Origin: Exiguobacterium sp. s122
Lineage (GTDB): Bacteria; Bacillota; Bacilli; Exiguobacteriales; Exiguobacteriaceae
Direction: 5' to 3'
NCBI RefSeq assembly: GCF_018618475.1
Contig: NZ_JACSMD010000001.1
Span: forward strand, 558,001 to 622,000
DNA: 64,000 nt
Made by a program: the position numbers and the translations under genes. Below the pieces are notes generated by a model. The model saw only the letters and a program-made list of their open reading frames with translations. It was not told where the DNA came from and did not search any database. Numbering within the stretch: the first letter of the stretch is position 1; every line of letters begins with the position of its first letter. Positions 1-64,000 of this stretch are shown piece by piece.

Positions 1-1
1 T

Positions 2-82
2 CAAATCATGAAACAGACGAAAGGGATGGCGAACCCGGCACTCCTCGATGGCTTGTTCCACGAAGAGATTGCCAAACGCTGA
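2..82 (+). CDS. gatB: Aspartyl/glutamyl-tRNA amidotransferase subunit B, C-terminal end (partial)
   Basis: Only the last 26 codons are in the window; the gene begins before base 1. The reading frame ends at TGA 80-82. The tail contains MKQTKGMANPALLDGL and ends EEIAKR, which matches the GatB C-terminal helical YqeY-like domain (family knowledge: a K-T-K-G-x-A-N-P pattern near the end). GatB is part of GatCAB, which amidates misacylated Glu-tRNA(Gln) and Asp-tRNA(Asn). The following dagK and rlmCD genes repeat the order gat-dgkB-rlmCD known from Bacillus, which supports the call. Only the tail is visible, so subunit identity rests on this motif and synteny. Confidence 0.75.
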   Translation, partial: QIMKQTKGMANPALLDGLFHEEIAKR

Positions 83-144
83 CGAAGCGGCGAGGCACTT
101 GTGTCTCGCTTTTCGCTCGATATGAGCAAAGGGAGAGAAAGAGT

Positions 145-1143
145 ATGCAACGGAAACGTGCGCGGGTCATCTATAACCCGACATCAGGAAAAGAAGTGAT
201 CAAACGGGAGCTCCCGTACATCTTGAACCGCTTAGAGGATGCGGGTTATGAGACGTCGACGTACGCGACGAAAGCGATCGGCGACGCGACGCTCGAAGCC
301 GTTCGAGCCGCGGAGGCCGATTTCGATTTGATTATCGCAGCCGGTGGAGACGGGACATTGAATGAGGTCATTTCAGGACTCGCACCGCTCGAGACGCGTC
401 CGACGATTGGGCTCATTCCGGTCGGGACGACGAACGACTTCGCTCGTGCGATGCGCATCCCGTTAAGCGTCGTCGGGGCGCTCGACGTCATCTGTGACGG
501 CTTCGAGATGCCGGTCGACCTCGGGGAGATTGAAGGGGAGAAGGGGGACATCCACTACTTCATCAACATCGCCGGCGGCGGCATCATGACCGAGTTATCG
601 TACGAAGTGCCATCAAAGCTGAAGACGGCGCTCGGTCAGCTCGCCTATTACGTCAAAGGGATGGAGAAGTTACCGCTCATTAAACCGACGTATATCGAGC
701 TCGAGCACGACGAAGGGACGTTCAGCGGCGAGGTGATGATTTTCCTCACGTCGAACTCGAACTCGGTCGGTGGTTTTGAGAAGATTTCTCCGCACGCGTC
801 ACTCAATGACGGGCTGTTCGATTTGTTTATCTTACGAAAATGTAACTTGTTCGAGTTTATCCATGTCGTCCGCCTACTTTTACGGGGCGAGCACTTGTCG
901 AGCCCGCTCGTCGAGCACGTCAAGACGAGCCGCGTCCGGATGAAGACGACGGAACCGATGAGTCTCAATATTGACGGGGAGTACGGGGGGGAGTGCACCG
1001 GTGAGATGCGGAACTTGTTCCGTCACTTGACGGTGCTCGCCCCGAACGCGCGCATTCGTGAGATGGAAGACTTGAACGCCCAATACGAGCGCGAACAGAT
1101 GATCAAACAGCTGTTCACCGTGTCAATCGAGAAAGCAGAATGA
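145..1143 (+). CDS. dagK: Diacylglycerol kinase (DgkB type)
   Basis: This 332-residue cytoplasmic lipid kinase phosphorylates diacylglycerol to phosphatidic acid, recycling the diacylglycerol released during lipoteichoic acid synthesis. The N-terminal nucleotide-binding half shows NPTSGKE (residues 11-17), GGDGTLNEV (67-75) and GTTNDFARAM, the hallmarks of the DAGK catalytic domain. Length is usual for DgkB. The start has a purine-rich site GGGAGAGAAAGAG directly upstream. It lies 62 bases after gatB, and its own hairpin terminator follows at 1148. A YegS/BmrU-type lipid kinase is the only alternative; the gatB-rlmCD context favours DgkB. Confidence 0.93.
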   Translation: MQRKRARVIYNPTSGKEVIKRELPYILNRLEDAGYETSTYATKAIGDATLEAVRAAEADFDLIIAAGGDGTLNEVISGLAPLETRPTIGLIPVGTTNDFARAMRIPLSVVGALDVICDGFEMPVDLGEIEGEKGDIHYFINIAGGGIMTELSYEVPSKLKTALGQLAYYVKGMEKLPLIKPTYIELEHDEGTFSGEVMIFLTSNSNSVGGFEKISPHASLNDGLFDLFILRKCNLFEFIHVVRLLLRGEHLSSPLVEHVKTSRVRMKTTEPMSLNIDGEYGGECTGEMRNLFRHLTVLAPNARIREMEDLNAQYEREQMIKQLFTVSIEKAE

Positions 1144-1147
1144 ATCG

Positions 1148-1176
1148 GCTCGGCGTGGCGCACACGCCGAGCTTTT
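1148..1176 (+). terminator. Rho-independent terminator after dagK
   Basis: A 10-bp stem, GCTCGGCGTG (1148-1157) with CACGCCGAGC (1163-1172), is followed by TTTTCGTT. It starts 5 bases after the dagK stop. Confidence 0.8.
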
Positions 1177-1239
1177 CGTTCGCTTGGAACGGGTATGAAC
1201 CAATACACACTATTTTTTGAATCGGGAAAGGAGAGACTC

Positions 1240-2601
1240 ATGTTACCAGTCCAAAAAAATGACCGTCTCGACGTCCACATCCACGACCTCACACACGAAG
1301 GCGCGGGCGTGGCACGCGTCGACGGTTACACGTTGTTCGTCCCGAACGCACTTCCGGGAGAGACCGTGGAGATCGTCGTGACGAAGACGAATAAACAGTA
1401 CGGGTTCGCCCGCTTGATCGATGTGAAGCAAGCGAGTGCGGACCGCGTCGAGCCACCGTGCCCGATTTTCTATCAGTGCGGGGGCTGTCAGCTCCAACAC
1501 TTCAGCTACGACGGCCAGCTCCGCCAAAAACGGGACCGTGTCGTCGATGCGTTGAAGCGCCTCGGCCAATTCGATGTGCCCGTCCACGAGACGATCGGCA
1601 TGCCGGAACCATGGCGTTACCGCAACAAGGCGCAAGTGCCGTTCAAAGACGAGGCCGGCCGCCTCGTCGCCGGTTTCTATCGTCCACGTTCGCACGATAT
1701 CGTCGAGATGAAGGAATGTATTATCCAAGACGAGCGCAACGATGAGGCCGTCCAAGTCGTCCGTGACGTGCTCGCGGCGCACGGTGTGCCGGCATACGAT
1801 GAGAAGACCGGGCGCGGCGTCATCCGCCACGTCATGGCCCGTTACGGCTACCATTCGGGTGAATTGATGATCGTCCTCATCACGAAGACGACGAAAATCA
1901 AAGGCGTGAATGAGATTGTCGCCGACATCTTGAAACGTCTGCCGAACGTGACGTCGATCATGCAAAACGTCAACCCGGACAAGACGAACGTCATCTTAGG
2001 GTCGACGAACAAATTGTTATATGGCCATGAGACGATTGAGGATAAGATCGGTGGATTGACGTTCACGATTTCCCCGCACTCGTTCTTCCAGGTCAACCCG
2101 GTCCAGACGGAGAAACTGTACGGCAAGGCGCTCGAATACGCGCAACTCACGGGGACGGAACAAGTCGTCGACGCCTATTGCGGCATCGGGACGATCAGTC
2201 TGTTCCTCGCCCGGAAAGCGGCGCACGTGTACGGCGTCGAAGTCGTACCGGAAGCGATCGAGGACGCGAAACAGAACGCGCTTGTCAATGAAATCGACAA
2301 CGTGACGTACGCGTGTGGCGCGGCAGAAGATGTGTTGCCACAGTGGAAGAAGGATGGCATCAATCCGGACGTCATCGTCGTCGACCCGCCACGTAAAGGT
2401 TGTGCCGAGTCGTTCCTCGAGACGATGGTCGAGATGGCACCGAAGCGGATCGTTTACGTGTCGTGTAACGTCGCGACGCAAGCGCGCGATATGCGTTACC
2501 TCGCCGACCGTGGCTACAAATTAGTCGAAGTCACCCCAGTCGACATGTTCCCGCATACGGCGCATGTGGAGACGGTGGCGTGGTTAGAAAAAGTGGAATA
2601 A
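1240..2601 (+). CDS. rlmCD: 23S rRNA (uracil-C5) methyltransferase RlmCD
   Basis: SAM-dependent methyltransferase of the TrmA/RumA family. In Bacillus the single enzyme modifies U747 and U1939 of 23S rRNA. An N-terminal TRAM domain spans about residues 5-62. Four cysteines, C74, C80, C83 and C160, match the [4Fe-4S] ligand pattern of the family. The SAM-binding motif is DAYCGIGTISLFLA, followed by VVDPPRKGC, and the catalytic cysteine is in VYVSCNV (C409). The start is ATG 1240, behind GGAAAGGAGAG; an in-frame ATG 45 bases upstream lacks a ribosome site. The 453-residue product is of normal length. It sits downstream of dagK as in Bacillus. Confidence 0.93.
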   Translation: MLPVQKNDRLDVHIHDLTHEGAGVARVDGYTLFVPNALPGETVEIVVTKTNKQYGFARLIDVKQASADRVEPPCPIFYQCGGCQLQHFSYDGQLRQKRDRVVDALKRLGQFDVPVHETIGMPEPWRYRNKAQVPFKDEAGRLVAGFYRPRSHDIVEMKECIIQDERNDEAVQVVRDVLAAHGVPAYDEKTGRGVIRHVMARYGYHSGELMIVLITKTTKIKGVNEIVADILKRLPNVTSIMQNVNPDKTNVILGSTNKLLYGHETIEDKIGGLTFTISPHSFFQVNPVQTEKLYGKALEYAQLTGTEQVVDAYCGIGTISLFLARKAAHVYGVEVVPEAIEDAKQNALVNEIDNVTYACGAAEDVLPQWKKDGINPDVIVVDPPRKGCAESFLETMVEMAPKRIVYVSCNVATQARDMRYLADRGYKLVEVTPVDMFPHTAHVETVAWLEKVE

Positions 2602-2615
2602 GCTGAATGTAGATG

Positions 2616-2647
2616 AACCTTCGGATGTAAACTTCGAAGGTTTTTTT
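2616..2647 (+). terminator. Rho-independent terminator after rlmCD
   Basis: Stem AACCTTCG (2616-2623) with CGAAGGTT (2635-2642), running into seven T residues. The sequence in front, GATGAACCTT, recurs at two other terminators in the window. Confidence 0.85.
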
Positions 2648-2785
2648 GTACATTTGTTTAGAAACTAGGACGTGATGAAGAAGTGTTGTCATCATTCAGC
2701 GTGAACAAGGGAATAGGATAACGATTGACCGCCATATGGAGATGGGACTAGTTATAAACTTGATTTCCGAAGGAGGAAACTCGGT

Positions 2786-3259
2786 TTGAAATCATTGAAT
2801 GCGTTGATTCGAGTGTACACATCGACCGTCCAACAAGGCGACGTACCGCTTGCTTATCGAAGCATCCTTGAGTTCATGGGACGGTTGAGATCTCGCTTCA
2901 TGAAGAGCGGATACGAGGTGAGCGGTCTCTACCCGGGCTATATGGATATGTCGTATGTCGCTGTGAACACATCACGTTTGAAGGAGCACGGACTTAAAAT
3001 CGCCGTCGTCTATCTCCATGCGACCGGGCAGTTTAAAGTATAGTTGTCCGCTCGCAATCGGATGTTAATTGAACAGTACGCGACAACTTTCCAAGCAATC
3101 TCGGGTTTCCATGATGACCAAAACCGAGATGCCATCATCGAGCGGACGTTGACGCCAACGCCAAATTTTGATGAGCCGGAGCAGTTGGCTGAATTGATTG
3201 AGCGGGAAGTCGAACGGTTCATTCAAGATGTGGAAACAACACTCGAGGGAGGGCGCTGA
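2786..3259 (+). pseudogene. DUF7000-type protein interrupted by an in-frame amber codon
   Basis: The frame opens with TTG 2786 behind a GGAGG site (AAGGAGGAAACTCG), runs 85 codons and meets TAG at 3041-3043. It then continues in the same frame, without shift, to TGA 3257-3259. The halves joined give a protein of about 157 residues resembling the DUF7000 family, with N-terminal features GLYPGYMDMSY and LKIAVVYLH. In that family a tryptophan follows the F-x-V segment, so TAG replacing TGG is the simplest reading. A TTG codon lies right after the stop, but no ribosome site is visible for restart. The function of DUF7000 is unknown. The next gene overlaps by one base (TGATG). Family assignment is from memory and moderately sure; the in-frame stop is directly visible. 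Confidence 0.65.
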
Positions 3260-3816
3260 TGGATTGGATGACCGAAGTAGAACTGAGACTGAAGCGCGGC
3301 AATCAACTTTTATTTGCGAAAGACAGTGCGCTTCTAAACGATTTGAATGAGGTGATTCAAGCGCAGAACCGCCGCACGCTGGTGTTATGGGCGTTTGAGT
3401 TGGCCGATGAGGCCGTTCAAGCGCTATCTGAGCGCTACCCGGATGAAACGAGACTGAAAACCGCGGTCCAATTGTCTAGAGCGTGGGCTGCGGGCAACGT
3501 GAAGATGACCGTCGCAAAACAAGCGATTTTGCAGACCCATGCTGTGGCGAAAGAACTTGATTCGCTTGAAGATCAAGCCTTGTGCCACGCCATCGGACAA
3601 GCTTGCAGCGTCGTTCATACTCGAGGGCACGCGCTAGGTTTTCCAATCTATGAGCTGACTGCGCTCGTTCGTCATCACGGTGTACCGGATTGTCGGCCCA
3701 TCATCGAAGCACGAATGAAGCACTATATGGAGCGGATTGAATATTGGCGCGCGCGAACCACTGAGTATAAGTGGGCCACGTTCATGATGAAAGACAACAG
3801 CACATCTCAAGGATGA
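3259..3816 (+). CDS. Imm-5-like putative immunity protein
   Basis: This 185-residue soluble, alpha-helical protein overlaps the preceding frame by one base (TGATG), so translation is probably coupled. Its pattern resembles proteins annotated as Imm-5-like putative immunity proteins: LWAFELADEAVQAL followed by Y-P-D-E, a central helix RAWAAGNVKMTVAKQA, and a His-rich stretch with AIGQACSVVHTRGHALGF. These families were named from toxin-immunity loci, but many members, including this one, have no recognisable toxin beside them. No signal peptide or membrane segment is seen. A terminator begins at the stop codon. The role here is unknown; the link to the broken DUF7000 gene is the only contextual clue. 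Confidence 0.6.
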   Translation: MDWMTEVELRLKRGNQLLFAKDSALLNDLNEVIQAQNRRTLVLWAFELADEAVQALSERYPDETRLKTAVQLSRAWAAGNVKMTVAKQAILQTHAVAKELDSLEDQALCHAIGQACSVVHTRGHALGFPIYELTALVRHHGVPDCRPIIEARMKHYMERIEYWRARTTEYKWATFMMKDNSTSQG

Positions 3817-3847
3817 ACCTTTCAATCGTGGATGATTGGAGGTTTTT
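3816..3847 (+). terminator. Rho-independent terminator after the Imm-5-like gene
   Basis: Stem AACCTTTCAATC (3816-3827) with GATTGGAGGTT (3834-3844), with a small internal mismatch, followed by a T run. Confidence 0.7.
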
Positions 3848-3853
3848 GCTTCG

Positions 3854-4414
3854 TCATGACCAGAACGAGCGAGCAGAGAAGCGACGCTTTGAGGCTTGTA
3901 GTGTCAAGCCGCTTCGCTCGGCGATTTCCTCGACGGCCTGGTCGACTGTAAGGTGATCGGTCTCGATTTTATCATGTGTGATGTCGTGACGAAAGGCGTG
4001 GAGACAGCGGTCGATTTGTGCCTTGCCCCACGAATTGAACCATTCGAAGCGCTTATTCAATCGTCTTACGAGTGTCCGCTTATCGGCGTGGAGAATATAA
4101 TGGTCGACCCGAATCCCGTCACATTGTAGGGTTCCAATGATTTCATCGTAGTAGAGCTGGTCCACGAGCGTCATCGGGACGATGACTACGCCATCGTATG
4201 AACGGGCAATCTTCGCCAACATCTCAACATTGAATGCCCGCCATTCCGGATGATGTTGGAAATCGGCCAGTTGCATGTCTTTGGGCAGATTGTCGCGAAT
4301 GAAAAAGCCGACTTGTTCCGGGTCATAGATAAACGCGTTCGGTAACCGTTTTTGCAATTGTTTGGCGGCTGTCGTTTTTCCTGATCCGAAAGCGCCGTTG
4401 ATCCAAACGATCAT
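3854..4414 (-). CDS. P-loop AAA-type kinase, TmrB-like
   Basis: This 186-residue ATP-binding protein opens with MIVWINGAFGSGKTT, a Walker A motif at residues 7-14, followed by a short kinase-like core (YDPEQVGFFIRDNL, VVIVPMTLV, LHADKRTLVRRL). The arrangement resembles TmrB, the tunicamycin-resistance ATP-binding protein of B. subtilis, and related shikimate-kinase-like proteins, usually about 180-200 residues. The start is ATG at 4414 (complement), preceded by GAAAGGATGG. An upstream in-frame start at 4522 would read through the neighbouring terminator and was rejected. It is monocistronic between two terminators. TmrB function is not proven; a generic small-molecule kinase is possible. Confidence 0.65.
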   Translation of the reverse strand: MIVWINGAFGSGKTTAAKQLQKRLPNAFIYDPEQVGFFIRDNLPKDMQLADFQHHPEWRAFNVEMLAKIARSYDGVVIVPMTLVDQLYYDEIIGTLQCDGIRVDHYILHADKRTLVRRLNKRFEWFNSWGKAQIDRCLHAFRHDITHDKIETDHLTVDQAVEEIAERSGLTLQASKRRFSARSFWS

Positions 4415-4478
4415 CTTTATCCATCCTTTCAAAATACTTTCTGTATTACCATTCTGATTGGTTTGATGATTGTCCTGT

Positions 4479-4515
4479 AAAAAATAAAAAAGACGGACTA
4501 TCACGCAGTCCGTCT
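4479..4515 (-). terminator. Terminator of the DUF5692 gene (minus strand)
   Basis: Read on the minus strand, AGACGGACT and AGTCCGTCT form a 9-bp stem followed by TTTTTATTTTTT. It separates the membrane-protein gene at 4525 from the TmrB-like gene. Confidence 0.85.
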
Positions 4516-4524
4516 GTCTCATAT

Positions 4525-5484
4525 TTACAGCACTCTACTGGCCGCAGTTTCCTGTTCAGAAACAGTGTCTTCACGCATCGCGTTGATTTCTTTATACTCG
4601 TTCGTATCTTTCCACAATTCATCTTTCAATGGATTGAGTTTGTATTTGACGATTCGCGTCACTTGCCAGACGGCGAGGACGACGTTCAGTGCCAAACTGA
4701 GCAGGGCGATCGTCCAGTTCGCTGCCGGGTTGTATGACACACTCACATTGAACGTGCTACCGACAGCAAAGAAGTAAGGGAACGTCATGACCCACATCAT
4801 CCAAAACGAGAGCGTCTGGGCACGGTTTTGCATCCATGTACCTTTTGCCCATAAGAGTACGGGCACTGTCGCAGCGATGTTCAAAGCGAAACCTGAGTAA
4901 AAAGCGTTACCCGGTGCACATGAATAGACGTAGGCGATGTTCCAAACACCATAGGCGATAATCCATAGCTTCGTCTGGTCGGGCCAGAGCATGTCTTTTT
5001 TCTTACCAGATGTGGCAAAAATACCGACCCAGCCACAGATGAGAACCAAGTTCAAGATTCCCGCGACGGCGTTCACGTAGTTCCAACCGCCCGAGATGTA
5101 GTACATCCCATCGACCATACCTTCAAATCCCATGATACCGACTTGGAACTCTCGAACGACGGCCTCGGCGATGTTGAGTGCCAAAATACCTGGGACGAGT
5201 ATCAAGTACCATGGATGTTTCTTATGATAATCCGTGAAACGGATGACCATGTAAATCAAACTTCCGGCTAATGCTGAATACACTTTCACCCAATGGAACC
5301 ACGAGGTGATTTCAGGATCGGCGGTGAAAAACCAAATCGGGGTCAAGGCGATCGGTACGGCCATGAACATGAAGATACTCGCTTTTTTGCTAGATCGGAC
5401 GATTTCATTCAACCCGATCAATAGACCGAATACGACGAACCACATCACGACATTGTACCAAGGGATAGACTCAAAGAAGAACAT
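4525..5484 (-). CDS. DUF5692-like multi-pass membrane protein
   Basis: This 319-residue integral membrane protein has about nine hydrophobic helices. The first is WYNVVMWFVVFGLLIGL, and others include WYLILVPGILALNIAEAVV and WTIALLSLALNVVLAVW. A charged cytoplasmic tail runs from about residue 280. The N-terminus (FFFESIPWYNVVMWFV) and overall plan resemble the DUF5692 family, which has no assigned function. The start at 5484 follows AAAGGAGCG; an in-frame start 69 bases further out lies inside the putative operator and was rejected. It is divergent from a TetR regulator, with a near-perfect palindrome between them, so it is probably repressed by that TetR protein (inference). Confidence 0.6.
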   Translation of the reverse strand: MFFFESIPWYNVVMWFVVFGLLIGLNEIVRSSKKASIFMFMAVPIALTPIWFFTADPEITSWFHWVKVYSALAGSLIYMVIRFTDYHKKHPWYLILVPGILALNIAEAVVREFQVGIMGFEGMVDGMYYISGGWNYVNAVAGILNLVLICGWVGIFATSGKKKDMLWPDQTKLWIIAYGVWNIAYVYSCAPGNAFYSGFALNIAATVPVLLWAKGTWMQNRAQTLSFWMMWVMTFPYFFAVGSTFNVSVSYNPAANWTIALLSLALNVVLAVWQVTRIVKYKLNPLKDELWKDTNEYKEINAMREDTVSEQETAASRVL

Positions 5485-5550
5485 CGATAACGCTCCTTTC
5501 ATTTCTAAAGGATAGTGATGAAGCAACGATGAAAAGATGATGTCACTAAA

Positions 5551-5570
5551 CATACCGAACGTTCGTTATG
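5551..5570. promoter_or_regulatory. Putative TetR operator
   Basis: A 20-bp inverted repeat, CATA-C-CGAACGTTCG-T-TATG, has a perfect 10-bp centre (5556-5565) and a single mismatched pair further out. It lies between the divergent DUF5692 and tetR genes, upstream of the DUF5692 start. TetR dimers usually bind palindromes of this size. Confidence 0.6.
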
Positions 5571-5701
5571 TTTATGTGAAAAGTGTAACAAATTAATGAA
5601 AGCGTTGTCAATATGATTTGGCACGTCACGGTGACATGTCATAATTTGGACAAATCATTATGATATAATTAGCCATTATTACGTGAGGAGCGTCGGAGCA
5701 T

Positions 5702-6298
5702 ATGATGAACGAAGGAAAACAAAAGATATTAGAAGCGGCGCGAGCGACGATTATCGAAAACGGGATTCAAGGTACGACGCTTCGGGGAATCGCAAAAAAA
5801 GCAGGGTTTAGCACGGGCGCGATCTATCATTATTACAGTTCGAAAGAGGCCATTCTGTATGACGTGATGGACGAAGGATTAGGTGAGATTCGACGAATCG
5901 CGACCATCTCGATTGAAGACAAGAAAGAGGCCCGCGAAATCATTCAAGAAATCTTCGATGGGATGCAAGACCGACTCAAAAAAGATGCGGAAAGCCGTTT
6001 GCAGTTTTATTTGGCCCATGAGGCGATGCTCGGGAATGTGGAGTTACAAAATAAGTTTAAGGAAAAATATGAGGATTGGATCAATCGCGTCGAAGCCATC
6101 TTTGTGAGAGCGTACGGCGTTGAACGCGGACCTTCGACGAGAGCGGTCGCCGCATGGACGATGGCGGCAATTGATGGGATGGTGCTCCAAACGTTATTGA
6201 ATGTTCAAGTCGTCGAGTCTGTTCATACGAATCGTATACTGGAGTATTTGCTGCAGGACGGGTTTTCACACTTCTTTAAACTCATCGAAAATGAATAG
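5702..6298 (+). CDS. TetR/AcrR family transcriptional regulator
   Basis: This 198-residue DNA-binding repressor has an N-terminal TetR helix-turn-helix (about residues 10-55) with TLRGIAKKAGFSTGAIYHYY followed by SSKEAILYDV, the family signature. The C-terminal ligand-binding half is helical and variable. ATG 5702 is followed by a second ATG; the site GTGAGGAGCG lies upstream, so either could serve. A TATAAT box occurs about 35 bases before the start. It is divergent to the DUF5692 membrane protein and most likely controls it and itself. The ligand cannot be told from sequence. Confidence 0.88.
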   Translation: MMNEGKQKILEAARATIIENGIQGTTLRGIAKKAGFSTGAIYHYYSSKEAILYDVMDEGLGEIRRIATISIEDKKEAREIIQEIFDGMQDRLKKDAESRLQFYLAHEAMLGNVELQNKFKEKYEDWINRVEAIFVRAYGVERGPSTRAVAAWTMAAIDGMVLQTLLNVQVVESVHTNRILEYLLQDGFSHFFKLIENE

Positions 6299-6324
6299 CG
6301 CATAGATTCTTGAAGTATTGTCAG

Positions 6325-6353
6325 TTGATACATTCCCGCGTCCATAATAAGAT
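6325..6353 (+). promoter_or_regulatory. Candidate sigma-A promoter of the dihydrouridine synthase gene
   Basis: TTGATA (6325-6330), a 17-bp spacer and TAAGAT (6348-6353), ending 45 bases before the start codon. Confidence 0.5.
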
Positions 6354-6398
6354 AGATAAAGTGATTTTATTGGATTGACTACGAAAGGGAATGATTTT

Positions 6399-7406
6399 AT
6401 GAACGAAAACTTCTGGCGCGACCTTCCGCGTCCATTCTTTATACTTGCCCCGATGGAAGACGTGACCGATGTCGTCTTCCGCCACGTCGTCGCCCATGCC
6501 GGCCGACCTGACGTCTTTTTCACCGAGTTCGCGAACTCGGACAGCTACTGTCATCCGGAAGGGAAAGGCAGCCTGCGTGGACGCTTGACGTTCACTGAGG
6601 ACGAGCAGCCGATGGTCGCCCACATTTGGGGCGATAACCCGGACTACTTCCGCGAGATGAGCATCGGTATGGCCGAGATGGGCTATAAAGGCCTCGACAT
6701 CAACATGGGTTGCCCGGTGCCGAACGTGGCGAAGCGCGGGAAAGGGAGCGGGCTCATCCTCCGTCCTGACGTCGCGGCGGAACTCATCCAAGCGGCGAAA
6801 GCTGGTGGGATCCCAGTCAGCGTCAAGACACGTCTCGGATTCGCGAAGCTCGACGAGTGGCGCGACTGGTTGACGCATCTCTTGAAGCAAGACATCGCCA
6901 ACTTGTCGATTCACTTGCGCACACGCAACGAGATGAGTAAAGTCGACGCGCACTGGGAGATGATCCCGGATATCGTCAAATTGCGTGACGAGATCGCGCC
7001 GGACACACTGATCACGATTAACGGTGACATCCTCGACCGTCAGATGGGGTTAGAACTCGTCGAGAAGTATGGCGTCGACGGCGTCATGATTGGTCGCGGG
7101 ATTTTCAAGAACCCGTTCGCGTTCGAGAAAGAGCCGCGTGAGCATTCGATGGAAGAGTACCTCGACTTGCTTCGTCTCCAACTCGATTTGCAAGACAAGT
7201 TCCAAGAAGAAGTGCCGCGTTCGATTTCAAACTTGCACCGCTTCTTCAAGATTTACGTGAAAGGGTTCCGCGGGGCGAGTGATCTCCGTGTGAAGCTCAT
7301 GGACACGAAATCGACGGACGAAGTACGTATGCACCTCGATGCGTTCGTTGAGAACTATCATAAAGAAGAAGCCGCGCTTGCCGAAGCCGCGACAGCAATC
7401 GAATAA
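6399..7406 (+). CDS. tRNA-dihydrouridine synthase
   Basis: This 335-residue flavoenzyme reduces uridine to dihydrouridine in tRNA using FMN and NADPH. The N-terminal TIM barrel starts with [11 protein letters not shown], the usual Dus FMN-binding opening. The signature [11 protein letters not shown] carries the catalytic cysteine C105, and the FMN phosphate-binding segment is [15 protein letters not shown]. The C-terminal helical tRNA-binding domain follows from about residue 240. The start is ATG 6399 after GAAAGGGAATG; an earlier in-frame ACG/ATG stretch has no better site. It is a single-gene unit with its own promoter and terminator. Which tRNA position it modifies is not evident. Confidence 0.9.
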
Positions 7407-7413
7407 TCTTTTT

Positions 7414-7446
7414 AAGGGATTCAGTGTCTACTGAGTCCCTTTTTTC
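7414..7446 (+). terminator. Terminator after the dihydrouridine synthase gene
   Basis: Stem AAGGGATTCAGT (7414-7425) with ACTGAGTCCCTT (7430-7441), with one G-T pair, and a T run. A nearly identical copy occurs at 14038. Confidence 0.85.
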
Positions 7447-7483
7447 TTGTAGCTAGCCACCAAATTTTAGGATACACTAATTG

Positions 7484-7498
7484 TATCGGTAGCCGATA
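7484..7498. promoter_or_regulatory. Palindrome upstream of the PadR gene
   Basis: TATCGG-TAG-CCGATA is a 6-3-6 perfect inverted repeat located 30 bases before the padR-type start codon. An autoregulatory operator is plausible. It does not match the classic PadR ATGT...ACAT box. Confidence 0.4.
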
Positions 7499-7527
7499 TA
7501 TCGTCTAGCGAAGTAAAGGGGACAATT

Positions 7528-7854
7528 ATGACACAATCAGCAGGAAGCGTCGCTTTGACAGAAGCGGTCTATTACATTTTATTGTCGCTACAAGTCCCGA
7601 GACACGGGTACGGCATCATGCAGTTCGTTCAAGGATTGAGTCATGATCGCGTTCAACTAGCGGCCGGCACGTTGTATGGGGCACTGAATAGTTTAGTCGA
7701 AAAAGAGTGGATTGAGGCAGTGGAAGGGGCGAACGGACGGAAAAAAGAGTATGTCATTACCGTGAAAGGGCAAGCGGTACTCGAAGGAGAGCTTATCCGG
7801 CTTGAGGAACTCGTCGCAAACGGAAAACAGTGGATTGGGGGAGACAAGTCGTGA
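7528..7854 (+). CDS. PadR family transcriptional regulator
   Basis: This 108-residue winged-helix regulator matches the PadR N-terminal domain: YYILLSLQVPRHGYGIMQFV, then AAGTLYGALNSLVEKEWIE, then GRKKEYVITVKGQAVL. It ends soon after the winged helix, with a short C-terminal helix for dimerisation, the usual size for the PadR-s2 type. The start follows AAAGGGGAC. The stop overlaps the next gene by four bases (GTGA). PadR-DUF2812 pairs are widespread in Firmicutes, the regulator normally controlling the pair. A palindrome in front may be its operator. Confidence 0.9.
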   Translation: MTQSAGSVALTEAVYYILLSLQVPRHGYGIMQFVQGLSHDRVQLAAGTLYGALNSLVEKEWIEAVEGANGRKKEYVITVKGQAVLEGELIRLEELVANGKQWIGGDKS

Positions 7855-8378
7855 AAACAAAAACGATTTATCGTTTATATGTTGATTATGAAAAAGAAGA
7901 GCAGTGGTTGAATGAAATGGCGGCACAAGGATGGTTATTGGAACGATTTAAGATTGGGCGTTACGTGTTTAGGAAAGACGAACCGGCCACATATATGTAT
8001 CGAATCGAATTGCTCGAAGAACTTCCGGACCATCCAAAATCCAAAGCATATCTTGAGTTTTTAGACGAAATGGGAATCGAAGTCGTCGATACATCGTTCC
8101 GGTGGATCTTTTTACGGAAACGAACAGAAGACGGCCCGTTCCATCTCTATTCCGATTTTGACTCCATGATTGCGAAAACGAATCGTGTGTTGCAATTGTA
8201 TCAAGTAGTGCTTCTTGTCAATATCATCGCAGTCTGTATTAATGTCATTGGTCCATTCGCTGTTTGGGTGATTTGGCCAAATCTTGCACTTGCCGCGTTC
8301 ATCGCCTATTTAATTCAACGTCAGACCCAAAAGTTACGTACGTTAAAAGGACTGCGTAAAATTTCAGAACAAGACTAA
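7851..8378 (+). CDS. DUF2812 family membrane protein
   Basis: This 175-residue protein starts at GTG 7851, inside the PadR stop (GTGA overlap), with GGGGGAG upstream. The N-terminal soluble domain carries the DUF2812 pattern (YEKEEQWLNEMAAQGW, then Y-x-F-x-K-x-E-P). Two close hydrophobic helices follow, with VVLLVNIIAVCINVIGPFAV and IWPNLALAAFIAYLI, and then a basic tail. DUF2812 genes are characteristically co-transcribed with PadR regulators; the biochemical function is unknown. The GTG start is chosen for the coupling; an ATG 21 bases upstream would lie deeper in padR. Confidence 0.8.
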   Translation: MKTKTIYRLYVDYEKEEQWLNEMAAQGWLLERFKIGRYVFRKDEPATYMYRIELLEELPDHPKSKAYLEFLDEMGIEVVDTSFRWIFLRKRTEDGPFHLYSDFDSMIAKTNRVLQLYQVVLLVNIIAVCINVIGPFAVWVIWPNLALAAFIAYLIQRQTQKLRTLKGLRKISEQD

Positions 8379-8394
8379 GCGGGAGGAAATCAAG

Positions 8395-8886
8395 ATGAGT
8401 GAATTCCAATTTATCACAAGCAATCAGCCACTAAAAGAAGTTGAAAATCCGTATATTGAGTTTTTATCAATTAACGAAGCCATCAAAAAAGGGATTGTGT
8501 TGCCTGATATGCTAACAGACGACGAGGACCTCGATCGTGATGAAAAGATATTGATGAACGTCGAGTCGGAAGAACAACTCGATGAGATTGAACTCAAGCA
8601 AGATCTTTATTATGACATGGAGAACGTCGAAGCGTACTCGGAAAAACCACACGTCGTGGAGTTACGTTGGCGCTATTCCGATTCGAGAGCAGAACAGCTC
8701 GTCAAATATATAATCGATCACTTGAAGATAGCAGAGGAAGTCGAGATTTGGAAAGTGTGGGTCGATGAACAGACAGAGCCGAACGTTCAATCGATCACGC
8801 TCGACGAGTTAACGATTGATGCGCTACGTTTTTTAGGTGCAGAAGGGTTCGAACGACCGGAGTGCCTTCGTGTAACCACATCCTAA
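8395..8886 (+). CDS. Hypothetical acidic protein
   Basis: I do not recognise this 163-residue protein. It is strongly acidic, especially around residues 40-80 (LTDDEDLDRDEKILMNVES), with no signal peptide or membrane segment. The C-terminal half has alternating strand and helix segments (VVELRWRYSDSRAEQLVKYI, VEIWKVWVDE), suggesting a small alpha/beta fold. A good ribosome site (GGGAGGAAATCAAG) precedes the ATG. It lies 16 bases after the DUF2812 gene and may be its operon partner. A strong terminator follows. Confidence 0.7.
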   Translation: MSEFQFITSNQPLKEVENPYIEFLSINEAIKKGIVLPDMLTDDEDLDRDEKILMNVESEEQLDEIELKQDLYYDMENVEAYSEKPHVVELRWRYSDSRAEQLVKYIIDHLKIAEEVEIWKVWVDEQTEPNVQSITLDELTIDALRFLGAEGFERPECLRVTTS

Positions 8887-8910
8887 CTTGAAGCGCAAAC
8901 GACGCATGGC

Positions 8911-8948
8911 TGTCCCGAACGAGATTTCTCGTTCGGGACATTTGTTTT
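8911..8948 (+). terminator. Strong Rho-independent terminator
   Basis: A 14-bp perfect stem, TGTCCCGAACGAGA (8911-8924) with TCTCGTTCGGGACA (8927-8940), then TTTGTTTT. Confidence 0.85.
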
Positions 8949-8949
8949 A

Positions 8950-8987
8950 TCTCCTCACTTGAAAAAGACTGCTATATTATGAGGAGA
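8950..8987. promoter_or_regulatory. Inverted repeat around the response-regulator promoter region
   Basis: TCTCCTCA (8950-8957) and TGAGGAGA (8980-8987) are perfect 8-bp inverted repeats. They flank an AT-rich core with a -10-like TATATTAT, 20 bases before the response-regulator start. The role is unproven. Confidence 0.35.
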
Positions 8988-9006
8988 AGAGTCAGGAGGG
9001 AACACC

Positions 9007-9687
9007 ATGCACATCTTAATCGTAGAAGACGACCGGACCATCGCCTCCGGTCTCCAATATTCACTTGAGCAAGAGCAATTCACGACGACGCTATGTCAAA
9101 ACGTGACGGACGCGACACGCGTCATCGAACAACAGCTCCATACAATCGACTTGTGTCTGTTCGATTTGTCGTTGCCGGACGGTAGCGGCTATGACTTATG
9201 TCGGCTCGTGAAGCAAAAACAGGATACACCCGTCATTTTTTTAACGGCGTTTGACGATGAAGTGAACGTGGTCATGGGGCTCGACATGGGGGCGGATGAT
9301 TACATCACGAAACCGTTCCGGATTCGAGAGCTTGTGTCTCGGATTCACTCGGTGTTACGCCGTTATTCGAAACAAACGGCCTCCACTGTTCTATCGATCG
9401 GGTCGGTTGATATCAATCCACAAGATGCCAAAGTCAAAAAGAATGGGGAGGAAATCCTTTTGACGGCGCTCGAGTATCGTCTGTTGCTCATCTTTGCGAG
9501 ACATACTGGCCAAGTGTTATCACGGGCGCAATTACTTGACCAAATCTGGGACATGGGTGGGGATTTTGTGAATGACAATACGCTGACCGTTTATATTAAA
9601 CGGCTACGTGAGAAGCTAGAAGACGATCCTCAACACCCGACGTTGATTAAGACGATTCGTGGGATCGGCTACAAGGTGGAGGCTTAA
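9007..9687 (+). CDS. OmpR/PhoB-family response regulator
   Basis: This 226-residue regulator has an N-terminal receiver with acidic residues D8 and D9, phospho-acceptor D53 (CLFDLSLPDG) and the conserved Lys in DDYITKPF. A winged-helix output domain follows from about residue 128, with EYRLLLIFARHTGQVLSR and TLTVYIKRLREKL. The start follows GTCAGGAGGG. It is followed without a gap by its histidine kinase. Tandem GTCAC repeats at 11-bp spacing in front of the ABC genes are the likely target (inference). It probably senses envelope stress or an antimicrobial compound through the adjacent exporter. Confidence 0.93.
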   Translation: MHILIVEDDRTIASGLQYSLEQEQFTTTLCQNVTDATRVIEQQLHTIDLCLFDLSLPDGSGYDLCRLVKQKQDTPVIFLTAFDDEVNVVMGLDMGADDYITKPFRIRELVSRIHSVLRRYSKQTASTVLSIGSVDINPQDAKVKKNGEEILLTALEYRLLLIFARHTGQVLSRAQLLDQIWDMGGDFVNDNTLTVYIKRLREKLEDDPQHPTLIKTIRGIGYKVEA

Positions 9688-9688
9688 G

Positions 9689-10693
9689 ATGCTACGAAAT
9701 CGAGAAATCCACATCTACTTGGTTAGCCTCATATCGCTCATTGCGGTAGCCGCTCTGATTGCAGGCGTGTTCATCTCGGTGGAAGCACTCGTCCTCGTCG
9801 TCACGCTATCCATCGCGCTGTTGCTGGTGACGTATCGATTCACAGCGTGGCGCTATCAGCAGATTGACCAGCTCTCGAGCTACCTTCAAGAAATCAGTAA
9901 CGGGAACTATCAGCTCGACGTCCGCGACAACCGCGAAGGGGAGCTCAGCCTGTTGAAGAGTCAAATCTATAAAGTGACGAAAATGCTGTCCGAACAAGGT
10001 ACATATCTTGAGGAAGATAAACAGAAACTGACGGACGCCATCTCGGACATTTCCCATCAGCTAAAGACGCCGCTCACGTCCATGACCGTCATGGCGGACT
10101 TGCTCAGTGATCCGAGACTATCGGATGAGAAACGGCAAGAGTTTACGCATAACATACAAATCCAGCTCGAGCGGATGGAATGGCTCGTCTCTTCCCTCCT
10201 GAAGCTGTCTAAAATCGACGCCGGGACGATTCAATTTAAAAAGGAAACCGTATCTGTTCACGCTCTTATCCAAGCAGTCACAAAACCGATGCTCGTGCCG
10301 ATGGATATTAAAATGCAGCGTCTTCAGGTCACGGGGGACCATGATGTCACGTTCGAAGGCGATCTGAAGTGGACGACCGAGGCGCTCATCAATATCTTAA
10401 AAAATAGTGTCGAGCATACACCGGAACAAGGGGAATTGTTCATCGAATATGGTGAGAATCCTCTATATACAGAAATTCTGATCCGTGACACAGGGAGCGG
10501 GATTGCCAAACAGGATTTGCCGTATGTATTCCAGCGTTTTTATAAAGGAACGAATGCAAACGATGATAGCGTCGGGATTGGACTCGCCATGGCTCATAGT
10601 ATCATCACGAGCCAGCAAGGCGAATTGACTGTCCGCAGTAAAGTGGGAGTGGGGACCGCGTTTCACATTCGATTTTATAAAGCAATCGTCTAA
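9689..10693 (+). CDS. Sensor histidine kinase, intramembrane-sensing type
   Basis: This 334-residue kinase has two hydrophobic helices at about residues 8-27 and 31-48 with almost no loop between them, so there is no extracellular sensor domain. A HAMP-like linker follows, then the H-box DISHQLKTPL with phosphorylated H123. The N-box is ALINILKNSVEHT, and the ATP lid has RDTGSGIAKQDLPYVFQRFY and GIGLAMAHSI. The start is ATG 9689, one base after the regulator stop and behind GGTGGAGGC. Kinases of this build usually receive their signal from a partner ABC transporter, here the genes directly downstream. Confidence 0.9.
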   Translation: MLRNREIHIYLVSLISLIAVAALIAGVFISVEALVLVVTLSIALLLVTYRFTAWRYQQIDQLSSYLQEISNGNYQLDVRDNREGELSLLKSQIYKVTKMLSEQGTYLEEDKQKLTDAISDISHQLKTPLTSMTVMADLLSDPRLSDEKRQEFTHNIQIQLERMEWLVSSLLKLSKIDAGTIQFKKETVSVHALIQAVTKPMLVPMDIKMQRLQVTGDHDVTFEGDLKWTTEALINILKNSVEHTPEQGELFIEYGENPLYTEILIRDTGSGIAKQDLPYVFQRFYKGTNANDDSVGIGLAMAHSIITSQQGELTVRSKVGVGTAFHIRFYKAIV

Positions 10694-10704
10694 GTGACGA
10701 AATC

Positions 10705-10747
10705 GTCACAAACGAGTCACGGACGTGTCACTCTCGCTCGGTACACT
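10705..10747 (+). promoter_or_regulatory. Tandem response-regulator sites and promoter for the ABC genes
   Basis: GTCAC occurs at 10705, 10716 and 10727, exactly 11 bp apart. The last two are preceded by CGA and CGT respectively, giving CGNGTCAC units. A -10-like TACACT lies at 10742-10747. Direct repeats with one helical turn spacing just upstream of a -10 are typical of OmpR/PhoB-type activators. A further palindrome, GTGACGAAATCGTCAC (10694-10709), overlaps the first repeat. Confidence 0.65.
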
Positions 10748-10778
10748 CAAAGTAGATTAAGTACTGGAGGGTGCAAAC

Positions 10779-11462
10779 ATGAACATATTAGAAGTGAAAC
10801 ACTTATCAAAAGTATACGGGAAAGGCGAGATGGAGGTCCGAGCGCTTGATGACGTGTCATTCACCGTGAAAAAGGGTGAGTTCGTTTGTATTGTCGGACC
10901 GTCGGGGTCAGGGAAATCGACGCTGTTACATTTGCTTGGGGGCGTCGATGTGCCGACGAGCGGTCAAGTATTTATTGATAACACAGATATTTATAAGTTA
11001 GACGAGACGCAGCTCGCCATCTTCCGCCGTCGTCAAATTGGTCTGATTTATCAGTTTTATAACTTGATCCCGATTTTGACGGTCGAGGAAAACATCACGC
11101 TCCCGATGTTGTTAGACGAACAAAAAGTCGATGTGGCTCATTTAGAACGTATTATCGGCATCCTCGGGTTGTCAAACCGACTGACACATTTACCGAACCA
11201 ACTATCTGGCGGGCAACAACAACGTGTCTCAATCGGACGAGCGCTCATCAGCAATCCGGCTATCATCTTAGCCGATGAGCCGACCGGCAACTTGGACAGT
11301 CAAAACAGTGAAGAGATTATGAGCCTCTTGAAGTTATTCAATAAGACGTTCAATCAGACGCTCATCATCATCACCCATGACGAACGAATCGCCCTGCAGG
11401 CGGATCGCATCATTTCGATTGAAGATGGAAAGATTGCGAAGAACGAGGTCGTCCGCTCATGA
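10779..11462 (+). CDS. ABC transporter ATP-binding protein (MacB/LolD type)
   Basis: This 227-residue ATPase has Walker A GPSGSGKST (residues 40-48), Q-loop YQFYNLIPILTVEENI, signature LSGGQQQRVSIGRAL, Walker B IILADEPTGNLDS and a switch histidine in IIITHDERIA. The sequence belongs to the LolD/MacB/FtsE group that partners FtsX-type permeases. The ribosome site is CTGGAGGG. The stop overlaps the permease start by four bases (ATGA). It forms an operon with the permease under a separate promoter downstream of the two-component genes. Confidence 0.95.
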   Translation: MNILEVKHLSKVYGKGEMEVRALDDVSFTVKKGEFVCIVGPSGSGKSTLLHLLGGVDVPTSGQVFIDNTDIYKLDETQLAIFRRRQIGLIYQFYNLIPILTVEENITLPMLLDEQKVDVAHLERIIGILGLSNRLTHLPNQLSGGQQQRVSIGRALISNPAIILADEPTGNLDSQNSEEIMSLLKLFNKTFNQTLIIITHDERIALQADRIISIEDGKIAKNEVVRS

Positions 11463-14032
11463 ACATCGTGAATAAATTGACGCTTCGACACTTGCGCGAA
11501 AATAAGCGACGCTCGGTCGTGACAATGATTGGGGTAATCATTTCGGTCGCGATGGTCACGGCTGTGACGACGCTCGGTTCCTCGTTCATGGATTTGATGA
11601 TTCGCCAAGACATCGCACAAAATGGTGAGTGGCATGTGAAGTACATGAACACGAATGAGCAACAGATCGAAGCCATTCGCGAAGACGCGGCAACGAAAGA
11701 TGTCATCTTGAGTAGTGACGGGTACGCTGAACTACGAGGCTCTCAAAATCTTTATAAACCCTATCTTCACGTCCAAAACTATAATTCGTCCGGCTATGAA
11801 AACTTTCCAATCACTGTAACGGAAGGACGGCTTCCGAAACGAGAAGGAGAAGTCGTCATTTCCGAGGCCATTCGTCAAAATGCGAACGTGTCTTATGCGA
11901 TTGGCGACGAACTGACCCTCGAGCTCGGACAACGCGTCGAGAAGGCAACCGGAAAGGTTCTTACTCAAAACGAGAGTCTCGCGCGGGACGGGGACACGAT
12001 GTTCGAGGCGTTAGAAGTTGACGAAACGGTCACACTTACCGTCGTTGGCACCATTGCGCGTCCAAAATGGGAACCGCTGTGGGCGCCTGGATACACGGTC
12101 GTCGGGTATATCGATGACACACGCCTTGGAAATCAAACGGTCGATGCGTATGTCGCGTTACAGAATGTCACTTCATCGATTTATGAAGATACCGATATGT
12201 TCATGGACGAACATCGGATCGAAGGGGCATCATACAACTCAAGCTTGCTTCGGTATTATGGTGTAACAGATGACGACCGTTTGCATAAAACGCTTTACGG
12301 GTTCGTGGCCATCATTATGACGGTCATTGTCATTGGCTCGGTCGCACTCATCTACAACGCGTTTGCGATTAGTGTATCGGAACGGTCGCGTTATCTCGGT
12401 ATGTTAGCGAGTGTCGGGGCGACGAAGCGTCAAAAGCGCAACTCGGTCTTCTTTGAAGGATTGATCATCGGGGCAATCAGTATTCCAATCGGGATCCTTG
12501 CCGGGATTGCTGGCATTGCGGTGACGTTCCTATTCATCAACCCGTTCGTCGAAAACGCATTGAACGTCACGGAAAAGTTCGAGGTCGTGTTGACGCCGCT
12601 CACGTTGCTCGTGACGGGACTCATCTCCGTCATGACGATTTTCATCTCGTGCTATCTCCCTGCGCGACGGGCATCAAAAATTTCAGCGATTGACGCCATC
12701 CGTCAAACGCAAGACGTTCGTTTGACGTCAAAGAACGTGAAGACGTCGCCGTTCGTCCGCAGAATCTTTGGTCTCGAGGCGGAAATCGGATTAAAAAACA
12801 CAAAACGAAATCGGAAGCGCTACTTGGCGACGGTATTCTCGCTCGTCATTAGTATCGTCCTATTCCTCGTCGTCAGCTTCTTCACTGACCGGCTCGCGCA
12901 ATCGCTTGAGATGGCACAAGGCGATTATAACTTTGACGTCCTCGTCAACGGGACCGGGTTGAGTCAAGATGACTTACAACGTTATAAAGCGCTCGATGAC
13001 GTGACAAAAGGAACGTTCTTCGAGACGACGACCGTTCGTGCGCTCGTAGAGAAAGAACGCTTGCCGAAAGCGTTGACCAATAATGACGAGCTCTCGTCGA
13101 TGCTCGTTGACGGGAAGTATTTCTATTACGTCGCACTCTATGAACTTGATGGTGAAAGTTTTGACGACTACGTAGAGCAAATCGGCGCGTCGCCGGATGC
13201 GTTTGACGAAGCTGCCGTCCCGAGCGCAATCGTGGTGGACGAAGTGTCGTATCAAGATCCGGTACAGAAAAAATTTATCCAAACAAAAACGATTGAGACA
13301 AAAGCGGGTGATACGCTCGACCTCTTTGACCAAAACGCCTCAGAGGACGATACGCCGATTGAGACGGTTCGCGTCGGAGCGGTGACGAACGTCTTGCCGT
13401 CAGCCGGTGTGATGACAAATTCACTCGGGTGGATTGATGTGATTGTCCGAGAAGGGACCTTTAATGAGGGCGTCATCCGGGATGCGATGAATATGGAGAG
13501 TCCTTCGATCACGTTGAACACGAAGGACCCGGCTGCGACACAACAGGTGATTGAAGCGGAGCAAAATAGCAGTCGCTACATCTTCAACGTGGCCGAACAG
13601 CGAGAGCAACAAGAACAGATGCTGTTGTTATTGTCTGTCTTCGTCTATGGCTTTATCGTGTTAATCTCGCTCATCTCCATCGCCAACATCTTCAATACGA
13701 TTTCAACGAGCGTCTCGCTCCGTCGACGTGAGTTCGCGATGCTCCGTTCGGTCGGGATGACTCCGAAAGGGTTCAATAAGATGGTGTATTACGAGAGTGC
13801 ATTTTATGGAATCAAGGCGCTCGTGTACGGTATACCGATTAGCGTGCTCATCATGTATCTGATTTATCGGGTACAGATTCACACGTTCGAGGTACCGTTC
13901 ACATTGCCGTGGGGCGATCTCGTGTTTGTGATTGTCACGATTTTCATCATCGTGGGCGCATCGATGTTATACGCTATCTCGAAAGTGAAGTCTGACAACA
14001 TTATCGACCGCTTGAAACAGGAAAACGATTAA
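11459..14032 (+). CDS. ABC transporter permease with two FtsX domains
   Basis: This 857-residue permease has a helix near residues 20-38, then a large extracytoplasmic domain to about 270. Three helices and a cytoplasmic link (ARRASKISAIDAIRQ) follow. A second module has a helix at about 460-480, another extracytoplasmic domain to about 720, and three terminal helices with MLRSVGMTPKGFNKM. This duplicated MacB_PCD/FtsX layout differs from the ten-helix BceB permease. It works with the ATPase encoded upstream, presumably exporting or removing an envelope-active compound and informing the histidine kinase. The substrate is unknown. Terminator at 14038. Confidence 0.9.
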   Translation: MNIVNKLTLRHLRENKRRSVVTMIGVIISVAMVTAVTTLGSSFMDLMIRQDIAQNGEWHVKYMNTNEQQIEAIREDAATKDVILSSDGYAELRGSQNLYKPYLHVQNYNSSGYENFPITVTEGRLPKREGEVVISEAIRQNANVSYAIGDELTLELGQRVEKATGKVLTQNESLARDGDTMFEALEVDETVTLTVVGTIARPKWEPLWAPGYTVVGYIDDTRLGNQTVDAYVALQNVTSSIYEDTDMFMDEHRIEGASYNSSLLRYYGVTDDDRLHKTLYGFVAIIMTVIVIGSVALIYNAFAISVSERSRYLGMLASVGATKRQKRNSVFFEGLIIGAISIPIGILAGIAGIAVTFLFINPFVENALNVTEKFEVVLTPLTLLVTGLISVMTIFISCYLPARRASKISAIDAIRQTQDVRLTSKNVKTSPFVRRIFGLEAEIGLKNTKRNRKRYLATVFSLVISIVLFLVVSFFTDRLAQSLEMAQGDYNFDVLVNGTGLSQDDLQRYKALDDVTKGTFFETTTVRALVEKERLPKALTNNDELSSMLVDGKYFYYVALYELDGESFDDYVEQIGASPDAFDEAAVPSAIVVDEVSYQDPVQKKFIQTKTIETKAGDTLDLFDQNASEDDTPIETVRVGAVTNVLPSAGVMTNSLGWIDVIVREGTFNEGVIRDAMNMESPSITLNTKDPAATQQVIEAEQNSSRYIFNVAEQREQQEQMLLLLSVFVYGFIVLISLISIANIFNTISTSVSLRRREFAMLRSVGMTPKGFNKMVYYESAFYGIKALVYGIPISVLIMYLIYRVQIHTFEVPFTLPWGDLVFVIVTIFIIVGASMLYAISKVKSDNIIDRLKQEND

Positions 14033-14037
14033 TGAAC

Positions 14038-14069
14038 GGGATTCAGTGTTTACTGAGTCCCTTTTTTTG
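14038..14069 (+). terminator. Terminator after the FtsX permease
   Basis: GGGATTCAGT (14038-14047) pairs with ACTGAGTCCC (14052-14061), with one G-T pair, followed by a T run. It is nearly identical to the terminator at 7414. Confidence 0.85.
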
Positions 14070-14099
14070 TAAAATATGAAGAGAGAAAGAGGTGAGCGG

Positions 14100-14610
14100 A
14101 TAGATATCCGAGAATTATTAATTGGGTGGGGATTTGCGCTCGATCGGTCATGTTGATGCGGTCGTCTCTTTTGTCGGGAACAATCCTGACCGATTCAACG
14201 AACTGATGACCGGCTTGACCGATGATCATTCTGTCGTCCGCATGCGAAGCGCGGACGCGGTGGAGAAAGTGACGCGTCAGCATCCTGAGTTACTTCAGGC
14301 GCACCAAGTCTTCTTATTCGAACAACTACAAAGTACCACTCAACAAGAAGTGAGATGGCACTTGGCACAACTCATGACACGGATGTCGTGGGATGAGGAA
14401 GAGGCGGCCGTCATCATGCGTGTCCTCACCCACTGGGCTGAAACCGAGGTGAGTCAAATCGTCATCTTCCATTCGCTCCAAGCACTATTCGATTTGAGCG
14501 CGGCACATCCATGATTCCGAGACGATGTGGTCGACCTGCTTAAGGCACGACTTGAATCAGGTGGTCCGGCCGTGAAAAGCCGTTTAAAAAAACTTTTACG
14601 GAATGTGTGA
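14100..14610 (+). pseudogene. Degraded HEAT-repeat-like gene
   Basis: Three lesions are visible. A good ribosome site (AGAGGTGAGCGG) is followed by ATA GAT ATC CGA rather than ATG. The first frame (IDIRELLIG) is out of register by one base with the main frame, which resumes around 14127 as GDLRSIGHVDAVVSF. An in-frame TGA at 14512-14514 interrupts before FRDDVVDLLKARLESG, after which the frame runs to TGA 14608-14610. Read through, the protein would be about 169 residues, with HEAT-like repeats (DDHSVVRMRSADAVEKV). This matches a family of small HEAT-repeat proteins I know from Firmicutes. An internal TTG at 14122 could still allow a fragment. Confidence 0.65.
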
Positions 14611-14648
14611 CCGAGAGGCTGGAAATAGAAACGAAGGAGGAAGATAAA

Positions 14649-14819
14649 ATGGCAACTCATGAATGGCGTGCATCTGCCGTCGGGTTAGGACTCGCGTTTG
14701 GTTCTGCGTTTGGAGTGATTTTCCCGCTCATCTTTGGATTCGAACTCGTATATGGGATTGTCGGGGGTGCGATTGTCGGTTGGATTGTCGGTACAGTCAT
14801 CTCATTTCAAACTAAATAA
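14649..14819 (+). CDS. Small glycine-rich two-helix membrane protein
   Basis: This 56-residue protein has two predicted transmembrane helices, around residues 9-28 (VGLGLAFGSAFGVIFPLIFG) and 32-52 (YGIVGGAIVGWIVGTVISF). It is rich in Gly with GxxxG spacing, suggesting tight helix packing. The start is ATG 14649 after AAGGAGGAAGATAAA. I do not recognise it as a named protein. It follows the degraded HEAT-repeat gene by 38 bases and a hairpin comes right after its stop. Small proteins like this may be membrane-stress or transporter accessory peptides, but nothing shows that here. Confidence 0.7.
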   Translation: MATHEWRASAVGLGLAFGSAFGVIFPLIFGFELVYGIVGGAIVGWIVGTVISFQTK

Positions 14820-14822
14820 GAA

Positions 14823-14846
14823 CGACCGCTTCAGAAAAAGCGGTCG
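14823..14846 (+). terminator. Hairpin, possible terminator
   Basis: A 9-bp perfect stem, CGACCGCTT (14823-14831) with AAGCGGTCG (14838-14846). No clear T run follows, so it is a weak intrinsic terminator at best. Confidence 0.45.
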
Positions 14847-14878
14847 CGTTGAAACGTATTATTCACATGCCCAACATT

Positions 14879-14912
14879 TAGAAATTGATAGGAATTAGAT
14901 TTTCAATTTCTA
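14879..14912. promoter_or_regulatory. Inverted repeat upstream of the SIMPL operon
   Basis: TAGAAATTGA (14879-14888) and TCAATTTCTA (14903-14912) are perfect 10-bp inverted repeats, 72 bases before the SIMPL gene. It could be an operator or RNA hairpin; no T run follows, so a terminator is unlikely. Confidence 0.4.
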
Positions 14913-14983
14913 GCAGTAGATGTTCAGTAATGAGTATAGGTGTTCAATCAATTCAAACTTTATTAGGGTACGGAGGGATTCGG

Positions 14984-15634
14984 ATGGAGCGCACGATTAC
15001 AGTCAAAGGCACGGGGAAAGTGTCGGCCAAACCAGATTTGATTGTCGTGAGAATGGAAATAACATCGAGGGCGGCTCGATATGAAGTTACGATGAATGGG
15101 GCAGCAACTGCTATTTCACGACTGCAAAACGCAATCGAGAAGGCAGATTTCGAAAAGACAGTATTAAAGACCACCGACTTCTCGATCGACACGGATTATG
15201 AGAGTTATCGGGACGAGGACGGCAATTACAAATCGCGTTTCCGAGGTTATGTTTGCGTCCAAAAAACGAAGCTCGAGTTTCCGCTCGATACGAACCGGTT
15301 GTCTCGGCTCATTGAGCAAGTGAGTAACTCGAAGGCGGAACCTAACCTTTCTATCCACTTTACGGTCAAAGATGCAGATGCCTTACAAGATGCACTCCTA
15401 GTGAACGCTGCGCAAAACGCACGACATCGGGCTGAATTGTTGGCGAAAGGGGCCGGAGCGACGCTCGGGGAGTTGCTTCAAATCGATTACACGTGGGACG
15501 AACTGCACGTCTTCTCTCCGACGCGTCTAACGTTCAGTGAAGACATCCTATACTCGCAAGAACGGATGCCGGATCTCGAACCCGACGACATTGATTTAAG
15601 CGATTACGCCACGTTCGTATGGGCACTATCATGA
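14984..15634 (+). CDS. SIMPL-domain (DUF541) protein
   Basis: This 216-residue protein contains the SIMPL domain: an opening TITVKGTGKVSAKPDLIVV, a middle TTDFSIDTDYE with Y-x-S, and LLQIDYTW near residue 165. The family includes B. subtilis YggE-like proteins and mammalian SIMPL; the bacterial role is unclear, with links to oxidative stress and membrane channels. The usual N-terminal signal peptide is absent, so this member is probably cytoplasmic. ATG 14984 has ACGGAGGGATTCGG upstream; ATG codons further up have no site. It overlaps the following membrane protein gene by four bases (ATGA). Confidence 0.8.
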   Translation: MERTITVKGTGKVSAKPDLIVVRMEITSRAARYEVTMNGAATAISRLQNAIEKADFEKTVLKTTDFSIDTDYESYRDEDGNYKSRFRGYVCVQKTKLEFPLDTNRLSRLIEQVSNSKAEPNLSIHFTVKDADALQDALLVNAAQNARHRAELLAKGAGATLGELLQIDYTWDELHVFSPTRLTFSEDILYSQERMPDLEPDDIDLSDYATFVWALS

Positions 15635-16053
15635 AGCGCGTCACGTGGCTCGTCGTCATACTGCTATCAATCACTGTCTCGGTTCAAGCCTTATCTTGGG
15701 CATACGCGTTCGTTGTCTTTGACGGTCGGGTGTATGAGGTGCTAGATAAGACAATTGAAGAAGCCGAACTTGGGAACGTTGTCGGAGAAGTCAAGACGAT
15801 GGCTGATGACATGGACGGTAGCTATTATGGAGACGCTTCGAATTTTTATCCTATCGGAACAAAATATCGAGAAGTAGAGGGCGAACCGGTCCAAGATGTG
15901 CTCGCTGTTGAGGATGGGGATGCGTGGAAGCGGGCCGAATACATTCGTGACGCGCCGTTCAGCTTGCGCAATCATCTCGACACGGTCGCGTATGTGGCGG
16001 TTGGAATTGGATTATTTGTTTTTGGAATGAACCGAGTGAGGAGAACGAGGTGA
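15631..16053 (+). CDS. Hypothetical membrane protein (SIMPL operon)
   Basis: This 140-residue protein has an N-terminal membrane helix or signal (WLVVILLSITVSVQALSWAY), a polar region of about 75 residues rich in acidic and Tyr residues, and a second helix near residues 113-133 (VAYVAVGIGLFVFGMNRV) before a basic tail. The basic residues at both ends suggest that the polar loop is outside the cell. The ATG overlaps the SIMPL gene stop (ATGA), so the two are translationally coupled. An ATG 12 bases upstream is also in frame. The product is not recognised; it may anchor or regulate the SIMPL protein (inference). Confidence 0.7.
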   Translation: MKRVTWLVVILLSITVSVQALSWAYAFVVFDGRVYEVLDKTIEEAELGNVVGEVKTMADDMDGSYYGDASNFYPIGTKYREVEGEPVQDVLAVEDGDAWKRAEYIRDAPFSLRNHLDTVAYVAVGIGLFVFGMNRVRRTR

Positions 16054-16142
16054 AATTCTCCGAAATAGGATAAACGTACGGGCAAATCGGGAACAGAGTG
16101 ATGTAGCAGGGAACAAGTCTGAAGAAGAGAGAAGGGACAATC

Positions 16143-16613
16143 ATGAACATTCTCATCATCTATGACTCCATGTACGGACATACGGAAAAAGTCGCCCATG
16201 CCATCAAAGATGGATTCGGTGAACTGCATCAAGTTAGAGCCGAACAAATCAGTCATATCGGGTATGGGGACTTGGCAAACTTGGACTTGCTCGTCGTCGG
16301 TTCGCCGACGCACGGCGGACGGGAGACCGAAGATGTCAAGACGTTTTTAGATGGTATGTCCGATCACGCGTTACGAGGAGTACGCGCCGCAGCGTTTGAT
16401 ACGAGCATGGCCGAAGAAGATCAAGGGTTCTTCGTCGGGAAGATTGTGAAGTGGTTCGGTCACGCTTCGACGCGAATTGAACGGGAACTTCTTGAAAAAG
16501 GTGCGGAGCCGGTATTGAAAGAATCGTTTCTCGTCCTTGGGAAAGAAGGTCCATTGAAAGAAGGAGAGCTCGAGCGAGCACGAGACTGGGCGAACCATTT
16601 GTTTGAGAATTGA
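16143..16613 (+). CDS. Flavodoxin family protein
   Basis: This 156-residue FMN-binding electron carrier has an N-terminal phosphate-binding loop, YDSMYGHTEKVA (residues 8-19), that replaces the flavodoxin T-x-T-G-N-T consensus. Flavin-contact segments are LLVVGSPTHGGRET (about residues 49-62) and AAFDTSMAEE. Length is normal for short-chain flavodoxins or flavodoxin-like NADPH oxidoreductases. The ribosome site is GAGAGAAGGGAC. It is a single gene ending in a terminator. Redox partners are not evident. Confidence 0.85.
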   Translation: MNILIIYDSMYGHTEKVAHAIKDGFGELHQVRAEQISHIGYGDLANLDLLVVGSPTHGGRETEDVKTFLDGMSDHALRGVRAAAFDTSMAEEDQGFFVGKIVKWFGHASTRIERELLEKGAEPVLKESFLVLGKEGPLKEGELERARDWANHLFEN

Positions 16614-16615
16614 GT

Positions 16616-16646
16616 AAACGCATTCCTTCGGGCGTGCGTTTTTTTT
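16616..16646 (+). terminator. Terminator after the flavodoxin gene
   Basis: AAACGCA (16616-16622) pairs with TGCGTTT (16635-16641), with an inner CC...GG, and runs into T residues. Confidence 0.75.
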
Positions 16647-16723
16647 GTGTATGAAAGAAGTCGAATCACTTTGAAAACGGGTAAATAGAAGTATGCTTTT
16701 TCTCTAGATTAGGAGGGAGAACG

Positions 16724-17125
16724 ATGAAAAAATGGGAACGTGATGTCCTCGTCGGTTGGATTGTCGTCTTGCTCATTTTGGTCGCCCATTACTTGATTAC
16801 GATTTCGCTTGGGAACAGTTACTTCGCCGAAGCGACGTTGAACCGGATGCTTTGGTTCACTAGCTTCCCCGCCTTCTTGATTGTGTTCGGCGCAGCATTT
16901 TTCATGAAGACCGGCACACTTACGCTCGCCGTTCGCCGCGGCGTCATCTGGACGGCCGAACTCCTCGTTGCTTTTTCCGTCATCGCGTTACTCTTCCGGT
17001 CGTTTAATGCCCTGTTTGAAAGTCCGGGTGCGTATTGGTTGTTCGGCGCCGTCTTCCTTGCTCCGCTCGTTTACTTGTTCGAGTTCCGTCGTCAGAATCA
17101 CGGTCGCAAAGCAAGCGCCCACTAA
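16724..17125 (+). CDS. Four-helix membrane protein of unknown function
   Basis: This 133-residue protein is predicted to span the membrane four times: about residues 8-29 (VLVGWIVVLLILVAHYLI), 43-62, 72-93 and 100-119. The N-terminus (MKKWERD) and C-terminus (RRQNHGRKASAH) are basic, so both ends are probably cytoplasmic. A strong site (TTAGGAGGGAGAACG) precedes the ATG and a terminator follows closely. I do not recognise a family; it stands alone between the flavodoxin and peptidase genes. Confidence 0.75.
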   Translation: MKKWERDVLVGWIVVLLILVAHYLITISLGNSYFAEATLNRMLWFTSFPAFLIVFGAAFFMKTGTLTLAVRRGVIWTAELLVAFSVIALLFRSFNALFESPGAYWLFGAVFLAPLVYLFEFRRQNHGRKASAH

Positions 17126-17128
17126 TTG

Positions 17129-17155
17129 AACGCTTCCGATAAGGAGGCGTTTTTA
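17129..17155 (+). terminator. Terminator after the four-helix protein
   Basis: AACGCTTCC (17129-17137) pairs with GGAGGCGTT (17143-17151), with one mismatch, then T residues. Confidence 0.75.
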
Positions 17156-17207
17156 CTCTGTCTCGGAATGGGAATGGGATACGAGAAGCCACGAGGAGGG
17201 ATTTGAC

Positions 17208-18320
17208 ATGAATCACTATTTTTCTAGTTCATACGAAGAGTCGCGCGAGAAATTTCTCGGCTTACTCGAAACGGTCAAACAGTACTATCCGAGTGCTCGA
17301 ACGATGTCACACACGATTGAAGAAGATACGATTGATGTCATCATCGGAGAACCGCCCGGAACACGTGAGACGATGCTCCTTATGACGATTGGCGAGCATG
17401 GGATCGAAGGCTATGCAGGGGCGGCGGTGACACATCAATTCATCGAGCAGCAACTCAAGAACGTTCGCCATGAGACAACGGCCGTCTGTTTCATTCACGC
17501 CGTCAATCCGTGGGGGATGAAACATTTTCGCCGTGTCAACGAGCATAACGTCGACTTGAACCGAAACTATGTCATCGACCGGGAGTCACTCCCGCGAAAC
17601 GTCAACAAAGAGTATGAAGTGATGCGTCACCTCTTCGTCCCAGATGGGGTGATTGACGAATATCATGAGGCGAGAGAACATATCTACTCGTTTCTCGGCT
17701 CTGGCATTAAGCTCGACGGGTTCGAGGCGATGACTGAAGCGAAAGGGATGGGGCAATATCAGTTCCCGAAAGGGGTCTATTATGGCGGTGAGGCCGATGA
17801 ACCGTCCGCCATCTTCATAAAAGAAGTGCAACACGACTTGCTCGATCGATACGACCGGGTCGTGCATATGGACTGGCATACGGCGCTCGGTCCGACGAAC
17901 GAAGTGACGATGGTCGTCAGTGAGCGGGATGGGCGTGACGTCGAGGCGTTAAAGGCAATGTACGGCTTAAAAAACATTCAAACGTATAACCCGAACGACG
18001 TGCTCGGGGACTCGACGAACCATTTCTATCACGTCCGCGACACGCATTATCCGGACAAACGGCTCGTCTCGGCACTGTTTGAGTTCGGTACGTTCGGGAC
18101 TTCGACAAAAGCGACGATTCGAGAATTTTTGACGATCATCCTGGAGAATCGCCTTTATTTCGAAGGCACGAAAGATCCGACGGCACGCAATGCGATTCAA
18201 AAAGAGTTTATGGCCATGTTTTACCCGGAAGATGAGGCATGGCGTGACGCGGTGCTCGAAGAAGGGGCAAACGCGATTGAACACGTGCTGAAGGCTGAGG
18301 AATTGTGGCGCGCACGTTGA
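17208..18320 (+). CDS. DUF2817 family zinc carboxypeptidase-like protein
   Basis: This 370-residue protein has an M14-like fold. Metal ligands appear as GEHGIEG (H64, E67) and the His of DWHTALG. NRNYV supplies the substrate Asn-Arg motif and FEFGTFG the C-terminal catalytic Glu. These are the features of DUF2817, a family related to succinylglutamate desuccinylase and carboxypeptidase A. No signal peptide is present, so a cytoplasmic amidase or peptidase role is likely; the substrate is unknown. ATG 17208 follows ACGAGGAGGGATTTGAC. The alpha/beta hydrolase gene lies 78 bases downstream. Confidence 0.8.
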   Translation: MNHYFSSSYEESREKFLGLLETVKQYYPSARTMSHTIEEDTIDVIIGEPPGTRETMLLMTIGEHGIEGYAGAAVTHQFIEQQLKNVRHETTAVCFIHAVNPWGMKHFRRVNEHNVDLNRNYVIDRESLPRNVNKEYEVMRHLFVPDGVIDEYHEAREHIYSFLGSGIKLDGFEAMTEAKGMGQYQFPKGVYYGGEADEPSAIFIKEVQHDLLDRYDRVVHMDWHTALGPTNEVTMVVSERDGRDVEALKAMYGLKNIQTYNPNDVLGDSTNHFYHVRDTHYPDKRLVSALFEFGTFGTSTKATIREFLTIILENRLYFEGTKDPTARNAIQKEFMAMFYPEDEAWRDAVLEEGANAIEHVLKAEELWRAR

Positions 18321-18398
18321 CAGGTTTCCACTTCAAGGAATCGGGAAAAGTCGCTTGTGGGCAACAACGGCTCAACACGAATCATTGGAGGTCATATA

Positions 18399-19199
18399 AT
18401 GGGGAACTATATTACAGCACATGACGGGACAAACATTTATGTCGACGACGTCGGAACGGGGGAAGCGGTCGTCTTTCTTCATGGCTGGCCGGCTAACAAC
18501 AACATGTTCGAGTATCAGAAGAATGCGCTACTTGAGGCAGGTTATCGCTACGTCGGGATTGATTATCGCGGCTACGGGAAATCGGATGCTCCGGCGACGG
18601 GCTACGATTACGCGACGATGGCGTCTGACGTCCACATGGTCGTCAACGGCCTTGGCGTTAAAGACTTCACGCTCGTCGGGTTCTCAATGGGTGGCGCCAT
18701 CGCGATTCGGTATGCGGTCGACTATCCGGACGACGGATTGAAAAAACTGGTCCTCGCTGGAGCCGCTGCGCCGGTGTTTACACAACGCCCGGACTATCCG
18801 TACGGCATGACGAAAGAAGAAGTCGATGCGTTGATTCAAGACACGTTACAAGACCGTCCGAAGATGCTTGAAGGTTTCGGCGAAATCTTCTTTGAGAAAG
18901 AGCACTCGGAGCCGATGCAAAACTGGTTCCATCATCTTTCGCTCGTCGCATCAAGCCAAGGGACGATTGCTTCGGCGAAAGCGTTACGCGATGAGGACTT
19001 ACGGGGCGACTTGCAACACGTCACGGTCGAGACGCTCATCATCCATGGGGTGCATGATAAGATTTGTCCGTTCGAGTTTGCCGAAGAAATGGAAAAAGGA
19101 ATCCCGAACGCACGCATCGAACGGTTCGAAGAGAGCGGGCACGGGACGGTGCTCGATGAGATGGAGAAGTTTAACGACACGTTACTACGATTCATTTGA
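18399..19199 (+). CDS. Alpha/beta hydrolase
   Basis: This 266-residue hydrolase has the oxyanion segment FLHGWPANN, nucleophile elbow GFSMGG, an acidic residue in IIHGVHDKICP and catalytic His in EESGHGT. The sequence order and size fit the non-heme haloperoxidase/esterase group of alpha/beta hydrolases; the true substrate is not evident. ATG 18399 follows TTGGAGGTCATATA, which decides it over an in-frame ATG 42 bases upstream. It is probably cytoplasmic and a single transcription unit ending at a hairpin. Confidence 0.88.
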   Translation: MGNYITAHDGTNIYVDDVGTGEAVVFLHGWPANNNMFEYQKNALLEAGYRYVGIDYRGYGKSDAPATGYDYATMASDVHMVVNGLGVKDFTLVGFSMGGAIAIRYAVDYPDDGLKKLVLAGAAAPVFTQRPDYPYGMTKEEVDALIQDTLQDRPKMLEGFGEIFFEKEHSEPMQNWFHHLSLVASSQGTIASAKALRDEDLRGDLQHVTVETLIIHGVHDKICPFEFAEEMEKGIPNARIERFEESGHGTVLDEMEKFNDTLLRFI

Positions 19200-19203
19200 T
19201 GGG

Positions 19204-19231
19204 AAAAGGCGCCTATTTCGGGCGCTTTTTT
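19204..19231 (+). terminator. Terminator after the alpha/beta hydrolase
   Basis: GCGCC (19209-19213) pairs with GGCGC (19221-19225), flanked by AAAA and a T run. Confidence 0.65.
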
Positions 19232-19401
19232 ATGGGATGGGACGGGTAGCACAGTTTTGTTTCGGGTATACATAATGTGGGAGACACGTCGTCGGATTTG
19301 GTCATCCGGCAAGCGTTTTTAATGGAAATGAACCATTTGATGAAGGGATGGTGAAACAATTGTGGGGAGCGACCATTTATTGCGGTCGTTCGCATAATTC
19401 A

Positions 19402-19410
19402 TGGTACAAT
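19402..19410 (+). promoter_or_regulatory. Extended -10 promoter element of the CBS gene
   Basis: TGG followed by TACAAT (19405-19410), 37 bases before the start codon, gives an extended -10 form. Upstream, CGACC and GGTCG (about 19358-19387) form a small inverted repeat. No strong -35 is seen. The rest of 19232-19401 shows nothing else clear. Confidence 0.4.
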
Positions 19411-19446
19411 GGTGGGGTGGATTAATAGATTGAGGAGAGATTTGAG

Positions 19447-19875
19447 ATGAATATCGCTTTCTTTTTATATCCGAAAGAAGACGTCAAATATTTGGACCCG
19501 GAGTCGACCGTGCGTCAAGCACTTGAGAAGATGAAGCATCATCGCTTCACCTCGGTGCCGCTCGTGTCGGAGAACGGTTTTTATGCGGGGACGATGACGG
19601 AAGGGGATTTACTCTGGGCACTCGCCGAACAGCTTCGCGGGGAAGAGGACTACGAAAAAGTGCTCCGGACACGTCTGAAAGACATCAAACAACGCGTACG
19701 CTATAAGCCGGTGGCGATCACGGCGCAAATCGAAGAGCTCGTCGATGCGATCACCGATCAAAACTTCGTGCCGGTCGTCGATGACGGTAAGTACTTCATC
19801 GGCATCATCCGGCGCCGCGACATCATTGAGTATTACTCGACGAAGTTGCAACAACTCGAGAATAAAGTGAACTAA
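19447..19875 (+). CDS. CBS-domain protein (CbpB-like)
   Basis: This 142-residue protein consists of two CBS motifs. The first is around residues 10-65 (LDPESTVRQALEKMKHHRFT, then SVPLVSENGFYAGTMTEGDL) and the second around 78-132 (FVPVVDDGKYFIGIIRRRDI). There is no other domain. Such stand-alone CBS pairs bind adenine nucleotides; B. subtilis YkuL and Listeria CbpB are of similar size and bind c-di-AMP. The ribosome site is TTGAGGAGAG. CbpB identity is an inference from size and build, not from a specific motif. Confidence 0.85.
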   Translation: MNIAFFLYPKEDVKYLDPESTVRQALEKMKHHRFTSVPLVSENGFYAGTMTEGDLLWALAEQLRGEEDYEKVLRTRLKDIKQRVRYKPVAITAQIEELVDAITDQNFVPVVDDGKYFIGIIRRRDIIEYYSTKLQQLENKVN

Positions 19876-19880
19876 ACGAG

Positions 19881-19914
19881 AAAGCCAAGTCACGGACTGA
19901 CTTGGCTTTCTTAT
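19881..19914 (+). terminator. Terminator after the CBS gene
   Basis: AAAGCCAAGTCA (19881-19892) pairs with TGACTTGGCTTT (19898-19909), followed by CTTAT. Confidence 0.8.
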
Positions 19915-19938
19915 CGTTCGCAAAAAGGGGGATTCAAG

Positions 19939-20334
19939 ATGAATGAAGAAGAAACGTTTGTAATTGAGTCGGTCTCACCAAACGAGCGCTACGTCTGTGT
20001 GTTTGAGGACGACGGGGAGACAGGATACGTTTATTTTTGTCCGTTAAACGATTCGTTAGAGATGGAAGGGGTCGCGGATGCGCTCTGGATTTATGATCAA
20101 ATTTCACCACCGATTGAAGCATGTGAAGAAGTCGGGTTCGCGTGGGATGATCGGTCATCGAGAGTCGCGTTCATCGTGGACGGAGAATGTTGGGGAATGC
20201 TCGACCTGGCTTCGAAACGGAAGATGACCGCACCGCGAGAAGATAACGCCATCGTCTCGCTTCCGATTGAACTATGGGAAGCGGGTATCGCGGCGTCCGA
20301 GGGAGAGGCTTTGCAGATGAAGGTCGAGCGCTGA
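19939..20334 (+). CDS. DUF2251-like protein
   Basis: This 131-residue soluble protein has a pattern that resembles DUF2251: NERYVCVFEDDGETGYVYF near the N-terminus, ALWIYDQI in the middle, then VGFAWDDRSSRVAFIVDGE. The function of the family is unknown. The start follows AAAAAGGGGGATTCAAG. The stop is five bases before a small membrane-protein gene, so the two are probably co-transcribed. No membrane helices are present. Confidence 0.65.
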   Translation: MNEEETFVIESVSPNERYVCVFEDDGETGYVYFCPLNDSLEMEGVADALWIYDQISPPIEACEEVGFAWDDRSSRVAFIVDGECWGMLDLASKRKMTAPREDNAIVSLPIELWEAGIAASEGEALQMKVER

Positions 20335-20339
20335 CGTTC

Positions 20340-20519
20340 ATGAAAAGCTTCATAAAATATATGGTCGTCATTACCTTGGCTATCGGACTCTTATATGGCT
20401 ACAATACGTTTGTTCCGAAGAACTTCCTGACATTCATGATCGGCCTTCCAATATATGTTGGTATCGTTTTATGGGTCGTACATCTGTTTGAGAAAAAGCA
20501 GAACATGTCTTCACGCTGA
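20340..20519 (+). CDS. Small two-helix membrane protein
   Basis: This 59-residue protein has two predicted transmembrane helices, about residues 5-24 (FIKYMVVITLAIGLLYGYN) and 30-50 (FLTFMIGLPIYVGIVLWVV), and a basic C-terminus. It begins five bases after the DUF2251-like stop, with only a weak ribosome site (GGTCGAG), suggesting coupled translation. I do not recognise a family. Confidence 0.55.
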   Translation: MKSFIKYMVVITLAIGLLYGYNTFVPKNFLTFMIGLPIYVGIVLWVVHLFEKKQNMSSR

Positions 20520-20597
20520 CAGGAATACAAGTTTGTCCGGAGAATGTTTACAAACATTGGGGACAGGCGGCGAAGGACGCGATAAAACGAGCGATAC

Positions 20598-20639
20598 AAA
20601 AAGAGACGACTTTCTCATATAGGAAAGTCGTCTCTTTTT
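20598..20639. terminator. Bidirectional terminator
   Basis: A 17-bp perfect stem (20598-20614 with 20623-20639), written AAAAAGAGACGACTTTC and its complement. A-rich on one side and T-rich on the other, it can serve both strands. The segment 20640-20769 holds no intact gene. Confidence 0.8.
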
Positions 20640-20769
20640 GGCGTGTTTCTTTTACGAAAGTGGCACGAAATATGGAAGCATTCATTTTTTGAGCTCATCG
20701 ATGACTGCGTCGGTCAATCGTTCTTCATCAAATCAAACAACAAATGGATGATTGATTATGTTGTCCCGT

Positions 20770-21972
20770 TTATTTTGCCTCCAAACGACGTGAGACAGCG
20801 GTCAAGATGGCAGCCGCGATGACCATGAGGCCACCGACCCAAGATGTATGGATGAGACCGATTGAGTCCGCGACAATGCCCCCAATCGTCGCACCGAGTG
20901 CGATGCCGATGTTAAAGGCAGCGATGTTCAGTGCCGACGCGACATCGACCGCGGCCGGTACATACTTCTCAGCGAGTTGCACGATATAAAGCTGAAGGCC
21001 AGGTACGTTCATGAAGGCGAGCAGTCCCATCAACATGATAGCGATGAGTCCCGCGACTTTGAACGGGATCATGAACGACATGACAATCATGACAGTGGCG
21101 TGGACCATGAACATATAGAACAACGCTTTCGCTGGGTCCTCGTTGGCGAATTTACCACCCACCCAGTTCCCGATAGCGACGGCAATCCCATAGACGAGCA
21201 GGACGATACTGATGAAGCTCGGGCTGATGTTCGTCACATCCTGCAAAATCGGCGTCAAATACGTGAAGGCGACGAACGTGCCGCCGTAACCGAGTGCGGT
21301 GATTAAGAAGCCGAGCACGATTCGCCCGTTCGTGATTAATTTTAACATATCCGAGAACTTCGCTGGCGGTGATTGCTTCAAGTCGTTCGGGATCAAGAAG
21401 AAGCTAGCGATGATTGAGACGACACCAAGTGCGGCGACGGCGAAGAACGTCGCGCGCCATCCGAACGCTTGCCCGATGAACGTGCCGAGCGGGACGCCGG
21501 TGACGGTTGCGACCGTCAAGCCGGTGAACATGAGAGCGATCGCACTCGCTTTCTTATGTGGCGGAACGAGCTGGACGGCGATGGTTGCGCCAATCGAGAA
21601 GAAGACCCCGTGAGAAAAGGCGGTGATGAACCGGGCGGCGATCAGCAGTTCAAAACTCGTCGATAGGGCGGAAACCAAGTTTCCAATCATAAAGACGACC
21701 ATGAGTGTCATGAGTAGCGTCTTGCGATTCATCCGGTTCGTGAGCGCGGTTAAAATTGGTGCACCGAGGGCGACGCCGATCGCGTAACCGGAGATGATGA
21801 GACCGGCGAGTGTGATGCCGACATTCAAGTCGCTTGCAATCGATGCGAGCAGTCCGACTGGTACGAACTCGGTCGTCCCGATACCGAAGGCGCTGATGGC
21901 GAGGGCGAGCAAGGCCAGCCCCCCATTTTTTGGTGCCTGTTCGTCGACAGGCTGTGTGTATGGTTGATTCAT
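20770..21972 (-). CDS. MFS drug-efflux transporter (DHA1 family)
   Basis: This 400-residue protein has twelve predicted helices. The first begins ALLALAISAFGIGTTEFVPV, the usual start of the DHA1 subgroup that includes AraJ, YdhP and PbuE. The inter-helix motif LTNRMNRKTLL is the MFS motif A region. It is predicted to export small molecules by proton antiport. The start at 21972 follows AGGAGGAATGACTC. The leader carries a GC-rich hairpin (22000-22020). It is divergent from an HxlR regulator, which probably controls it; the substrate is unknown. Confidence 0.9.
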   Translation of the reverse strand: MNQPYTQPVDEQAPKNGGLALLALAISAFGIGTTEFVPVGLLASIASDLNVGITLAGLIISGYAIGVALGAPILTALTNRMNRKTLLMTLMVVFMIGNLVSALSTSFELLIAARFITAFSHGVFFSIGATIAVQLVPPHKKASAIALMFTGLTVATVTGVPLGTFIGQAFGWRATFFAVAALGVVSIIASFFLIPNDLKQSPPAKFSDMLKLITNGRIVLGFLITALGYGGTFVAFTYLTPILQDVTNISPSFISIVLLVYGIAVAIGNWVGGKFANEDPAKALFYMFMVHATVMIVMSFMIPFKVAGLIAIMLMGLLAFMNVPGLQLYIVQLAEKYVPAAVDVASALNIAAFNIGIALGATIGGIVADSIGLIHTSWVGGLMVIAAAILTAVSRRLEAK

Positions 21973-21999
21973 GAGTCATTCCTCCTAAAAATGGTTGAT

Positions 22000-22020
22000 G
22001 AGACGAGGGCCCTTCGTCTC
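22000..22020 (-). promoter_or_regulatory. Hairpin in the leader of the MFS gene
   Basis: GAGACGA and TCGTCTC arms around GGGCCCT form a near-perfect 21-bp palindrome, 27 bases upstream of the start. No T run follows on the minus strand, so it may affect mRNA stability or bind a regulator. Confidence 0.35.
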
Positions 22021-22163
22021 GCAGTAGCTCGAGCCTCTCAATCTTCTCTTTTGTTCGGTACGGTCGAAAAAGAACCTTACCGTCTCAAGAAGTGGTTACG
22101 AATGAGAGGAGCTTGTATAACTGAGCTACAGTTGCTATCATAAGTCCAGCGAATTCAGTTGGG

Positions 22164-22202
22164 AAGTACGCACTTTCAAGTACGATAGGCACTGAAAAGT
22201 AC
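22164..22202. promoter_or_regulatory. AAGTAC repeats, putative HxlR operator and promoter
   Basis: AAGTAC occurs at 22164, 22178 and 22197. The first forms the palindrome AAGT-ACGC-ACTT (22164-22175). A promoter TTGGGA (22159) with a 16-bp spacer to TACGAT (22181-22186) overlaps them. HxlR regulators typically bind short palindromes of this kind. Confidence 0.5.
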
Positions 22203-22230
22203 CTATCCCGATCGATAAGGAGGAATCTTC

Positions 22231-22557
22231 ATGCCATACAATATCCCGGTCGAGGCGACGCTTGACGTCATCGGAGGCAAATGGAAAGTCGTCATCATGT
22301 GTCATTTGATAAAAGGGGAACGGCGGACGAGCGAGTTGAAAAAGCTCATGCCAAACATCACACAAAAAATGCTCACACAACAGTTGCGCGAGCTCGAGGC
22401 GGACGGCGTCATCATTCGAACCGTCTTTGAACAAGTACCGCCAAAAGTTGTCTACTCGCTTTCTGACTACGGTTGGTCACTCCAACCGATTTTGGATGCG
22501 ATGTGTGCTTGGGGTGAGGGGCATATCGAACAGACAGGGGAAGACGTCATCTCCTAA
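22231..22557 (+). CDS. HxlR family transcriptional regulator
   Basis: This 108-residue winged-helix regulator carries EATLDVIGGKWKVVIMCHL, then RTSELKKLMPNITQKMLTQQ and LRELEADGVIIRT, the HxlR signature. Many redox-sensing members (YodB, HypR) have a cysteine just before the V-E-A-T segment. Here that position is Ile (YNIPVEAT), so the usual cysteine switch is missing; other cysteines are C24 and one near residue 90. It is divergent from the MFS gene and followed by cupin and aldo-keto reductase genes, which it may regulate. The ribosome site is TAAGGAGGAATCTTC. Confidence 0.9.
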   Translation: MPYNIPVEATLDVIGGKWKVVIMCHLIKGERRTSELKKLMPNITQKMLTQQLRELEADGVIIRTVFEQVPPKVVYSLSDYGWSLQPILDAMCAWGEGHIEQTGEDVIS

Positions 22558-22637
22558 CCTTTCGGTCGCACAATCGTGTGCGGCCGTTTTTTGTTGGCTC
22601 AACTCGGGTACAGTCACAAAGACAAGGAGGGGACAAG

Positions 22638-23141
22638 ATGGAAGTGAAAGCGTATCAATTTAAAGATGACGGTTCGATTCCGAACAATCCGTATTTTCCG
22701 GTGCTATTGTATAAAGAAGCGTTCGAGGAGACCGAGGCGATCCAGTCGACGTTTGAGAACAATGGCTGGGGCAATAGCTGGGTGAACGGGGTGTTCGACT
22801 ATCATCATTATCATAGCAACACCCATGAGGTGCTCGGCGTGAAGTCGGGTCGGGCCACGGTCCAGCTCGGTGGGGCGACGGGGGACCTCGTCTCGCTACA
22901 AGCAGGAGATGTCTTGATTTTGCCGGCGGGAACCGGTCATCGCCGACTCGAGGCAAGTGAGGATTTCGCAATCGTCGGAGCATATCCGGAAGGACGCGAC
23001 TACGACACGTTGACGGGAAGCCCGGAAGAGCGACCAGACAATGTGAAACGAATCGAAGCGATCGACAAACCGTCGACCGACCCGGTGTTCGGGACGACCG
23101 GCCCGTTGCATACTGAATGGAACAAGGAGGAAACGACATGA
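22638..23141 (+). CDS. yjlB: Cupin-domain protein, YjlB-like
   Basis: This 167-residue protein has the double-stranded beta-helix cupin motif 1 as VFDYHHYHSNTHEVLGV (metal-binding His and Glu) and motif 2 as VLILPAGTGHRRLEAS. The whole resembles B. subtilis YjlB, including the C-terminal DPVFGTTGPL. A metal ion is expected at the His cluster; the reaction is not known. ATG 22638 follows ACAAGGAGGGGACAAG; an in-frame ATG 60 bases upstream has no site. The stop overlaps the aldo-keto reductase start by four bases (ATGA). Confidence 0.8.
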   Translation: MEVKAYQFKDDGSIPNNPYFPVLLYKEAFEETEAIQSTFENNGWGNSWVNGVFDYHHYHSNTHEVLGVKSGRATVQLGGATGDLVSLQAGDVLILPAGTGHRRLEASEDFAIVGAYPEGRDYDTLTGSPEERPDNVKRIEAIDKPSTDPVFGTTGPLHTEWNKEETT

Positions 23142-24028
23142 ACCGCATTCCACACTCACTCATATTAGCGACGTTGAAGCAACAAGTCGTTACGTTACCG
23201 GACGGCCGAGAGATGCGTGCGCTCGGACAAGGCACGTGGCGGATGGGCGACGATGATTCAAAACGAGAAGCTGAGATCGAGGCGCTCCAGACGGGGCTCG
23301 ACTGCGGGCTTCACGTCATCGATACGGCCGAGATGTACGGAGAAGGGAAAGCGGAATCGCTCGTCGGAGAAGCGATTCGCGACCGGCGCGACGACGTCTT
23401 CCTCGTCTCGAAAGTGTATCCGCATCATGCGGAGGGCGACAAGCTCGTCCAAGCGTGTGACGCCTCGCTCGAACGGCTCGGGACAGACTATCTCGACCTG
23501 TACTTATTGCATTGGCGAGGAGATGCATCGCTTGAAAAAACGGTCGACGGACTGGAGCAGTTGAAGGCGGACGGAAAGATTCGAGCATGGGGCGTTTCGA
23601 ACTTTGACGTCGACGACATGAAAGAATTGCTTGCCTTGCCGAACGGGAAACACTGCGCCGTCAACCAAGTGCTCTACCATCTTGGAAGCCGCGGCATCGA
23701 ATATGACTTGTTGCCGTTCCACGAGGAACAAGGTATCCCAGTCATGGCATACTCGCCGCTCGCGGAAGGCAGCGATGTAAAAGAGAAAATCTTTAACGAC
23801 GAGACGGTGAACCGGATTGCCGAGGCGTACAGCGCGACACCGGCTCAAATCTTGCTCGCATGGACGGTCCGGAGTGGCAACGTCATCGCCATCCCGAAAG
23901 CAGGGCAGGCGACGCACGTCGAAGAGAACGGTGCGGCGATGCTCCTCAACTTGAGCGAGGACGACTTTCAGGCACTCGACGACGCATTCCCACCGCCGAG
24001 CGGGAAAGAACCGCTCGATGTGATTTAA
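23138..24028 (+). CDS. Aldo/keto reductase
   Basis: This 296-residue NADPH-dependent reductase has the TIM-barrel catalytic tetrad: Asp and Tyr in DTAEMYGEG, Lys in LVSKVYPHH and His in LYLLHWRGD. The cofactor-binding end is AIPKAGQATHVEENG. It reduces aldehydes or ketones; the substrate is unknown. The start is ATG 23138, overlapping the cupin stop and preceded by AAGGAGGAAACGAC. Together with the cupin and HxlR/MFS genes it looks like a small aldehyde or quinone response module (inference). Confidence 0.92.
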   Translation: MNRIPHSLILATLKQQVVTLPDGREMRALGQGTWRMGDDDSKREAEIEALQTGLDCGLHVIDTAEMYGEGKAESLVGEAIRDRRDDVFLVSKVYPHHAEGDKLVQACDASLERLGTDYLDLYLLHWRGDASLEKTVDGLEQLKADGKIRAWGVSNFDVDDMKELLALPNGKHCAVNQVLYHLGSRGIEYDLLPFHEEQGIPVMAYSPLAEGSDVKEKIFNDETVNRIAEAYSATPAQILLAWTVRSGNVIAIPKAGQATHVEENGAAMLLNLSEDDFQALDDAFPPPSGKEPLDVI

Positions 24029-24047
24029 GGCTTGTTTATAAAAAACG

Positions 24048-24084
24048 AGGTCCAGTCACTAATGAGTTGTGACTGGACCTTTTC
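24048..24084. terminator. Terminator after the aldo/keto reductase
   Basis: AGGTCCAGTCAC (24048-24059) pairs perfectly with GTGACTGGACCT (24069-24080), followed by TTTTC. It also faces the minus-strand gene ending at 24101. Confidence 0.85.
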
Positions 24085-24100
24085 ATTTGAATCGATTCAC

Positions 24101-24757
24101 TTAATCGGTTACTCGATAAAAACAACACAATTCTTCCTCGGTATTATAAAACTTCCAAAGATATGTATGGTAATGGTGCGAAGCGAGTGCCGGGATTAGA
24201 TTTGAAAAGCTGAACACGGAACCTATTTCAAATTCATGCGCCAACGCGAGTTGCATGATTTCTTTCGATGACGCATTCTCTTTTTTTTCTTTGAACACAA
24301 TGCAACCTGTTTTAGAAGAATTTCTCATCATCTCGATTGCTAAAGGTAACGCGTTCAAATCAAATTCGGCTACTCCGATGTAACCCAATTCCTCATGTAC
24401 TATGATTGGCGCCTCAATTCTTGATGTGAAGCCATGTACATCCTTATATTTTTCGAGTTCCTTCCAATACTTATAGTAATGAACGATTTTCTCGCTTCGT
24501 TTTGATTGATTTCCGATGATGCCTAGCCACCAAAACGTATAGTTCGCTTCACGCTTATCTGTTTTGAAATGACGTAGCAATAAGTCATCACATGTTTCTT
24601 TGAACAAAAGTACATCTTCATACGTGAATAATCGCTCTCCTACAATGCTGAACGATTCGAGGGGAGGCCGATTTTTTCTCCAATGTGGCGTTAGGTTATC
24701 GGATAACCACCAGAATGATTCATATGCGTTTTTCGTCTGTTCGATATAATATCTCAT
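24101..24757 (-). CDS. Hypothetical protein, AT-rich
   Basis: I do not recognise this 218-residue protein. It is rich in aromatic residues (YESFWWLSDN, YTFWWLGII, LYWKELEKYK-type segments), has no signal peptide, and looks alpha/beta. The gene is visibly AT-richer than its neighbours, with TTT, AAA and ATT codons where the rest of the window prefers C- and G-ending ones, a hint of recent acquisition. The start at 24757 lies nine bases after the Lrp gene and follows GTGAGGTAACTC, so it may be transcribed with it. No catalytic motif is evident. Confidence 0.65.
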   Translation of the reverse strand: MRYYIEQTKNAYESFWWLSDNLTPHWRKNRPPLESFSIVGERLFTYEDVLLFKETCDDLLLRHFKTDKREANYTFWWLGIIGNQSKRSEKIVHYYKYWKELEKYKDVHGFTSRIEAPIIVHEELGYIGVAEFDLNALPLAIEMMRNSSKTGCIVFKEKKENASSKEIMQLALAHEFEIGSVFSFSNLIPALASHHYHTYLWKFYNTEEELCCFYRVTD

Positions 24758-24765
24758 GAGTTACC

Positions 24766-25197
24766 TCACTTCGTTTGTATGTCGACTTCAGAGAAGATGA
24801 ACGTCGTCTTCGTATACGCGTAGGGAATCGCGTCATCGATGAACTGCTCGGCTTCAGCGAACGTGGTGAAGCGCATCTTCAGGAGGAAACAAGCATCCCC
24901 AGAGACCCGATAGCAAAACGCGATGTTCGGATACGCCTGAAGGAAACGGGTGAACGCTTCATAGTTGCCGTTCTTCACAGTCGCCTCAATCAGACAATGA
25001 ATCGGTTGGCCGAGTAATTCGTGGTCAAGCTCGATCGTATACCCCTTGATGACACCGAACGACTCGAGCCGACGGACGCGTTCGCCGACGGACGGAGCCG
25101 ACAAATTGATACGACGTCCGAGTTCACTCATCGATAGACGGCTGTCTTTCATCAATTCATCTAATATTAGCCGATCAATCTCATCGATTTTTAGCAC
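24766..25197 (-). CDS. Lrp/AsnC family transcriptional regulator
   Basis: This 143-residue regulator has an N-terminal helix-turn-helix (IDRLILDELMKDSRLSMSEL, then GRRINLSAPSVGERVRRLE) and a C-terminal RAM ligand domain with CYRVSGDACFLLKMRF. Members bind amino acids and act locally or globally. The start at 25197 follows ATGAGGAGGAATACATTC. A perfect 7-2-7 palindrome at 25240 lies between it and the divergent AhpD-like gene, a likely operator. The downstream AT-rich gene may be in the same transcript. Confidence 0.92.
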   Translation of the reverse strand: MLKIDEIDRLILDELMKDSRLSMSELGRRINLSAPSVGERVRRLESFGVIKGYTIELDHELLGQPIHCLIEATVKNGNYEAFTRFLQAYPNIAFCYRVSGDACFLLKMRFTTFAEAEQFIDDAIPYAYTKTTFIFSEVDIQTK

Positions 25198-25239
25198 TGA
25201 ATGTATTCCTCCTCATCTCGTTTTAACTTGTATGTATTG

Positions 25240-25255
25240 TAACGTGAACACGTTA
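25240..25255. promoter_or_regulatory. Palindrome between lrp-type and AhpD-like genes
   Basis: TAACGTG-AA-CACGTTA is a perfect inverted repeat with a 2-bp centre. It sits 43 bases upstream of the Lrp start and 58 bases upstream of the divergent gene. On the minus strand it partly overlaps a -10-like TACAAT. Confidence 0.5.
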
Positions 25256-25312
25256 TGGATGGAATGGAAGACAAGACAAATGCCTTCTATACTCATCGTA
25301 GGAGGTGTTGAA

Positions 25313-25741
25313 ATGAGTCGAATCGAACCAGCCCGTAACGGAGAAACACCGTTTGAACGATTACTTGGACACGACGAGAAGGCGATGCGACAGTGGTCCG
25401 CACTCGGAGACACGTTAGCAGCCGACGGGAAACTGTCCGCCCAATTAAAAGAACAAGTACGGCGAACGCTCGCGCAACAAAACGGGTGTGACTACTGCAA
25501 GGCGAAAGGGAAACCTGAACCGGATGCGTTCGATGAACGGACGGCACTCGCCGTCGGGTTCGCCGATGTGTTTGTCCAACTGAAAGGCGATACGCCGGCT
25601 TCGTCAATCCGTGTGCTCCAAGACGTCTTCACGGATGCCGAGATCAGTGAACTCTGTGCCTTCATCGCCTTCATGACGGCTTCGCAATACGTCGGCGCGA
25701 TGCTTGGCTTGGAACGAGAAAACCCACTCACGTCATTGTGA
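25313..25741 (+). CDS. AhpD-like carboxymuconolactone decarboxylase-family protein
   Basis: This 142-residue helical protein carries the AhpD-type redox motif NGCDYCKAKG with C59 and C62. It continues with DERTALAVGFADVF and ends AFIAFMTASQYVGAMLG. CMD/AhpD proteins act as thiol peroxidase partners or lactone decarboxylases; the CxxC favours the redox role. ATG 25313 follows GTAGGAGGTGTTGAA. It is divergent from an Lrp regulator with a palindrome in between. The terminator stem begins inside its last codons. Confidence 0.82.
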   Translation: MSRIEPARNGETPFERLLGHDEKAMRQWSALGDTLAADGKLSAQLKEQVRRTLAQQNGCDYCKAKGKPEPDAFDERTALAVGFADVFVQLKGDTPASSIRVLQDVFTDAEISELCAFIAFMTASQYVGAMLGLERENPLTSL

Positions 25742-25752
25742 GTGGGTTCGTT
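25721..25752. terminator. Bidirectional terminator overlapping the AhpD-like stop
   Basis: AACCCACTCAC (25721-25731) and GTGAGTGGGTT (25738-25748) form an 11-bp stem. The stop codon TGA (25739-25741) lies inside it. The minus side ends in TTTTC, serving pepF. Confidence 0.75.
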
Positions 25753-27447
25753 TCAGTTCGCGAGCGAGTGCTTCAAGAGATAGTCTTCAATTTGTTCGAG
25801 CGTCGCTTTCAACACGCCGTCTTCAAACGGAGACTTGAGCCCGGCCAATTCGACAAGCTCGAGGAACGAGCGGCTGCCGCCGGCCTGGCAGAGCGTAAGG
25901 TAATCGGTCCACGCCGCCTCACGGTCCTCATGCATGCGCACCCAGAACTGGAACGCGCACACTTGGGCGAGCGTATAGTCAATATAGTAGAACGGGCTTT
26001 GGAAGATATGCCCTTGTTGATGCCACCATGCGCCCGACTCGAGATACGCATTCTCCTCATAGTCACGGTGCGGCAAGTATACCTTCTCAAGGTCACGCCA
26101 CGCTTGACGACGCTCGGCGGCTGTCATGTCCGGATTTCGGTAGATGACGTGTTGGAACTCGTCGACGAGGACGCCATACGGCAAGAACGTGACACTACCA
26201 GCGAGGTGGTTGAACTTGTACTTGTCGACTTGGTCGCCGAAGAACAGCTCCATCCACGGCCAGCAGAAGAACTCCATCGACATCGAGTGGATTTCACACG
26301 CTTCGTATGTGGGGAACGCATATTCCGGCGTCTTCAAATGCCGGCTCTCGTACACTTGGAAGGCGTGACCGACTTCGTGCGTCAAGACATCGATGTCTCC
26401 GGCCGTGCCGTTGAAGTTCGAGAAGATAAATGGGAGACCTTCTGACGGGAGGTACGTACAGTAGCCACCACCCGATTTGCCCGGTTTTGCCGTCAGGTCG
26501 AGGGCGCCGCGCTCTTGCATGTACTGGAAGAATGCATCCGTCTCTTGCGACAGCTCCTTATACATCGTATTGCCGCCTTCGATGATGAACGCCTCGTCGC
26601 CTTGCGGCGTGGCGTTGCCGTCCGGGAAGACGAACGACTCATCGTAGTACGTGAGCGTGTCGACGCCGATCCGTTTCGCCTGTTTCTCTTTCAAGCTCGA
26701 GGCGAGCGGGACGATGACGTCACGGACTTGTTTCCGGAAGTTCGCCACGTTCGACTCGTCGTAGCCGACACGTTGCATCCGGGCATAGCCGAGCTCAACG
26801 AACGAAGGGAAGCCGAGGGCATGTGCGATTTCAGTGCGGACGCGGACGAGTTCACCGTAGATGCGGTCGAGTTCTTCCCCGTTATCGCTTAAATATGTAT
26901 AGCGCGCCTCTGATGCCGCTTTTCGTACCGAACGATCAGGGGACTGGAGGTATGGACCGAACTGGGACAAGTTAAGTGTCTTGCCATCAAATTCGATCTG
27001 GGCGGCCGACATGACTTTTTGATAGCTCGTCGAGAGTCGGTTTTCTTCTTGTAGTTTCGGGATAAGCGACTCCTCAAACGTCACGAGGGCACGTTCCGCG
27101 AGCTCGAACAATTGGCTGCCCCATTCTTCTTCGAGTTGACTGCGCAAGTCGTGCTCCGTCAAGACACGATAATACGCCTGCACTTCTTTTTCATACACCG
27201 GCAAGGCATCATCAAAAAACGTCTGTTCCGCCTCGTAAAACGCATCGCGTGTATCGACCGAGTGGCGAATCGCGACGAGCTGGCTTTGTGTTTCAAAATC
27301 GTTTCGTTCCTTGTTGATTTGGCGAATCAATTCGTTCGCTTCTTCGAGTGTACTCGCTTGTTGTAATTCGACAGAATAGTCCGACAATCGGCTGTTTAGA
27401 GCGTCCAAGTCGGGCCGTTCATATGACAATTTTGTGAAAGTCGTCAT
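25753..27447 (-). CDS. pepF: Oligoendopeptidase F (M3 family)
   Basis: This 564-residue cytoplasmic zinc metallopeptidase degrades short peptides. HEVGH at about residues 357-361 supplies two zinc-binding His and the catalytic Glu. The downstream EIHSMSMEFF segment gives the third ligand, and the region SGGGYCTYLPSEG precedes the site, as in M3B enzymes. The start at 27447 follows GGAGG with eight bases between. An in-frame ATG 15 bases upstream overlaps that ribosome site and is rejected. Monocistronic; divergent from crr. Confidence 0.93.
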   Translation of the reverse strand: MTTFTKLSYERPDLDALNSRLSDYSVELQQASTLEEANELIRQINKERNDFETQSQLVAIRHSVDTRDAFYEAEQTFFDDALPVYEKEVQAYYRVLTEHDLRSQLEEEWGSQLFELAERALVTFEESLIPKLQEENRLSTSYQKVMSAAQIEFDGKTLNLSQFGPYLQSPDRSVRKAASEARYTYLSDNGEELDRIYGELVRVRTEIAHALGFPSFVELGYARMQRVGYDESNVANFRKQVRDVIVPLASSLKEKQAKRIGVDTLTYYDESFVFPDGNATPQGDEAFIIEGGNTMYKELSQETDAFFQYMQERGALDLTAKPGKSGGGYCTYLPSEGLPFIFSNFNGTAGDIDVLTHEVGHAFQVYESRHLKTPEYAFPTYEACEIHSMSMEFFCWPWMELFFGDQVDKYKFNHLAGSVTFLPYGVLVDEFQHVIYRNPDMTAAERRQAWRDLEKVYLPHRDYEENAYLESGAWWHQQGHIFQSPFYYIDYTLAQVCAFQFWVRMHEDREAAWTDYLTLCQAGGSRSFLELVELAGLKSPFEDGVLKATLEQIEDYLLKHSLAN

Positions 27448-27593
27448 TGTAAGCGCCTCCATGATGTGAAATTTTTATAAAGTGTAAAAAGGGCTTGCAA
27501 AAGCGATTGCACACTCGTATCCTTACGATGTGTAAACGAATTCGCACTACCTTAAGACTACTATACCGTTTCTAGGGTAGGGATTGAAGTAAG

Positions 27594-27614
27594 AGCTTTT
27601 CGGGTATAAAAGCT
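27594..27614. promoter_or_regulatory. Inverted repeat in the crr upstream region
   Basis: AGCTTTT (27594-27600) and AAAAGCT (27608-27614) flank CGGGTAT. The TATAAA within may be a -10 with TTGAAG upstream (15-bp spacing, so weak). Further up, CAAAAGCGATTGCA near 27500 resembles a poor cre (three mismatches). Confidence 0.35.
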
Positions 27615-27653
27615 AAGACTTTGATTAACAGAACATGTTGGAGGGATTAAGCT

Positions 27654-28154
27654 ATGGGATTCTTTAAAAAACTATTTGGTGGTAAAGAAGAGCAACTTAA
27701 CGCGGTTTCACCGCTTACAGGAAAGGTCATCGACATCACGAACGTTCCTGACCAAGTGTTCTCACAAAAAATGATGGGCGACGGCATCGCTGTCGAGCCG
27801 ACAGACGGAAAAGTCGTCTCACCGGTTAACGGAACAATTGCGACAGTGTTCCCTACAAAACACGCGATTGGCATCAACGCTGACAACGGTGCGGAGTACC
27901 TAATCCACATTGGCCTCGACACGGTCAACCTAAAAGGCGAAGGCTTCGAGACGCACGTGACAGAAGGCCAAGCAGTCAAAGCTGGCGACACACTCGTCAC
28001 GTTCGACCTCGAATTCATCACAGCGAACGCGCCATCAACGATCACACCAGTGATCATCACGAACCATGACAGCTTCGCAGTGAACAAGCTCGTCGCAGAA
28101 GGCGACAACGTCACAGCAGGCTCGTCTGAAGTCGTTGAATTGACAAAGAAATAA
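27654..28154 (+). CDS. crr: PTS glucose-type EIIA component
   Basis: This 166-residue single-domain EIIA of the glucose family takes phosphate from HPr and passes it to EIIB domains. Active-site histidines are H70 (FPTKHAIGI) and phosphorylated H85 (EYLIHIGLDTV). The core has SPLTGKVIDI and GDGIAVEPTDG. As a free protein it can serve EII proteins without their own EIIA, such as the TreP in this window. The site GTTGGAGGGATTAAGCT precedes ATG. Codon usage is strongly biased, consistent with high expression. A terminator follows. Confidence 0.95.
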   Translation: MGFFKKLFGGKEEQLNAVSPLTGKVIDITNVPDQVFSQKMMGDGIAVEPTDGKVVSPVNGTIATVFPTKHAIGINADNGAEYLIHIGLDTVNLKGEGFETHVTEGQAVKAGDTLVTFDLEFITANAPSTITPVIITNHDSFAVNKLVAEGDNVTAGSSEVVELTKK

Positions 28155-28168
28155 GTTGGTTTTTCTTG

Positions 28169-28199
28169 CTCGGAAGCGACTGCTTCCGAGTATTTTTTT
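28169..28199 (+). terminator. Terminator after crr
   Basis: CTCGGAAGC (28169-28177) pairs with GCTTCCGAG (28182-28190), then TATTTTTTT. Confidence 0.85.
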
Positions 28200-28240
28200 G
28201 TCGTTTCGGGAACTATAATGGGAGAGAGGGGGAGAGACAT

Positions 28241-28840
28241 ATGGATGGAAAGAACGCACCGTACCGGGGCTATGGGGATCGGATTCGGATTTTACGTGAA
28301 CGCGCTGGCATCTCCATCGAGACGCTCGCCGATAAGCTCGGAGTCGCGCCGTATTTTATTCGCCGGACTGAACTGAGCGAAGTGTACCCGACGATGCCTT
28401 ACATAGAGGCGCTCGCCGATGCGCTCAAGATCGACGCGAACTATTTGGCCCGGCATATTTGGACGGGAGAATCACTGAAGGTACTCATGAAAGGAAAAGT
28501 CCCTGAAATCGAACAGATGCGGCTCGCGTATGACGAGGCGATGCATGGTAAGTCGACAGAGGACTTGCAGCTCGAACTCGAGGCGAGAATGCGCATTTTT
28601 GATTTGATGCACGAAGAAGAGTTACGTCGCATCTTCGCAGAAGATGAGGAGCCGACGAACCATCACGCGCTCGAAGCACTCGTCGACGCCGTGCTCGACC
28701 TCGGCCGTGCCCAACATACGTCGCACCGTATCGTGCCGTTTGCCCGTTACGTCGACCGCCTCGTCCCGGAACAGTTCACCGAGAACTCGTTCCAGTACGC
28801 GGAGTTCGGGTTGAGCGATAAATCCTATCGATTGCAATGA
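28241..28840 (+). CDS. XRE-family helix-turn-helix protein
   Basis: This 199-residue protein has an N-terminal Cro/CI-type domain at about residues 12-70 (IRILRERAGISIETLADKLG, then IEALADALKIDANYLA). A long helical C-terminal region follows with E-rich segments (EDLQLELEARMRIFDLM) and no recognised domain; the length suggests a regulator with its own dimerisation or ligand part. ATG 28241 follows GAGAGGGGGAGAGACAT. Single gene between two terminators; targets unknown. Confidence 0.82.
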   Translation: MDGKNAPYRGYGDRIRILRERAGISIETLADKLGVAPYFIRRTELSEVYPTMPYIEALADALKIDANYLARHIWTGESLKVLMKGKVPEIEQMRLAYDEAMHGKSTEDLQLELEARMRIFDLMHEEELRRIFAEDEEPTNHHALEALVDAVLDLGRAQHTSHRIVPFARYVDRLVPEQFTENSFQYAEFGLSDKSYRLQ

Positions 28841-28841
28841 A

Positions 28842-28874
28842 AAATGCAGCCGTCCAATTTGGACGGCTGCATTT
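28842..28874. terminator. Bidirectional terminator
   Basis: AAATGCAGCCGTCC (28842-28855) and GGACGGCTGCATTT (28861-28874) form a 14-bp perfect stem between convergent genes. Confidence 0.85.
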
Positions 28875-28877
28875 CGT

Positions 28878-29303
28878 TTAGCGCGACATGCGCGCTTCAT
28901 AACGGACTTTCGGTTTTGTCCCGGCGAGTAAGAAGCCGAGCACGATATTCAGAATCGTGAGCACCCATCCGACGTAACCGAACGTGTAGGCGAGGCTCGC
29001 GACCATCGTCTGCCAGTCGAGTAAGGAAGCGGCATCACCTCGTACGGTGAAGCGGATGATTGTGAACCCGACGAGCGTCGTCGCCGTGATCAAAATCCCG
29101 ATCCAGGCCCCACCGAACCGCGACGTCTGGGCACGCCGGCTGACCGGGTACCAGAACGCAAGCGTTCCGAGGAACGTGCTTCCCGCATATGCGAGCAAGA
29201 TTTGCCACAACGCATCGGCTTCCAAGAAGACGGTGTAACAGATAAACGTCGTGAGCGTCGTCATGAATGTAAAAATCAAAGCTGCGAGTAATCGTGATCG
29301 CAT
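28878..29303 (-). CDS. Hypothetical four-helix membrane protein
   Basis: This 141-residue protein has four predicted helices, starting with LLAALIFTFMTTLTTFICY and ending with VGWVLTILNIVLGFLLAG; loops are short and the C-terminus basic. The start at 29303 follows GAGGAGGAAACGAACT. In-frame codons further up overlap that site. It lies 63 bases downstream of the NatB-like permease on the same strand and may be in that operon. Family not recognised. Confidence 0.72.
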   Translation of the reverse strand: MRSRLLAALIFTFMTTLTTFICYTVFLEADALWQILLAYAGSTFLGTLAFWYPVSRRAQTSRFGGAWIGILITATTLVGFTIIRFTVRGDAASLLDWQTMVASLAYTFGYVGWVLTILNIVLGFLLAGTKPKVRYEARMSR

Positions 29304-29366
29304 AGTTCGTTTCCTCCTCATTTTGCACATTCTTTAGAGTATACGAAAACGAAAATGCTGTAAACG

Positions 29367-30560
29367 TTATTGGCGATTCTGTAATATTTGTCTCCATTGT
29401 TTCAATGCGTTGTTTCCATAGAACAAGACGCCACCGCGATAGAATTTTGAGCCAATCCAAAGGATGACGCCAATCGAGCCGAGCATGATCCCAATCGACA
29501 GGACGACTTCCCATACCGGCACGTCGACGAGCATGACCCGGAGGAACATGAGCATCGGTGTGAAGAACGGGACGAACGACAGAATCGCGACGATCGGTGC
29601 GTCCGGATTATTCAAGCCGAACATGGCGGCGAGGAAACCAGCGACGAGGAGCATGATGACTGGCATCGTCATCTGTTGTGCCTCTTCGACACGGCTGACG
29701 AGCGAACCGAGAACGGCGAAGAGGGCCGCATACAGCAAATAACCGAGCGCGAAGAACGTTAAGAGATAGAGAACGGCGCGGGCGTTGCCGGCGTTGTCGA
29801 TGACGGACTGGGCCATTTCGTTGCTCCGGGCACTGAAGTATCCGAAGCCGAGGAAGATACCGATTTGCAGAAGCGCGAGCGTCCCGATGGCCGAGATTTT
29901 CGCGAGCATGTGCGTTACCGGGTGCGTCGTCGAGATGATGAGCTCCATGACGCGTGACGATTTCTCCGTCGTGACCTCGGTCGAAATCATCGACCCATAC
30001 GTGATGATCGAGACGTATAGGAGCATGAGCATCACGTATACGAAGGCGAACGACGAGAACAGCTCGTCGGAGTTCTCCCCGCCGCGGCCGAGATACGATT
30101 CTTCGACCGGGATCGGCTCGTTGAGGGCGGCGATAACGGCCGGGTCGACATTCGCCGAATCGATCAACTCGGCATTCCGCACTTCACGGAGCGCCGTCTG
30201 AAGGAGCGTCGTGAACTCAGTCTCCGGACGTTCCGACAAAACGCGGGCCGAATAGCCATCGATGAAGGCGACGACCTCGTAATCACCGTTATCGAGTCCT
30301 GCCCGTGCTTCGTCCTCGGTGACGTTTGACGCCTCGACGTCTTCGTAGCCGAGCGACTGCATGACGGTAGCAAGCTCTGCGTTTTCTGTGACGAGAATGG
30401 CAGATCCGCTGTCCGTATCTTCAAAGTTTGAAAGGATGCGGTCGATGTTCGTGAAACCGAAGATGAACACGATCGTCAACAGCGTCGAGATGAGAAACGC
30501 TTTCGAACGAAGTTTTGAACGTAGCGTGAACCGATAGAGTGGTCCGAAGTTATGAAACAT
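29367..30560 (-). CDS. ABC-2 type transporter permease (NatB/YhaP-like)
   Basis: This 397-residue permease has one N-terminal helix at about residues 20-40 (LISTLLTIVFIFGFT). An extracytoplasmic domain follows to about residue 165, then five or more helices with VTTEKSSRVMELIISTTHP before helix two, the usual amphipathic elbow of this group. It resembles NatB and YhaP, the sodium or drug export permeases of B. subtilis. The start at 30560 follows AAGGAGGTCGGTCAAC and overlaps the ATPase gene end by 11 bases. Exported substrate not evident. Confidence 0.88.
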   Translation of the reverse strand: MFHNFGPLYRFTLRSKLRSKAFLISTLLTIVFIFGFTNIDRILSNFEDTDSGSAILVTENAELATVMQSLGYEDVEASNVTEDEARAGLDNGDYEVVAFIDGYSARVLSERPETEFTTLLQTALREVRNAELIDSANVDPAVIAALNEPIPVEESYLGRGGENSDELFSSFAFVYVMLMLLYVSIITYGSMISTEVTTEKSSRVMELIISTTHPVTHMLAKISAIGTLALLQIGIFLGFGYFSARSNEMAQSVIDNAGNARAVLYLLTFFALGYLLYAALFAVLGSLVSRVEEAQQMTMPVIMLLVAGFLAAMFGLNNPDAPIVAILSFVPFFTPMLMFLRVMLVDVPVWEVVLSIGIMLGSIGVILWIGSKFYRGGVLFYGNNALKQWRQILQNRQ

Positions 30561-31440
30561 GTTGACCGACCTCCTTAATAAAGATGTCATTCAGTGAGAC
30601 GGGCTGGCGCATGAACGTCTTGACGGCGGCCCCGGCGCGTACGAGTGCGCCGAGCACGGCATCGCTGTCGGCGAACGAGTCGAGGCGGACGAGGTGACCT
30701 TCTTTATGCGCAGTGGCCGAGCGGACGAACGGGAGTGCTGTGACGACGTCGATACGGTCCGTCTCAAGGAAAAGGACTGGCTCTTCGTATCGCGATTTGA
30801 TGGACGTCACGTCGCCGCTGACGACAGCCTGACCACCTTTTAGAATACCGATATGTTGGCATAGCTCCTCGACGTGTTCCATCCGGTGGCTCGAGAACAC
30901 GATCGTCGTGCCGGCATCACGAAGGGCAAGCACTTCCCGTTTCAAAATCTCGACGTTGACCGGGTCGAGACCGCTAAACGGCTCGTCTAGGATGAGAAGC
31001 TCCGGATTATGGATCAGCGCGGCGACGAGTTGGACTTTCTGCTGGTTTCCTTTTGACAGCTGTTCGACGCGCATCGTCTCATATTGTGGAATCTCGAGGC
31101 GCTCGAGCCACGTCTTGACGGCCCGTTTCGCCTCGGCCGAGCGCATCCCTTTTAGACTCGCGAGAAAGACGAGCTGGTCGCGGACAGGGGACTTCGGATA
31201 AAGTCCGCGCTCCTCCGGCAAATAGCCGACGAGGCGATGGTCGACGGCACGCCCGTTCCACGAGATGTTCCCGTCACTCGGTTTCAAGATGTCGAGAATC
31301 ATCCGGAATGTCGTCGTCTTGCCGGCACCGTTCGCCCCGAGTAGTCCGTACATCTCGCCTTTCGGTACGGTGAAGCTCAAGTCGTCGACGGCCGTGAAGT
31401 CACCGAACTGCTTCGAGACATGATTGATGTGTAGTGTCAT
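30550..31440 (-). CDS. ABC transporter ATP-binding protein (NatA/YhaQ-like)
   Basis: This 296-residue ATPase shows Walker A LLGANGAGKTTTFR (residues about 33-46), Q-loop YLPEERGLYPKSPVRDQL, signature LSKGNQQKVQLVAAL, Walker B LLILDEPFSGLDP and switch His in VFSSHRMEHVE. The LSKGNQQK form is typical of the NatA/YhaQ branch. A C-terminal regulatory extension of about 80 residues follows. The start at 31440 is preceded by AAAAGGAGGTTCATCGC. It is the first gene of the pair and overlaps its permease. Confidence 0.93.
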   Translation of the reverse strand: MTLHINHVSKQFGDFTAVDDLSFTVPKGEMYGLLGANGAGKTTTFRMILDILKPSDGNISWNGRAVDHRLVGYLPEERGLYPKSPVRDQLVFLASLKGMRSAEAKRAVKTWLERLEIPQYETMRVEQLSKGNQQKVQLVAALIHNPELLILDEPFSGLDPVNVEILKREVLALRDAGTTIVFSSHRMEHVEELCQHIGILKGGQAVVSGDVTSIKSRYEEPVLFLETDRIDVVTALPFVRSATAHKEGHLVRLDSFADSDAVLGALVRAGAAVKTFMRQPVSLNDIFIKEVGQHVS

Positions 31441-31500
31441 GCGATGAACCTCCTTTTAAAAAGTCTCTACGCTTAGCGTACGCCCCCGTGAGCAAAAAGT

Positions 31501-31541
31501 TTCACATTTCTTCGAAAATGATTTATCTTGAAATCAAGATA
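31501..31541 (+). promoter_or_regulatory. mhqO promoter with MhqR-type operator
   Basis: TTCACA (31501-31506), 17 bp, TATCTT (31524-31529). The -10 is embedded in TATCTTGA-AA-TCAAGATA (31524-31541), an 8-2-8 perfect inverted repeat matching the known MhqR box TATCTNGAATTCNAGATA. Repression of quinone-detoxifying genes is expected. Confidence 0.75.
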
Positions 31542-31559
31542 ATAAAAGGAGGACTTCAC

Positions 31560-32504
31560 ATGAAGCTGCAATCAGCAGGCATCCATCACATCTCGGCGAT
31601 GGTAAAAGAGCCGCAACGAACAATTGACTTTTACGGTGACGTTCTCGGCCTCCGTTTCGTCAAACAGACGGTCAACTTCGACGATCCGGGCACGTATCAC
31701 CTCTATTTCGGGGACGAGGAAGGGGCACCAGGGACGGCGATCACATTCTTCCCGATTCCTGGATTGAATCAAGGGAGCGTCGGCAGCGGACAAGTCGGCG
31801 TCACGGCATACCTCGTGCCGGAAGGGAGCTTGGCGTTTTGGGAAGACCGGTTGAACGCGCACGGCATCCAGACGGTCGCGACCGAACGGTTCGACGAGCC
31901 GTCGCTCTTGTTTGAAGACCCGGACGGTCTCGTTGTCGAGCTCGTCGCCCGAAAAAGTTCGAAACGGACGAAATGGGCCATCCCTGGTATCACGCAAGCA
32001 GAGGCGATCACCGGATTTGCCGGGGCGACGCTCTTGTCAAAACAGCCAGAAGCGACCGTCACGCTGTTGACCGACCTGTTTGGCTTTAAAAAGGTAGGGG
32101 AAGATTCGGAGTGGGTGCGGCTCATCGGAACGGCCGACTACGGAAACGTCATCGACGTGAAAAAGACCGTCCTCCCGAACGGCGTACCGGGGACGGGGAC
32201 CGTCCATCACATCGCGTGGCGCGTCACGGACGGAAGCGACTACGACAAATGGCAAGACGCCATCTTCGAGCGTGGGCTTCGTCCGACCGAAGTGAAGGAG
32301 CGGCATTACTTCCGCTCAGTATACTTCCACGATGACGGACGGATCTTGCACGAGCTCGCGACCGATGCACCAGGCTTCCTCGTCGACGAGACGATCGAGT
32401 CGCTCGGTACCGAGTTGAAACTGCCGGACTGGTTCGAATCAAAACGCGATGCCATCACGAAGACGTTACCCCCAATTACGATTCCAAAAGGAGAGATATT
32501 ATGA
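31560..32504 (+). CDS. mhqO: Ring-cleaving dioxygenase, MhqO-like
   Basis: This 314-residue protein has two tandem VOC (glyoxalase/extradiol dioxygenase) domains, at about residues 7-150 and 155-290. Metal ligands are visible as GIHHISAM, TVHHIAWRV and RILHELATD. MhqO enzymes are induced by hydroquinones and thought to open quinone rings. ATG 31560 follows AAAGGAGGACTTCAC; in-frame codons upstream lie in the promoter. The stop overlaps the mhqD start (ATGA). An MhqR operator sits at the promoter. Confidence 0.88.
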   Translation: MKLQSAGIHHISAMVKEPQRTIDFYGDVLGLRFVKQTVNFDDPGTYHLYFGDEEGAPGTAITFFPIPGLNQGSVGSGQVGVTAYLVPEGSLAFWEDRLNAHGIQTVATERFDEPSLLFEDPDGLVVELVARKSSKRTKWAIPGITQAEAITGFAGATLLSKQPEATVTLLTDLFGFKKVGEDSEWVRLIGTADYGNVIDVKKTVLPNGVPGTGTVHHIAWRVTDGSDYDKWQDAIFERGLRPTEVKERHYFRSVYFHDDGRILHELATDAPGFLVDETIESLGTELKLPDWFESKRDAITKTLPPITIPKGEIL

Positions 32505-33100
32505 TTCATCAATTCATTCAAGGCACGACAGAGACGACGTTTGTACTATTGCATGGGACCGGCGGAACGGAACAGGACTTGATTCCGCTCGCGAAAGAAT
32601 TGAACGCGGACGCCAACATCTTGACGCTTCGGGGTGACGTCCTCGAGAACGGCATGTCCCGCTTCTTCCGCCGTCACGCGGAAGGTGTGCTCGACTTAGA
32701 AGATTTGAAGAAGCAGACGGAACGTTTCCTCGCCTTCCTCGACGAGGCAGCCGTGAAGTGTGGGGTGGACCGTGACAAGATGATTCCGCTCGGCTACTCG
32801 AACGGGGCCAACTTGATCGGCTCGGCGCTCTATCGCCAGAACGCATTTAACGCCTCGCTCTTGTTCCATCCGATGGTACCGGACCGCTCGCTCACGCTCC
32901 CGAGTCTGTCAGGTGCGAACGTATTCATCTCGGCAGGGGAACGTGATCCGATTTGCCCGAAAACAGAAACAGAAGAGCTGACGTCGACACTCCGGACAGC
33001 CGGAGCGGACGTCGAACTCTTCTATCACGGAGGCGGGCATGAACTGCGGATGGAGGAAGTCGAGGCGGCCCGGACATGGGTCGCGTCGTTCCTCGGCTGA
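32501..33100 (+). CDS. mhqD: Carboxylesterase, MhqD-like
   Basis: This 199-residue alpha/beta hydrolase of the phospholipase/carboxylesterase group has the oxyanion segment LLHGTGGTEQDL, nucleophile GYSNGANL, Asp in AGERDPICP and His in HGGGHELRM. It resembles MhqD of B. subtilis, part of the MhqR quinone response. It starts inside the mhqO stop (ATGA) and shares its operon. It converges on the next minus-strand gene with a one-base gap and no visible terminator. Confidence 0.87.
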   Translation: MIHQFIQGTTETTFVLLHGTGGTEQDLIPLAKELNADANILTLRGDVLENGMSRFFRRHAEGVLDLEDLKKQTERFLAFLDEAAVKCGVDRDKMIPLGYSNGANLIGSALYRQNAFNASLLFHPMVPDRSLTLPSLSGANVFISAGERDPICPKTETEELTSTLRTAGADVELFYHGGGHELRMEEVEAARTWVASFLG

Positions 33101-33101
33101 C

Positions 33102-33596
33102 TTACGCCATCTTCTTCGGCTTCGTTGTAGACGGCCGAGAGTAGACGACGAGGACACCGCGGTCAATCAAATAAGCGGCGAAAAGACGTTTCGCCTCTTC
33201 AGAACGAACAGTTCGGTCGATGTGGATATACAATCGGCCGAGCTTTTTTTGTGAGGTGCGGGTGAGGAGCCAAATCGAGTCGAGCGTATATTCCCAGCTC
33301 TTGAGCGTATCGGGCCCGATGTAGAGGTAACGGTTCGCGGTTCGCTCGAGCAAGTAGTTGAGCCACCAGACGTCCCGGGCGAGCTTCATGACGACACCGG
33401 TCAAAAATGTGATGCCAATGAAAAAGATTGCGGCCAAAATCGGATGCATGGCGGTGAACCGGTCGCGCAACGGTTCGAAGGCGACGAGGAACAGTCCGAC
33501 GGAAAAGGCGCCGGTGAACCACCAAAATCCGAAGTTAGAGAATGATCGTTTCGGGTCATGGACCATGTGATGACGGTTGCGGATGACAGAAGACAT
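33102..33596 (-). CDS. Hypothetical two-helix membrane protein
   Basis: This 164-residue protein has an N-terminal cytoplasmic segment, two close helices at about residues 24-43 (FWWFTGAFSVGLFLVAF) and 50-71 (PILAAIFFIGITFLTGVVM), and a C-terminal soluble part of about 90 residues that reads like alternating strands and helices (DSIWLLTRTSQKKLGRLYIH). This may be a PH-like membrane-linked domain (inference). The start follows AAAAAGGAGGTGTAGAGA. Not recognised. Confidence 0.7.
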   Translation of the reverse strand: MSSVIRNRHHMVHDPKRSFSNFGFWWFTGAFSVGLFLVAFEPLRDRFTAMHPILAAIFFIGITFLTGVVMKLARDVWWLNYLLERTANRYLYIGPDTLKSWEYTLDSIWLLTRTSQKKLGRLYIHIDRTVRSEEAKRLFAAYLIDRGVLVVYSRPSTTKPKKMA

Positions 33597-33624
33597 TCTC
33601 TACACCTCCTTTTTTATTAGAATA

Positions 33625-33653
33625 TTCAGACTATTTGGTAAATCTACTATACT
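33625..33653 (+). promoter_or_regulatory. Plus-strand promoter with no gene directly downstream
   Basis: TTCAGA (33625-33630), a 17-bp spacer and TATACT (33648-33653). The next plus-strand gene begins 200 bases on, beyond a terminator-like hairpin. Confidence 0.5.
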
Positions 33654-33659
33654 ATACAT

Positions 33660-33777
33660 TACCCAAACTCGTCTATTTGAATACGCGACAAACGTGTTAA
33701 TGGATGAGCATTTTTTGACGAAATCGCTTGCAGGTCGTCAAATGTGGGAATGATGACAGTGACGTCATCATTTTTTT
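33660..33777 (+). ncRNA. Candidate small RNA or attenuated leader
   Basis: Between the promoter at 33625 and the terminator at 33751 lies about 118 bases with no ribosome site followed by an open frame. It contains the hairpin TTTGACGA (33714-33721) with TCGTCAAA (33735-33742), then the terminator. It may be a free RNA, or a leader controlling the downstream acyltransferase. The transcript start is inferred. Confidence 0.35.
33751..33777 (+). terminator. Orphan Rho-independent terminator
   Basis: TGATGAC (33751-33757) pairs with GTCATCA (33764-33770), followed by seven T residues. No plus-strand gene ends here; the nearest is mhqD at 33100, beyond an opposing gene. Confidence 0.7.
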
Positions 33778-33855
33778 GTGAATTCGTAATTTCCGTACGA
33801 CATAAAATCGGCTATGATGAGTGAGGAAAATTTAGATAGAACTTGAGGAATGTTT

Positions 33856-34911
33856 ATGCGAAATCATTGGTACGATAATATTAAAGGCGTGCTCGTCTTG
33901 CTCGTCGTGTTCGGTCACTTGCTGACCGATGTACGCGGCGCCTACGACGACCTGTTGCCGAACTGGATTTATTTATTCTTATACACGTTTCATATGCCGT
34001 TATTTATCATGCTGAGCGGTTACTTCTTCCGGGAGAACCGTTATTTGCGCGTCATCCAGCTGTTCGTCGTCTATGTCATCTGGCAAGTCATCCTCGGGTC
34101 ATGGTTCGCCTTCACCGAGGGCATCCCGCTCCTGTCGATCGACAATCCGGGACTGAACGTCTTGAAACCGTATTGGGCGCTCTGGTACTTGATGGCGATT
34201 ATCATTTGGTACGTCATCACGCCATATGTCACTCAGTTGAAAGGGTACGTTCTTTATGCGCTCTTATTCGCGCTTCTATTCGGCTTCCAGGCCGAGTCGA
34301 CCGGCTTCTTTGCGCTCCGCAAGGTCATCATGTTCTATCCGTTCTTCTTGATTGGCAACTGGATGAGCGAGCGCAACACGTTGAACTTCTTCGAACTCCC
34401 AAAGCGGGCCGAACGACGCAATCGTTATCGTCTTGGTGGAGCGACCGTCTTCACGGTACTCACGCTCGGTTTGCTCGCTTCGATGAGTTTTCAGCGTACG
34501 GACGCGTTTTATCACGTCGGTAACTTGTTCAAGTTCCGCTTCGCGTACGAGACGGCGGTGCCGGAAGCGATATGGAGCGGGCCGTTCGCGTTCCTCATCG
34601 TTTATACGGTGTCGCTTCTTATGGCGATCAGCTTCGCGCTCATCGTGCCGGGACGTGAACTCCCGCTCTTCACGCGGGCCGGAAAATATAGCCTGTACGT
34701 CTACTTGGTGCACGTCTTCCTCGTCGTCGCTTGGAAGGCGTTCGTGCCGACGGCATTCATGCCGACGTCGTGGCAGCAACTCCTCGTCTTGTTCGGTGTC
34801 TCGGTCCTCATGGTCATGATCATTATCAGCCCACCGGTCGTGCGGCTGTTGCGTCCGCTCGTCGAGATTGATGTCCGTCGCGTGCAGGACGAACGGGCGA
34901 CAAAGGCGTAA
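33856..34911 (+). CDS. Membrane acyltransferase (acyltransferase 3 family)
   Basis: This 351-residue integral membrane enzyme has about ten helices. The N-terminal RNHWYDNIKGVLVLLVVFGH carries the family's Asp and the His of FGHLL, followed by HMPLFIMLSGYFFR and a C-terminal SLYVYLVHVF. Such proteins O-acetylate or acylate cell-surface sugars; the acceptor is unknown. ATG 33856 is favoured because GAGGA lies six bases before it; ATG 33850 would be too close. Upstream lies the orphan promoter-terminator unit. Confidence 0.88.
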   Translation: MRNHWYDNIKGVLVLLVVFGHLLTDVRGAYDDLLPNWIYLFLYTFHMPLFIMLSGYFFRENRYLRVIQLFVVYVIWQVILGSWFAFTEGIPLLSIDNPGLNVLKPYWALWYLMAIIIWYVITPYVTQLKGYVLYALLFALLFGFQAESTGFFALRKVIMFYPFFLIGNWMSERNTLNFFELPKRAERRNRYRLGGATVFTVLTLGLLASMSFQRTDAFYHVGNLFKFRFAYETAVPEAIWSGPFAFLIVYTVSLLMAISFALIVPGRELPLFTRAGKYSLYVYLVHVFLVVAWKAFVPTAFMPTSWQQLLVLFGVSVLMVMIIISPPVVRLLRPLVEIDVRRVQDERATKA

Positions 34912-34985
34912 ACCCTTTTCTAAACGCCCGTTTTCCGCTACACTTTAAGGTAGAGTAATGAAACTAGAGCTAAGGAAGTGACACC

Positions 34986-35321
34986 ATGCCATACGGAAAT
35001 GGAATGAACAGTACTGAAGGAGACGTCAACGTCTCACGCCACGTCGTGGAAATGATTGCCGCGGTCGCAGTGAAAGAGACGAAGCACGTCTCGTTCACAC
35101 AGGAAGACACGAAATTGTCAGAACGTGCCCTCATGAAGCACGTGAAAGTCGATGAGACCGAAGAAGGCGTCGTCATCCAGCTCGCGGTATTCGTCGCCTA
35201 TGGCCAGTCGATCATCAAGACGATCACGGCCGTTCAAGAGCGCATCACACAAGACATGGACACGATGCTCGCGATGACGCCGCTTGCGGTCAATGTGAAG
35301 GTCGTCGGCATCCAATTATAA
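34986..35321 (+). CDS. Asp23/Gls24 family envelope stress protein
   Basis: This 111-residue protein fits the Asp23 domain: an early GDVNVSRHVVEMIAAVAVKE, a middle KHVKVDETEEGVVIQLAVFV and a terminal TPLAVNVKVVGIQL. The family includes Asp23 (a membrane-associated stress protein of staphylococci) and YloU/YqhY. No membrane segment is present. The ribosome site is AAGGAAGTGACACC. Followed by a terminator; monocistronic. The partner AmaP/AmaF proteins of staphylococci are not nearby. Confidence 0.85.
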   Translation: MPYGNGMNSTEGDVNVSRHVVEMIAAVAVKETKHVSFTQEDTKLSERALMKHVKVDETEEGVVIQLAVFVAYGQSIIKTITAVQERITQDMDTMLAMTPLAVNVKVVGIQL

Positions 35322-35328
35322 GCAACGG

Positions 35329-35354
35329 AAGAGGGGCGATGTGCTCCTCTTTTT
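35329..35354 (+). terminator. Terminator after the Asp23 gene
   Basis: AAGAGGGGC (from 35329) pairs with GCTCCTCTT, with one mismatch, followed by a T run. Confidence 0.65.
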
Positions 35355-35365
35355 AAATTTTTCTG

Positions 35366-35379
35366 CGAAAGCGGTTGCA
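35366..35379. promoter_or_regulatory. LacI-family/cre-like operator O1 at pgcM
   Basis: CGAAAGCGGTTGCA fits the cre/LacI-type consensus at 12 of 14 positions and overlaps the -35 TTGCAT. Confidence 0.5.
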
Positions 35380-35404
35380 TAGATAAGGCGATATCCGATA
35401 TAAT
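35375..35404 (+). promoter_or_regulatory. pgcM promoter
   Basis: TTGCAT (35375-35380), an 18-bp spacer and TATAAT (35399-35404). One operator overlaps the -35 and a second lies just downstream of the start site. Confidence 0.65.
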
Positions 35405-35418
35405 AGAAATCGAACAAG

Positions 35419-35432
35419 TGCAACCGTTTGCA
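35419..35432. promoter_or_regulatory. LacI-family operator O2 at pgcM
   Basis: TGCAACCGTTTGCA is a near-perfect palindrome with the CG centre of LacI-family sites, about 15 bases past the -10, where it would block elongation or initiation. Confidence 0.55.
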
Positions 35433-35520
35433 TCGATGACCAACGAGCAGCGGGTACTTGTCAAGTTCCCTAAATGTAGTCTGACGACAGAAGCATTTGA
35501 AGGAAAGGCGGAAAGCATGT

Positions 35521-36186
35521 ATGTCAACGATTGAAGCAGTCATTTTCGATTTGGACGGTGTCATCACCGACACCGCGGAGTACCACTACCTCGCTTGGAA
35601 ACAACTCGGAGAAGAGCTCGGCATTCCATTTGACCGTGAGTTCAATGAGACGCTAAAAGGCGTGAGTCGCACCGACTCGCTCGAACGCATCCTTGCGCTC
35701 GGCGGACGGCAGGCTAACTTCACACCGGCTGAAAAAGCGGAACTCGCGGACAAGAAGAACGAGCATTACGTTGAACTCATTCAGCACATCTCTTCTGACG
35801 ATCTGCTCCCAGGCATCGTTTCATTCCTCGATGAAATCAAAGAGGCGGGACTCAAAATCGGCATGGCTTCTGCTTCAAAGAACGCATTTGCGGTCGTTGA
35901 TGCACTTGGCGTCCGTCATTACTTCGACCACATTGTCGATGCAGCAACTGTCGCCGATTCAAAACCACACCCCGAAGTGTTTTTGAAGGCTGCTTCTGCC
36001 CTTGGCGTGAAACCCGAACAGGCCATCGGCGTTGAAGACGCAGCCGCAGGCGTGACTGCGATTAAAGCGGCAAACATGTTTGCTGTCGCCGTCGGGGAAG
36101 AGTCGATGCTCGGTCATGCAGACCTCATCGTCGCTTCAACCGACGAACTCTCGCTCGGACGCATCCTCGAACGCGTCAGAGCGTAA
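35521..36186 (+). CDS. pgcM: Beta-phosphoglucomutase
   Basis: This 221-residue HAD-superfamily enzyme interconverts beta-glucose-1-phosphate and glucose-6-phosphate in maltose or trehalose phosphorolysis. Nucleophile D10 and acid/base D12 lie in FDLDGVITDTAEYHY. The cap has LKGVSRTDSLERIL, motif II is MASASKNA, Lys is in DSKPHPEVF and the acidic pair is in GVEDAAAGV, all characteristic. ATG 35521 follows AAAGGCGGAAAGCATGT. Unusually, no maltose or trehalose phosphorylase gene adjoins it. The two palindromes in the promoter suggest control by a LacI-family repressor and/or CcpA. Confidence 0.92.
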   Translation: MSTIEAVIFDLDGVITDTAEYHYLAWKQLGEELGIPFDREFNETLKGVSRTDSLERILALGGRQANFTPAEKAELADKKNEHYVELIQHISSDDLLPGIVSFLDEIKEAGLKIGMASASKNAFAVVDALGVRHYFDHIVDAATVADSKPHPEVFLKAASALGVKPEQAIGVEDAAAGVTAIKAANMFAVAVGEESMLGHADLIVASTDELSLGRILERVRA

Positions 36187-36207
36187 AGACTACAATCATC
36201 TTCCGTG

Positions 36208-36244
36208 AGACGGCGACTGCCCCGAACAGTCGCCGTCTTTATTT
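36208..36244 (+). terminator. Terminator after pgcM
   Basis: AGACGGCGACTG (36208-36219) pairs with CAGTCGCCGTCT (36227-36238), followed by TTATTT. Confidence 0.85.
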
Positions 36245-36402
36245 AGGTCTAAAGTCCTGAATGGATAGAAATGCCTAAAAGTAGATGACAACTACATTAC
36301 AAATCCGTTACACTTTTATATGGAAACAAGGAAATATTAGAAATTCTTGATTTAAAATAGGTAATCGAGGGTTTTAGATGGAATGTAGAAGGGGATTTGT
36401 GC

Positions 36403-36816
36403 ATGGAAACTACGAATATCAACGAGCACATCTATCGGGAATTGATGGAAATCGAAGAATCGTATCGACAATTGCAACGCCGTGCTGAGTATTTGATCGC
36501 AGAACTAAGCCGAGAAAAACGTGAGGATGAGATGATGCTCGATGCGACGAAACGACTTCGTCCACGTCGCGTCAATCAACGTTACCCACTTGAAGTGTAC
36601 GTGCATCAAGTAACAGACCTTTTAAAAGATCGGAAGACGATGAGTGTACGGGACATCCAGATGGAACTCGAGCTCCGGTACCGGCACCATATCAGTAACA
36701 TCTATCAGCTGATGGTGAAAATCGAAGCGGTCAACCCGGAGATTAAAAAGATTGGCCGTGGCCTGTATACATATGAGCCGGCTGAAGAAGTCGCAACAGA
36801 ACCCGCACACGCATAA
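36403..36816 (+). CDS. Rok-like coiled-coil/winged-helix protein
   Basis: This 137-residue protein has two parts. The N-terminal residues 10-50 are charged heptads (LMEIEESYRQLQRRAEYLIA) likely to form a coiled coil. The C-terminal residues 68-125 read as a winged helix (VRDIQMELELRYRHHISNIY, then INPEIKKIGRGLY-type wing). An RPRRVNQR basic linker joins them. This plan resembles Rok of B. subtilis, a nucleoid-associated repressor of competence and foreign DNA, but close identity is not claimed. ATG 36403 follows AGAAGGGGATTTGTGC. Single gene with a terminator, directly upstream of tagO. Confidence 0.55.
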   Translation: METTNINEHIYRELMEIEESYRQLQRRAEYLIAELSREKREDEMMLDATKRLRPRRVNQRYPLEVYVHQVTDLLKDRKTMSVRDIQMELELRYRHHISNIYQLMVKIEAVNPEIKKIGRGLYTYEPAEEVATEPAHA

Positions 36817-36820
36817 GCCT

Positions 36821-36850
36821 AGCCCGACGAACCCGTTCGTCGGGCTTTCT
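36821..36850 (+). terminator. Terminator after the Rok-like gene
   Basis: AGCCCGACGAAC (36821-36832) pairs perfectly with GTTCGTCGGGCT (36835-36846), then TTCTT. Confidence 0.85.
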
Positions 36851-36891
36851 TGCCTGTAACATTTCTGATACGATTTCGATGACGGTATTTA

Positions 36892-36900
36892 TGCTATAAT
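36892..36900 (+). promoter_or_regulatory. Extended -10 promoter of tagO
   Basis: TGC-TATAAT (TATAAT at 36895-36900), 41 bases before the start codon. The -35 is weak. Confidence 0.5.
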
Positions 36901-36941
36901 TCGCCAGAGTCTATTTTTAACGAGAGAGGAACGGTTGGCCC

Positions 36942-38000
36942 ATGTTATGGATTGCCATGTTGGTCAGTTTTGTGATGGCCATGTTGATTACGCCGCTCGT
37001 GCGCCGATTCGCGTACTTGATTGGCGCGGTCGACCACCCGAACGCCCGAAAAGTACATGTGCGGACGATGCCACGCATCGGCGGCCTCGCTATCTTCATC
37101 GCGTTTTTGATCGGTTACGCCCTGTTGCTTCCGGCGAGCCGATACAATGACGCCATCTTGATTGGTGCTGTCGTCATCGTCCTGACCGGTCTCATCGATG
37201 ACCGGTTTCAACTGACGGCCCGCGTCAAGCTGATGGGGCAGATGATTGCGACCGTCGTCGTGCTCAACTCGGGTATGCGAATCGAGATGATCAATTTGCC
37301 GTTCGACCAGCAGCTGTATCTCGGTTCATGGAGCATCCCCGTGACCGTGCTTTGGCTGATTGGGATTACGAACGCCATCAACTTGATTGACGGCCTTGAC
37401 GGTCTCGCGGCCGGTGTCTCGAGCATCGCCCTCGGGACGATTGCCGTGCTCGCCATCATCCAAGGGAACGTCTATTTGACGATGATGGCCTTGTTGCTCC
37501 TCGCGAGCACGCTCGGTTTTCTCGTTCACAACTTTTATCCGGCGAAGATTTTCATGGGAGATACCGGGGCGCTCTTCCTCGGTTATATGCTCGCCGTCTT
37601 CTCGCTCATCGGGTTCAAGAACGTGACGCTGTTCTCGCTCGTCGTACCGGTCTTATTACTCGGGTTACCGATTTCAGATACGATCTTCGCCATCGTCCGC
37701 CGGCTCGTCCAAGGGCGGCCGCCGATGTCGCCGGATAAGTCGCACATGCATCACCAGCTGATCGATATGGGGTTCACGACGCGCCAAGCAGTGCTCCTCA
37801 TGTACGGGATGACACTCTTCTTCGGTATCGCCTCGATCCTGTTCGCGAAGACGACGATGCTCGGCGCTGTCATCACGTTCGTCATCGTCTTAATCGTCAT
37901 TGAACTGATCGTCGAGTCGACCGAGTTGATTCACCCGAACTATAAACCGCTCATCCAGACGTCCCGGCGCTTGCTTGGCCGGACGAAGGCGTCGAATTAA
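36942..38000 (+). CDS. tagO: Undecaprenyl-phosphate GlcNAc-1-phosphate transferase
   Basis: This 352-residue polytopic enzyme of the MraY/WecA family starts teichoic acid or other glycan linkage-unit synthesis by moving GlcNAc-1-P to undecaprenyl phosphate. Diagnostic motifs are ARKVHVRTMPRIGG, the aspartates in GLIDDRF, NLIDGLDGLAAG, FYPAKIFMGDTG and the His motif SHMHHQLIDMG. About eleven helices are expected. GAGAGGAACGG precedes ATG. It converges with an LCP ligase gene that attaches such glycans to peptidoglycan, and lies near degSU as in B. subtilis. Confidence 0.93.
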   Translation: MLWIAMLVSFVMAMLITPLVRRFAYLIGAVDHPNARKVHVRTMPRIGGLAIFIAFLIGYALLLPASRYNDAILIGAVVIVLTGLIDDRFQLTARVKLMGQMIATVVVLNSGMRIEMINLPFDQQLYLGSWSIPVTVLWLIGITNAINLIDGLDGLAAGVSSIALGTIAVLAIIQGNVYLTMMALLLLASTLGFLVHNFYPAKIFMGDTGALFLGYMLAVFSLIGFKNVTLFSLVVPVLLLGLPISDTIFAIVRRLVQGRPPMSPDKSHMHHQLIDMGFTTRQAVLLMYGMTLFFGIASILFAKTTMLGAVITFVIVLIVIELIVESTELIHPNYKPLIQTSRRLLGRTKASN

Positions 38001-38002
38001 AC

Positions 38003-38038
38003 AGAAAACGACCGTGGGGAGTCCCACGGTCGTTTTCT
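38003..38038. terminator. Bidirectional terminator between tagO and the LCP gene
   Basis: AGAAAACGACCGTGGG (38003-38018) and CCCACGGTCGTTTTCT (38023-38038) form a 16-bp perfect stem with A and T tracts on either side. Confidence 0.85.
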
Positions 38039-39041
38039 AATAGGTTGTCGTCTCTGAGAAGTTGTCGTCCGACTCGTCTTCCGTGTCAAGGTCGGCCGTG
38101 ACCGGCAGTCCGAGTTCGGTCTGTAGGAGCGCTTGTTTTTCTACAAGGTCTGCCTCATCAAGTTCATAATAGTAGACGCCGCCAATCGTCAAGTCGCCGC
38201 CTTTGAGCGTTTCTTGATTGAACGAACGGAGCGACTTCGTGTACGGCTGGAGCTGCGACGCCTCGGAGAGTGACATGTTCGTCCGGATGTTGTTGCCGAC
38301 GGCGTTCATAATGCGGTTCAGCTTCGTAAACGAGTTGATCGTCGTCGCCTCGTTAATGATTGCCTCGAGCACCTGTTGCTGGCGTTTCGCCCGACCGACG
38401 TCGCCTTCGGGGTCGTCTTTGCGCATCCGAGCGTAGGCGAGCGCCTCTTTACCATTCAGCGTCTGAACACCGGGCTCGAGTTCGACGTTTCCGGTCGCGC
38501 GTCCCGAGATGGGAATCAATACGTCCACTTCGACGCCGCCGACCGCATCGACGAGATCCTCGATGCCGTCAAAGTTGATCGTCGCATAGTAATCAATCGG
38601 AATGTCGAATAAGTTCTCGACCGTTGCGATTGTCGTATCGATGCCGCCGTATGAATAGGCGTGATTGATCTTGTCCTTGAATTCGCCATCCGTCGTGACG
38701 ATATCGACGTACGAGTCGCGGGGGATACTGACGAGCGTCACTTGGCGAGATTCCTTGTTGAACGTCGCCACCATGAGCGAGTCGGTCCGGCCTTCCTCGA
38801 GCGAGGCGCCGCCATCGACACCGGCGAGAAGGACGGAGAAGTGGTCTTTCGTCAAATCGATGCTGTCGTCCCGGCGCTCTGACTTGTCGCCGCGGTCGAG
38901 CGCGTCGTTCGTATTCTCGGCCGTCTCGTTCGCCTTGAACACGAAATAACCGAAGACGGCACCACCGAGGGCGAGGACGATGCCGAGGGCGATGAGGATC
39001 ACTTTCCACGGTGTACGTGTCTTACGAGGGGGTTGTGCCAT
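38037..39041 (-). CDS. LytR-CpsA-Psr (LCP) family ligase, TagU-like
   Basis: This 334-residue protein has a cytoplasmic basic N-terminus, one membrane helix at about residues 14-34 (VILIALGIVLALGGAVFGYF) and an extracellular LCP domain. Diagnostic segments are LLAGVDG, EEGRTDSLMVATFN, SIPRDSYVDI, KINHAYSYGG and AYARMRKDDPEGDVGRAKRQ, with the Arg and Asp residues that bind the polyprenyl-pyrophosphate head. LCP enzymes attach teichoic acids to peptidoglycan. The start follows ATGAGGAGATGAC. It is probably in an operon after yvyE (41-base gap) and opposes tagO. TagT, TagU and TagV cannot be told apart here. Confidence 0.9.
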   Translation of the reverse strand: MAQPPRKTRTPWKVILIALGIVLALGGAVFGYFVFKANETAENTNDALDRGDKSERRDDSIDLTKDHFSVLLAGVDGGASLEEGRTDSLMVATFNKESRQVTLVSIPRDSYVDIVTTDGEFKDKINHAYSYGGIDTTIATVENLFDIPIDYYATINFDGIEDLVDAVGGVEVDVLIPISGRATGNVELEPGVQTLNGKEALAYARMRKDDPEGDVGRAKRQQQVLEAIINEATTINSFTKLNRIMNAVGNNIRTNMSLSEASQLQPYTKSLRSFNQETLKGGDLTIGGVYYYELDEADLVEKQALLQTELGLPVTADLDTEDESDDNFSETTTY

Positions 39042-39082
39042 GTCATCTCCTCATTTCAGTCGTTTCTTTTAGTATACGTGAC

Positions 39083-39724
39083 TTATCGCACAAAATCACG
39101 TTCGATGATACGGATATCCTGGGTCTCGAGACCTCCTTGTCCGTTCGTCAAATCGACGAGCCAAGCGAGTGCGGCATCTGTCTCTTCGACCGGAACGGAG
39201 ACGTGGAACGTGACGTCCTCGGCGTAGACGATGTCGTCGAGCAAATAGGATGATTGACGCAGTTCGTTTTCAACTTTGCCGATCCAACCGTAATCGACCG
39301 AGAGCGTCAACCTTTGCATCGGTACTCGCTCGACAATCCCGATTGCATCGAGTCCTTCGCTCACCGTCCCGCCATAGGCACGGATGAGCCCGCCACCGCC
39401 GAGCTTGATACCACCGAAGTAGCGGGTGACGACGACGACCGTATCTTTTAATTGGCGTTTACGGAGCACCTCGAGCATCGGCATGCCGGCCGTGCCGCTC
39501 GGTTCGCCATCATCGTTCGCCTTTTGGTGTTCATTTCGTTCTCCAATCATATAGGCCGAACAATTATGGTTTGCGTTCCAGTGCGTTTTTTTTATCGTTT
39601 GGATAAACGCTTGCGCCTCTTCTTCCGTCTCAACCCGTTTGAAATGCGCGATGAATTTTGACTTTTGTATAATGACCTCGTATTCTCCATCTTGTTTTAT
39701 AGTATAATTTGGTTCAATAGACAT
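39083..39724 (-). CDS. yvyE: YigZ/YvyE family protein (IMPACT domain)
   Basis: This 213-residue protein carries the IMPACT/UPF0029 signature: KSKFIAHFKRVETEEEAQAF, NCSAYMIG, DDGEPSGTAGMPMLEVL and VVVTRYFGGIKLGGGGLIRA, plus a C-terminal ferredoxin-like domain. Family members have been linked to nucleotide and translation-related stress functions; the exact role is not settled. The start at 39724 follows AGAAAGGAGAATTTTCAGA. It is upstream of the LCP gene and divergent from degS, the same neighbourhood as in B. subtilis. Confidence 0.9.
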   Translation of the reverse strand: MSIEPNYTIKQDGEYEVIIQKSKFIAHFKRVETEEEAQAFIQTIKKTHWNANHNCSAYMIGERNEHQKANDDGEPSGTAGMPMLEVLRKRQLKDTVVVVTRYFGGIKLGGGGLIRAYGGTVSEGLDAIGIVERVPMQRLTLSVDYGWIGKVENELRQSSYLLDDIVYAEDVTFHVSVPVEETDAALAWLVDLTNGQGGLETQDIRIIERDFVR

Positions 39725-39837
39725 TTCTGAAAATTCTCCTTTCTATTTTTGAATATTTTTTTTAGAATTCAAGTAGGCGTTTATGCGTCGCTTGGCGAAT
39801 TGGGCTAAAGGAGGCTGCTACGTTTCGTTGTAACATT

Positions 39838-39866
39838 CGTTTTTGCAGACGATAATAGGAACGAGG
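39838..39866 (+). promoter_or_regulatory. degS promoter
   Basis: TTGTAA (39838-39843), a 17-bp spacer and GATAAT (39861-39866), 32 bases upstream of the GTG start. Confidence 0.55.
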
Positions 39867-39897
39867 ACTAACTATCGACGTATTAGGGGATGGCATC

Positions 39898-41022
39898 GTG
39901 AATCATATTACCGATCGTACAGCTTTAGAACATATCATAACAAATATGATTGATACGGTGACGGAAAGTAAAGAGGAGATCGTCCGAATCACCGAGAGTT
40001 CGGCCAACGAATATTCCTTGATTCAAAACGAGTTGAAAGAGTTGACGGAGAAGATTGAGTTTTACATTGCCGAGTCGGACCGGCTCGATTTACTCGTGAA
40101 AGCGGCGAAAAACAAGCTCGTCCAAGTGAGCAAGAAGTTTCATATACATAGTGAACAAGAAATAAGGGACGCCTACGAACGGGCGAACCAGATGCAACTC
40201 GAGCGGTTCCTTGTCCAAAAGGAAGAGATGAACGCACAGCAACGCCGAAACGACCTCGAGCGCAGATTGCTCGTCCTCGAGGACACAATCGAGCGTGCCG
40301 AGAAGCTCGTCAGCCGCGTCACCGTCGTCTTGAACTTCTTACGCGACGACTTGCAACAAGAATATTCGGACATGATGAAGAAGCAAGAGATGGCTATCAG
40401 CGTGTTCGAGGCGGCCGAGCGTGAGCGGCGTCACCTCGCCCGCGAGATGCACGACGGACCGGCGCAATCGCTTGCTCATATTTTGATTCGGGCTGACTTG
40501 ATTGAGAAGACGTTCGACAAGCGTGGCAAGGAAGAGGCGTTCGCCGAACTGCATGAGTTAAAAAGTCTTATCCGCGGTGCCTTGGTCGACGTGCGTCGGC
40601 TCATCTATGACCTCCGTCCGATGTCGCTCGATGACCTCGGCTTCTTGCCGACGCTCGAGCGTTACTTGCATCAAACCGAGGAATACACCGCCATCAGGAC
40701 GCGGCTCAACTATCGCGGCAATCGGGCCCGTCTACCTGAGAAACTTGAGATTAACGTGTTCCGACTCGTCCAAGAGGCGGTTCAAAACGCTATCAAACAT
40801 TCGAAAACGACCGAGATTATCGTCAACGTTGAACAATCGCACGATGCGATTCATATCCACGTGCGCGATCACGGCATCGGCTTCGTACCGAGCACGATCG
40901 GGGAAGAATCGTTCGGTATCGTAGGGATGCGCGAACGAATCGAGCTTGTGAACGGAAGCATCACCATCGATTCGGAAGTCGGCAAAGGGACGGTCGTCCG
41001 CATGTCGATTCCAATCACGTAA
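39898..41022 (+). CDS. degS: Sensor histidine kinase DegS
   Basis: This 374-residue soluble histidine kinase has no transmembrane helix. A long N-terminal coiled-coil sensor segment (residues about 20-175) precedes HisKA_3 with H185 in REMHDGPAQSLAH and the ATPase domain (VFRLVQEAVQNAIKHS, RDHGIGFVP, GIVGMRERIELVNG). It phosphorylates DegU to control motility, exoenzymes and competence. GTG 39898 is the start, behind TTAGGGGATGGCATC. DegU follows after 22 bases. Length and features closely match B. subtilis DegS. Confidence 0.95.
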   Translation: MNHITDRTALEHIITNMIDTVTESKEEIVRITESSANEYSLIQNELKELTEKIEFYIAESDRLDLLVKAAKNKLVQVSKKFHIHSEQEIRDAYERANQMQLERFLVQKEEMNAQQRRNDLERRLLVLEDTIERAEKLVSRVTVVLNFLRDDLQQEYSDMMKKQEMAISVFEAAERERRHLAREMHDGPAQSLAHILIRADLIEKTFDKRGKEEAFAELHELKSLIRGALVDVRRLIYDLRPMSLDDLGFLPTLERYLHQTEEYTAIRTRLNYRGNRARLPEKLEINVFRLVQEAVQNAIKHSKTTEIIVNVEQSHDAIHIHVRDHGIGFVPSTIGEESFGIVGMRERIELVNGSITIDSEVGKGTVVRMSIPIT

Positions 41023-41044
41023 CCAATCAAGGGGGAATCAATCA

Positions 41045-41737
41045 ATGGAACTGACACAGACACGCATCGCGATCGTCGATGACCATGAACTGTTTCGTGA
41101 AGGCTTGAAACGGATTTTTGATTTAGAGGATGAATTTTTCGTCGTCGCCGAGGGACGCACTGGACTCGACGCGATTCGCATCGCGAACGAGCACAATCCG
41201 GAGATTATGATTCTAGACATCAACATGCCGGATTTGAATGGCATCGAGGCGACGAAGCAATTGTCGCTCCTCTCGCCGGATACGCGCGTCCTTATTTTGT
41301 CAATTCATGACGATGAGTCGTATATCACACATGCGCTCGAGGCGGGGGCTTCAGGTTTCTTACTGAAGGAAGTCGCATCGACCGAGCTCATCTCGGCCGT
41401 CCGTTCGGTCGCGAAGGACGGGGCATATTTGCACCCGAAAGTGACGACGGGCGTCTTGAAAGAGTATCGTCGCTTGCTTCAAATTAAGGACGAACACGCT
41501 GGACGTAACGTTGAGAGTCGTACCGACGATCCTGTATATCAGCTGTTGTCGCGACGTGAAGTTGAAGTACTCCATTTACTTGCTGACGGTCGTTCGAACC
41601 GTGATATTAGCGATATGCTTTTCATTAGTGAGAAGACGGTCAAAAACCACGTGTCTTCCGTTCTTCGCAAGATGGACGTGAACGATCGGACGCAAGCCGT
41701 CGTCGACGCCATTCGCCGCGGATGGGTCGAGATTTGA
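41045..41737 (+). CDS. degU: Response regulator DegU
   Basis: This 230-residue NarL/LuxR-type regulator has a receiver with D12 and D13, phospho-acceptor D58 (IMILDINMPDLNG) and a Lys in GFLLKEVAS. The output helix-turn-helix covers residues about 165-228 (LSRREVEVLHLLADGRSNRD, then ISEKTVKNHVSSVLRKM). Phosphorylated and unphosphorylated DegU switch between exoenzyme production and competence in B. subtilis. The ribosome site is AAGGGGGAATCAATC. degV follows 95 bases on. Confidence 0.95.
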   Translation: MELTQTRIAIVDDHELFREGLKRIFDLEDEFFVVAEGRTGLDAIRIANEHNPEIMILDINMPDLNGIEATKQLSLLSPDTRVLILSIHDDESYITHALEAGASGFLLKEVASTELISAVRSVAKDGAYLHPKVTTGVLKEYRRLLQIKDEHAGRNVESRTDDPVYQLLSRREVEVLHLLADGRSNRDISDMLFISEKTVKNHVSSVLRKMDVNDRTQAVVDAIRRGWVEI

Positions 41738-41832
41738 CCGAGACCGATGCGTTGCCTCGTTTTTGTGTTACAATATGGAATGGAATCCTAACATAATTGG
41801 AAAAACGAAACGACGTAAAGTGAGGATATAGA

Positions 41833-42681
41833 ATGGGAAACATAGCTATTTTGACCGACAGTACCGCCTATTTGCCGGCCGAATTTTGTGAGACGCGCGA
41901 CGTGCACATCGCGCCGCTCAGCGTGATTTTTGACGGGGAGTCGTTCCGCGAAGCCGTCGACATCACGACCGAATCGTTCTATGACCGCATCGAGGCAGGG
42001 AAGTTGCCGACGACGTCGCAACCAAGCATCGGGGAGACGGTCGAGTTAATCGAACGGCTCCCGAATGAGGTGACAGACGTCATCGCCATCACCCTCTCAA
42101 GCGGCATTAGCGGAACGTACCAATCGATGGTCGCGTTGAACGACATGGTTGACGTGAACGTCCATGCGTTCGATTCGGAAATCTCGTGTATGCCGCAAGC
42201 GTTCCTCGTTGAAGAGGCGGTTCACCTTCGTGACGCCGGTGTTTCGGCCCAAGAGATTCTTGCCCATCTTGAGAAGATGCGGGCGCTGATTCGTGCCTAC
42301 TTTGTCGTCGATGACCTCGATCACTTGCAACGTGGGGGTCGTCTCAGTACGGCACAGGCGCTCGTCGGCTCATTTCTTCAAATCAAGCCAGTGCTCCACT
42401 TCCAAGACAAGCTCATTGTCCCGTTCGAGAAAATTCGGACGTATAAGAAGGCGGTCCGCCGCATCGAAGAAATGATGGAAGAGTCAATCGACGGAGACGG
42501 GGAAGGCTACTGCATCGGCATCATCCATGCGAATTGCCCGGAACGACAAGCCGAGGAGATTGCTTCGATGAAAGCGAAGTTCCCGAAAGCGCACATCACG
42601 GGAAGCCACTTCGGGCCGGTCATCGGGACGCATCTTGGGCCCGGCGCGATCGGCATCACATGGTATCGCCGTGACTGGTAA
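41833..42681 (+). CDS. DegV family fatty-acid-binding protein
   Basis: This 282-residue protein matches the DegV family (FakB-like), which presents fatty acids to a kinase FakA or stores them. Motifs seen are ILTDSTAYLP, TSQPSIGE, ITLSSGISGTYQS and GAIGITWY at the end. It is the equivalent of B. subtilis yviA, which also follows degSU. The site AAGTGAGGATATAG precedes the ATG. A terminator lies just after the stop, in front of treR. Confidence 0.9.
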   Translation: MGNIAILTDSTAYLPAEFCETRDVHIAPLSVIFDGESFREAVDITTESFYDRIEAGKLPTTSQPSIGETVELIERLPNEVTDVIAITLSSGISGTYQSMVALNDMVDVNVHAFDSEISCMPQAFLVEEAVHLRDAGVSAQEILAHLEKMRALIRAYFVVDDLDHLQRGGRLSTAQALVGSFLQIKPVLHFQDKLIVPFEKIRTYKKAVRRIEEMMEESIDGDGEGYCIGIIHANCPERQAEEIASMKAKFPKAHITGSHFGPVIGTHLGPGAIGITWYRRDW

Positions 42682-42684
42682 ACG

Positions 42685-42712
42685 AAAGACGGCCGAGCGG
42701 TCGTCTTTTTTC
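42685..42712 (+). terminator. Terminator after the degV-family gene
   Basis: AAAGAC-GGCC (42685-42694) pairs with GG-GTCTTT (to 42708) around GAGC, with a small interruption, then TTTTT. It ends 20 bases before treR. Confidence 0.65.
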
Positions 42713-42731
42713 GATGAAAGGGGAGGAGTAC

Positions 42732-43439
42732 GTGGCCAAGTATCGCCAAATCTATGAACAACTTGCCGAGAAGATGCGAAACGGCGCCTTGCCGGCCGAG
42801 TCGAAACTGCCATCGGAGACCGAGCTCATGCACGAGTTTGATGCGAGCCGCGGCACGGTCCGAAAGGCGCTCGACTTATTGCAAGAGCACGGCTACGTCC
42901 GGAAACATCACGGTAAGGGTGTCTTCGTCCTGCGTCGGGATCAAATCGAATTCCAGTTTAACGGCATCGTCAGCTTCTCTGAGGTGTACGCGTCTTTGCT
43001 CGGCCGTTCCATCCAGACGACGGTCGCCTCGTTTGAAGAGATCGAGGCACCGCCTTGGCTCGTCGAACGGATGAATCTCGAGCCGGGGACGATCATGTAC
43101 CGCATCGAGCGCGTGCGGAATTTCGACGGAGAGAACGTCATCCTAGACGTCAACTATTTCGTCAAAGACCTCGTGCCTGGATTGACCGAGGCGATTGCCA
43201 CGCATTCGATTTATCATTACATCGAGCACGTGCTCGGCCTGCAGATTAGCTACGCCAAACGGAAAATCGCCGCCGAGGACGTGACGGCGCTCGATCGGAT
43301 GCGGCTCGACCTGCATGACTATGAATATGTCATCGTCATCACGAACGACACATTCTTGTATGAAGGAAGACAGTTCGAGTATACAGAATCCCGTCACCGC
43401 CTCGACAAGTTCCAGTTTAGTGACGTAGCCCGCCGCTAA
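42732..43439 (+). CDS. treR: Trehalose operon repressor TreR
   Basis: This 235-residue GntR-family (HutC branch) repressor has a winged helix near residues 8-70 (LPSETELMHEFDASRGTVRK, then ALDLLQEHGYVRKHHGKGVF) and a UTRA ligand domain for trehalose-6-phosphate. GTG 42732 follows GGGGAGGAGTAC, giving an ideal distance; an ATG 18 bases upstream overlaps that site. It has its own terminator and lies upstream of treP, so it is transcribed separately; in B. subtilis it comes last. Matching palindromes flank the treP promoter. Confidence 0.9.
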   Translation: MAKYRQIYEQLAEKMRNGALPAESKLPSETELMHEFDASRGTVRKALDLLQEHGYVRKHHGKGVFVLRRDQIEFQFNGIVSFSEVYASLLGRSIQTTVASFEEIEAPPWLVERMNLEPGTIMYRIERVRNFDGENVILDVNYFVKDLVPGLTEAIATHSIYHYIEHVLGLQISYAKRKIAAEDVTALDRMRLDLHDYEYVIVITNDTFLYEGRQFEYTESRHRLDKFQFSDVARR

Positions 43440-43468
43440 GGTCCCTTCTTCGGAAGAGACCTTTTTTT
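43438..43468 (+). terminator. Terminator after treR
   Basis: AAGGTC-CCTTC (43438-43448) pairs with GAAG-GACCTT (to 43463) around TTCG, with one mismatch, then a T run. Confidence 0.8.
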
Positions 43469-43535
43469 CGTTTCGAATCGAGGTGAAAGGGAACAAAATG
43501 AATGAACGCCTGTCATGTCACACATCTGTCACGTC

Positions 43536-43584
43536 AACTTATATAGATAAGTCATTGACACAACTCATCTATATAAGTTACACT
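43536..43584 (+). promoter_or_regulatory. treP promoter with paired TreR operators
   Basis: TTGACA (43555-43560), an 18-bp spacer and TACACT (43579-43584). ACTTAT-ATAG-ATAAGT (43537-43552) is a perfect palindrome. ACTCATCTATATAAGT (43563-43578) is its near copy within the spacer. AACTTATATAGAT (43536) and ATCTATATAAGTT (43567) form a 13-bp perfect inverted pair. Confidence 0.75.
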
Positions 43585-43599
43585 TTGTGTGTGAAAGAA

Positions 43600-43613
43600 T
43601 GTAACCGTTCTCA
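43600..43613. promoter_or_regulatory. cre site for CcpA in the tre leader
   Basis: TGTAACCGTTCTCA fits all 14 positions of TGWAANCGNTNWCA. It lies downstream of the -10, so CcpA would block transcription. Confidence 0.75.
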
Positions 43614-43646
43614 ATAAATCATTCCATCTTAAAGGAGGCCTATCTT

Positions 43647-45095
43647 ATGAAGGCAGATTATCGGCAAATTGCGGCGGATATCCTCGAAGCCGTCGGAGGC
43701 AAGGACAACGTCGACAAGGCGGCGCACTGTGTCACACGGCTCCGTCTCTCGCTGAAAGACCAATCAAAAGTCGATGAGGCGAAAGTGAAAGAAGCCGACC
43801 TCGTCAAAGGCGCATTCGAGAACTCAGGTGTGTATCAAGTCGTTATCGGGGCAGGGGACGTCGAGCGCGTCTACGCTGAATTTATCAAACTCGCAGGACT
43901 CGAGGCAGCGACGGTCGCTGAGGTCAAATCGGCCGGCGGCAAGAAGATGAACCCGCTCCAAAAACTTGTCAAAGTCTTCTCAGACGTCTTTATGCCAATT
44001 ATCCCGGCGATTATCGTAGCCGGTCTCTTGATGGGGATTAACAACTTGCTCGCATCGGAAGGGCTGTTTGTTGATAATGCGACGCTCATCGAGGCGTATC
44101 CGAACCTACAAGGTCTTTGGGACTTAATTAACATGATGGCGAACACGTCATTCGTCTTCCTCCCGGCGCTCGTCGGTTGGTCGGCGACGAAACGGTTCGG
44201 CGGCAGCGAAGTGCTCGGGATCGTCATGGGTCTCTTGCTCGTCCACCCGGACCTCTTGAACGCTTGGGGTTACGGTACGGCAGCGCTTGAAGGCGACATT
44301 CCGACGTTTGATATCCTCGGCTTGTTCGAGATTGAGAAAGTCGGCTATCAAGGTCAAATCTTGCCAGTCCTTGCTGCAGCATTCATCTTGAGCCATATTG
44401 AAATCTTCTTGAAGAAGCACGTACCGAACGCAATTCAGCTTCTCGTCGTACCGATCACGGCGATTGTCGTCACCGGTTTCCTCGCCCTTGCAATCGTTGG
44501 ACCAGTTACGCGTGGTCTCGGTAACGTCATCGCGATGAGCCTCGTCAACGTGTTCGAGGCGATTCCAGTCATCGGGGCGCTATTGTTCGGCTTGTTCTAT
44601 GCACCGCTCGTCGTCACGGGGATGCACCACTTGTTCATCGCCATCGACTTGCAACTCGTCGCTGAGACAGGCGGCACGTTCATCTGGCCGATGATTGCTT
44701 TGTCAAACATCGCTCAAGGTTCGGCTGCGCTCGCTATGTTCTTCGTCTATAAGCACAACGCGAAACAAAAGAGTATGGCGTCGACGTCAGCGATTTCGGC
44801 TTACTTCGGCATCACCGAGCCGGCCATGTTCGGGGTGAACTTACCGAACAAGTTCCCGTTCTACTCGGCGATGATCGGGTCGGCGACAGCCGCCATCTTT
44901 ATCACACTCAATAACGTCCAAGCGATCGGAATCGGTGTCGGGGGACTCCCTGGCTTCCTCTCAATCTTCACGGACAAAATCCTTCTCTTCATTGTTGGGA
45001 TGATCATCGCGATCGTCGTCCCGTTCGTCTTGACGTTCGTCTTGTCGAAGCGTTACATGAAGAAAGGTGAAATCGAACAAAATAAAGTAGCATGA
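43647..45095 (+). CDS. treP: PTS trehalose-specific EIIBC
   Basis: This 482-residue permease has an EIIB domain at residues about 1-85 with phosphorylated C28 (KAAHCVTRLRL), then EIIC with about ten helices (VFMPIIPAIIVAGLLMGINN, GMHHLFIAIDLQLV, FGITEPAMFGVNLP). It takes up trehalose as trehalose-6-phosphate. There is no EIIA domain, so a free EIIA (crr at 27654) must supply phosphate. The start follows AAAGGAGGCCTATCTT. Trehalose operators and a cre precede it. treA follows 78 bases on. Confidence 0.93.
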   Translation: MKADYRQIAADILEAVGGKDNVDKAAHCVTRLRLSLKDQSKVDEAKVKEADLVKGAFENSGVYQVVIGAGDVERVYAEFIKLAGLEAATVAEVKSAGGKKMNPLQKLVKVFSDVFMPIIPAIIVAGLLMGINNLLASEGLFVDNATLIEAYPNLQGLWDLINMMANTSFVFLPALVGWSATKRFGGSEVLGIVMGLLLVHPDLLNAWGYGTAALEGDIPTFDILGLFEIEKVGYQGQILPVLAAAFILSHIEIFLKKHVPNAIQLLVVPITAIVVTGFLALAIVGPVTRGLGNVIAMSLVNVFEAIPVIGALLFGLFYAPLVVTGMHHLFIAIDLQLVAETGGTFIWPMIALSNIAQGSAALAMFFVYKHNAKQKSMASTSAISAYFGITEPAMFGVNLPNKFPFYSAMIGSATAAIFITLNNVQAIGIGVGGLPGFLSIFTDKILLFIVGMIIAIVVPFVLTFVLSKRYMKKGEIEQNKVA

Positions 45096-45173
45096 TGACT
45101 CGGGAGGGAGGGACGGTAGTTCTTCCCTCTTTTCGATTGGAATGAAAACTCTTACAAAAAGGAGACTACACAC

Positions 45174-46805
45174 ATGACACAAAAGAACTGGCGCAAATCC
45201 GTCGTCTATCAAATCTATCCGAAAAGCTTCTATAGCCCAGAAGGGAACGCCACTGGCTCGATTAAAGGGGTGACCGCGAAGCTCGACTATTTAGCCGAGC
45301 TCGGCATCGAGTACATTTGGATGACACCAGTGTACAAGTCCCCACAAAACGACAACGGCTATGACGTGAGCGACTATTACGGGATTGATCCGTCTTATGG
45401 AACGATGGACGACCTCGACGAGCTCGTCCGTGAAGCCGAGGCACGGGGCATCGGACTGATGATGGACATCGTCGTTAATCACTCCTCGACCGAGCATGAG
45501 TGGTTCCAAAAATCACTCGCCGGGGACGAGCGGTATCGCGACTACTACATCTGGCGCGATGAGCCGACGAACTGGGAATCGAAGTTCGGCGGCAACGCCT
45601 GGGAGTACGACGAGAAGAGCGGCCAGTATTATCTTCACTTGTTTGACGTGACGCAAGCCGATTTGAATTGGGAAAATCCTCAGATGCGTGAAGACGTCTA
45701 TGAGATGATGCGCTTCTGGCGTAAGAAAGGGATCAAAGGGTTCCGCCTCGACGTCATCAACTTGATTTCGAAACAACAGGACTTCCCGGAAGACGACTCG
45801 GATGGGCGCAAGTTCTATACGGACGGGCCGCGCATTCATGAGTTCTTAAAAGAGATGAACCGTGAAGTGTTCGAGGGGCACAACGTCATCACGGTCGGCG
45901 AGATGTCGTCGACGACGCTCGACCACTGTGTTCGTTATTCGAACCCGGACGAGAAAGAACTGAGCATGACGTTCAGCTTCCATCATTTAAAAGTCGACTA
46001 CCCGAACGGTGAGAAGTTCGTCGCGGCCCCGTTCGACTTCGTTCAGTTGAAAGACATCATGTCGACGTGGCAAGAAGGGATGCACGGCAAGGGCTGGAAC
46101 GCCATCTTCTGGTGTAACCACGACCAGCCGCGCGTCGTCAGCCGCTTCGGTAATGATACGGACCACCGCGTCGAGAGCGCGAAGATGCTCGCGACGGTGC
46201 TCCACGGGCTTCAAGGGACGCCGTACATTTATCAAGGCGAAGAGATTGGGATGACGAACCCGGGCTTCGACTCGCTCGATGAGTATCGCGACATCGAGAC
46301 GCTCAACATCTATAAGCTGAAGCGTGAACAGGGCGTGTCGCACGAGGATATGATGGCCGCCATCAAACAGAAGTCACGTGACAACTCGCGCACACCGATG
46401 CAGTGGGACGCGACGCCGCACGCAGGCTTCACGAGCAGGACGCCGTGGATTAACGTCGCGCCGAACTATGAAGACGTGAACGTCGAGACGGCACTCGATG
46501 ACCCAAACTCGGTGTTCTATCATTACAAGAACTTGATCACGCTCCGAAAAGAGCTTGACGTGTTGACGGACGGGGACTATACGCTCCTCACGCCGGACGC
46601 GCTCGACGTCTGGGCGTACACGCGGAAGACGGACGAGGAGGAAGTGCTCGTCGTCGCGAACTTTTACGGTCCGGAGACGACGTATGAGATTCCAGAAGGC
46701 TTCATGCGGGCCGACGTGGTTAGCCACAACTATGACGTGCCACAGCTTGACGGGACGACGTTGTCGCTTCGGGCGTATGAGGCAATCATGTTCTACAAGA
46801 AGTAA
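45174..46805 (+). CDS. treA: Alpha,alpha-phosphotrehalase
   Basis: This 543-residue GH13 enzyme hydrolyses trehalose-6-phosphate to glucose and glucose-6-phosphate. The nucleophile D193 lies in FRLDVINLIS, acid/base E243 in VGEMSSTTLD and the third acid D317 in CNHDQPR. The opening NWRKSVVYQIYPKSFY is the usual start. The site AAAAAGGAGACTACACAC precedes the ATG. A homologous oligo-1,6-glucosidase is possible in principle; the treR-treP context decides it. Terminator at 46808. Confidence 0.93.
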   Translation: MTQKNWRKSVVYQIYPKSFYSPEGNATGSIKGVTAKLDYLAELGIEYIWMTPVYKSPQNDNGYDVSDYYGIDPSYGTMDDLDELVREAEARGIGLMMDIVVNHSSTEHEWFQKSLAGDERYRDYYIWRDEPTNWESKFGGNAWEYDEKSGQYYLHLFDVTQADLNWENPQMREDVYEMMRFWRKKGIKGFRLDVINLISKQQDFPEDDSDGRKFYTDGPRIHEFLKEMNREVFEGHNVITVGEMSSTTLDHCVRYSNPDEKELSMTFSFHHLKVDYPNGEKFVAAPFDFVQLKDIMSTWQEGMHGKGWNAIFWCNHDQPRVVSRFGNDTDHRVESAKMLATVLHGLQGTPYIYQGEEIGMTNPGFDSLDEYRDIETLNIYKLKREQGVSHEDMMAAIKQKSRDNSRTPMQWDATPHAGFTSRTPWINVAPNYEDVNVETALDDPNSVFYHYKNLITLRKELDVLTDGDYTLLTPDALDVWAYTRKTDEEEVLVVANFYGPETTYEIPEGFMRADVVSHNYDVPQLDGTTLSLRAYEAIMFYKK

Positions 46806-46807
46806 GT

Positions 46808-46854
46808 AAAAAGGGCGATTGGTCCGACTACGGTCGCGACAATCGCCTCTTTTT
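46808..46854 (+). terminator. Terminator after treA
   Basis: GGCGATTG (46814-46821) pairs with CAATCGCC (46840-46847). An inner stem CGAC...GTCG is possible. A T run follows. Confidence 0.75.
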
Positions 46855-46961
46855 GTTTGAAGATAAAGAAAGGAGTCAGTTCCACGAGTCGATTCTTTAT
46901 AAATGTGAAACGAATGATCACCTGAAAGATTTAAAAACTTCTAAAAAGAATGGAGGGTTCG

Positions 46962-47372
46962 ATGATGGATTCGATCCGCTATACGACGGAGCCACCTGCT
47001 GACTTTGGAGACCTAATGGCACTCTATGAAGAATTAGGTTGGAATTCACTCGAGTTATCGGCTGAGGAATTGGAGAGAATGTGTCGTCAAAGTTGGTATG
47101 CGCTGTATGCGTTTGACGATCATCGGTTGGTCGGGATGGGACGCGTCATTTCAGACGGGGTGATTACCGGCATCATTTGCGGCGTAGGCGTATCACCAAA
47201 CGATCAGGCGAAAGGGATTGGCAAAAACATCATGGTTCGACTCGTTCACCACTGTGAACAAAATCGCGTCATTCCTCAACTCATGTGCGTAGAGGATTTG
47301 GAACCGTATTACGAGAAGCTCGGCTTTGAGAAGTTTTCAATCGGCATGACGAAACGACCAGCCGCCGAGTAA
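46962..47372 (+). CDS. GNAT family N-acetyltransferase
   Basis: This 136-residue acetyltransferase shows the acetyl-CoA-binding segment VGVSPNDQAKGIGKNIMVRL with the Q/R-x-x-G-x-G/A pattern, and a C-terminal EPYYEKLGFEKFS. The fold opens with DFGDLMALYEELGW. Two adjacent ATG codons at 46962 and 46965 follow TGGAGGGTTCG; an ATG 12 bases upstream has no site. The acceptor is unknown. It stands alone between the tre cassette and the CorC-type gene. Confidence 0.87.
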   Translation: MMDSIRYTTEPPADFGDLMALYEELGWNSLELSAEELERMCRQSWYALYAFDDHRLVGMGRVISDGVITGIICGVGVSPNDQAKGIGKNIMVRLVHHCEQNRVIPQLMCVEDLEPYYEKLGFEKFSIGMTKRPAAE

Positions 47373-47456
47373 TCGAGACGAGACGTTCTTTTTCATTGCC
47401 GAGAGTCAGTCTCCCATGGTAGATTATTCATTGATAGTGTCGCAGTCATGTGACCC

Positions 47457-47502
47457 TATAAAAATTTTATACACTATGGAGGTGTCACTCGATTTATTCG
47501 AG
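47457..47502 (+). promoter_or_regulatory. Palindrome and hairpin in front of the CorC-type gene
   Basis: TATAAAA-A-TTTTATA (47457-47471) is a perfect 15-bp palindrome. GGAGGTG follows at 47477, and CTCGA-TTTAT-TCGAG (47488-47502) is a small hairpin. They may form a promoter or operator and a structured leader. Confidence 0.35.
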
Positions 47503-48876
47503 GAAAATGTGGACAGGATATACTCGACACAGGTAATGGCCGCTGGGGCTGGCGGCGGAGATGTGGATGGCCCGATTTGGTTGTTGTTGTCACTCGTTGC
47601 GTTATTGATCGCGCTCACGGCGTTCTTCGTCGGGTCAGAGTTCGCGGTCGTCAAGGTCCGGATGTCTCGGCTCGATCAATTGGTCGCCGAAGGGAACAAG
47701 TCGGCCGTGCTCGCGAAGAAGGTCGCCTCAAATCTCGACTACTACTTATCGGCGTGTCAGCTCGGGATCACGGTGACGGCGCTCGGTCTTGGTTTCCTCG
47801 GGGAACCGTCGGTCGTCCGCTTGCTGACGCCACTCTTCAATGAGTTCAACATCCCGGCGTCACTCGCTTCCGTCATCTCGTTCATCGCGGCGTTCGCCAT
47901 CGTTACGTTCTTACACGTCGTCATCGGCGAGCTCGCACCGAAGTCGCTCGCGATTCAATACGCGGAACGGATGACGCTCATCTTTGCCCGACCGCTCTTT
48001 TGGTTCGGTCGCGTCATGTTCCCGTTCATCTGGTTGTTGAACGGATCGGCACGGCTTCTCCTCGGCTTGTTCGGCGTGAAGCCGGCAGGACATGAGGAAG
48101 CGCACTCGGAAGAAGAGCTGAAGATTATCATGACGCAAAGCTTTCAGAGCGGGGAAATCAATCAGACGGAGCTTGCAATGATGCAAAACATCTTCTCGTT
48201 CGACCAGCACGTCACGAAAGACGTCATGGTCCCCCGAACGAAAGTCGAGGCGATCGACATCGAGGCGACGCGTGCCGAAGTGCTCGCGACGTTCGCCGAC
48301 AGCCAGTACACCCGTTACCCGATCATGGAGGGCGGGGACAAGGACCATTTGATTGGTTACATTAACGTCAAGGAAGTGCTCATGGGCTTGGCGATACAGC
48401 CCTCTGTCGATTTGAAGGCGTATGTGAAAGAGTTGCCTGTCGTTCACGAGATGACACCGTTAGAAGATACATTGAAACAGATGCGCGAGGCGCGGACGCA
48501 TATCGCCATCGTCCTTGACGAGTATGGCGGCACGTCCGGTCTCATCACGCTCGAGGATTTGCTAGAAGAAATCGTCGGTGAAATTCGTGACGAATTCGAC
48601 GAGGACGAAGTCGACCCAATCCATACGGTCGATGCGTCGACGTATGAGATCGATACACGCGTCCGTCTCGACGAGCTCGAGGAACGCTTCGGCCTCGTGT
48701 TCGAGAACGCCGAGGAGATTGATACGCTCGGGGGTTGGCTTCAAGTCAACCGGGACGAGAACATGGTCGGGACGACGTTCGAGTTCGACCGCTATATGCT
48801 CACCATCCTCGAGATGACAGAACATCACGTCGAACGGGTCCGTCTCATCGTGCATCCTGACGTCAAAGAGGCATAA
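47476..48876 (+). CDS. CorC/HlyC family transporter (CNNM-type)
   Basis: The C-terminal 430 residues are clear: a DUF21/CNNM membrane domain with WLLLSLVALLIALTAFFVGS and VVIGELAPKSLAI, two CBS domains (MVPRTKVEAIDI and LEDTLKQMREARTHIAIV), then a CorC_HlyC domain (EEIVGEIRDEFDEDE). Such proteins export magnesium or act in cation balance. The start is uncertain: ATG 47476 lacks a ribosome site, GTG 47509 has GAGGA four bases before it, ATG 47536 and GTG 47566 are further options. B. subtilis YhdP-type proteins begin close to the first helix, favouring a later start. Confidence 0.88.
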   Translation: MEVSLDLFEENVDRIYSTQVMAAGAGGGDVDGPIWLLLSLVALLIALTAFFVGSEFAVVKVRMSRLDQLVAEGNKSAVLAKKVASNLDYYLSACQLGITVTALGLGFLGEPSVVRLLTPLFNEFNIPASLASVISFIAAFAIVTFLHVVIGELAPKSLAIQYAERMTLIFARPLFWFGRVMFPFIWLLNGSARLLLGLFGVKPAGHEEAHSEEELKIIMTQSFQSGEINQTELAMMQNIFSFDQHVTKDVMVPRTKVEAIDIEATRAEVLATFADSQYTRYPIMEGGDKDHLIGYINVKEVLMGLAIQPSVDLKAYVKELPVVHEMTPLEDTLKQMREARTHIAIVLDEYGGTSGLITLEDLLEEIVGEIRDEFDEDEVDPIHTVDASTYEIDTRVRLDELEERFGLVFENAEEIDTLGGWLQVNRDENMVGTTFEFDRYMLTILEMTEHHVERVRLIVHPDVKEA

Positions 48877-48877
48877 C

Positions 48878-48914
48878 AAAAGGTTCATCCGCGTGTGTCG
48901 TGGATGAACCTTTT
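48878..48914. terminator. Bidirectional terminator
   Basis: AAAAGGTTCATCC (48878-48890) and GGATGAACCTTTT (48902-48914) form a 13-bp perfect stem between convergent genes. Confidence 0.85.
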
Positions 48915-49667
48915 CTAATTGTTGAGAAGTCGTTCTAAGTGGTCTACAAAATTAGGGGAATCGATGTCATCATAGAAGATGTCTTCTGTATAACGCTCGA
49001 CCCCATCGATTGTGATTTGAAGTTTTATGGAGTGGAAGCGAATGTTACGGTCGTCCGCTTCCCACTTAAGGTCACGTAATAAATCCGCTACCTCTTCATA
49101 GGTGTACGATGTATTCCTCACATGAGCAAAGAGAATCCCGTATCGCGCCCCATAAAAAGAGAGCCCCGTCCCTTGGTCCATCTCTAGTTCGTCAAGATCT
49201 ATTTTGTTTACTTCGTCTTTATCTTCATCCCATTGTAAATACGGTAATTCGCTCATAAGTGAGATACGACCTGAGAAGACTAGCCGGAGAGCATCTTGCA
49301 CAGCTTGATCGTAAGCTTGTTGGATACGCCCGTATGTATTGAACTTTGAGACGACATCTTCTTCATAGCTGTCATCGATAATCTTACCGCTTCGTGTCAC
49401 CCTTACCGTAAAATCGGTGTCGACGCTCGTCTCTGAAGCCATTCTGACGTGATAGTTTGGGTCATAGAGCGACAAATACATAACGTCTGTCACATGGAGC
49501 GTTGAATCTGGATAAGTCTGGTGCACATAGTCTTTCGCTGCTTGAATGGCACGCTGTTCGGCTTTCTCACTTCCGTCAAACACATACCATGCCCACCACC
49601 CCATTAAGAAGACGCCAAGCATACCGAGTCCGGTCAAGACGTTGTGGATGGGTCGTTTATGCATCAT
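48915..49667 (-). CDS. YfjL-like membrane-anchored protein (paralogue 1)
   Basis: This 250-residue protein has a single N-terminal helix at about residues 8-29 (VLTGLGMLGVFLMGWWAWYV) and an extracellular domain. It shares the pattern of the next gene: KAEQRAIQAAKDYVHQTYP, then a strand with MASETSVDTDFTVRV, then GKIIDDSYEEDVVSKFNTYG. This fits YfjL-like domains of Bacillales, of unknown function. It starts directly after the upstream stop (TAAATG), with a weak site, so it is translated after its paralogue. Shared terminator at 48878. Confidence 0.65.
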   Translation of the reverse strand: MMHKRPIHNVLTGLGMLGVFLMGWWAWYVFDGSEKAEQRAIQAAKDYVHQTYPDSTLHVTDVMYLSLYDPNYHVRMASETSVDTDFTVRVTRSGKIIDDSYEEDVVSKFNTYGRIQQAYDQAVQDALRLVFSGRISLMSELPYLQWDEDKDEVNKIDLDELEMDQGTGLSFYGARYGILFAHVRNTSYTYEEVADLLRDLKWEADDRNIRFHSIKLQITIDGVERYTEDIFYDDIDSPNFVDHLERLLNN

Positions 49668-50414
49668 TTAGTTCATCTCTTTTCGTTCGTTATCATTTCG
49701 TTGCAGTTGTTCGGCCAACCCGTCTTCCTCGATGTCTTCCGCGTTGACGCGTCCAGAATAGAATGACTCGTTTCCGTCTTGAATCGAGATAAGGAGCGTC
49801 CGGAACGGCACGTCGGCCTCGTCGAGCACGCGTTTGACGTCACGCATCCGTTCACTCGCGTGCTGTGCGATCGCGTCTTCACCTTCAATCCAGATGAAGA
49901 GGGAACCGTGATCGCGTCCGATTTGTTTGATGTCGTACGGATGGTCGAGAATGAGCGTTGCCGGGTCGAGCGCCTCCTCGGCCGAACCTTCGCCTTCATA
50001 GACGGTCAACACGTTTTCATACAAATCGTGCTCGAACGGGAGCGAGCGCAGGGCTGTTTCCACGAGCGGGCGATATTCCGCATGCAGCCGATTGAACGTC
50101 ACCATCCCGGTGAAAACGTCATCGTAATAATCGTCGATAATCGCTCCATCCCCGTTTACGACCACATCAAACTGTGTGTCCTCGCTCACTTCTGATGCCA
50201 TCGTCACGACGTACGCACCGCTTCCCCAAATCTGTAGACCAGCGTGTACCGCTGACAGCTCGATATGTGGATACGTCGTCGCGACGTATTGTTCTGCCGC
50301 AGCGATCGCCCGCTGTTCATCTCGCGGGTCACCGAACAATGTGTGTGATAGGAGCGTGCCGACCCCGTACAGGATGAGCCCGGCTCCAATCAGCGTCCCT
50401 ATAAAACGACGCAT
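49668..50414 (-). CDS. YfjL-like membrane-anchored protein (paralogue 2)
   Basis: This 248-residue protein has an N-terminal helix at about residues 4-24 (FIGTLIGAGLILYGVGTLLS) and an extracellular part with EQRAIAAAEQYVATTYPHIE, MASEVSEDTQFDVVV and GAIIDDYYDDVFTGMVTFN, clearly paralogous to the downstream gene. The start at 50414 follows GTGAGGAAGTGG. Longer in-frame reading on the 5' side crosses the comFA promoter region and is not supported. The two genes form one unit, opposite to comFA. Function unknown. Confidence 0.65.
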   Translation of the reverse strand: MRRFIGTLIGAGLILYGVGTLLSHTLFGDPRDEQRAIAAAEQYVATTYPHIELSAVHAGLQIWGSGAYVVTMASEVSEDTQFDVVVNGDGAIIDDYYDDVFTGMVTFNRLHAEYRPLVETALRSLPFEHDLYENVLTVYEGEGSAEEALDPATLILDHPYDIKQIGRDHGSLFIWIEGEDAIAQHASERMRDVKRVLDEADVPFRTLLISIQDGNESFYSGRVNAEDIEEDGLAEQLQRNDNERKEMN

Positions 50415-50579
50415 CCATACCACTTCCTCACTAAAATAGTCGGTTTCTTCCATCATCGTAAGGTATTCTTTGTGTGAACACATCCGCCTTAAGAACGAAA
50501 CGTTTGAGAAAACCACGATTATATTGTGTCGTTTCATGCCCTTTCGTTTGGTAGCGTCGATATAAAAAGGACTGATTTC

Positions 50580-51728
50580 ATGGGACAACTCGTCATCCAT
50601 CCTAACGGGCAACGTGCCATCCGCTTCGGCATATGCCAGCGCTGCTTGAGCACCGACGTCCGAACCTTCACGTGTCTACATGGCAGTTGTCGCTATTGCC
50701 GCAACTGTCTCCATCTCGGTCGGGTGTGCCGCTGTGACTTCTTGCAAGAAATCGACGTCACGACACCGGTCGAGCCGACCGAGCTCGTCATGCCATTTGC
50801 GTTAAGTGACGGCCAACAACATGTGAGTAGACAGCTCCTGAAGTGGTGGGAGACGAAAACGTCCGGCCTCGTCCACGCCGTCTGCGGGTCCGGCAAGACG
50901 GAGATGGTCCCGGTCATCGAACGCGTCGTAAACGTTGGGAAGCGCGTCCTCATCGTCTCGCCGCGACGGGACGTTGCCGTCGAATGGGCCGACCGACTTG
51001 AGCGTGCCTTCTCCGTCCCGATCACACGACGCTACGGGGGTGGGGAGAAAGAAACGGTCAGCATGATCACCGTCGCGACGGCACCGCTCTTATTGAATTT
51101 AAAACACGTCTTCGACTACGTGCTCGTCGACGAGTCAGACGCGTTCCCGTTTGCATTTGACATGGCACTCTGGTGGACGATTCGACGCGCCGGGAAGGAC
51201 GTGTTCCTGTTTGTGACGGCGACACCGACCGTCTGGCAGCGCCAGTTCGCGACGGTCCACTTGTCACGCCGCTATCACGGGCACGACTTGCCCGTCCCGA
51301 CGCTCGTCAAACAGACGGATGAGGCGATCATCGCGTTTTGCCAGAGGGAGACGCCACGGATCTTGTTCGTCCCGACGAAGGCCGACCTCGTCCGCTACGG
51401 GGAACGATTGACTGACGCTGGCTTCACGGTCCGTACGGTCTCGGCCGATACAGACGAGCGGATGGACACGCTCGAGTGGCTCGCTGCAACGAAAGGAATC
51501 GTACTCGCGACGTCGATTTGGGAGCGGGGCATGACGGTACGCGGGGTCGACGTCGCTGTGATTGAGAGTGAACACGTGCTCTTCACCTCGCGCGGTCTCA
51601 TCCAGATGGCCGGGCGTGCCGGTCGAAAACCAGATGCACCGACCGGGGACGTCGTCTTCTTCTACAACGAGCGGACGTGGCGTCAAGACCGCGCTATCCG
51701 AGATATCGAACAGGCGAATCGCCGATGA
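50580..51728 (+). CDS. comFA: Competence helicase ComFA
   Basis: This 382-residue superfamily 2 ATPase drives DNA uptake during transformation. An N-terminal zinc region has eight cysteines at 19, 22, 32, 37, 40, 43, 50 and 52 (CRYCRNCLHLGRVCRC). It is followed by Walker A CGSGKTEM (G103-T107), VLVDESDAFPFA, FVTATPTVWQR and motif VI QMAGRAGRKPDAP. The start is ATG 50580 after AAAAAGGACTGATTTC; an in-frame ATG 54 bases upstream has no site. Its stop overlaps comFC (ATGA). It begins a competence-flagellar run. Confidence 0.92.
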   Translation: MGQLVIHPNGQRAIRFGICQRCLSTDVRTFTCLHGSCRYCRNCLHLGRVCRCDFLQEIDVTTPVEPTELVMPFALSDGQQHVSRQLLKWWETKTSGLVHAVCGSGKTEMVPVIERVVNVGKRVLIVSPRRDVAVEWADRLERAFSVPITRRYGGGEKETVSMITVATAPLLLNLKHVFDYVLVDESDAFPFAFDMALWWTIRRAGKDVFLFVTATPTVWQRQFATVHLSRRYHGHDLPVPTLVKQTDEAIIAFCQRETPRILFVPTKADLVRYGERLTDAGFTVRTVSADTDERMDTLEWLAATKGIVLATSIWERGMTVRGVDVAVIESEHVLFTSRGLIQMAGRAGRKPDAPTGDVVFFYNERTWRQDRAIRDIEQANRR

Positions 51729-52393
51729 ATTGCCTAGTTTGCCGGAAACCGCTCCACGTCAAATGGACCCCATCGACGTTATTGAAACGCGACTGGGTCT
51801 GCCCTGACTGTGACACGATGTTGACCATGCTCGAACCAGGCTGTCCCCGGTGTGGGCATCCGACCGAGGATGGGAAGACGTGCCCGGACTGTATCCGTTG
51901 GCTTGCCCTCGGACTCGATTTGACCGTACGTTCGCTTTACGTCTATGACGAGGCCGGGGCGAACTGGCTCCACCGGTACAAGTTCGGTGGGGATGTCGCG
52001 CTTGTTGAACACGCGCGACCGAGCCTACGGGCATGTCGCGAACCGGGTGTTGTCTATGTCCCGATTCCGCTCGGGCATGAGCGTTTGAAGACGCGACGGT
52101 TCAATCAGGCGGAGCTCCTTGCGCGCGCCATCGGACCAACGAGACTGTTGCTTCAAAAAACAGAGGTTTTGAGTCAACGGGAACTAGGGAAAGGAGAAAG
52201 GCGGCACCGTCAAAATCCGTTCGCTATACAAACTGAAGTCCGATGTGAGAAAATTGTTCTCGTTGACGACGTCTATACGACGGGCACGACGCTTCATCAG
52301 GCGGCACTCACGTTGAAACATGCGGGCTACCGAGAAGTTTCTGCCGTTTGCTTGTTCCGGGCGCTAAACAAATCAAAAACGCGTCCGATATAA
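51725..52393 (+). CDS. comFC: Competence protein ComFC
   Basis: This 222-residue protein has N-terminal CxxC pairs (C3/C6, C25/C28, C39/C42, C51/C54) and a phosphoribosyltransferase-type domain with KTRRFNQAELLARAI and the PRPP-loop KIVLVDDVYTTGTT. It is needed for transformation with ComFA. Length fits the family. It overlaps comFA by four bases. The B. subtilis comFB gene between them is absent here. Confidence 0.92.
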   Translation: MNCLVCRKPLHVKWTPSTLLKRDWVCPDCDTMLTMLEPGCPRCGHPTEDGKTCPDCIRWLALGLDLTVRSLYVYDEAGANWLHRYKFGGDVALVEHARPSLRACREPGVVYVPIPLGHERLKTRRFNQAELLARAIGPTRLLLQKTEVLSQRELGKGERRHRQNPFAIQTEVRCEKIVLVDDVYTTGTTLHQAALTLKHAGYREVSAVCLFRALNKSKTRPI

Positions 52394-52412
52394 AAGGCAG
52401 AGGTGAAGGACA

Positions 52413-52796
52413 ATGGAAGCTACAACGTGTCAAAAGTGCGGACGCCTGTTCATGAAACAAGGGCGCTCGCCATACTGCCCGTCCTGCGGGGAGGTCGACT
52501 TTCAAAACTTCTTGAAAGTGCGCGACTTCATCCGTGAACCAGCTAACAGACAAACAACCATTGGGGCTCTCGTTGAAGCGACAGGAGTTTCCGAACTTGA
52601 CATCACGCGATATATCCATGAAGGACGCTTGATCATCAAGGACAACCCGGCACTTGCCATTAGCTGTGTCCGATGCGGCAAACCGACGAACGAAGGAAAA
52701 GTTTGTTCGAGTTGCCAAACCGACATGCAGCAAGAATTACAAAACTTACAACAAAGTATCACGAAACCAAGCGCCCGCGCTTATCGTTTGGACTAA
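52413..52796 (+). CDS. yvyF: Flagellar operon protein YvyF
   Basis: This 127-residue protein has an N-terminal zinc ribbon (CQKCGRLF then YCPSC) and a C-terminal one (CVRCGKPTNEGKVCSSC). Between them lies a MerR-like helix segment, GALVEATGVSELDITRYIHE. This is the TIGR03826-type protein next to flgM in Bacillales; the role is not settled. The site AGAGGTGAAGGAC precedes the ATG. Confidence 0.88.
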   Translation: MEATTCQKCGRLFMKQGRSPYCPSCGEVDFQNFLKVRDFIREPANRQTTIGALVEATGVSELDITRYIHEGRLIIKDNPALAISCVRCGKPTNEGKVCSSCQTDMQQELQNLQQSITKPSARAYRLD

Positions 52797-52818
52797 CATC
52801 AAGATAGGGGGGATACGC

Positions 52819-53070
52819 ATGCGCATCGATTCTGCTAAGTGGGTACATTTGCCACACACGTACGAGAAGAAAACGCAAGCCGAGACGAAGCCCGAGTCAA
52901 CACGCCAAACGGACCGACTATCGATATCGGCAGAAGCTCGCGCCCGGTTTGATGAACCGGTAAAACATCCGGAACGTCTTGAAAAAATCAACGCCTTGAA
53001 GGCTGAGATTAATGCAGGGACGTATACACGGGACGCGCGCGAAATCGCCAAACGCTTTCTACAAGGATGA
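52819..53070 (+). CDS. flgM: Anti-sigma-D factor FlgM
   Basis: This 83-residue protein matches the FlgM C-terminal sigma-binding half: RLSISAEARARF, then LEKINALKAEINAGTY and DAREIAKRFL. FlgM holds sigma-D inactive until the hook is complete. ATG 52819 follows AGATAGGGGGGATACGC; an in-frame reading into yvyF was rejected. It lies 22 bases after yvyF and upstream of the flgN-flgK-flgL genes, as in B. subtilis. A terminator-like hairpin follows. Confidence 0.88.
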   Translation: MRIDSAKWVHLPHTYEKKTQAETKPESTRQTDRLSISAEARARFDEPVKHPERLEKINALKAEINAGTYTRDAREIAKRFLQG

Positions 53071-53119
53071 ATGGAAGCGAGGTCTGTTTGAGGCCTTCGC
53101 ACGGATAACACGGCACGGA

Positions 53120-53160
53120 AGCTGACTAGAGGGGACCCCTTTTTAGTCAGCTCTTTTTTT
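53120..53160 (+). terminator. Terminator between flgM and flgN
   Basis: AGCTGACTA (53120-53128) pairs with TAGTCAGCT (53144-53152). An inner GGGG...CCCT stem is also possible. A T run of eight follows. It ends 18 bases before flgN. Confidence 0.85.
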
Positions 53161-53177
53161 GGAAAAAGGAGAGACAC

Positions 53178-53534
53178 ATGCTCACATTACATACCCGGCT
53201 ACTCGAACTCGCTTATGAAAAAGAACAGTTGTTAATTAAAGGCGATATGGCTGCCTTTACGGTACTCGTCAAAGAAGAAGCAAAACTCGTCCGCCAAATT
53301 TCACAAAAAGAAGCAGAACGACTTCAAGGTTTACTCGTTTTGGACGATGAAGAGAAAGAAGCACTCAGACCGGTCCTGTTCGAATTAAAACGGCAGAACG
53401 AGTCAAACGCCGCGTTACTCGAACAGTCGCTCAACTATATCAATTGGCATCTCGATATGCTCATGCCAGATGCAGACGATTTCACTTACGGCCAACAAGC
53501 GTTTGAAACACGTTCGTTCAGCCGCGACGTATAA
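53178..53534 (+). CDS. flgN: Flagellar chaperone FlgN
   Basis: This 118-residue helical protein matches FlgN/YvyG: LTLHTRLLELAYEKEQLLIK, then VRQISQKEAERLQGL and ALLEQSLNYINWHLDML. It escorts the hook-junction proteins FlgK and FlgL to export. The start follows AAAAAGGAGAGACAC, 18 bases after the terminator. flgK follows 13 bases on. Confidence 0.88.
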   Translation: MLTLHTRLLELAYEKEQLLIKGDMAAFTVLVKEEAKLVRQISQKEAERLQGLLVLDDEEKEALRPVLFELKRQNESNAALLEQSLNYINWHLDMLMPDADDFTYGQQAFETRSFSRDV

Positions 53535-53546
53535 GGGGGAAGATTG

Positions 53547-55037
53547 ATGGGTTCAACATTTATGGGATTAGAGACGGCAAGACGAAGCCTCTCGACACAC
53601 CAGTGGGCGCTCCAGGCGACCGGTAACAACGTCGCCAACGCGTCTAACCCAGGCTATTCACGCCAACGATTAACAATGGGGATGACCGAACAGTTGTCGG
53701 TTTCCTTCGGAGGAACGAAAGCTGGGCAGTTCGGAACCGGTGTCCGCGGCGAGACGCTCGCCCGAATTCGCGATTTGATGATTGACCAGCAATACCGCGA
53801 CGAGTCAGTTAAAAATGCCTTCTATGCGACGAAGCAAGCTGCCTTCGGCCGGATGGAAGATATCATCAACGAGCCGTCAGAGAACGGTCTAGCCAAATCA
53901 CTCGATCTGTTCTGGGCGTCATTGCAAGACTTATCGGTCAACCCGGACGATACGGGGGCGCGTAGCGTCGTGCGGCAACGAGCGATGACGCTCACGGAGA
54001 CGTTCAACTACATGTCTTCGTCGCTCTCAAAAGTTCAAGATGATTTAAAATCTGAAGCGGACGTTGTCGTAAAGAAAATCAATGACCTCATGACAAAGAT
54101 TGCAAACGTCAACCGTCAAATCGGGGACTCGGAACCGCTCGGCGTGTTACCGAATGAACTATATGATGAGCGTGACCGCTACATGGACGAACTCGCTCAA
54201 TACATCGACTTCAAACGCGTCCCGGTCGACTACTTGAACGGCGAGACACGCGGGAACTCGCAACGCGTCGCTGAAGGCCGAATCGACATCCGTGTCACCA
54301 TCAATGGACAGGATGTAACGCTCGTCGACGGCATCACGGGCGGAATCGGCAAGTTCGACAACTTGACGATGACAGACGCGGCTGGTGTCTCGACAAACTT
54401 GACGCACGCCGACATGCCGAACGGGAAGTGGAAAGCGCTCGTTGAAATGTATGGGTCAGCCACTGGGCCGGAAGGAATCGATGGAGCCTTCACGACGATG
54501 CTCAAAGATTTGGACGAGATGGCGAAACAATTCGCCACCGCTTTCAACGCGCTACACGGACAACATAAAGACGCCAAAGGTGCGGACGGAACGAGCGACT
54601 TCTTCGCAAACGTTGACAGTGCCGCGACGATTAAAGTGAGCGACGCCATCATGAAAAACCTCGATTTGATTGCCACGTCTAAAGACGGCAACATCGGAGA
54701 CGGCAGCGGGGCGCTCGCGCTCGCGAACTTGAAATCACAAGCGCTCTCTTTCAACGGTTCGGTCACGACCGACACGTCGATTGGTAAGTACTATCAAAAC
54801 GTGATTGGCAACATGGCCGTCGCAGCCGACCAAAGCGGTCGTCTCGCTTCGAGCACGTTCGCCCTTATGGCGAGCTCGGACCAGCGCCGCATGTCGGTGA
54901 GCGCAGTGTCGCTCGACGAAGAGATGACGATGATGATCCAGTACCAGCACGCTTACAACGCGGCGGCGCGGAACATAACGGCCGTCGACGAGATGCTCGA
55001 CAAAATTATCAACGGCATGGGAATCGTAGGGAGGTAA
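53547..55037 (+). CDS. flgK: Flagellar hook-associated protein 1 (FlgK)
   Basis: This 496-residue hook-filament junction protein has the N-terminal hallmark STFMGLETARRSLSTHQWAL and NNVANASNPGYSRQR of the flagellar rod/hook family, and the C-terminal SLDEEMTMMIQYQHAYNAAA segment. The middle is variable. ATG 53547 follows AGGGGGAAGATTG. Length is within the normal range. flgL follows six bases on. Confidence 0.95.
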   Translation: MGSTFMGLETARRSLSTHQWALQATGNNVANASNPGYSRQRLTMGMTEQLSVSFGGTKAGQFGTGVRGETLARIRDLMIDQQYRDESVKNAFYATKQAAFGRMEDIINEPSENGLAKSLDLFWASLQDLSVNPDDTGARSVVRQRAMTLTETFNYMSSSLSKVQDDLKSEADVVVKKINDLMTKIANVNRQIGDSEPLGVLPNELYDERDRYMDELAQYIDFKRVPVDYLNGETRGNSQRVAEGRIDIRVTINGQDVTLVDGITGGIGKFDNLTMTDAAGVSTNLTHADMPNGKWKALVEMYGSATGPEGIDGAFTTMLKDLDEMAKQFATAFNALHGQHKDAKGADGTSDFFANVDSAATIKVSDAIMKNLDLIATSKDGNIGDGSGALALANLKSQALSFNGSVTTDTSIGKYYQNVIGNMAVAADQSGRLASSTFALMASSDQRRMSVSAVSLDEEMTMMIQYQHAYNAAARNITAVDEMLDKIINGMGIVGR

Positions 55038-55043
55038 TGACTG

Positions 55044-55973
55044 ATGCGTGTCACACAGACGATGCTCACACAAACGAACTTAAAGCACTTATCGTCGAGC
55101 TATAATACGCTCGCGAAAGTACAAGAACAACTAATCAGCGGGAAACGGATTCAACGTGCCTCGGAGGACCCGGTCGTCGCGATGCAAGGCATCCGTTACC
55201 GGACCGAGGTGCGCGAGGTCGACCAGTTCCGCCGTAACGTCAGCGAAGCGACGAGCTGGATGGATTTGACCGACTCGACATTGAATGAAGTCACGGAAGC
55301 TGTCAAACGAATTCGTGAACTGACGACGCAGGCGGCGAACGACACGTACGAGTCGTCGCAACGCGCCATTATCAAAAGTGAGATTGACCAACTCGTCGAA
55401 CATATCGGGTCGCTCGCAAATTCAAAAGCAGGCGAGAAATACATCTATAACGGAACGAAGACGGACCAGCCACTCATCGACATGACGGCGCTGAAGGCGT
55501 TCCTCACTGATCCGGCCGCAGACGTCGATTCCATCTATACAGGCGGAGTACCGACGGACAGCGGGAAGATTGCTTTTGAAGTTTCGAAAGGCATCACGAT
55601 GCAAGTGAATATGCAGCCGGAGACGGTGTTTGGTCGGGAATTGTTTGAAGGTCTCCGAAACTTGAGTCTATTACTCGGCGATGAGACGACGGGCGGGGCC
55701 GACTTGTCGGCACAGCTCGCGACGCTCGACACGCTCGGACAGAGTTTGATTACGGAACGGGCCGAACTCGGCGCCCGTGCCAACCGGTTGGAGCTCGTCG
55801 ACAATCGTCTACAAGATCACGAGATCATCGCGAAGACAATCATGTCGGACAACGAAGACATCGATATCGAGCGTGTCATCATGGAGCTTAAATCCCATGA
55901 AACGGTGCACCGCGCCGCGCTCTCGGCCGGCGCCCGCATCATCCAGCCGACGCTCCTTGATTTCCTTCGGTAA
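55044..55973 (+). CDS. flgL: Flagellar hook-associated protein 3 (FlgL)
   Basis: This 309-residue protein has a flagellin-like N-terminus (MRVTQTMLTQTNLKHLSSSY, then EQLISGKRIQRASEDPVVAM) and C-terminus (AELGARANRLELVDNRLQDH). It joins hook and filament, placed directly after flgK as usual. The site AGGGAGGTAATGACTG precedes the ATG. yviE follows six bases on. Confidence 0.95.
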   Translation: MRVTQTMLTQTNLKHLSSSYNTLAKVQEQLISGKRIQRASEDPVVAMQGIRYRTEVREVDQFRRNVSEATSWMDLTDSTLNEVTEAVKRIRELTTQAANDTYESSQRAIIKSEIDQLVEHIGSLANSKAGEKYIYNGTKTDQPLIDMTALKAFLTDPAADVDSIYTGGVPTDSGKIAFEVSKGITMQVNMQPETVFGRELFEGLRNLSLLLGDETTGGADLSAQLATLDTLGQSLITERAELGARANRLELVDNRLQDHEIIAKTIMSDNEDIDIERVIMELKSHETVHRAALSAGARIIQPTLLDFLR

Positions 55974-55979
55974 CGGCGA

Positions 55980-56555
55980 ATGAATCTCGCGAAGCTTGAG
56001 ATGCGGCAGACACATGCCGCCATCCAAATGACATCGAATCGTCCCGTTCTTGAGATGCGCCAAGGCCGGGCCGAACTTTCGATGACGCAAGGGAAAGTTG
56101 AGATGACGCAACGGACGACGCCTGGGACGCTCGAAGTTGACTCGTCGGTCGCCCGGAGCGAGAGCAACTTGAAAGGCGCCCTCGAACTTGGTCGTCATTT
56201 CGGGGCACTTGGTGAACAAGGTGCCCGTGAGGCGACGAGCATGGCCTCCCGCGAAGGCGACCAGCTCATGCGCATCGAGAACGGCAACCCGATTCCCCAG
56301 ATTGCTGCCAGTAAAGTAAACGAACCGTATCCAGTCGTCGATCTCGATTTCATGCCGAAGTCAATTGACCGCGTCAAGTTGACGTATACGCCGGCGGACG
56401 TCAAAATCGAATGGAACGTGACACCGGCACAGATAGATGTATCGCTCACCCCGACCGATATCTCGTTCACGCCTTGGACGACGGACATCTCACTCCGTCA
56501 ACAGGCATCACTTGAGATATGGCCGGTCGGAGGCATATATGATGAGACGCGTTGA
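55980..56555 (+). CDS. yviE: DUF6470 protein YviE
   Basis: This 191-residue protein fits the YviE family found between flgL and fliW in Bacillales: short repeats at the start (LEMRQTHAAIQM, LEMRQGRAELSM) and IEWNVTPAQIDVSLTP near the end. Function unknown. Start after TTCGGTAACGGCGA is weak, so translational coupling to flgL is likely. fliW follows 15 bases on. Confidence 0.8.
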   Translation: MNLAKLEMRQTHAAIQMTSNRPVLEMRQGRAELSMTQGKVEMTQRTTPGTLEVDSSVARSESNLKGALELGRHFGALGEQGAREATSMASREGDQLMRIENGNPIPQIAASKVNEPYPVVDLDFMPKSIDRVKLTYTPADVKIEWNVTPAQIDVSLTPTDISFTPWTTDISLRQQASLEIWPVGGIYDETR

Positions 56556-56570
56556 AAGTGAGGAAGATCC

Positions 56571-57008
56571 ATGTTCATTGAGACAGATTATTTTGGCAAG
56601 ATCGAAGTGAAAGAAGAAGAGACAATCTCGTTCGTCAGCGAGATTCCGGGCTTCCCAGAGTCGAAGACGTTTGCCCTGATTCCGTATGGCGACGACCTTC
56701 CATTTTGGTCGCTCCAGTCACTCGAAGACGCTGCATGTGCCTTCGTCGTAACGAACCCGTTCTGGCATAAGCCGGACTATGCGTTCGAATTGACGGACGG
56801 GGCGAAAGACCAGCTCGGCATCGACGAGGCAGAACACGTCTCCGTCTACACAATTGTTACGCTCCGCGAACCGTTCGAGGCGTCGACGCTCAATTTGAAG
56901 GCTCCAATTGTCATCGAGACGAACGAGCGCCGCGGCAAGCAAGTTATCTTAGATGACGCCTACCCGGCCCGTTTCCCGCTCGGCGGACAGAAAAGCGAGG
57001 TGCGCTGA
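56571..57008 (+). CDS. fliW: Flagellar assembly factor FliW
   Basis: This 145-residue protein matches Fli[41 protein letters not shown], then [20 protein letters not shown]. It binds flagellin or CsrA, releasing hag translation from CsrA repression. The site AGTGAGGAAGATCC precedes the ATG. Its stop overlaps the csrA start by one base (TGATG). Confidence 0.93.
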
Positions 57009-57235
57009 TGCTCGTATTGAAACGAAAACAAGGTGAGGCGATTCATATCGGCGACGACGTGACACTTACGGTGCTTGCGATCGAGGGCGACCAAGTGAAA
57101 CTCGGCATCGACGCGCCGCGCCATATTGACATCCATCGCCATGAGGTGTACGTCCAGATGCAGGCTGAGAACGAGTCGGCTCGGGACAGTGCCAACTTAA
57201 TGAGACAAATGATACAAAACAAGTCGGAAGCATAA
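57008..57235 (+). CDS. csrA: Carbon storage regulator CsrA
   Basis: This 75-residue RNA-binding regulator has the fixed N-terminal [20 protein letters not shown] and the conserved C-terminal positions [16 protein letters not shown]. CsrA represses hag mRNA translation in B. subtilis; FliW counters it. The flagellin gene hag that usually follows is not in the rest of this window. Overlaps fliW; terminator at its end. Confidence 0.95.
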
Positions 57236-57250
57236 GCTTTCGGCTTTTTT
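57221..57250 (+). terminator. Terminator overlapping the csrA stop
   Basis: AAGTCGGAAGC (57221-57231) pairs with GCTTTCGGCTT (57236-57246) with two G-U pairs, followed by TTTT. The stop codon is inside the loop side. Confidence 0.65.
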
Positions 57251-57334
57251 CGTGAGGAAAGCGGATTATCGGATGACAGGTGCGTTGTCATTGCGTTACG
57301 ATGGATGGGAATTTCGGGGAAGGAGTGCAGTTGT

Positions 57335-58390
57335 TTGGGGCAAGTTGTCAATATTTTCTTTATAAACATTAGTATCATCTATCTTATTTTATCACTCACG
57401 CTCTATCTCATGCGGCACGTATTCCCAATCCAGATAGGGTCACCGCGCGCTGTACGAGTCGTGTTCGGGTTTGCGATGGGGGTTGCGGCCCTCCTCTTGA
57501 CGGTCAACTCATTTCAGGTGGAAGGAACGCGCGTCGATTTACGAATCATTCCGCTCGCCCTAGCCGCCACATATGCAGGTCCGATTGGTATCGGGGTGAC
57601 GATTGTCATGACGATTGCCGGTCGCTTAGCACTCGATGGCGTGTCAGGACAGTTGTTACAATCACTGGCAACACTTGTCGCTTTCCTCAGTCTATCGTTT
57701 CTCGTTAATCGAACGAGATTGCGGCGCGGACATGCGTTTACGACCTATGTCGTCTTCGGGACAATACTCGTCTTGATTCGAGTGACTGGAAATGTGCCAA
57801 TGTCCATGTTTATAAACGTCTTCTTGCCGTACTTTTTGATGACGTTTTTCGGGGCGTGGATGTGCTACTGGGTCGCGAAACAAATCGAGGCGCATTTACG
57901 CATGTTCCGACTCCATACGCAACGGGCGACCATCGACGAATTGACGGGACTGCCGAATCGATACATGACGCTCGAACGGTTGAACGACGTCGAGGCGTCG
58001 GGTCTTCCGTGGGCACTCTTTGTCATCGACGTCGATCGGTTCAAACAGTTGAACGATACATATGGCCACCGGGCCGGGGATGCGGTGTTGCGTCGAATCG
58101 GGATGACGCTCCGTGAGCATTGTCCAAAAGACGGCTTCGTCGGACGTTACGGAGGAGAAGAGTTCGTCATGGTGACTGAAGACACGCACGACGCTAAACA
58201 GCTCGCTGAACGACTCGTCCGCGCGGTCCGGGAGACGACATATATGTTCGAGGACCAAGTCATGCCGATGACGATTTCAATCGGTTTGTCGATTGCGAAC
58301 GCGGAACCGGGGACGGTCGTGTTCGAGCGGGCCGATGCCGCGCTCTATCAGGCGAAGGCGGACGGTCGCGACCAAGTGAAAATCGGGTAA
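57335..58390 (+). CDS. Membrane-bound diguanylate cyclase (5TMR-LYT + GGDEF)
   Basis: This 351-residue protein has an N-terminal membrane part with about five to six helices matching the 5TM-LYT receptor type (LRIIPLALAATYAGPIGIGV). It is followed by a GGDEF domain (DELTGLPNRYMTLERL, FVIDVDRFKQLNDTYGH) with active site RYGGEEF at about residue 270. It should make cyclic di-GMP. TTG 57335 follows AAGGAGTGCAGTTGT; an ATG 30 bases upstream has a weaker site. The neighbouring flagellar genes suggest a link to motility (inference). Confidence 0.87.
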   Translation: MGQVVNIFFINISIIYLILSLTLYLMRHVFPIQIGSPRAVRVVFGFAMGVAALLLTVNSFQVEGTRVDLRIIPLALAATYAGPIGIGVTIVMTIAGRLALDGVSGQLLQSLATLVAFLSLSFLVNRTRLRRGHAFTTYVVFGTILVLIRVTGNVPMSMFINVFLPYFLMTFFGAWMCYWVAKQIEAHLRMFRLHTQRATIDELTGLPNRYMTLERLNDVEASGLPWALFVIDVDRFKQLNDTYGHRAGDAVLRRIGMTLREHCPKDGFVGRYGGEEFVMVTEDTHDAKQLAERLVRAVRETTYMFEDQVMPMTISIGLSIANAEPGTVVFERADAALYQAKADGRDQVKIG

Positions 58391-58392
58391 AC

Positions 58393-58419
58393 AAAAAATC
58401 GGCCGCGGCCGATTTTTTT
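58393..58419. terminator. Bidirectional terminator
   Basis: AAAAAATCGGCC and GGCCGATTTTTT arms with a minimal GC centre, between convergent genes. Confidence 0.8.
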
Positions 58420-59332
58420 AGTGGATATTTTTCTTTTTGAACTGGCCGCCCCGAACATCGTGAATATTGCCGATGGCGAGAAACGCCTTCTCGTCATAGT
58501 CGTCGAGGATGTCTTTTAGCTTCGTTTCTTCAAGGCGGCTGATGACCGTGAAGACGACTTTCTTGCCGTCACCCGTGAAGGCACCTTCTCCGTGCAAATA
58601 CGTTACGCCTCGACCGAGCCGGTCCATGATGGCCTGGCCGACATCGTCCGGGGACGTTGTGATGATCCACGCCGCCTTCGACTGGTCGAGCCCTTCGAGG
58701 ACGACGTCAATCGTCTTGAAGGCGATGAAGTACGTGAGCAGCGAATACATCGCCCGGTCCCAGCTAAAGACGAAGCCGGCTGTCCCGAGAATGAAGATAT
58801 TGAAGAACATGACAATCTCACCGACCGAGAACGGCAATCGGTTCGTGAAGGCGACGGCTAAAATCTCCGTCCCGTCGAGCGATCCACCGGCGCGGATGAC
58901 AAGGCCGATCCCGACCCCGAGCAAGAATCCCCCGAAGACCGTCGACAAAAGTAAATCGTCCGTGAACGGTTCGATTTTGTGCAACAGAATCGTGAAACCG
59001 GACATGAGGAGGATGGCCGTCAACGTGACGACGGCGAACGTCTTGCCGATTTGGCGGTAGCCGAAGTAGATGAACGGCAAGTTGAAGAGGACGAGCCAGA
59101 TGGCGAGTTTTGTGCCGGATAAGTACGAGACGATAATTGATACCCCGACGATGCCGCCGTCAATGATTTGATTCGGGACGAGGAACGCCTCGAGCCCGAT
59201 GGCGAAGATGAACGCGCCGAACAAGAGGAGGAGTCCTTTGGCGATGAGTTCTGACCGTTTGATTGGGTTATGTTCGCGCTTCAAGCGCCGGACTTCCTCC
59301 GGTGACGGCGAAGGCATCGGTGGACGCTGCAT
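58418..59332 (-). CDS. YitT family membrane protein (paralogue 1)
   Basis: This 304-residue protein has a YitT domain with about five helices (LLLLFGAFIFAIGLEAFLVP, IDGGIVGVSIIVSYLSG, FGYRQIGKTFAVVTL) and a C-terminal DUF2179 domain (VTYLHGEGAFTGDGKKVVF). Function unknown; some members are implicated in small-molecule transport. The start at 59332 follows AAAGGGCGGATGTCC. Divergent from its paralogue with a 12-bp palindrome in the promoter. Confidence 0.85.
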   Translation of the reverse strand: MQRPPMPSPSPEEVRRLKREHNPIKRSELIAKGLLLLFGAFIFAIGLEAFLVPNQIIDGGIVGVSIIVSYLSGTKLAIWLVLFNLPFIYFGYRQIGKTFAVVTLTAILLMSGFTILLHKIEPFTDDLLLSTVFGGFLLGVGIGLVIRAGGSLDGTEILAVAFTNRLPFSVGEIVMFFNIFILGTAGFVFSWDRAMYSLLTYFIAFKTIDVVLEGLDQSKAAWIITTSPDDVGQAIMDRLGRGVTYLHGEGAFTGDGKKVVFTVISRLEETKLKDILDDYDEKAFLAIGNIHDVRGGQFKKKNIH

Positions 59333-59360
59333 GGACATCCGCCCTTTCCTTTTTTTAACT

Positions 59361-59389
59361 AGTATAGCATGTTGATTTTCGCATGCGAA
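59361..59389 (-). promoter_or_regulatory. Promoter of YitT paralogue 1 with palindrome
   Basis: On the minus strand: TTCGCA, 17 bp, TATACT. The -35 is part of TTCGCATGCGAA (59378-59389), a perfect 12-bp palindrome that could be an operator. Confidence 0.55.
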
Positions 59390-59470
59390 CGACATCCTCC
59401 ACTGAATTTAATTATGTGTTATAACTAAAAATATGCTAGACTGTTGAAAGGTAAGGAAAGGAAGGATTGT

Positions 59471-60319
59471 ATGAAACGAACAAAATGGAAGATCAACCTC
59501 ATCATGAACGTCCTTGGGGGCTTGGTTGCCGCCTACGGACTCGAGTCGGTTTTGATTCCGAATAACGTCTCTGACGGGGGTGTCACCGGCATCAGTATCG
59601 TCGGTTCTCAGCTGTTCGGTTTACCACTCGGGATTTTTATTGTCATGCTGAACGTTCCGTTCATCTATCTCGGGTATAAGCAAATCGGAAAGAGTTTCGC
59701 CATCCTGTCCATCACCGGCATCGCCTCACTCTCGGTCGGCACTGTCATCATGCATCACGTCCCGACGATCATCGAAGGGGACGCGCTCCTCATCACGGTC
59801 GTCGGCGGAATTATCCTCGGTCTCGGTATGGGTCTCGCACTCCGCAACGGTGGTGCGCTTGACGGCATCGATATGCTTGCCGTTCTGTTGTCCCGAAAAC
59901 TACCGTTCAGTACGAGTGACTTGATTCTCTTCTTAAACGCATTTGTCTTCATCGTTGTCTCAACGGTGTTCGGGCTCCAAGGTGCGGTCTTATCGGCCAT
60001 CGCCTACTTTATTGCGTCAAAAGTGATTCATATCGTCGAGGAAGGACTAAGTGGGGCGAAGACGTTCAATATCATTACAAGTGCCCCTGACGAAATGGCC
60101 GACACGATTCGTGACCGGCTCGGGCGAAGCGTGACGCGCAAGTCGATTCAAGGTTCCTATTCGAAGGAAGCCTACTACGAAATCACGTGCGTCATTAATC
60201 GGCTGGAGGAGCGGAAGTTGAAAGGCATCATTGATCAGGTCGACCCGGAGGCATTCGTCGTTGTCTATGAAGTGACAGAAGTGAAAGGCGGTACGTTCCA
60301 AAAGCGTGACATCCACTGA
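59471..60319 (+). CDS. YitT family membrane protein (paralogue 2)
   Basis: This 282-residue protein is built like the divergent gene: helices NVLGGLVAAYGLESVLIP, VSDGGVTGISIVGSQLFG, YLGYKQIGKSFAIL, then a C-terminal DUF2179 part (ITSAPDEMADTIRDRLGRSV). It ends in GGTFQKRDIH, parallel to GGQFKKKNIH in the other copy. ATG 59471 follows AAAGGAAGGATTGT. Terminator at 60321. Function unknown. Confidence 0.85.
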   Translation: MKRTKWKINLIMNVLGGLVAAYGLESVLIPNNVSDGGVTGISIVGSQLFGLPLGIFIVMLNVPFIYLGYKQIGKSFAILSITGIASLSVGTVIMHHVPTIIEGDALLITVVGGIILGLGMGLALRNGGALDGIDMLAVLLSRKLPFSTSDLILFLNAFVFIVVSTVFGLQGAVLSAIAYFIASKVIHIVEEGLSGAKTFNIITSAPDEMADTIRDRLGRSVTRKSIQGSYSKEAYYEITCVINRLEERKLKGIIDQVDPEAFVVVYEVTEVKGGTFQKRDIH

Positions 60320-60320
60320 A

Positions 60321-60350
60321 CATCGGACCAAAACGGGTCCGATGTTTTTT
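60321..60350 (+). terminator. Terminator after YitT paralogue 2
   Basis: CATCGGACC (60321-60329) pairs with GGTCCGATG (60336-60344), then TTTTTT. Confidence 0.85.
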
Positions 60351-60412
60351 GAATTAGCAGGAGAACGATTCGTTCATGTGGAACTAGTGGGGATTCAGAA
60401 AGGAGGGATGGC

Positions 60413-61363
60413 ATGCGTCCGCTCATCCTCGGCGTGTTCGCCGCGCTCTTTTTCGCGAGCACGTTCGTTTTAAATGAAGCCATGCATATCGGGGGCGGTC
60501 ACTGGGCGTACAGTGCCTCGCTCCGCTTCTTATTCATGATTCCACTCCTCGTCCTCGTCGTCGCCATGCGCGGCGGATTAGGACGCGTGCGAAAGGCACT
60601 CGCAAGCGACCCGATGCCGTGGCTTATATGGGGGACGGTCGGATTCGGTTTGTTTTACGTCCCAATCTGTATCGCCGCCGTCGAGGCACCGCCTTGGCTC
60701 ATCGCCGGGACGTGGCAAGTGACGATTCTCGCTGGCGCGCTCTTATCGCCGCTCTTTAAACGAGCGGACGGAACACGCGAACAGATTCCGTGGACGGCAC
60801 TCCGCTTCTCCGGAATCATTCTGTTTGGGGTCGTCCTCATGCAAGTCGAATTTTTACAGACGTTCGAGCTGCGCTTCCTGTTGATTGGCGTCTTGCCGGT
60901 GCTCATCGCCGCATTTGCCTATCCGCTCGGCAACCGAAAGATGATGGCGATCACCGACCTCGATGTGTTCGAGCGCATCCTCGGCATGTGTATCGGTTCG
61001 CTGCCGGTGTGGCTTCTGTTGTTCGGCTACGGGCTGACGACCGGGATACCGTCAGGGGCACAAGTGTCTCAGACACTTCTCGTCGCACTTCTTTCCGGCG
61101 TCATCGCGACGGTGCTCTTCTTCCAAGCGACCGACCTCGTCAAACATGACATGAGCCGGCTCGCGACGGTCGAGGCGACACAAGCGCTTGAAGTGTTGTT
61201 CGCACTCGTCGGAGAGATTTTGATTTTACAGGCGGGACTGCCGTCGGGGCTGTCGCTTGTAGGAATCGGGATCGTCATGCTTGGGGTGACGTTGCATAGC
61301 CGAGCCTCACTCAAAGTGATGGAGAAGCCGATTACGGTCGACCGTTACGGAAAGGAAGGATAA
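60413..61363 (+). CDS. EmrE-type multidrug resistance efflux transporter (DMT superfamily)
   Basis: This 316-residue protein has about ten helices. The opening LILGVFAALFFASTFVLNEA and the later ATVEATQALEVLFALVGEIL are typical of the multidrug-resistance efflux family within DMT. It is likely a proton-coupled exporter. The site AAAGGAGGGATGGC precedes the ATG. It ends two bases before an ABM monooxygenase gene, suggesting one operon. Confidence 0.85.
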   Translation: MRPLILGVFAALFFASTFVLNEAMHIGGGHWAYSASLRFLFMIPLLVLVVAMRGGLGRVRKALASDPMPWLIWGTVGFGLFYVPICIAAVEAPPWLIAGTWQVTILAGALLSPLFKRADGTREQIPWTALRFSGIILFGVVLMQVEFLQTFELRFLLIGVLPVLIAAFAYPLGNRKMMAITDLDVFERILGMCIGSLPVWLLLFGYGLTTGIPSGAQVSQTLLVALLSGVIATVLFFQATDLVKHDMSRLATVEATQALEVLFALVGEILILQAGLPSGLSLVGIGIVMLGVTLHSRASLKVMEKPITVDRYGKEG

Positions 61364-61365
61364 CG

Positions 61366-61659
61366 ATGGCGTATGGACTGATTGGCAAATTAACCGCGAT
61401 TCAAGGAGAGCGGGAGACGTTACTATCGATTTTACTTGAAGCAGCCGAGGCGATGGAGCAGGAGGCGGCATGCGAGGCATATCGGGTGAGTGCCTCGCTC
61501 GATGACGACGCCATCATCGTTTACGAGGTATGGGAAAGTTCGGAGGCGCATCAGCAGTCGCTCATGCTTCCGGCGACAAAACAATTGATCAATCAGGCGA
61601 AGCCGATTTTGACCGGCGTCGAACGGATCGCGACGTTTGAGCCGAAAGGCAAGCATTAA
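61366..61659 (+). CDS. Antibiotic biosynthesis monooxygenase (ABM) domain protein
   Basis: This 97-residue protein is a single ABM domain: GLIGKLTAIQGERETLLSIL, then YRVSASLDDDAIIVYEVWES and HQQSLMLPATKQL. Such proteins (for example YgiN) act as quinol monooxygenases or related cofactor-free oxygenases. The site GAAAGGAAGGATAACG lies just before ATG. Its location after an efflux gene suggests a shared role in detoxifying quinones (inference). Confidence 0.85.
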   Translation: MAYGLIGKLTAIQGERETLLSILLEAAEAMEQEAACEAYRVSASLDDDAIIVYEVWESSEAHQQSLMLPATKQLINQAKPILTGVERIATFEPKGKH

Positions 61660-61662
61660 AAG

Positions 61663-61685
61663 AACCCACGTCCGCGGACGTGGGT
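61663..61685. terminator. Bidirectional terminator
   Basis: AACCCACGTCC and GGACGTGGGTT arms with a GC centre, between convergent genes. Confidence 0.8.
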
Positions 61686-61692
61686 TTGTCAG

Positions 61693-62190
61693 TTACGATT
61701 TTGTCAGGCTACCTTTGACTTTCGCATAGAAATCGTCCATCATACCAGTACGGCTGCCGAGCTGGCAGACGAGTTCGAGCGTCTCTTTATAAAACTTTTT
61801 AACGAGCCCTTTGTTTTTAATGCCTGGCATCGATGCTATCGTCTTGTCGAGGTTCTGCAAAATCTCTTCGATTTGCGCGTCCGAGTCCGGCTTCACGATC
61901 GTCATGTTTTCTGGAATCTTGACGATTTTGTCCTGCTCCTGGTGACGGAACGAGGCGCCGAAGCCGAGGTTCTCGATGAAGAGATGTGGCATCGCTTTTT
62001 GGCCGAAAAACTGTTTATGCCAGTCCGTCGCTTTCATCGTGTCCATGTCCTGTTTGAACGTGGACGCCGTCGAGACGTACTGTTTGAACAAGTCGGTCAT
62101 GAACTTCTCGATAACCGGGATTTGAAGGGCGAAGACGTTTTTTAAGAGCGCGTCGAGTTGCGCCCGTGACAATTGGGATTCGTTAGACAT
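61693..62190 (-). CDS. Hypothetical helical protein
   Basis: I do not recognise this 165-residue protein. It is largely helical and basic, with no signal peptide. Segments include SRAQLDALLKNVFALQIPVI, PHLFIENLGFGASFRHQEQ and IKNKGLVKKFYKETLEL. The start follows AGAAAAGAGGAACCGAC. It stands alone, with a shared terminator at its end. Confidence 0.7.
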   Translation of the reverse strand: MSNESQLSRAQLDALLKNVFALQIPVIEKFMTDLFKQYVSTASTFKQDMDTMKATDWHKQFFGQKAMPHLFIENLGFGASFRHQEQDKIVKIPENMTIVKPDSDAQIEEILQNLDKTIASMPGIKNKGLVKKFYKETLELVCQLGSRTGMMDDFYAKVKGSLTKS

Positions 62191-62345
62191 GTCGGTTCCT
62201 CTTTTCTGTAATGCGATACTTTTATCGTATGGGATTGGAGAACGTGCGTCAACGCATCGCGAAACATTTTTTCAGAATATTTAATGATTTGCCTGCATTT
62301 TATGCGATAATCGTCTCATGGCAGACTAAAGAGGAGTGGACCAAC

Positions 62346-62831
62346 ATGAACAAAACTTTGAAGTGGGCTGTCGCGCTCGGCGTGACCGGTGTCCTTGTCG
62401 CAACAGTCGGAGTCGTCTCGTCTCGGGGACGGACTGAGGATACGTCACAGACGATTCGAGACCGTTCCCTCGGTTATGAGATCATTCTCCCGTCGAAGAT
62501 CGCCCAGGCGATTGAACGCGGAGACGTCTATATCGAGAAGTCGCAAGACGTGACCGATATCGGTGACAAGGCGAGCTACGGCACGTTCGACCTCTATTAC
62601 AACCTTGAAGGTGGCGACGACCAGTTGTTGTTCCATTTGGATCTCGTCGACCGTGAGTTGTCAGAAGAGGCGTTCGCCGAGGAAGTCGGCTATGGCAACT
62701 ATCTCGGTGCGAGTGACAAGACGTTCTTCTGGGTCGAACCGACCGAAGCTGTGCCGGGTGCCGAGGCGCATACGGATGAGATCACGGAGCTCCTCGAAAC
62801 GCTCCCGGAGCTCGAGTTCCGCACGTTATGA
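62346..62831 (+). CDS. Hypothetical membrane-anchored protein
   Basis: This 161-residue protein has an N-terminal helix at residues about 6-26 (KWAVALGVTGVLVATVGVVS) that anchors it or acts as a signal. The acidic extracellular part follows (LYYNLEGGDDQLLFHLDL). ATG 62346 follows AAAGAGGAGTGGACCAAC. Not recognised. A strong terminator follows. Confidence 0.7.
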   Translation: MNKTLKWAVALGVTGVLVATVGVVSSRGRTEDTSQTIRDRSLGYEIILPSKIAQAIERGDVYIEKSQDVTDIGDKASYGTFDLYYNLEGGDDQLLFHLDLVDRELSEEAFAEEVGYGNYLGASDKTFFWVEPTEAVPGAEAHTDEITELLETLPELEFRTL

Positions 62832-62834
62832 GTC

Positions 62835-62857
62835 CGCCCGCTTCGGCGGGCTTTTTT
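62835..62857 (+). terminator. Terminator with TTCG loop
   Basis: GCCCGC (62836-62841) and GCGGGC (62846-62851) around TTCG, then TTTTTTG. Confidence 0.85.
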
Positions 62858-62887
62858 GTTGTGCTACAATAGATGCGAGGTGATGGT

Positions 62888-63715
62888 ATGAACTATTCAG
62901 TGGAAGAAGTAAGACAAGCAGAAGACGTGAGAGCGCTCGAAGAAGCGGTCAATACGTTCGACGGAATCGACGTCAAAGTCGGACATGAGGCGGTCGGGCA
63001 AAACGATTACGCCGTCTACGCGGACGATTTGCTCGTCGGGTATTTAGTGTTGTTCCCGTATCTCGAGAACGAATATGAAGTGAACGCGCTCGTGCATCCG
63101 GACTATCGGAAACAGGGCATCTTCACGGCGCTATTGGAGACGGCGAAACGGGACGCGAAAGCGAACGGGTGTGAGGCGTTCACGTTTGTGATTGACCGGA
63201 AGTCGAAGTCCGGCAAGGCGGTCGTCGATCAACTCGGTGCAACATATCGCTTTTCCGAGTACAATCTCGTCTTGAAGAAAGCAGAGCTGTTCTTGAAACC
63301 GAACGAGGTGTCGCTCCGCGAGGCGACGGACGCCGACCGTCCACTGATTATTGAGACGCTCTCTGAGGCGTTCGGTGACCCGATTGATGTGACGGAGAAC
63401 ATCTATCGTCAAATCGACACACCGGACCGCGTGACGTATATTGGTGAAGTCGAAGGACGTCCGGTCGGCGTCATCCGCGCGCTCCTCTCAGGCGACGACG
63501 CGGGAAGCATCCACGCGTTCGGCGTTCGGGCGAGCGAGCAAGGTAACGGCTACGGTTCGAAAATGTTGAAACAGATGGTCCAACAGCTGTTCCGTATGGG
63601 CCGGACGAAGCTCGAACTCGACGTCGAGACGGAGAACAAGGCTGCGCTCGAGATTTATAAGCGGGCCGGTTTCGCAGAAAATGGTGGGTATGAGTTCTAT
63701 CTACTCGAACTGTGA
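62888..63715 (+). CDS. Tandem-GNAT acetyltransferase
   Basis: This 275-residue protein has two GNAT domains. The first is at about residues 1-140 with VNALVHPDYRKQGIFTALLE and the second at about 150-275 with FGVRASEQGNGYGSKML and ALEIYKRAGF. The tandem build resembles mycothiol-synthase-type enzymes, but this is not proof of that substrate. The start is ATG 62888 after GCGAGGTGATGGT; an ATG 15 bases upstream has no site. A membrane-protein gene follows 9 bases on. Confidence 0.85.
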   Translation: MNYSVEEVRQAEDVRALEEAVNTFDGIDVKVGHEAVGQNDYAVYADDLLVGYLVLFPYLENEYEVNALVHPDYRKQGIFTALLETAKRDAKANGCEAFTFVIDRKSKSGKAVVDQLGATYRFSEYNLVLKKAELFLKPNEVSLREATDADRPLIIETLSEAFGDPIDVTENIYRQIDTPDRVTYIGEVEGRPVGVIRALLSGDDAGSIHAFGVRASEQGNGYGSKMLKQMVQQLFRMGRTKLELDVETENKAALEIYKRAGFAENGGYEFYLLEL

Positions 63716-63724
63716 GGTGACAGC

Positions 63725-64000
63725 ATGGTCAGAAATTTAAAATGGCTTGGAGCGGCGTTTGAGGCGTTCCTCGGAATCCCCATCCTTGGCGGTCTGTTCA
63801 TCATCAGCATGGGCTATTCGCCGCTCGGCTTTATGCTCGCGTTCCATATCGTCGTACTCGTCTTGTCGCTCACAAGGCTGAACCGATTGTCGTTTGGTCC
63901 GATTGTCGGCATCACGGCGTCAGTGCTCGGCTTTATCCCCATCGTCGGGATGATGCTCCACTGGGCGGCAGCAATTGCGCTTGCAATCGATGCGCTGACG
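63725..64000 (+). CDS. Membrane protein, partial (cut by the window edge)
   Basis: The frame runs 92 codons from ATG 63725 to the window end without a stop. The site GTGAGGTGACAGC precedes it. Three predicted helices are visible: AFEAFLGIPILGGLFIISMG, FMLAFHIVVLVLSL and GPIVGITASVLGFIPIVGMM. It is nine bases after the tandem-GNAT gene and probably co-transcribed. Family not recognised; the rest is outside the window. Confidence 0.6.
   Translation, partial: MVRNLKWLGAAFEAFLGIPILGGLFIISMGYSPLGFMLAFHIVVLVLSLTRLNRLSFGPIVGITASVLGFIPIVGMMLHWAAAIALAIDALT

Follow-up and report, generated by a model that had tools for sequence, protein, structure and literature searches.

What occupies the 253 bases that separate a minus-strand gene (33102-33596) from the plus-strand Acyl_transf_3 acyltransferase gene (33850-34911) in Exiguobacterium sp. 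s122? The initial annotation read this interval, in one genome, as an orphan transcription unit, with a promoter, an extra 8-bp hairpin and a T-run terminator and with no reading frame, and proposed that it could be a small RNA or a leader regulating the enzyme; every element that it named is present in the sequence. We analyzed the locus in the window, i.e. the whole stretch of 64,000 nucleotides from which it was taken (source genome, 2.98 Mb), and in related genomes. Most likely it is a control region of the ordinary kind, in which one terminator is real. We consider it probable that the region is a divergent control region of two genes, presumably governed by CodY, in which the minus-strand promoter may leak to the plus strand and, in some members of the genus, a terminator cuts this leak short. 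The features referred to below are the following, with positions in the window.

33102-33596, minus strand: gene for a 164-aa protein in which hydrophobic stretches are visible by eye; its promoter is the one on the minus strand.
33621-33635, no strand assigned: 15-bp near-palindrome AATATTCAGACTATT, matching the CodY consensus AATTTTCWGAAAATT at 12 of 15 positions.
33625-33653, plus strand: TTCAGA-17-TATACT, the promoter of the initial annotation; at chance level, at most a leak from the shared -10 zone.
33646-33675, minus strand: promoter TAGACG-18-TATAGT, kept in relatives.
33714-33742, plus strand: inverted repeat of 8 bp, TTTGACGA/TCGTCAAA, not kept in relatives.
33749-33777, plus strand: intrinsic terminator with a 9-bp stem, a 6-nt loop and 7 T, in 12 of 19 genomes.
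33813-33818, plus strand: TATGAT, probable -10 of the downstream gene, with a weak -35, in 19 of 19 genomes.
33850-34911, plus strand: Acyl_transf_3 acyltransferase, start perhaps at 33856.

Matches to the 164-aa minus-gene protein occurred in 37 of the 61 genomes searched, namely all 19 of Exiguobacterium and all 18 of a sister genus included there, and the protein hit no Pfam or NCBIfam family (E 0.001). The intergenic region was matched, over 251 bases, in all 19 genomes of the genus, and 14 of 17 related loci came from Exiguobacterium, including E. alkaliphilum, aurantiacum, chiriqhucha and profundum. Glyoxalase-like and MhqD-like genes lie upstream on the plus strand, in the same order in 19/19 genomes. 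The MhqD-like gene and the minus gene are convergent, with stops at 33100 and 33102, one base apart, and a strict terminator scan (described below) found nothing between them. On the other side, 249-343 bases separate the minus gene from the acyltransferase in 11 of the 19 genomes, 510 in genome G006 and more than 800 in seven; these seven carry an extra gene of 184-195 aa before the acyltransferase (e.g. locus L081, 366-923, with equivalents in L082-L087), which is patchily distributed on the tree and, in the one example scanned, had no Pfam match at E 0.1. G006 has a 73-aa open reading frame whose beginning is similar to that of the extra gene. The acyltransferase itself may start at its second ATG (33856): of the 18 relatives from the genus, 15 have a match whose first aligned position is residue 2 or 3.

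The two parts of the promoter claimed for the plus strand, TTCAGA (33625-33630) and TATACT (33648-33653), are present with their 17-bp spacer, but the pair does not exceed chance. At least one equally good promoter on either strand arose in 656 of 1000 shuffles, and the interval 33000-35400 holds two sites of this grade against 2.0 expected. The plus-strand -35 matches at just three of six positions in 13 of the 19 genomes and sits inside the near-palindrome AATATTCAGACTATT, while the -10 overlaps the -10 of a promoter on the opposite strand. That minus-strand promoter has the same score (9/12 for both) and is found throughout the relatives, as T[AG]GACG-18-TATAGT in 19/19 sequences of the genus and as T[AG]GACG-17-TATAGT in all 15 sister-genus sequences aligned (from 15 of the 19 genomes of that genus), i.e. 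in 34/34 sequences in total.

The near-palindrome lies just downstream of the expected start of this conserved promoter. Compared with the CodY consensus AATTTTCWGAAAATT, as the available text of PMC5314169 gives it, the box matches at 12 of 15 positions in 12 genomes of the genus, at 13 of 15 in the other seven, where 7/7 palindromic pairs are formed, and the 15 sister-genus sequences have 14 matches each; a CodY-type box of 12-14 matches is present in all 34. Within the window alone, a box with three mismatches is at chance level (4 matches vs 2.07 expected; 14 of 100 shuffles gave at least 4). G024, a genome of the sister genus, has seven places with at most one mismatch, the box among them, and a control with the reversed pattern gave none. 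The other six places all lie within 450 bases of a gene start, and the gene families concerned are the branched-chain amino acid carrier (two places), a family-5 solute-binding protein, a sodium:alanine symporter, AIR carboxylase and a class-V aminotransferase. These are the kind of target known for CodY. The source genome has a CodY gene; the box is not among its four places with at most one mismatch, and the genus form of the box recurs there once, beside genes without an evident tie to CodY. To judge from the box and its position, the control region of the minus gene is probably CodY-controlled. The arrangement resembles the CodY-repressed promoters of Bacillota, with their 15-bp AATTTTCWGAAAATT box, in that the box is near a conserved promoter and a CodY gene is present, and differs from them in that the putative target protein belongs to no family, the box is weaker in the genus and binding and regulation are predicted. 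A literature search on Exiguobacterium and CodY gave no title about this locus among the matches listed, and the single 'Cody' in PMC10714750 is the name of an author.

Conservation along the region, expressed as mean pairwise identity over the 171 pairs of the 19 genomes, was compared with the 4-fold sites of the minus gene. Identity was 0.901 at 33615-33660 (box and minus promoter), 0.843 at 33661-33690 (the flank of that promoter's -35), 0.86 at 33745-33777 (terminator) and 0.703 at 33778-33832. The spacer at 33691-33744 reached 0.684, vs 0.65 at the 4-fold sites, which is a near-neutral rate. A scan in 12-base windows resolved the conservation into islands; within the region, identity was lowest at approximately 33684-33707, 33732-33743 and 33792-33809, and a weaker island lies at 33708-33731. 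What the comparison establishes is a conserved set of predicted elements, namely the minus promoter, the CodY-type box and the TATGAT, with a poorly conserved spacer between them that carries a terminator in 12 of the 19 genomes.

The T-run terminator of the initial annotation looks real by the strict scan, which asked for a perfect stem of at least 8 bp with at least three G-C pairs, a loop of 3-8 nt and five T in seven: only 2 of 2000 dinucleotide shuffles of 33600-33850 gave one on either strand. Another scan did not list the terminator at 33749, probably on account of G-T pairs counted into the T run. The hairpin occurs in 12 of the 19 genomes and is absent from the remaining seven, which group as a single clade with support 1.00 when the acyltransferase and the minus-gene protein are used for the tree (the root within the genus is unsure). 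Where the hairpin occurs, 99.1% of the stem cells are paired; over all 19 genomes the figure is 82.9%, and no pair showed changes on both sides. Since the terminator exceeds chance and is kept in 12 of 19 genomes, some plus-strand transcript probably ends at 33749-33777.

The corresponding segment of the hairpin-less clade (33744-33791; loci L014-L020) is itself strongly conserved among its seven genomes, at 0.88-0.98 per 12-base window, and the segment may be kept for a reason other than the hairpin. A multi-site operator was considered for the terminator segment and rejected, the exact 16-mer occurring just once in each of three genomes searched.

The transcript that ends at the terminator could come from farther upstream, as read-through from the plus-strand glyoxalase-like and MhqD-like genes. 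The position of the last upstream stop on the plus strand (33100), next to the minus-gene stop at 33102, fits such a source, as does the fact that the strict scan finds no plus-strand terminator between 28844 and 33749. The order of these genes is, however, the same in all 19 genomes, yet seven have no terminator, and we regard read-through as quite unlikely to be what the terminator serves.

A genuine small RNA gene of about 110-120 bases that ends at the terminator is the reading that the initial annotation put forward first. We looked for a promoter of its own that is conserved and beyond chance, for an intrinsic terminator and for a body structure that is conserved or covarying, and found only the terminator, in 12/19 genomes. 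In the source genome, the fold of 33655-33780 is strong, beating its shuffles with z -3.05 (2 of 200 as good), and gaps in 33661-33790 are confined to two of the 19 sequences, one base each; these observations speak for a small RNA, together with a terminator that exceeds chance and whose stem, where it occurs, is almost completely paired. Against it, the 19 genus sequences, the source included, each fold differently, and the consensus of all 19 consists of seven pairs at -1.58 kcal/mol, none of them compensated. The extra 8-bp hairpin had been correctly seen in so far as the repeat TTTGACGA/TCGTCAAA is present at 33714-33721/33735-33742, but it is not kept in relatives: 53.9% of cells are paired against a shuffle value of 50.6, a level that 10 of 500 shuffles attained, and sliding the hairpin by one base raises the value to 63.8%, above that of the true register. 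Three of its pairs have changes on both sides. A 5' hairpin is likewise at the level of its shuffles (69.0% vs 69.1). When RNAalifold was given the 12 terminator-bearing genomes, 27 pairs were predicted, four with changes on both sides; three of the four are doubtful, since the long-range pairing in which they fall is interrupted and extends past the T run. No Rfam family matched at gathering score within the window, and a permissive search gave three weak matches (E 0.49-4.6), all far under the cut-offs, one of which, PhrS (E 1.2), spans 33661-33778. A dedicated small RNA is unsupported, because the spacer changes at a near-neutral rate, the 8-bp hairpin is not kept and the 19 sequences share no compensated fold; with the chance-level plus promoter and the seven genomes without terminator added, we consider a small RNA gene improbable. 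The intergenic small RNA genes of Bacillota also have hairpins, an intrinsic terminator and no supported open reading frame; they differ from this region, where no conserved body or fold was found, the promoter is at chance level and the terminator is missing in one clade. A search of the literature on small RNAs and terminators in Exiguobacterium found nothing on this locus.

The statement that the unit has no reading frame is right in substance, with the exception that one plus-strand frame of 58 aa, beginning with a TTG at 33577 (before the claimed promoter), stays open as far as 33753. No other plus frame is less closed: this one is open in 13 of the 19 genomes and stopped between 33664 and 33744 in six. 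A candidate start codon at 33694-33696 reads GTG in 10 genomes, ATG in four, CTG in four and ACG in one; the three codon positions have similar numbers of differences (1135, 982 and 1095), and the synonymous share of 0.228 was reached by 34 of 200 column shuffles in a test on 18 of the 19 genomes (G003 left out). A plus-strand peptide, despite the peptide-like look of its translation (RLFEYA..NVL..E.FL..RLA..GE), was rejected on these grounds; it has no support because of the stops, the varied start codon, the even codon-position changes and a synonymous share within the range of the shuffles. Two minus-strand frames have stops in just three of the 19 genomes, but their synonymous share is not above that of shuffles.

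If the plus-strand RNA does not act as a small RNA, it could act as a regulated leader, with the terminator as an attenuator of the acyltransferase or of the gene that precedes it. The geometry would allow this, as 79 bases lie between the end of the T run and the ATG at 33856 on the same strand, and RNAalifold on the 12 terminator-bearing genomes predicts a pairing of columns 58-67 and 118-127 that spans the terminator, with three pairs changed on both sides. This pairing, however, is interrupted, uses bases past the T run and was not found with all 19 sequences. A leader is unlikely because the TATGAT, a predicted -10-like hexamer with a weak -35, is located past the terminator segment and before the gene in 19/19 genomes, because another gene, the one of 184-195 aa, stands between in seven and makes the next gene differ, and because the hairpin is missing in seven. 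We hold attenuation to be very improbable, and return to the divergent control region as the preferred reading.

At the same place in the sister genus there is a gene for a hydrophobic peptide of 34 aa, present in 19/19 genomes of that genus and in 0/19 of Exiguobacterium. The peptides are 91-97% identical to a composite query (loci L119-L130, L089-L098 and L100) and had no Pfam match at E 0.1; no promoter could be assigned to their gene. The region could accordingly be seen as the relic of a small-protein gene whose open reading frame is gone in Exiguobacterium and whose upstream part remains. This distribution speaks for a relic, and so does the alignment of seven genus and five sister-genus sequences along the control region, where a TTGACG-like stretch is common to both. 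On the other hand, a six-frame search finds no remnant of the frame in Exiguobacterium, and either state could be ancestral. A relic seems to us possible, if on the unlikely side, and it is compatible with the divergent control region that we favor. A more elaborate version, which we consider unlikely, would have a CodY-controlled bidirectional promoter drive a short non-coding plus-strand RNA with a clade-specific terminator in place of the sister genus's 34-aa peptide gene, so that a small-protein gene would have become a non-coding unit, or a non-coding unit a small-protein gene.

As a divergent control region, the locus would work as follows. The minus gene would be read from the promoter at 33675-33646, and CodY, binding at 33621-33635 just downstream of the minus start, would repress it. 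The near-symmetrical ACTATACTATAC zone may give polymerase a weak plus-strand start at approximately 33660; the minus start, expected at 33639, is about 21 bp away. The terminator would then halt the plus-strand RNA, after about 110-120 bases, before the downstream gene. No conserved fold was found for this RNA, which, if made, need not have a function. In the text available for PMC10268837, Salmonella bidirectional promoters are described as having near-symmetrical -10 elements and pairs of starts 7-25 bp apart, and those on the chromosome as lying mostly between divergent genes. The locus studied here is similar to those promoters, as that text presents them, in its overlapping -10-like hexamers on both strands and its divergent genes. 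It differs in that its starts, approximately 21 bp apart, are predicted from hexamer positions alone, the plus strand is without a good -35, and a terminator then follows in 12 of the 19 genomes. Literature searches on start sites, RNA-seq and sRNAs gave no entry containing the word Exiguobacterium among the matches listed.

The analysis points to a further likely target of CodY in Exiguobacterium, a gene of unknown function. It is also an example in which a row of promoter, hairpin and terminator seen in one genome was resolved by the relatives, in which the conserved promoter is on the opposite strand. If the plus-strand leak is real, the locus would show a bidirectional promoter next to which a terminator has been gained or lost.
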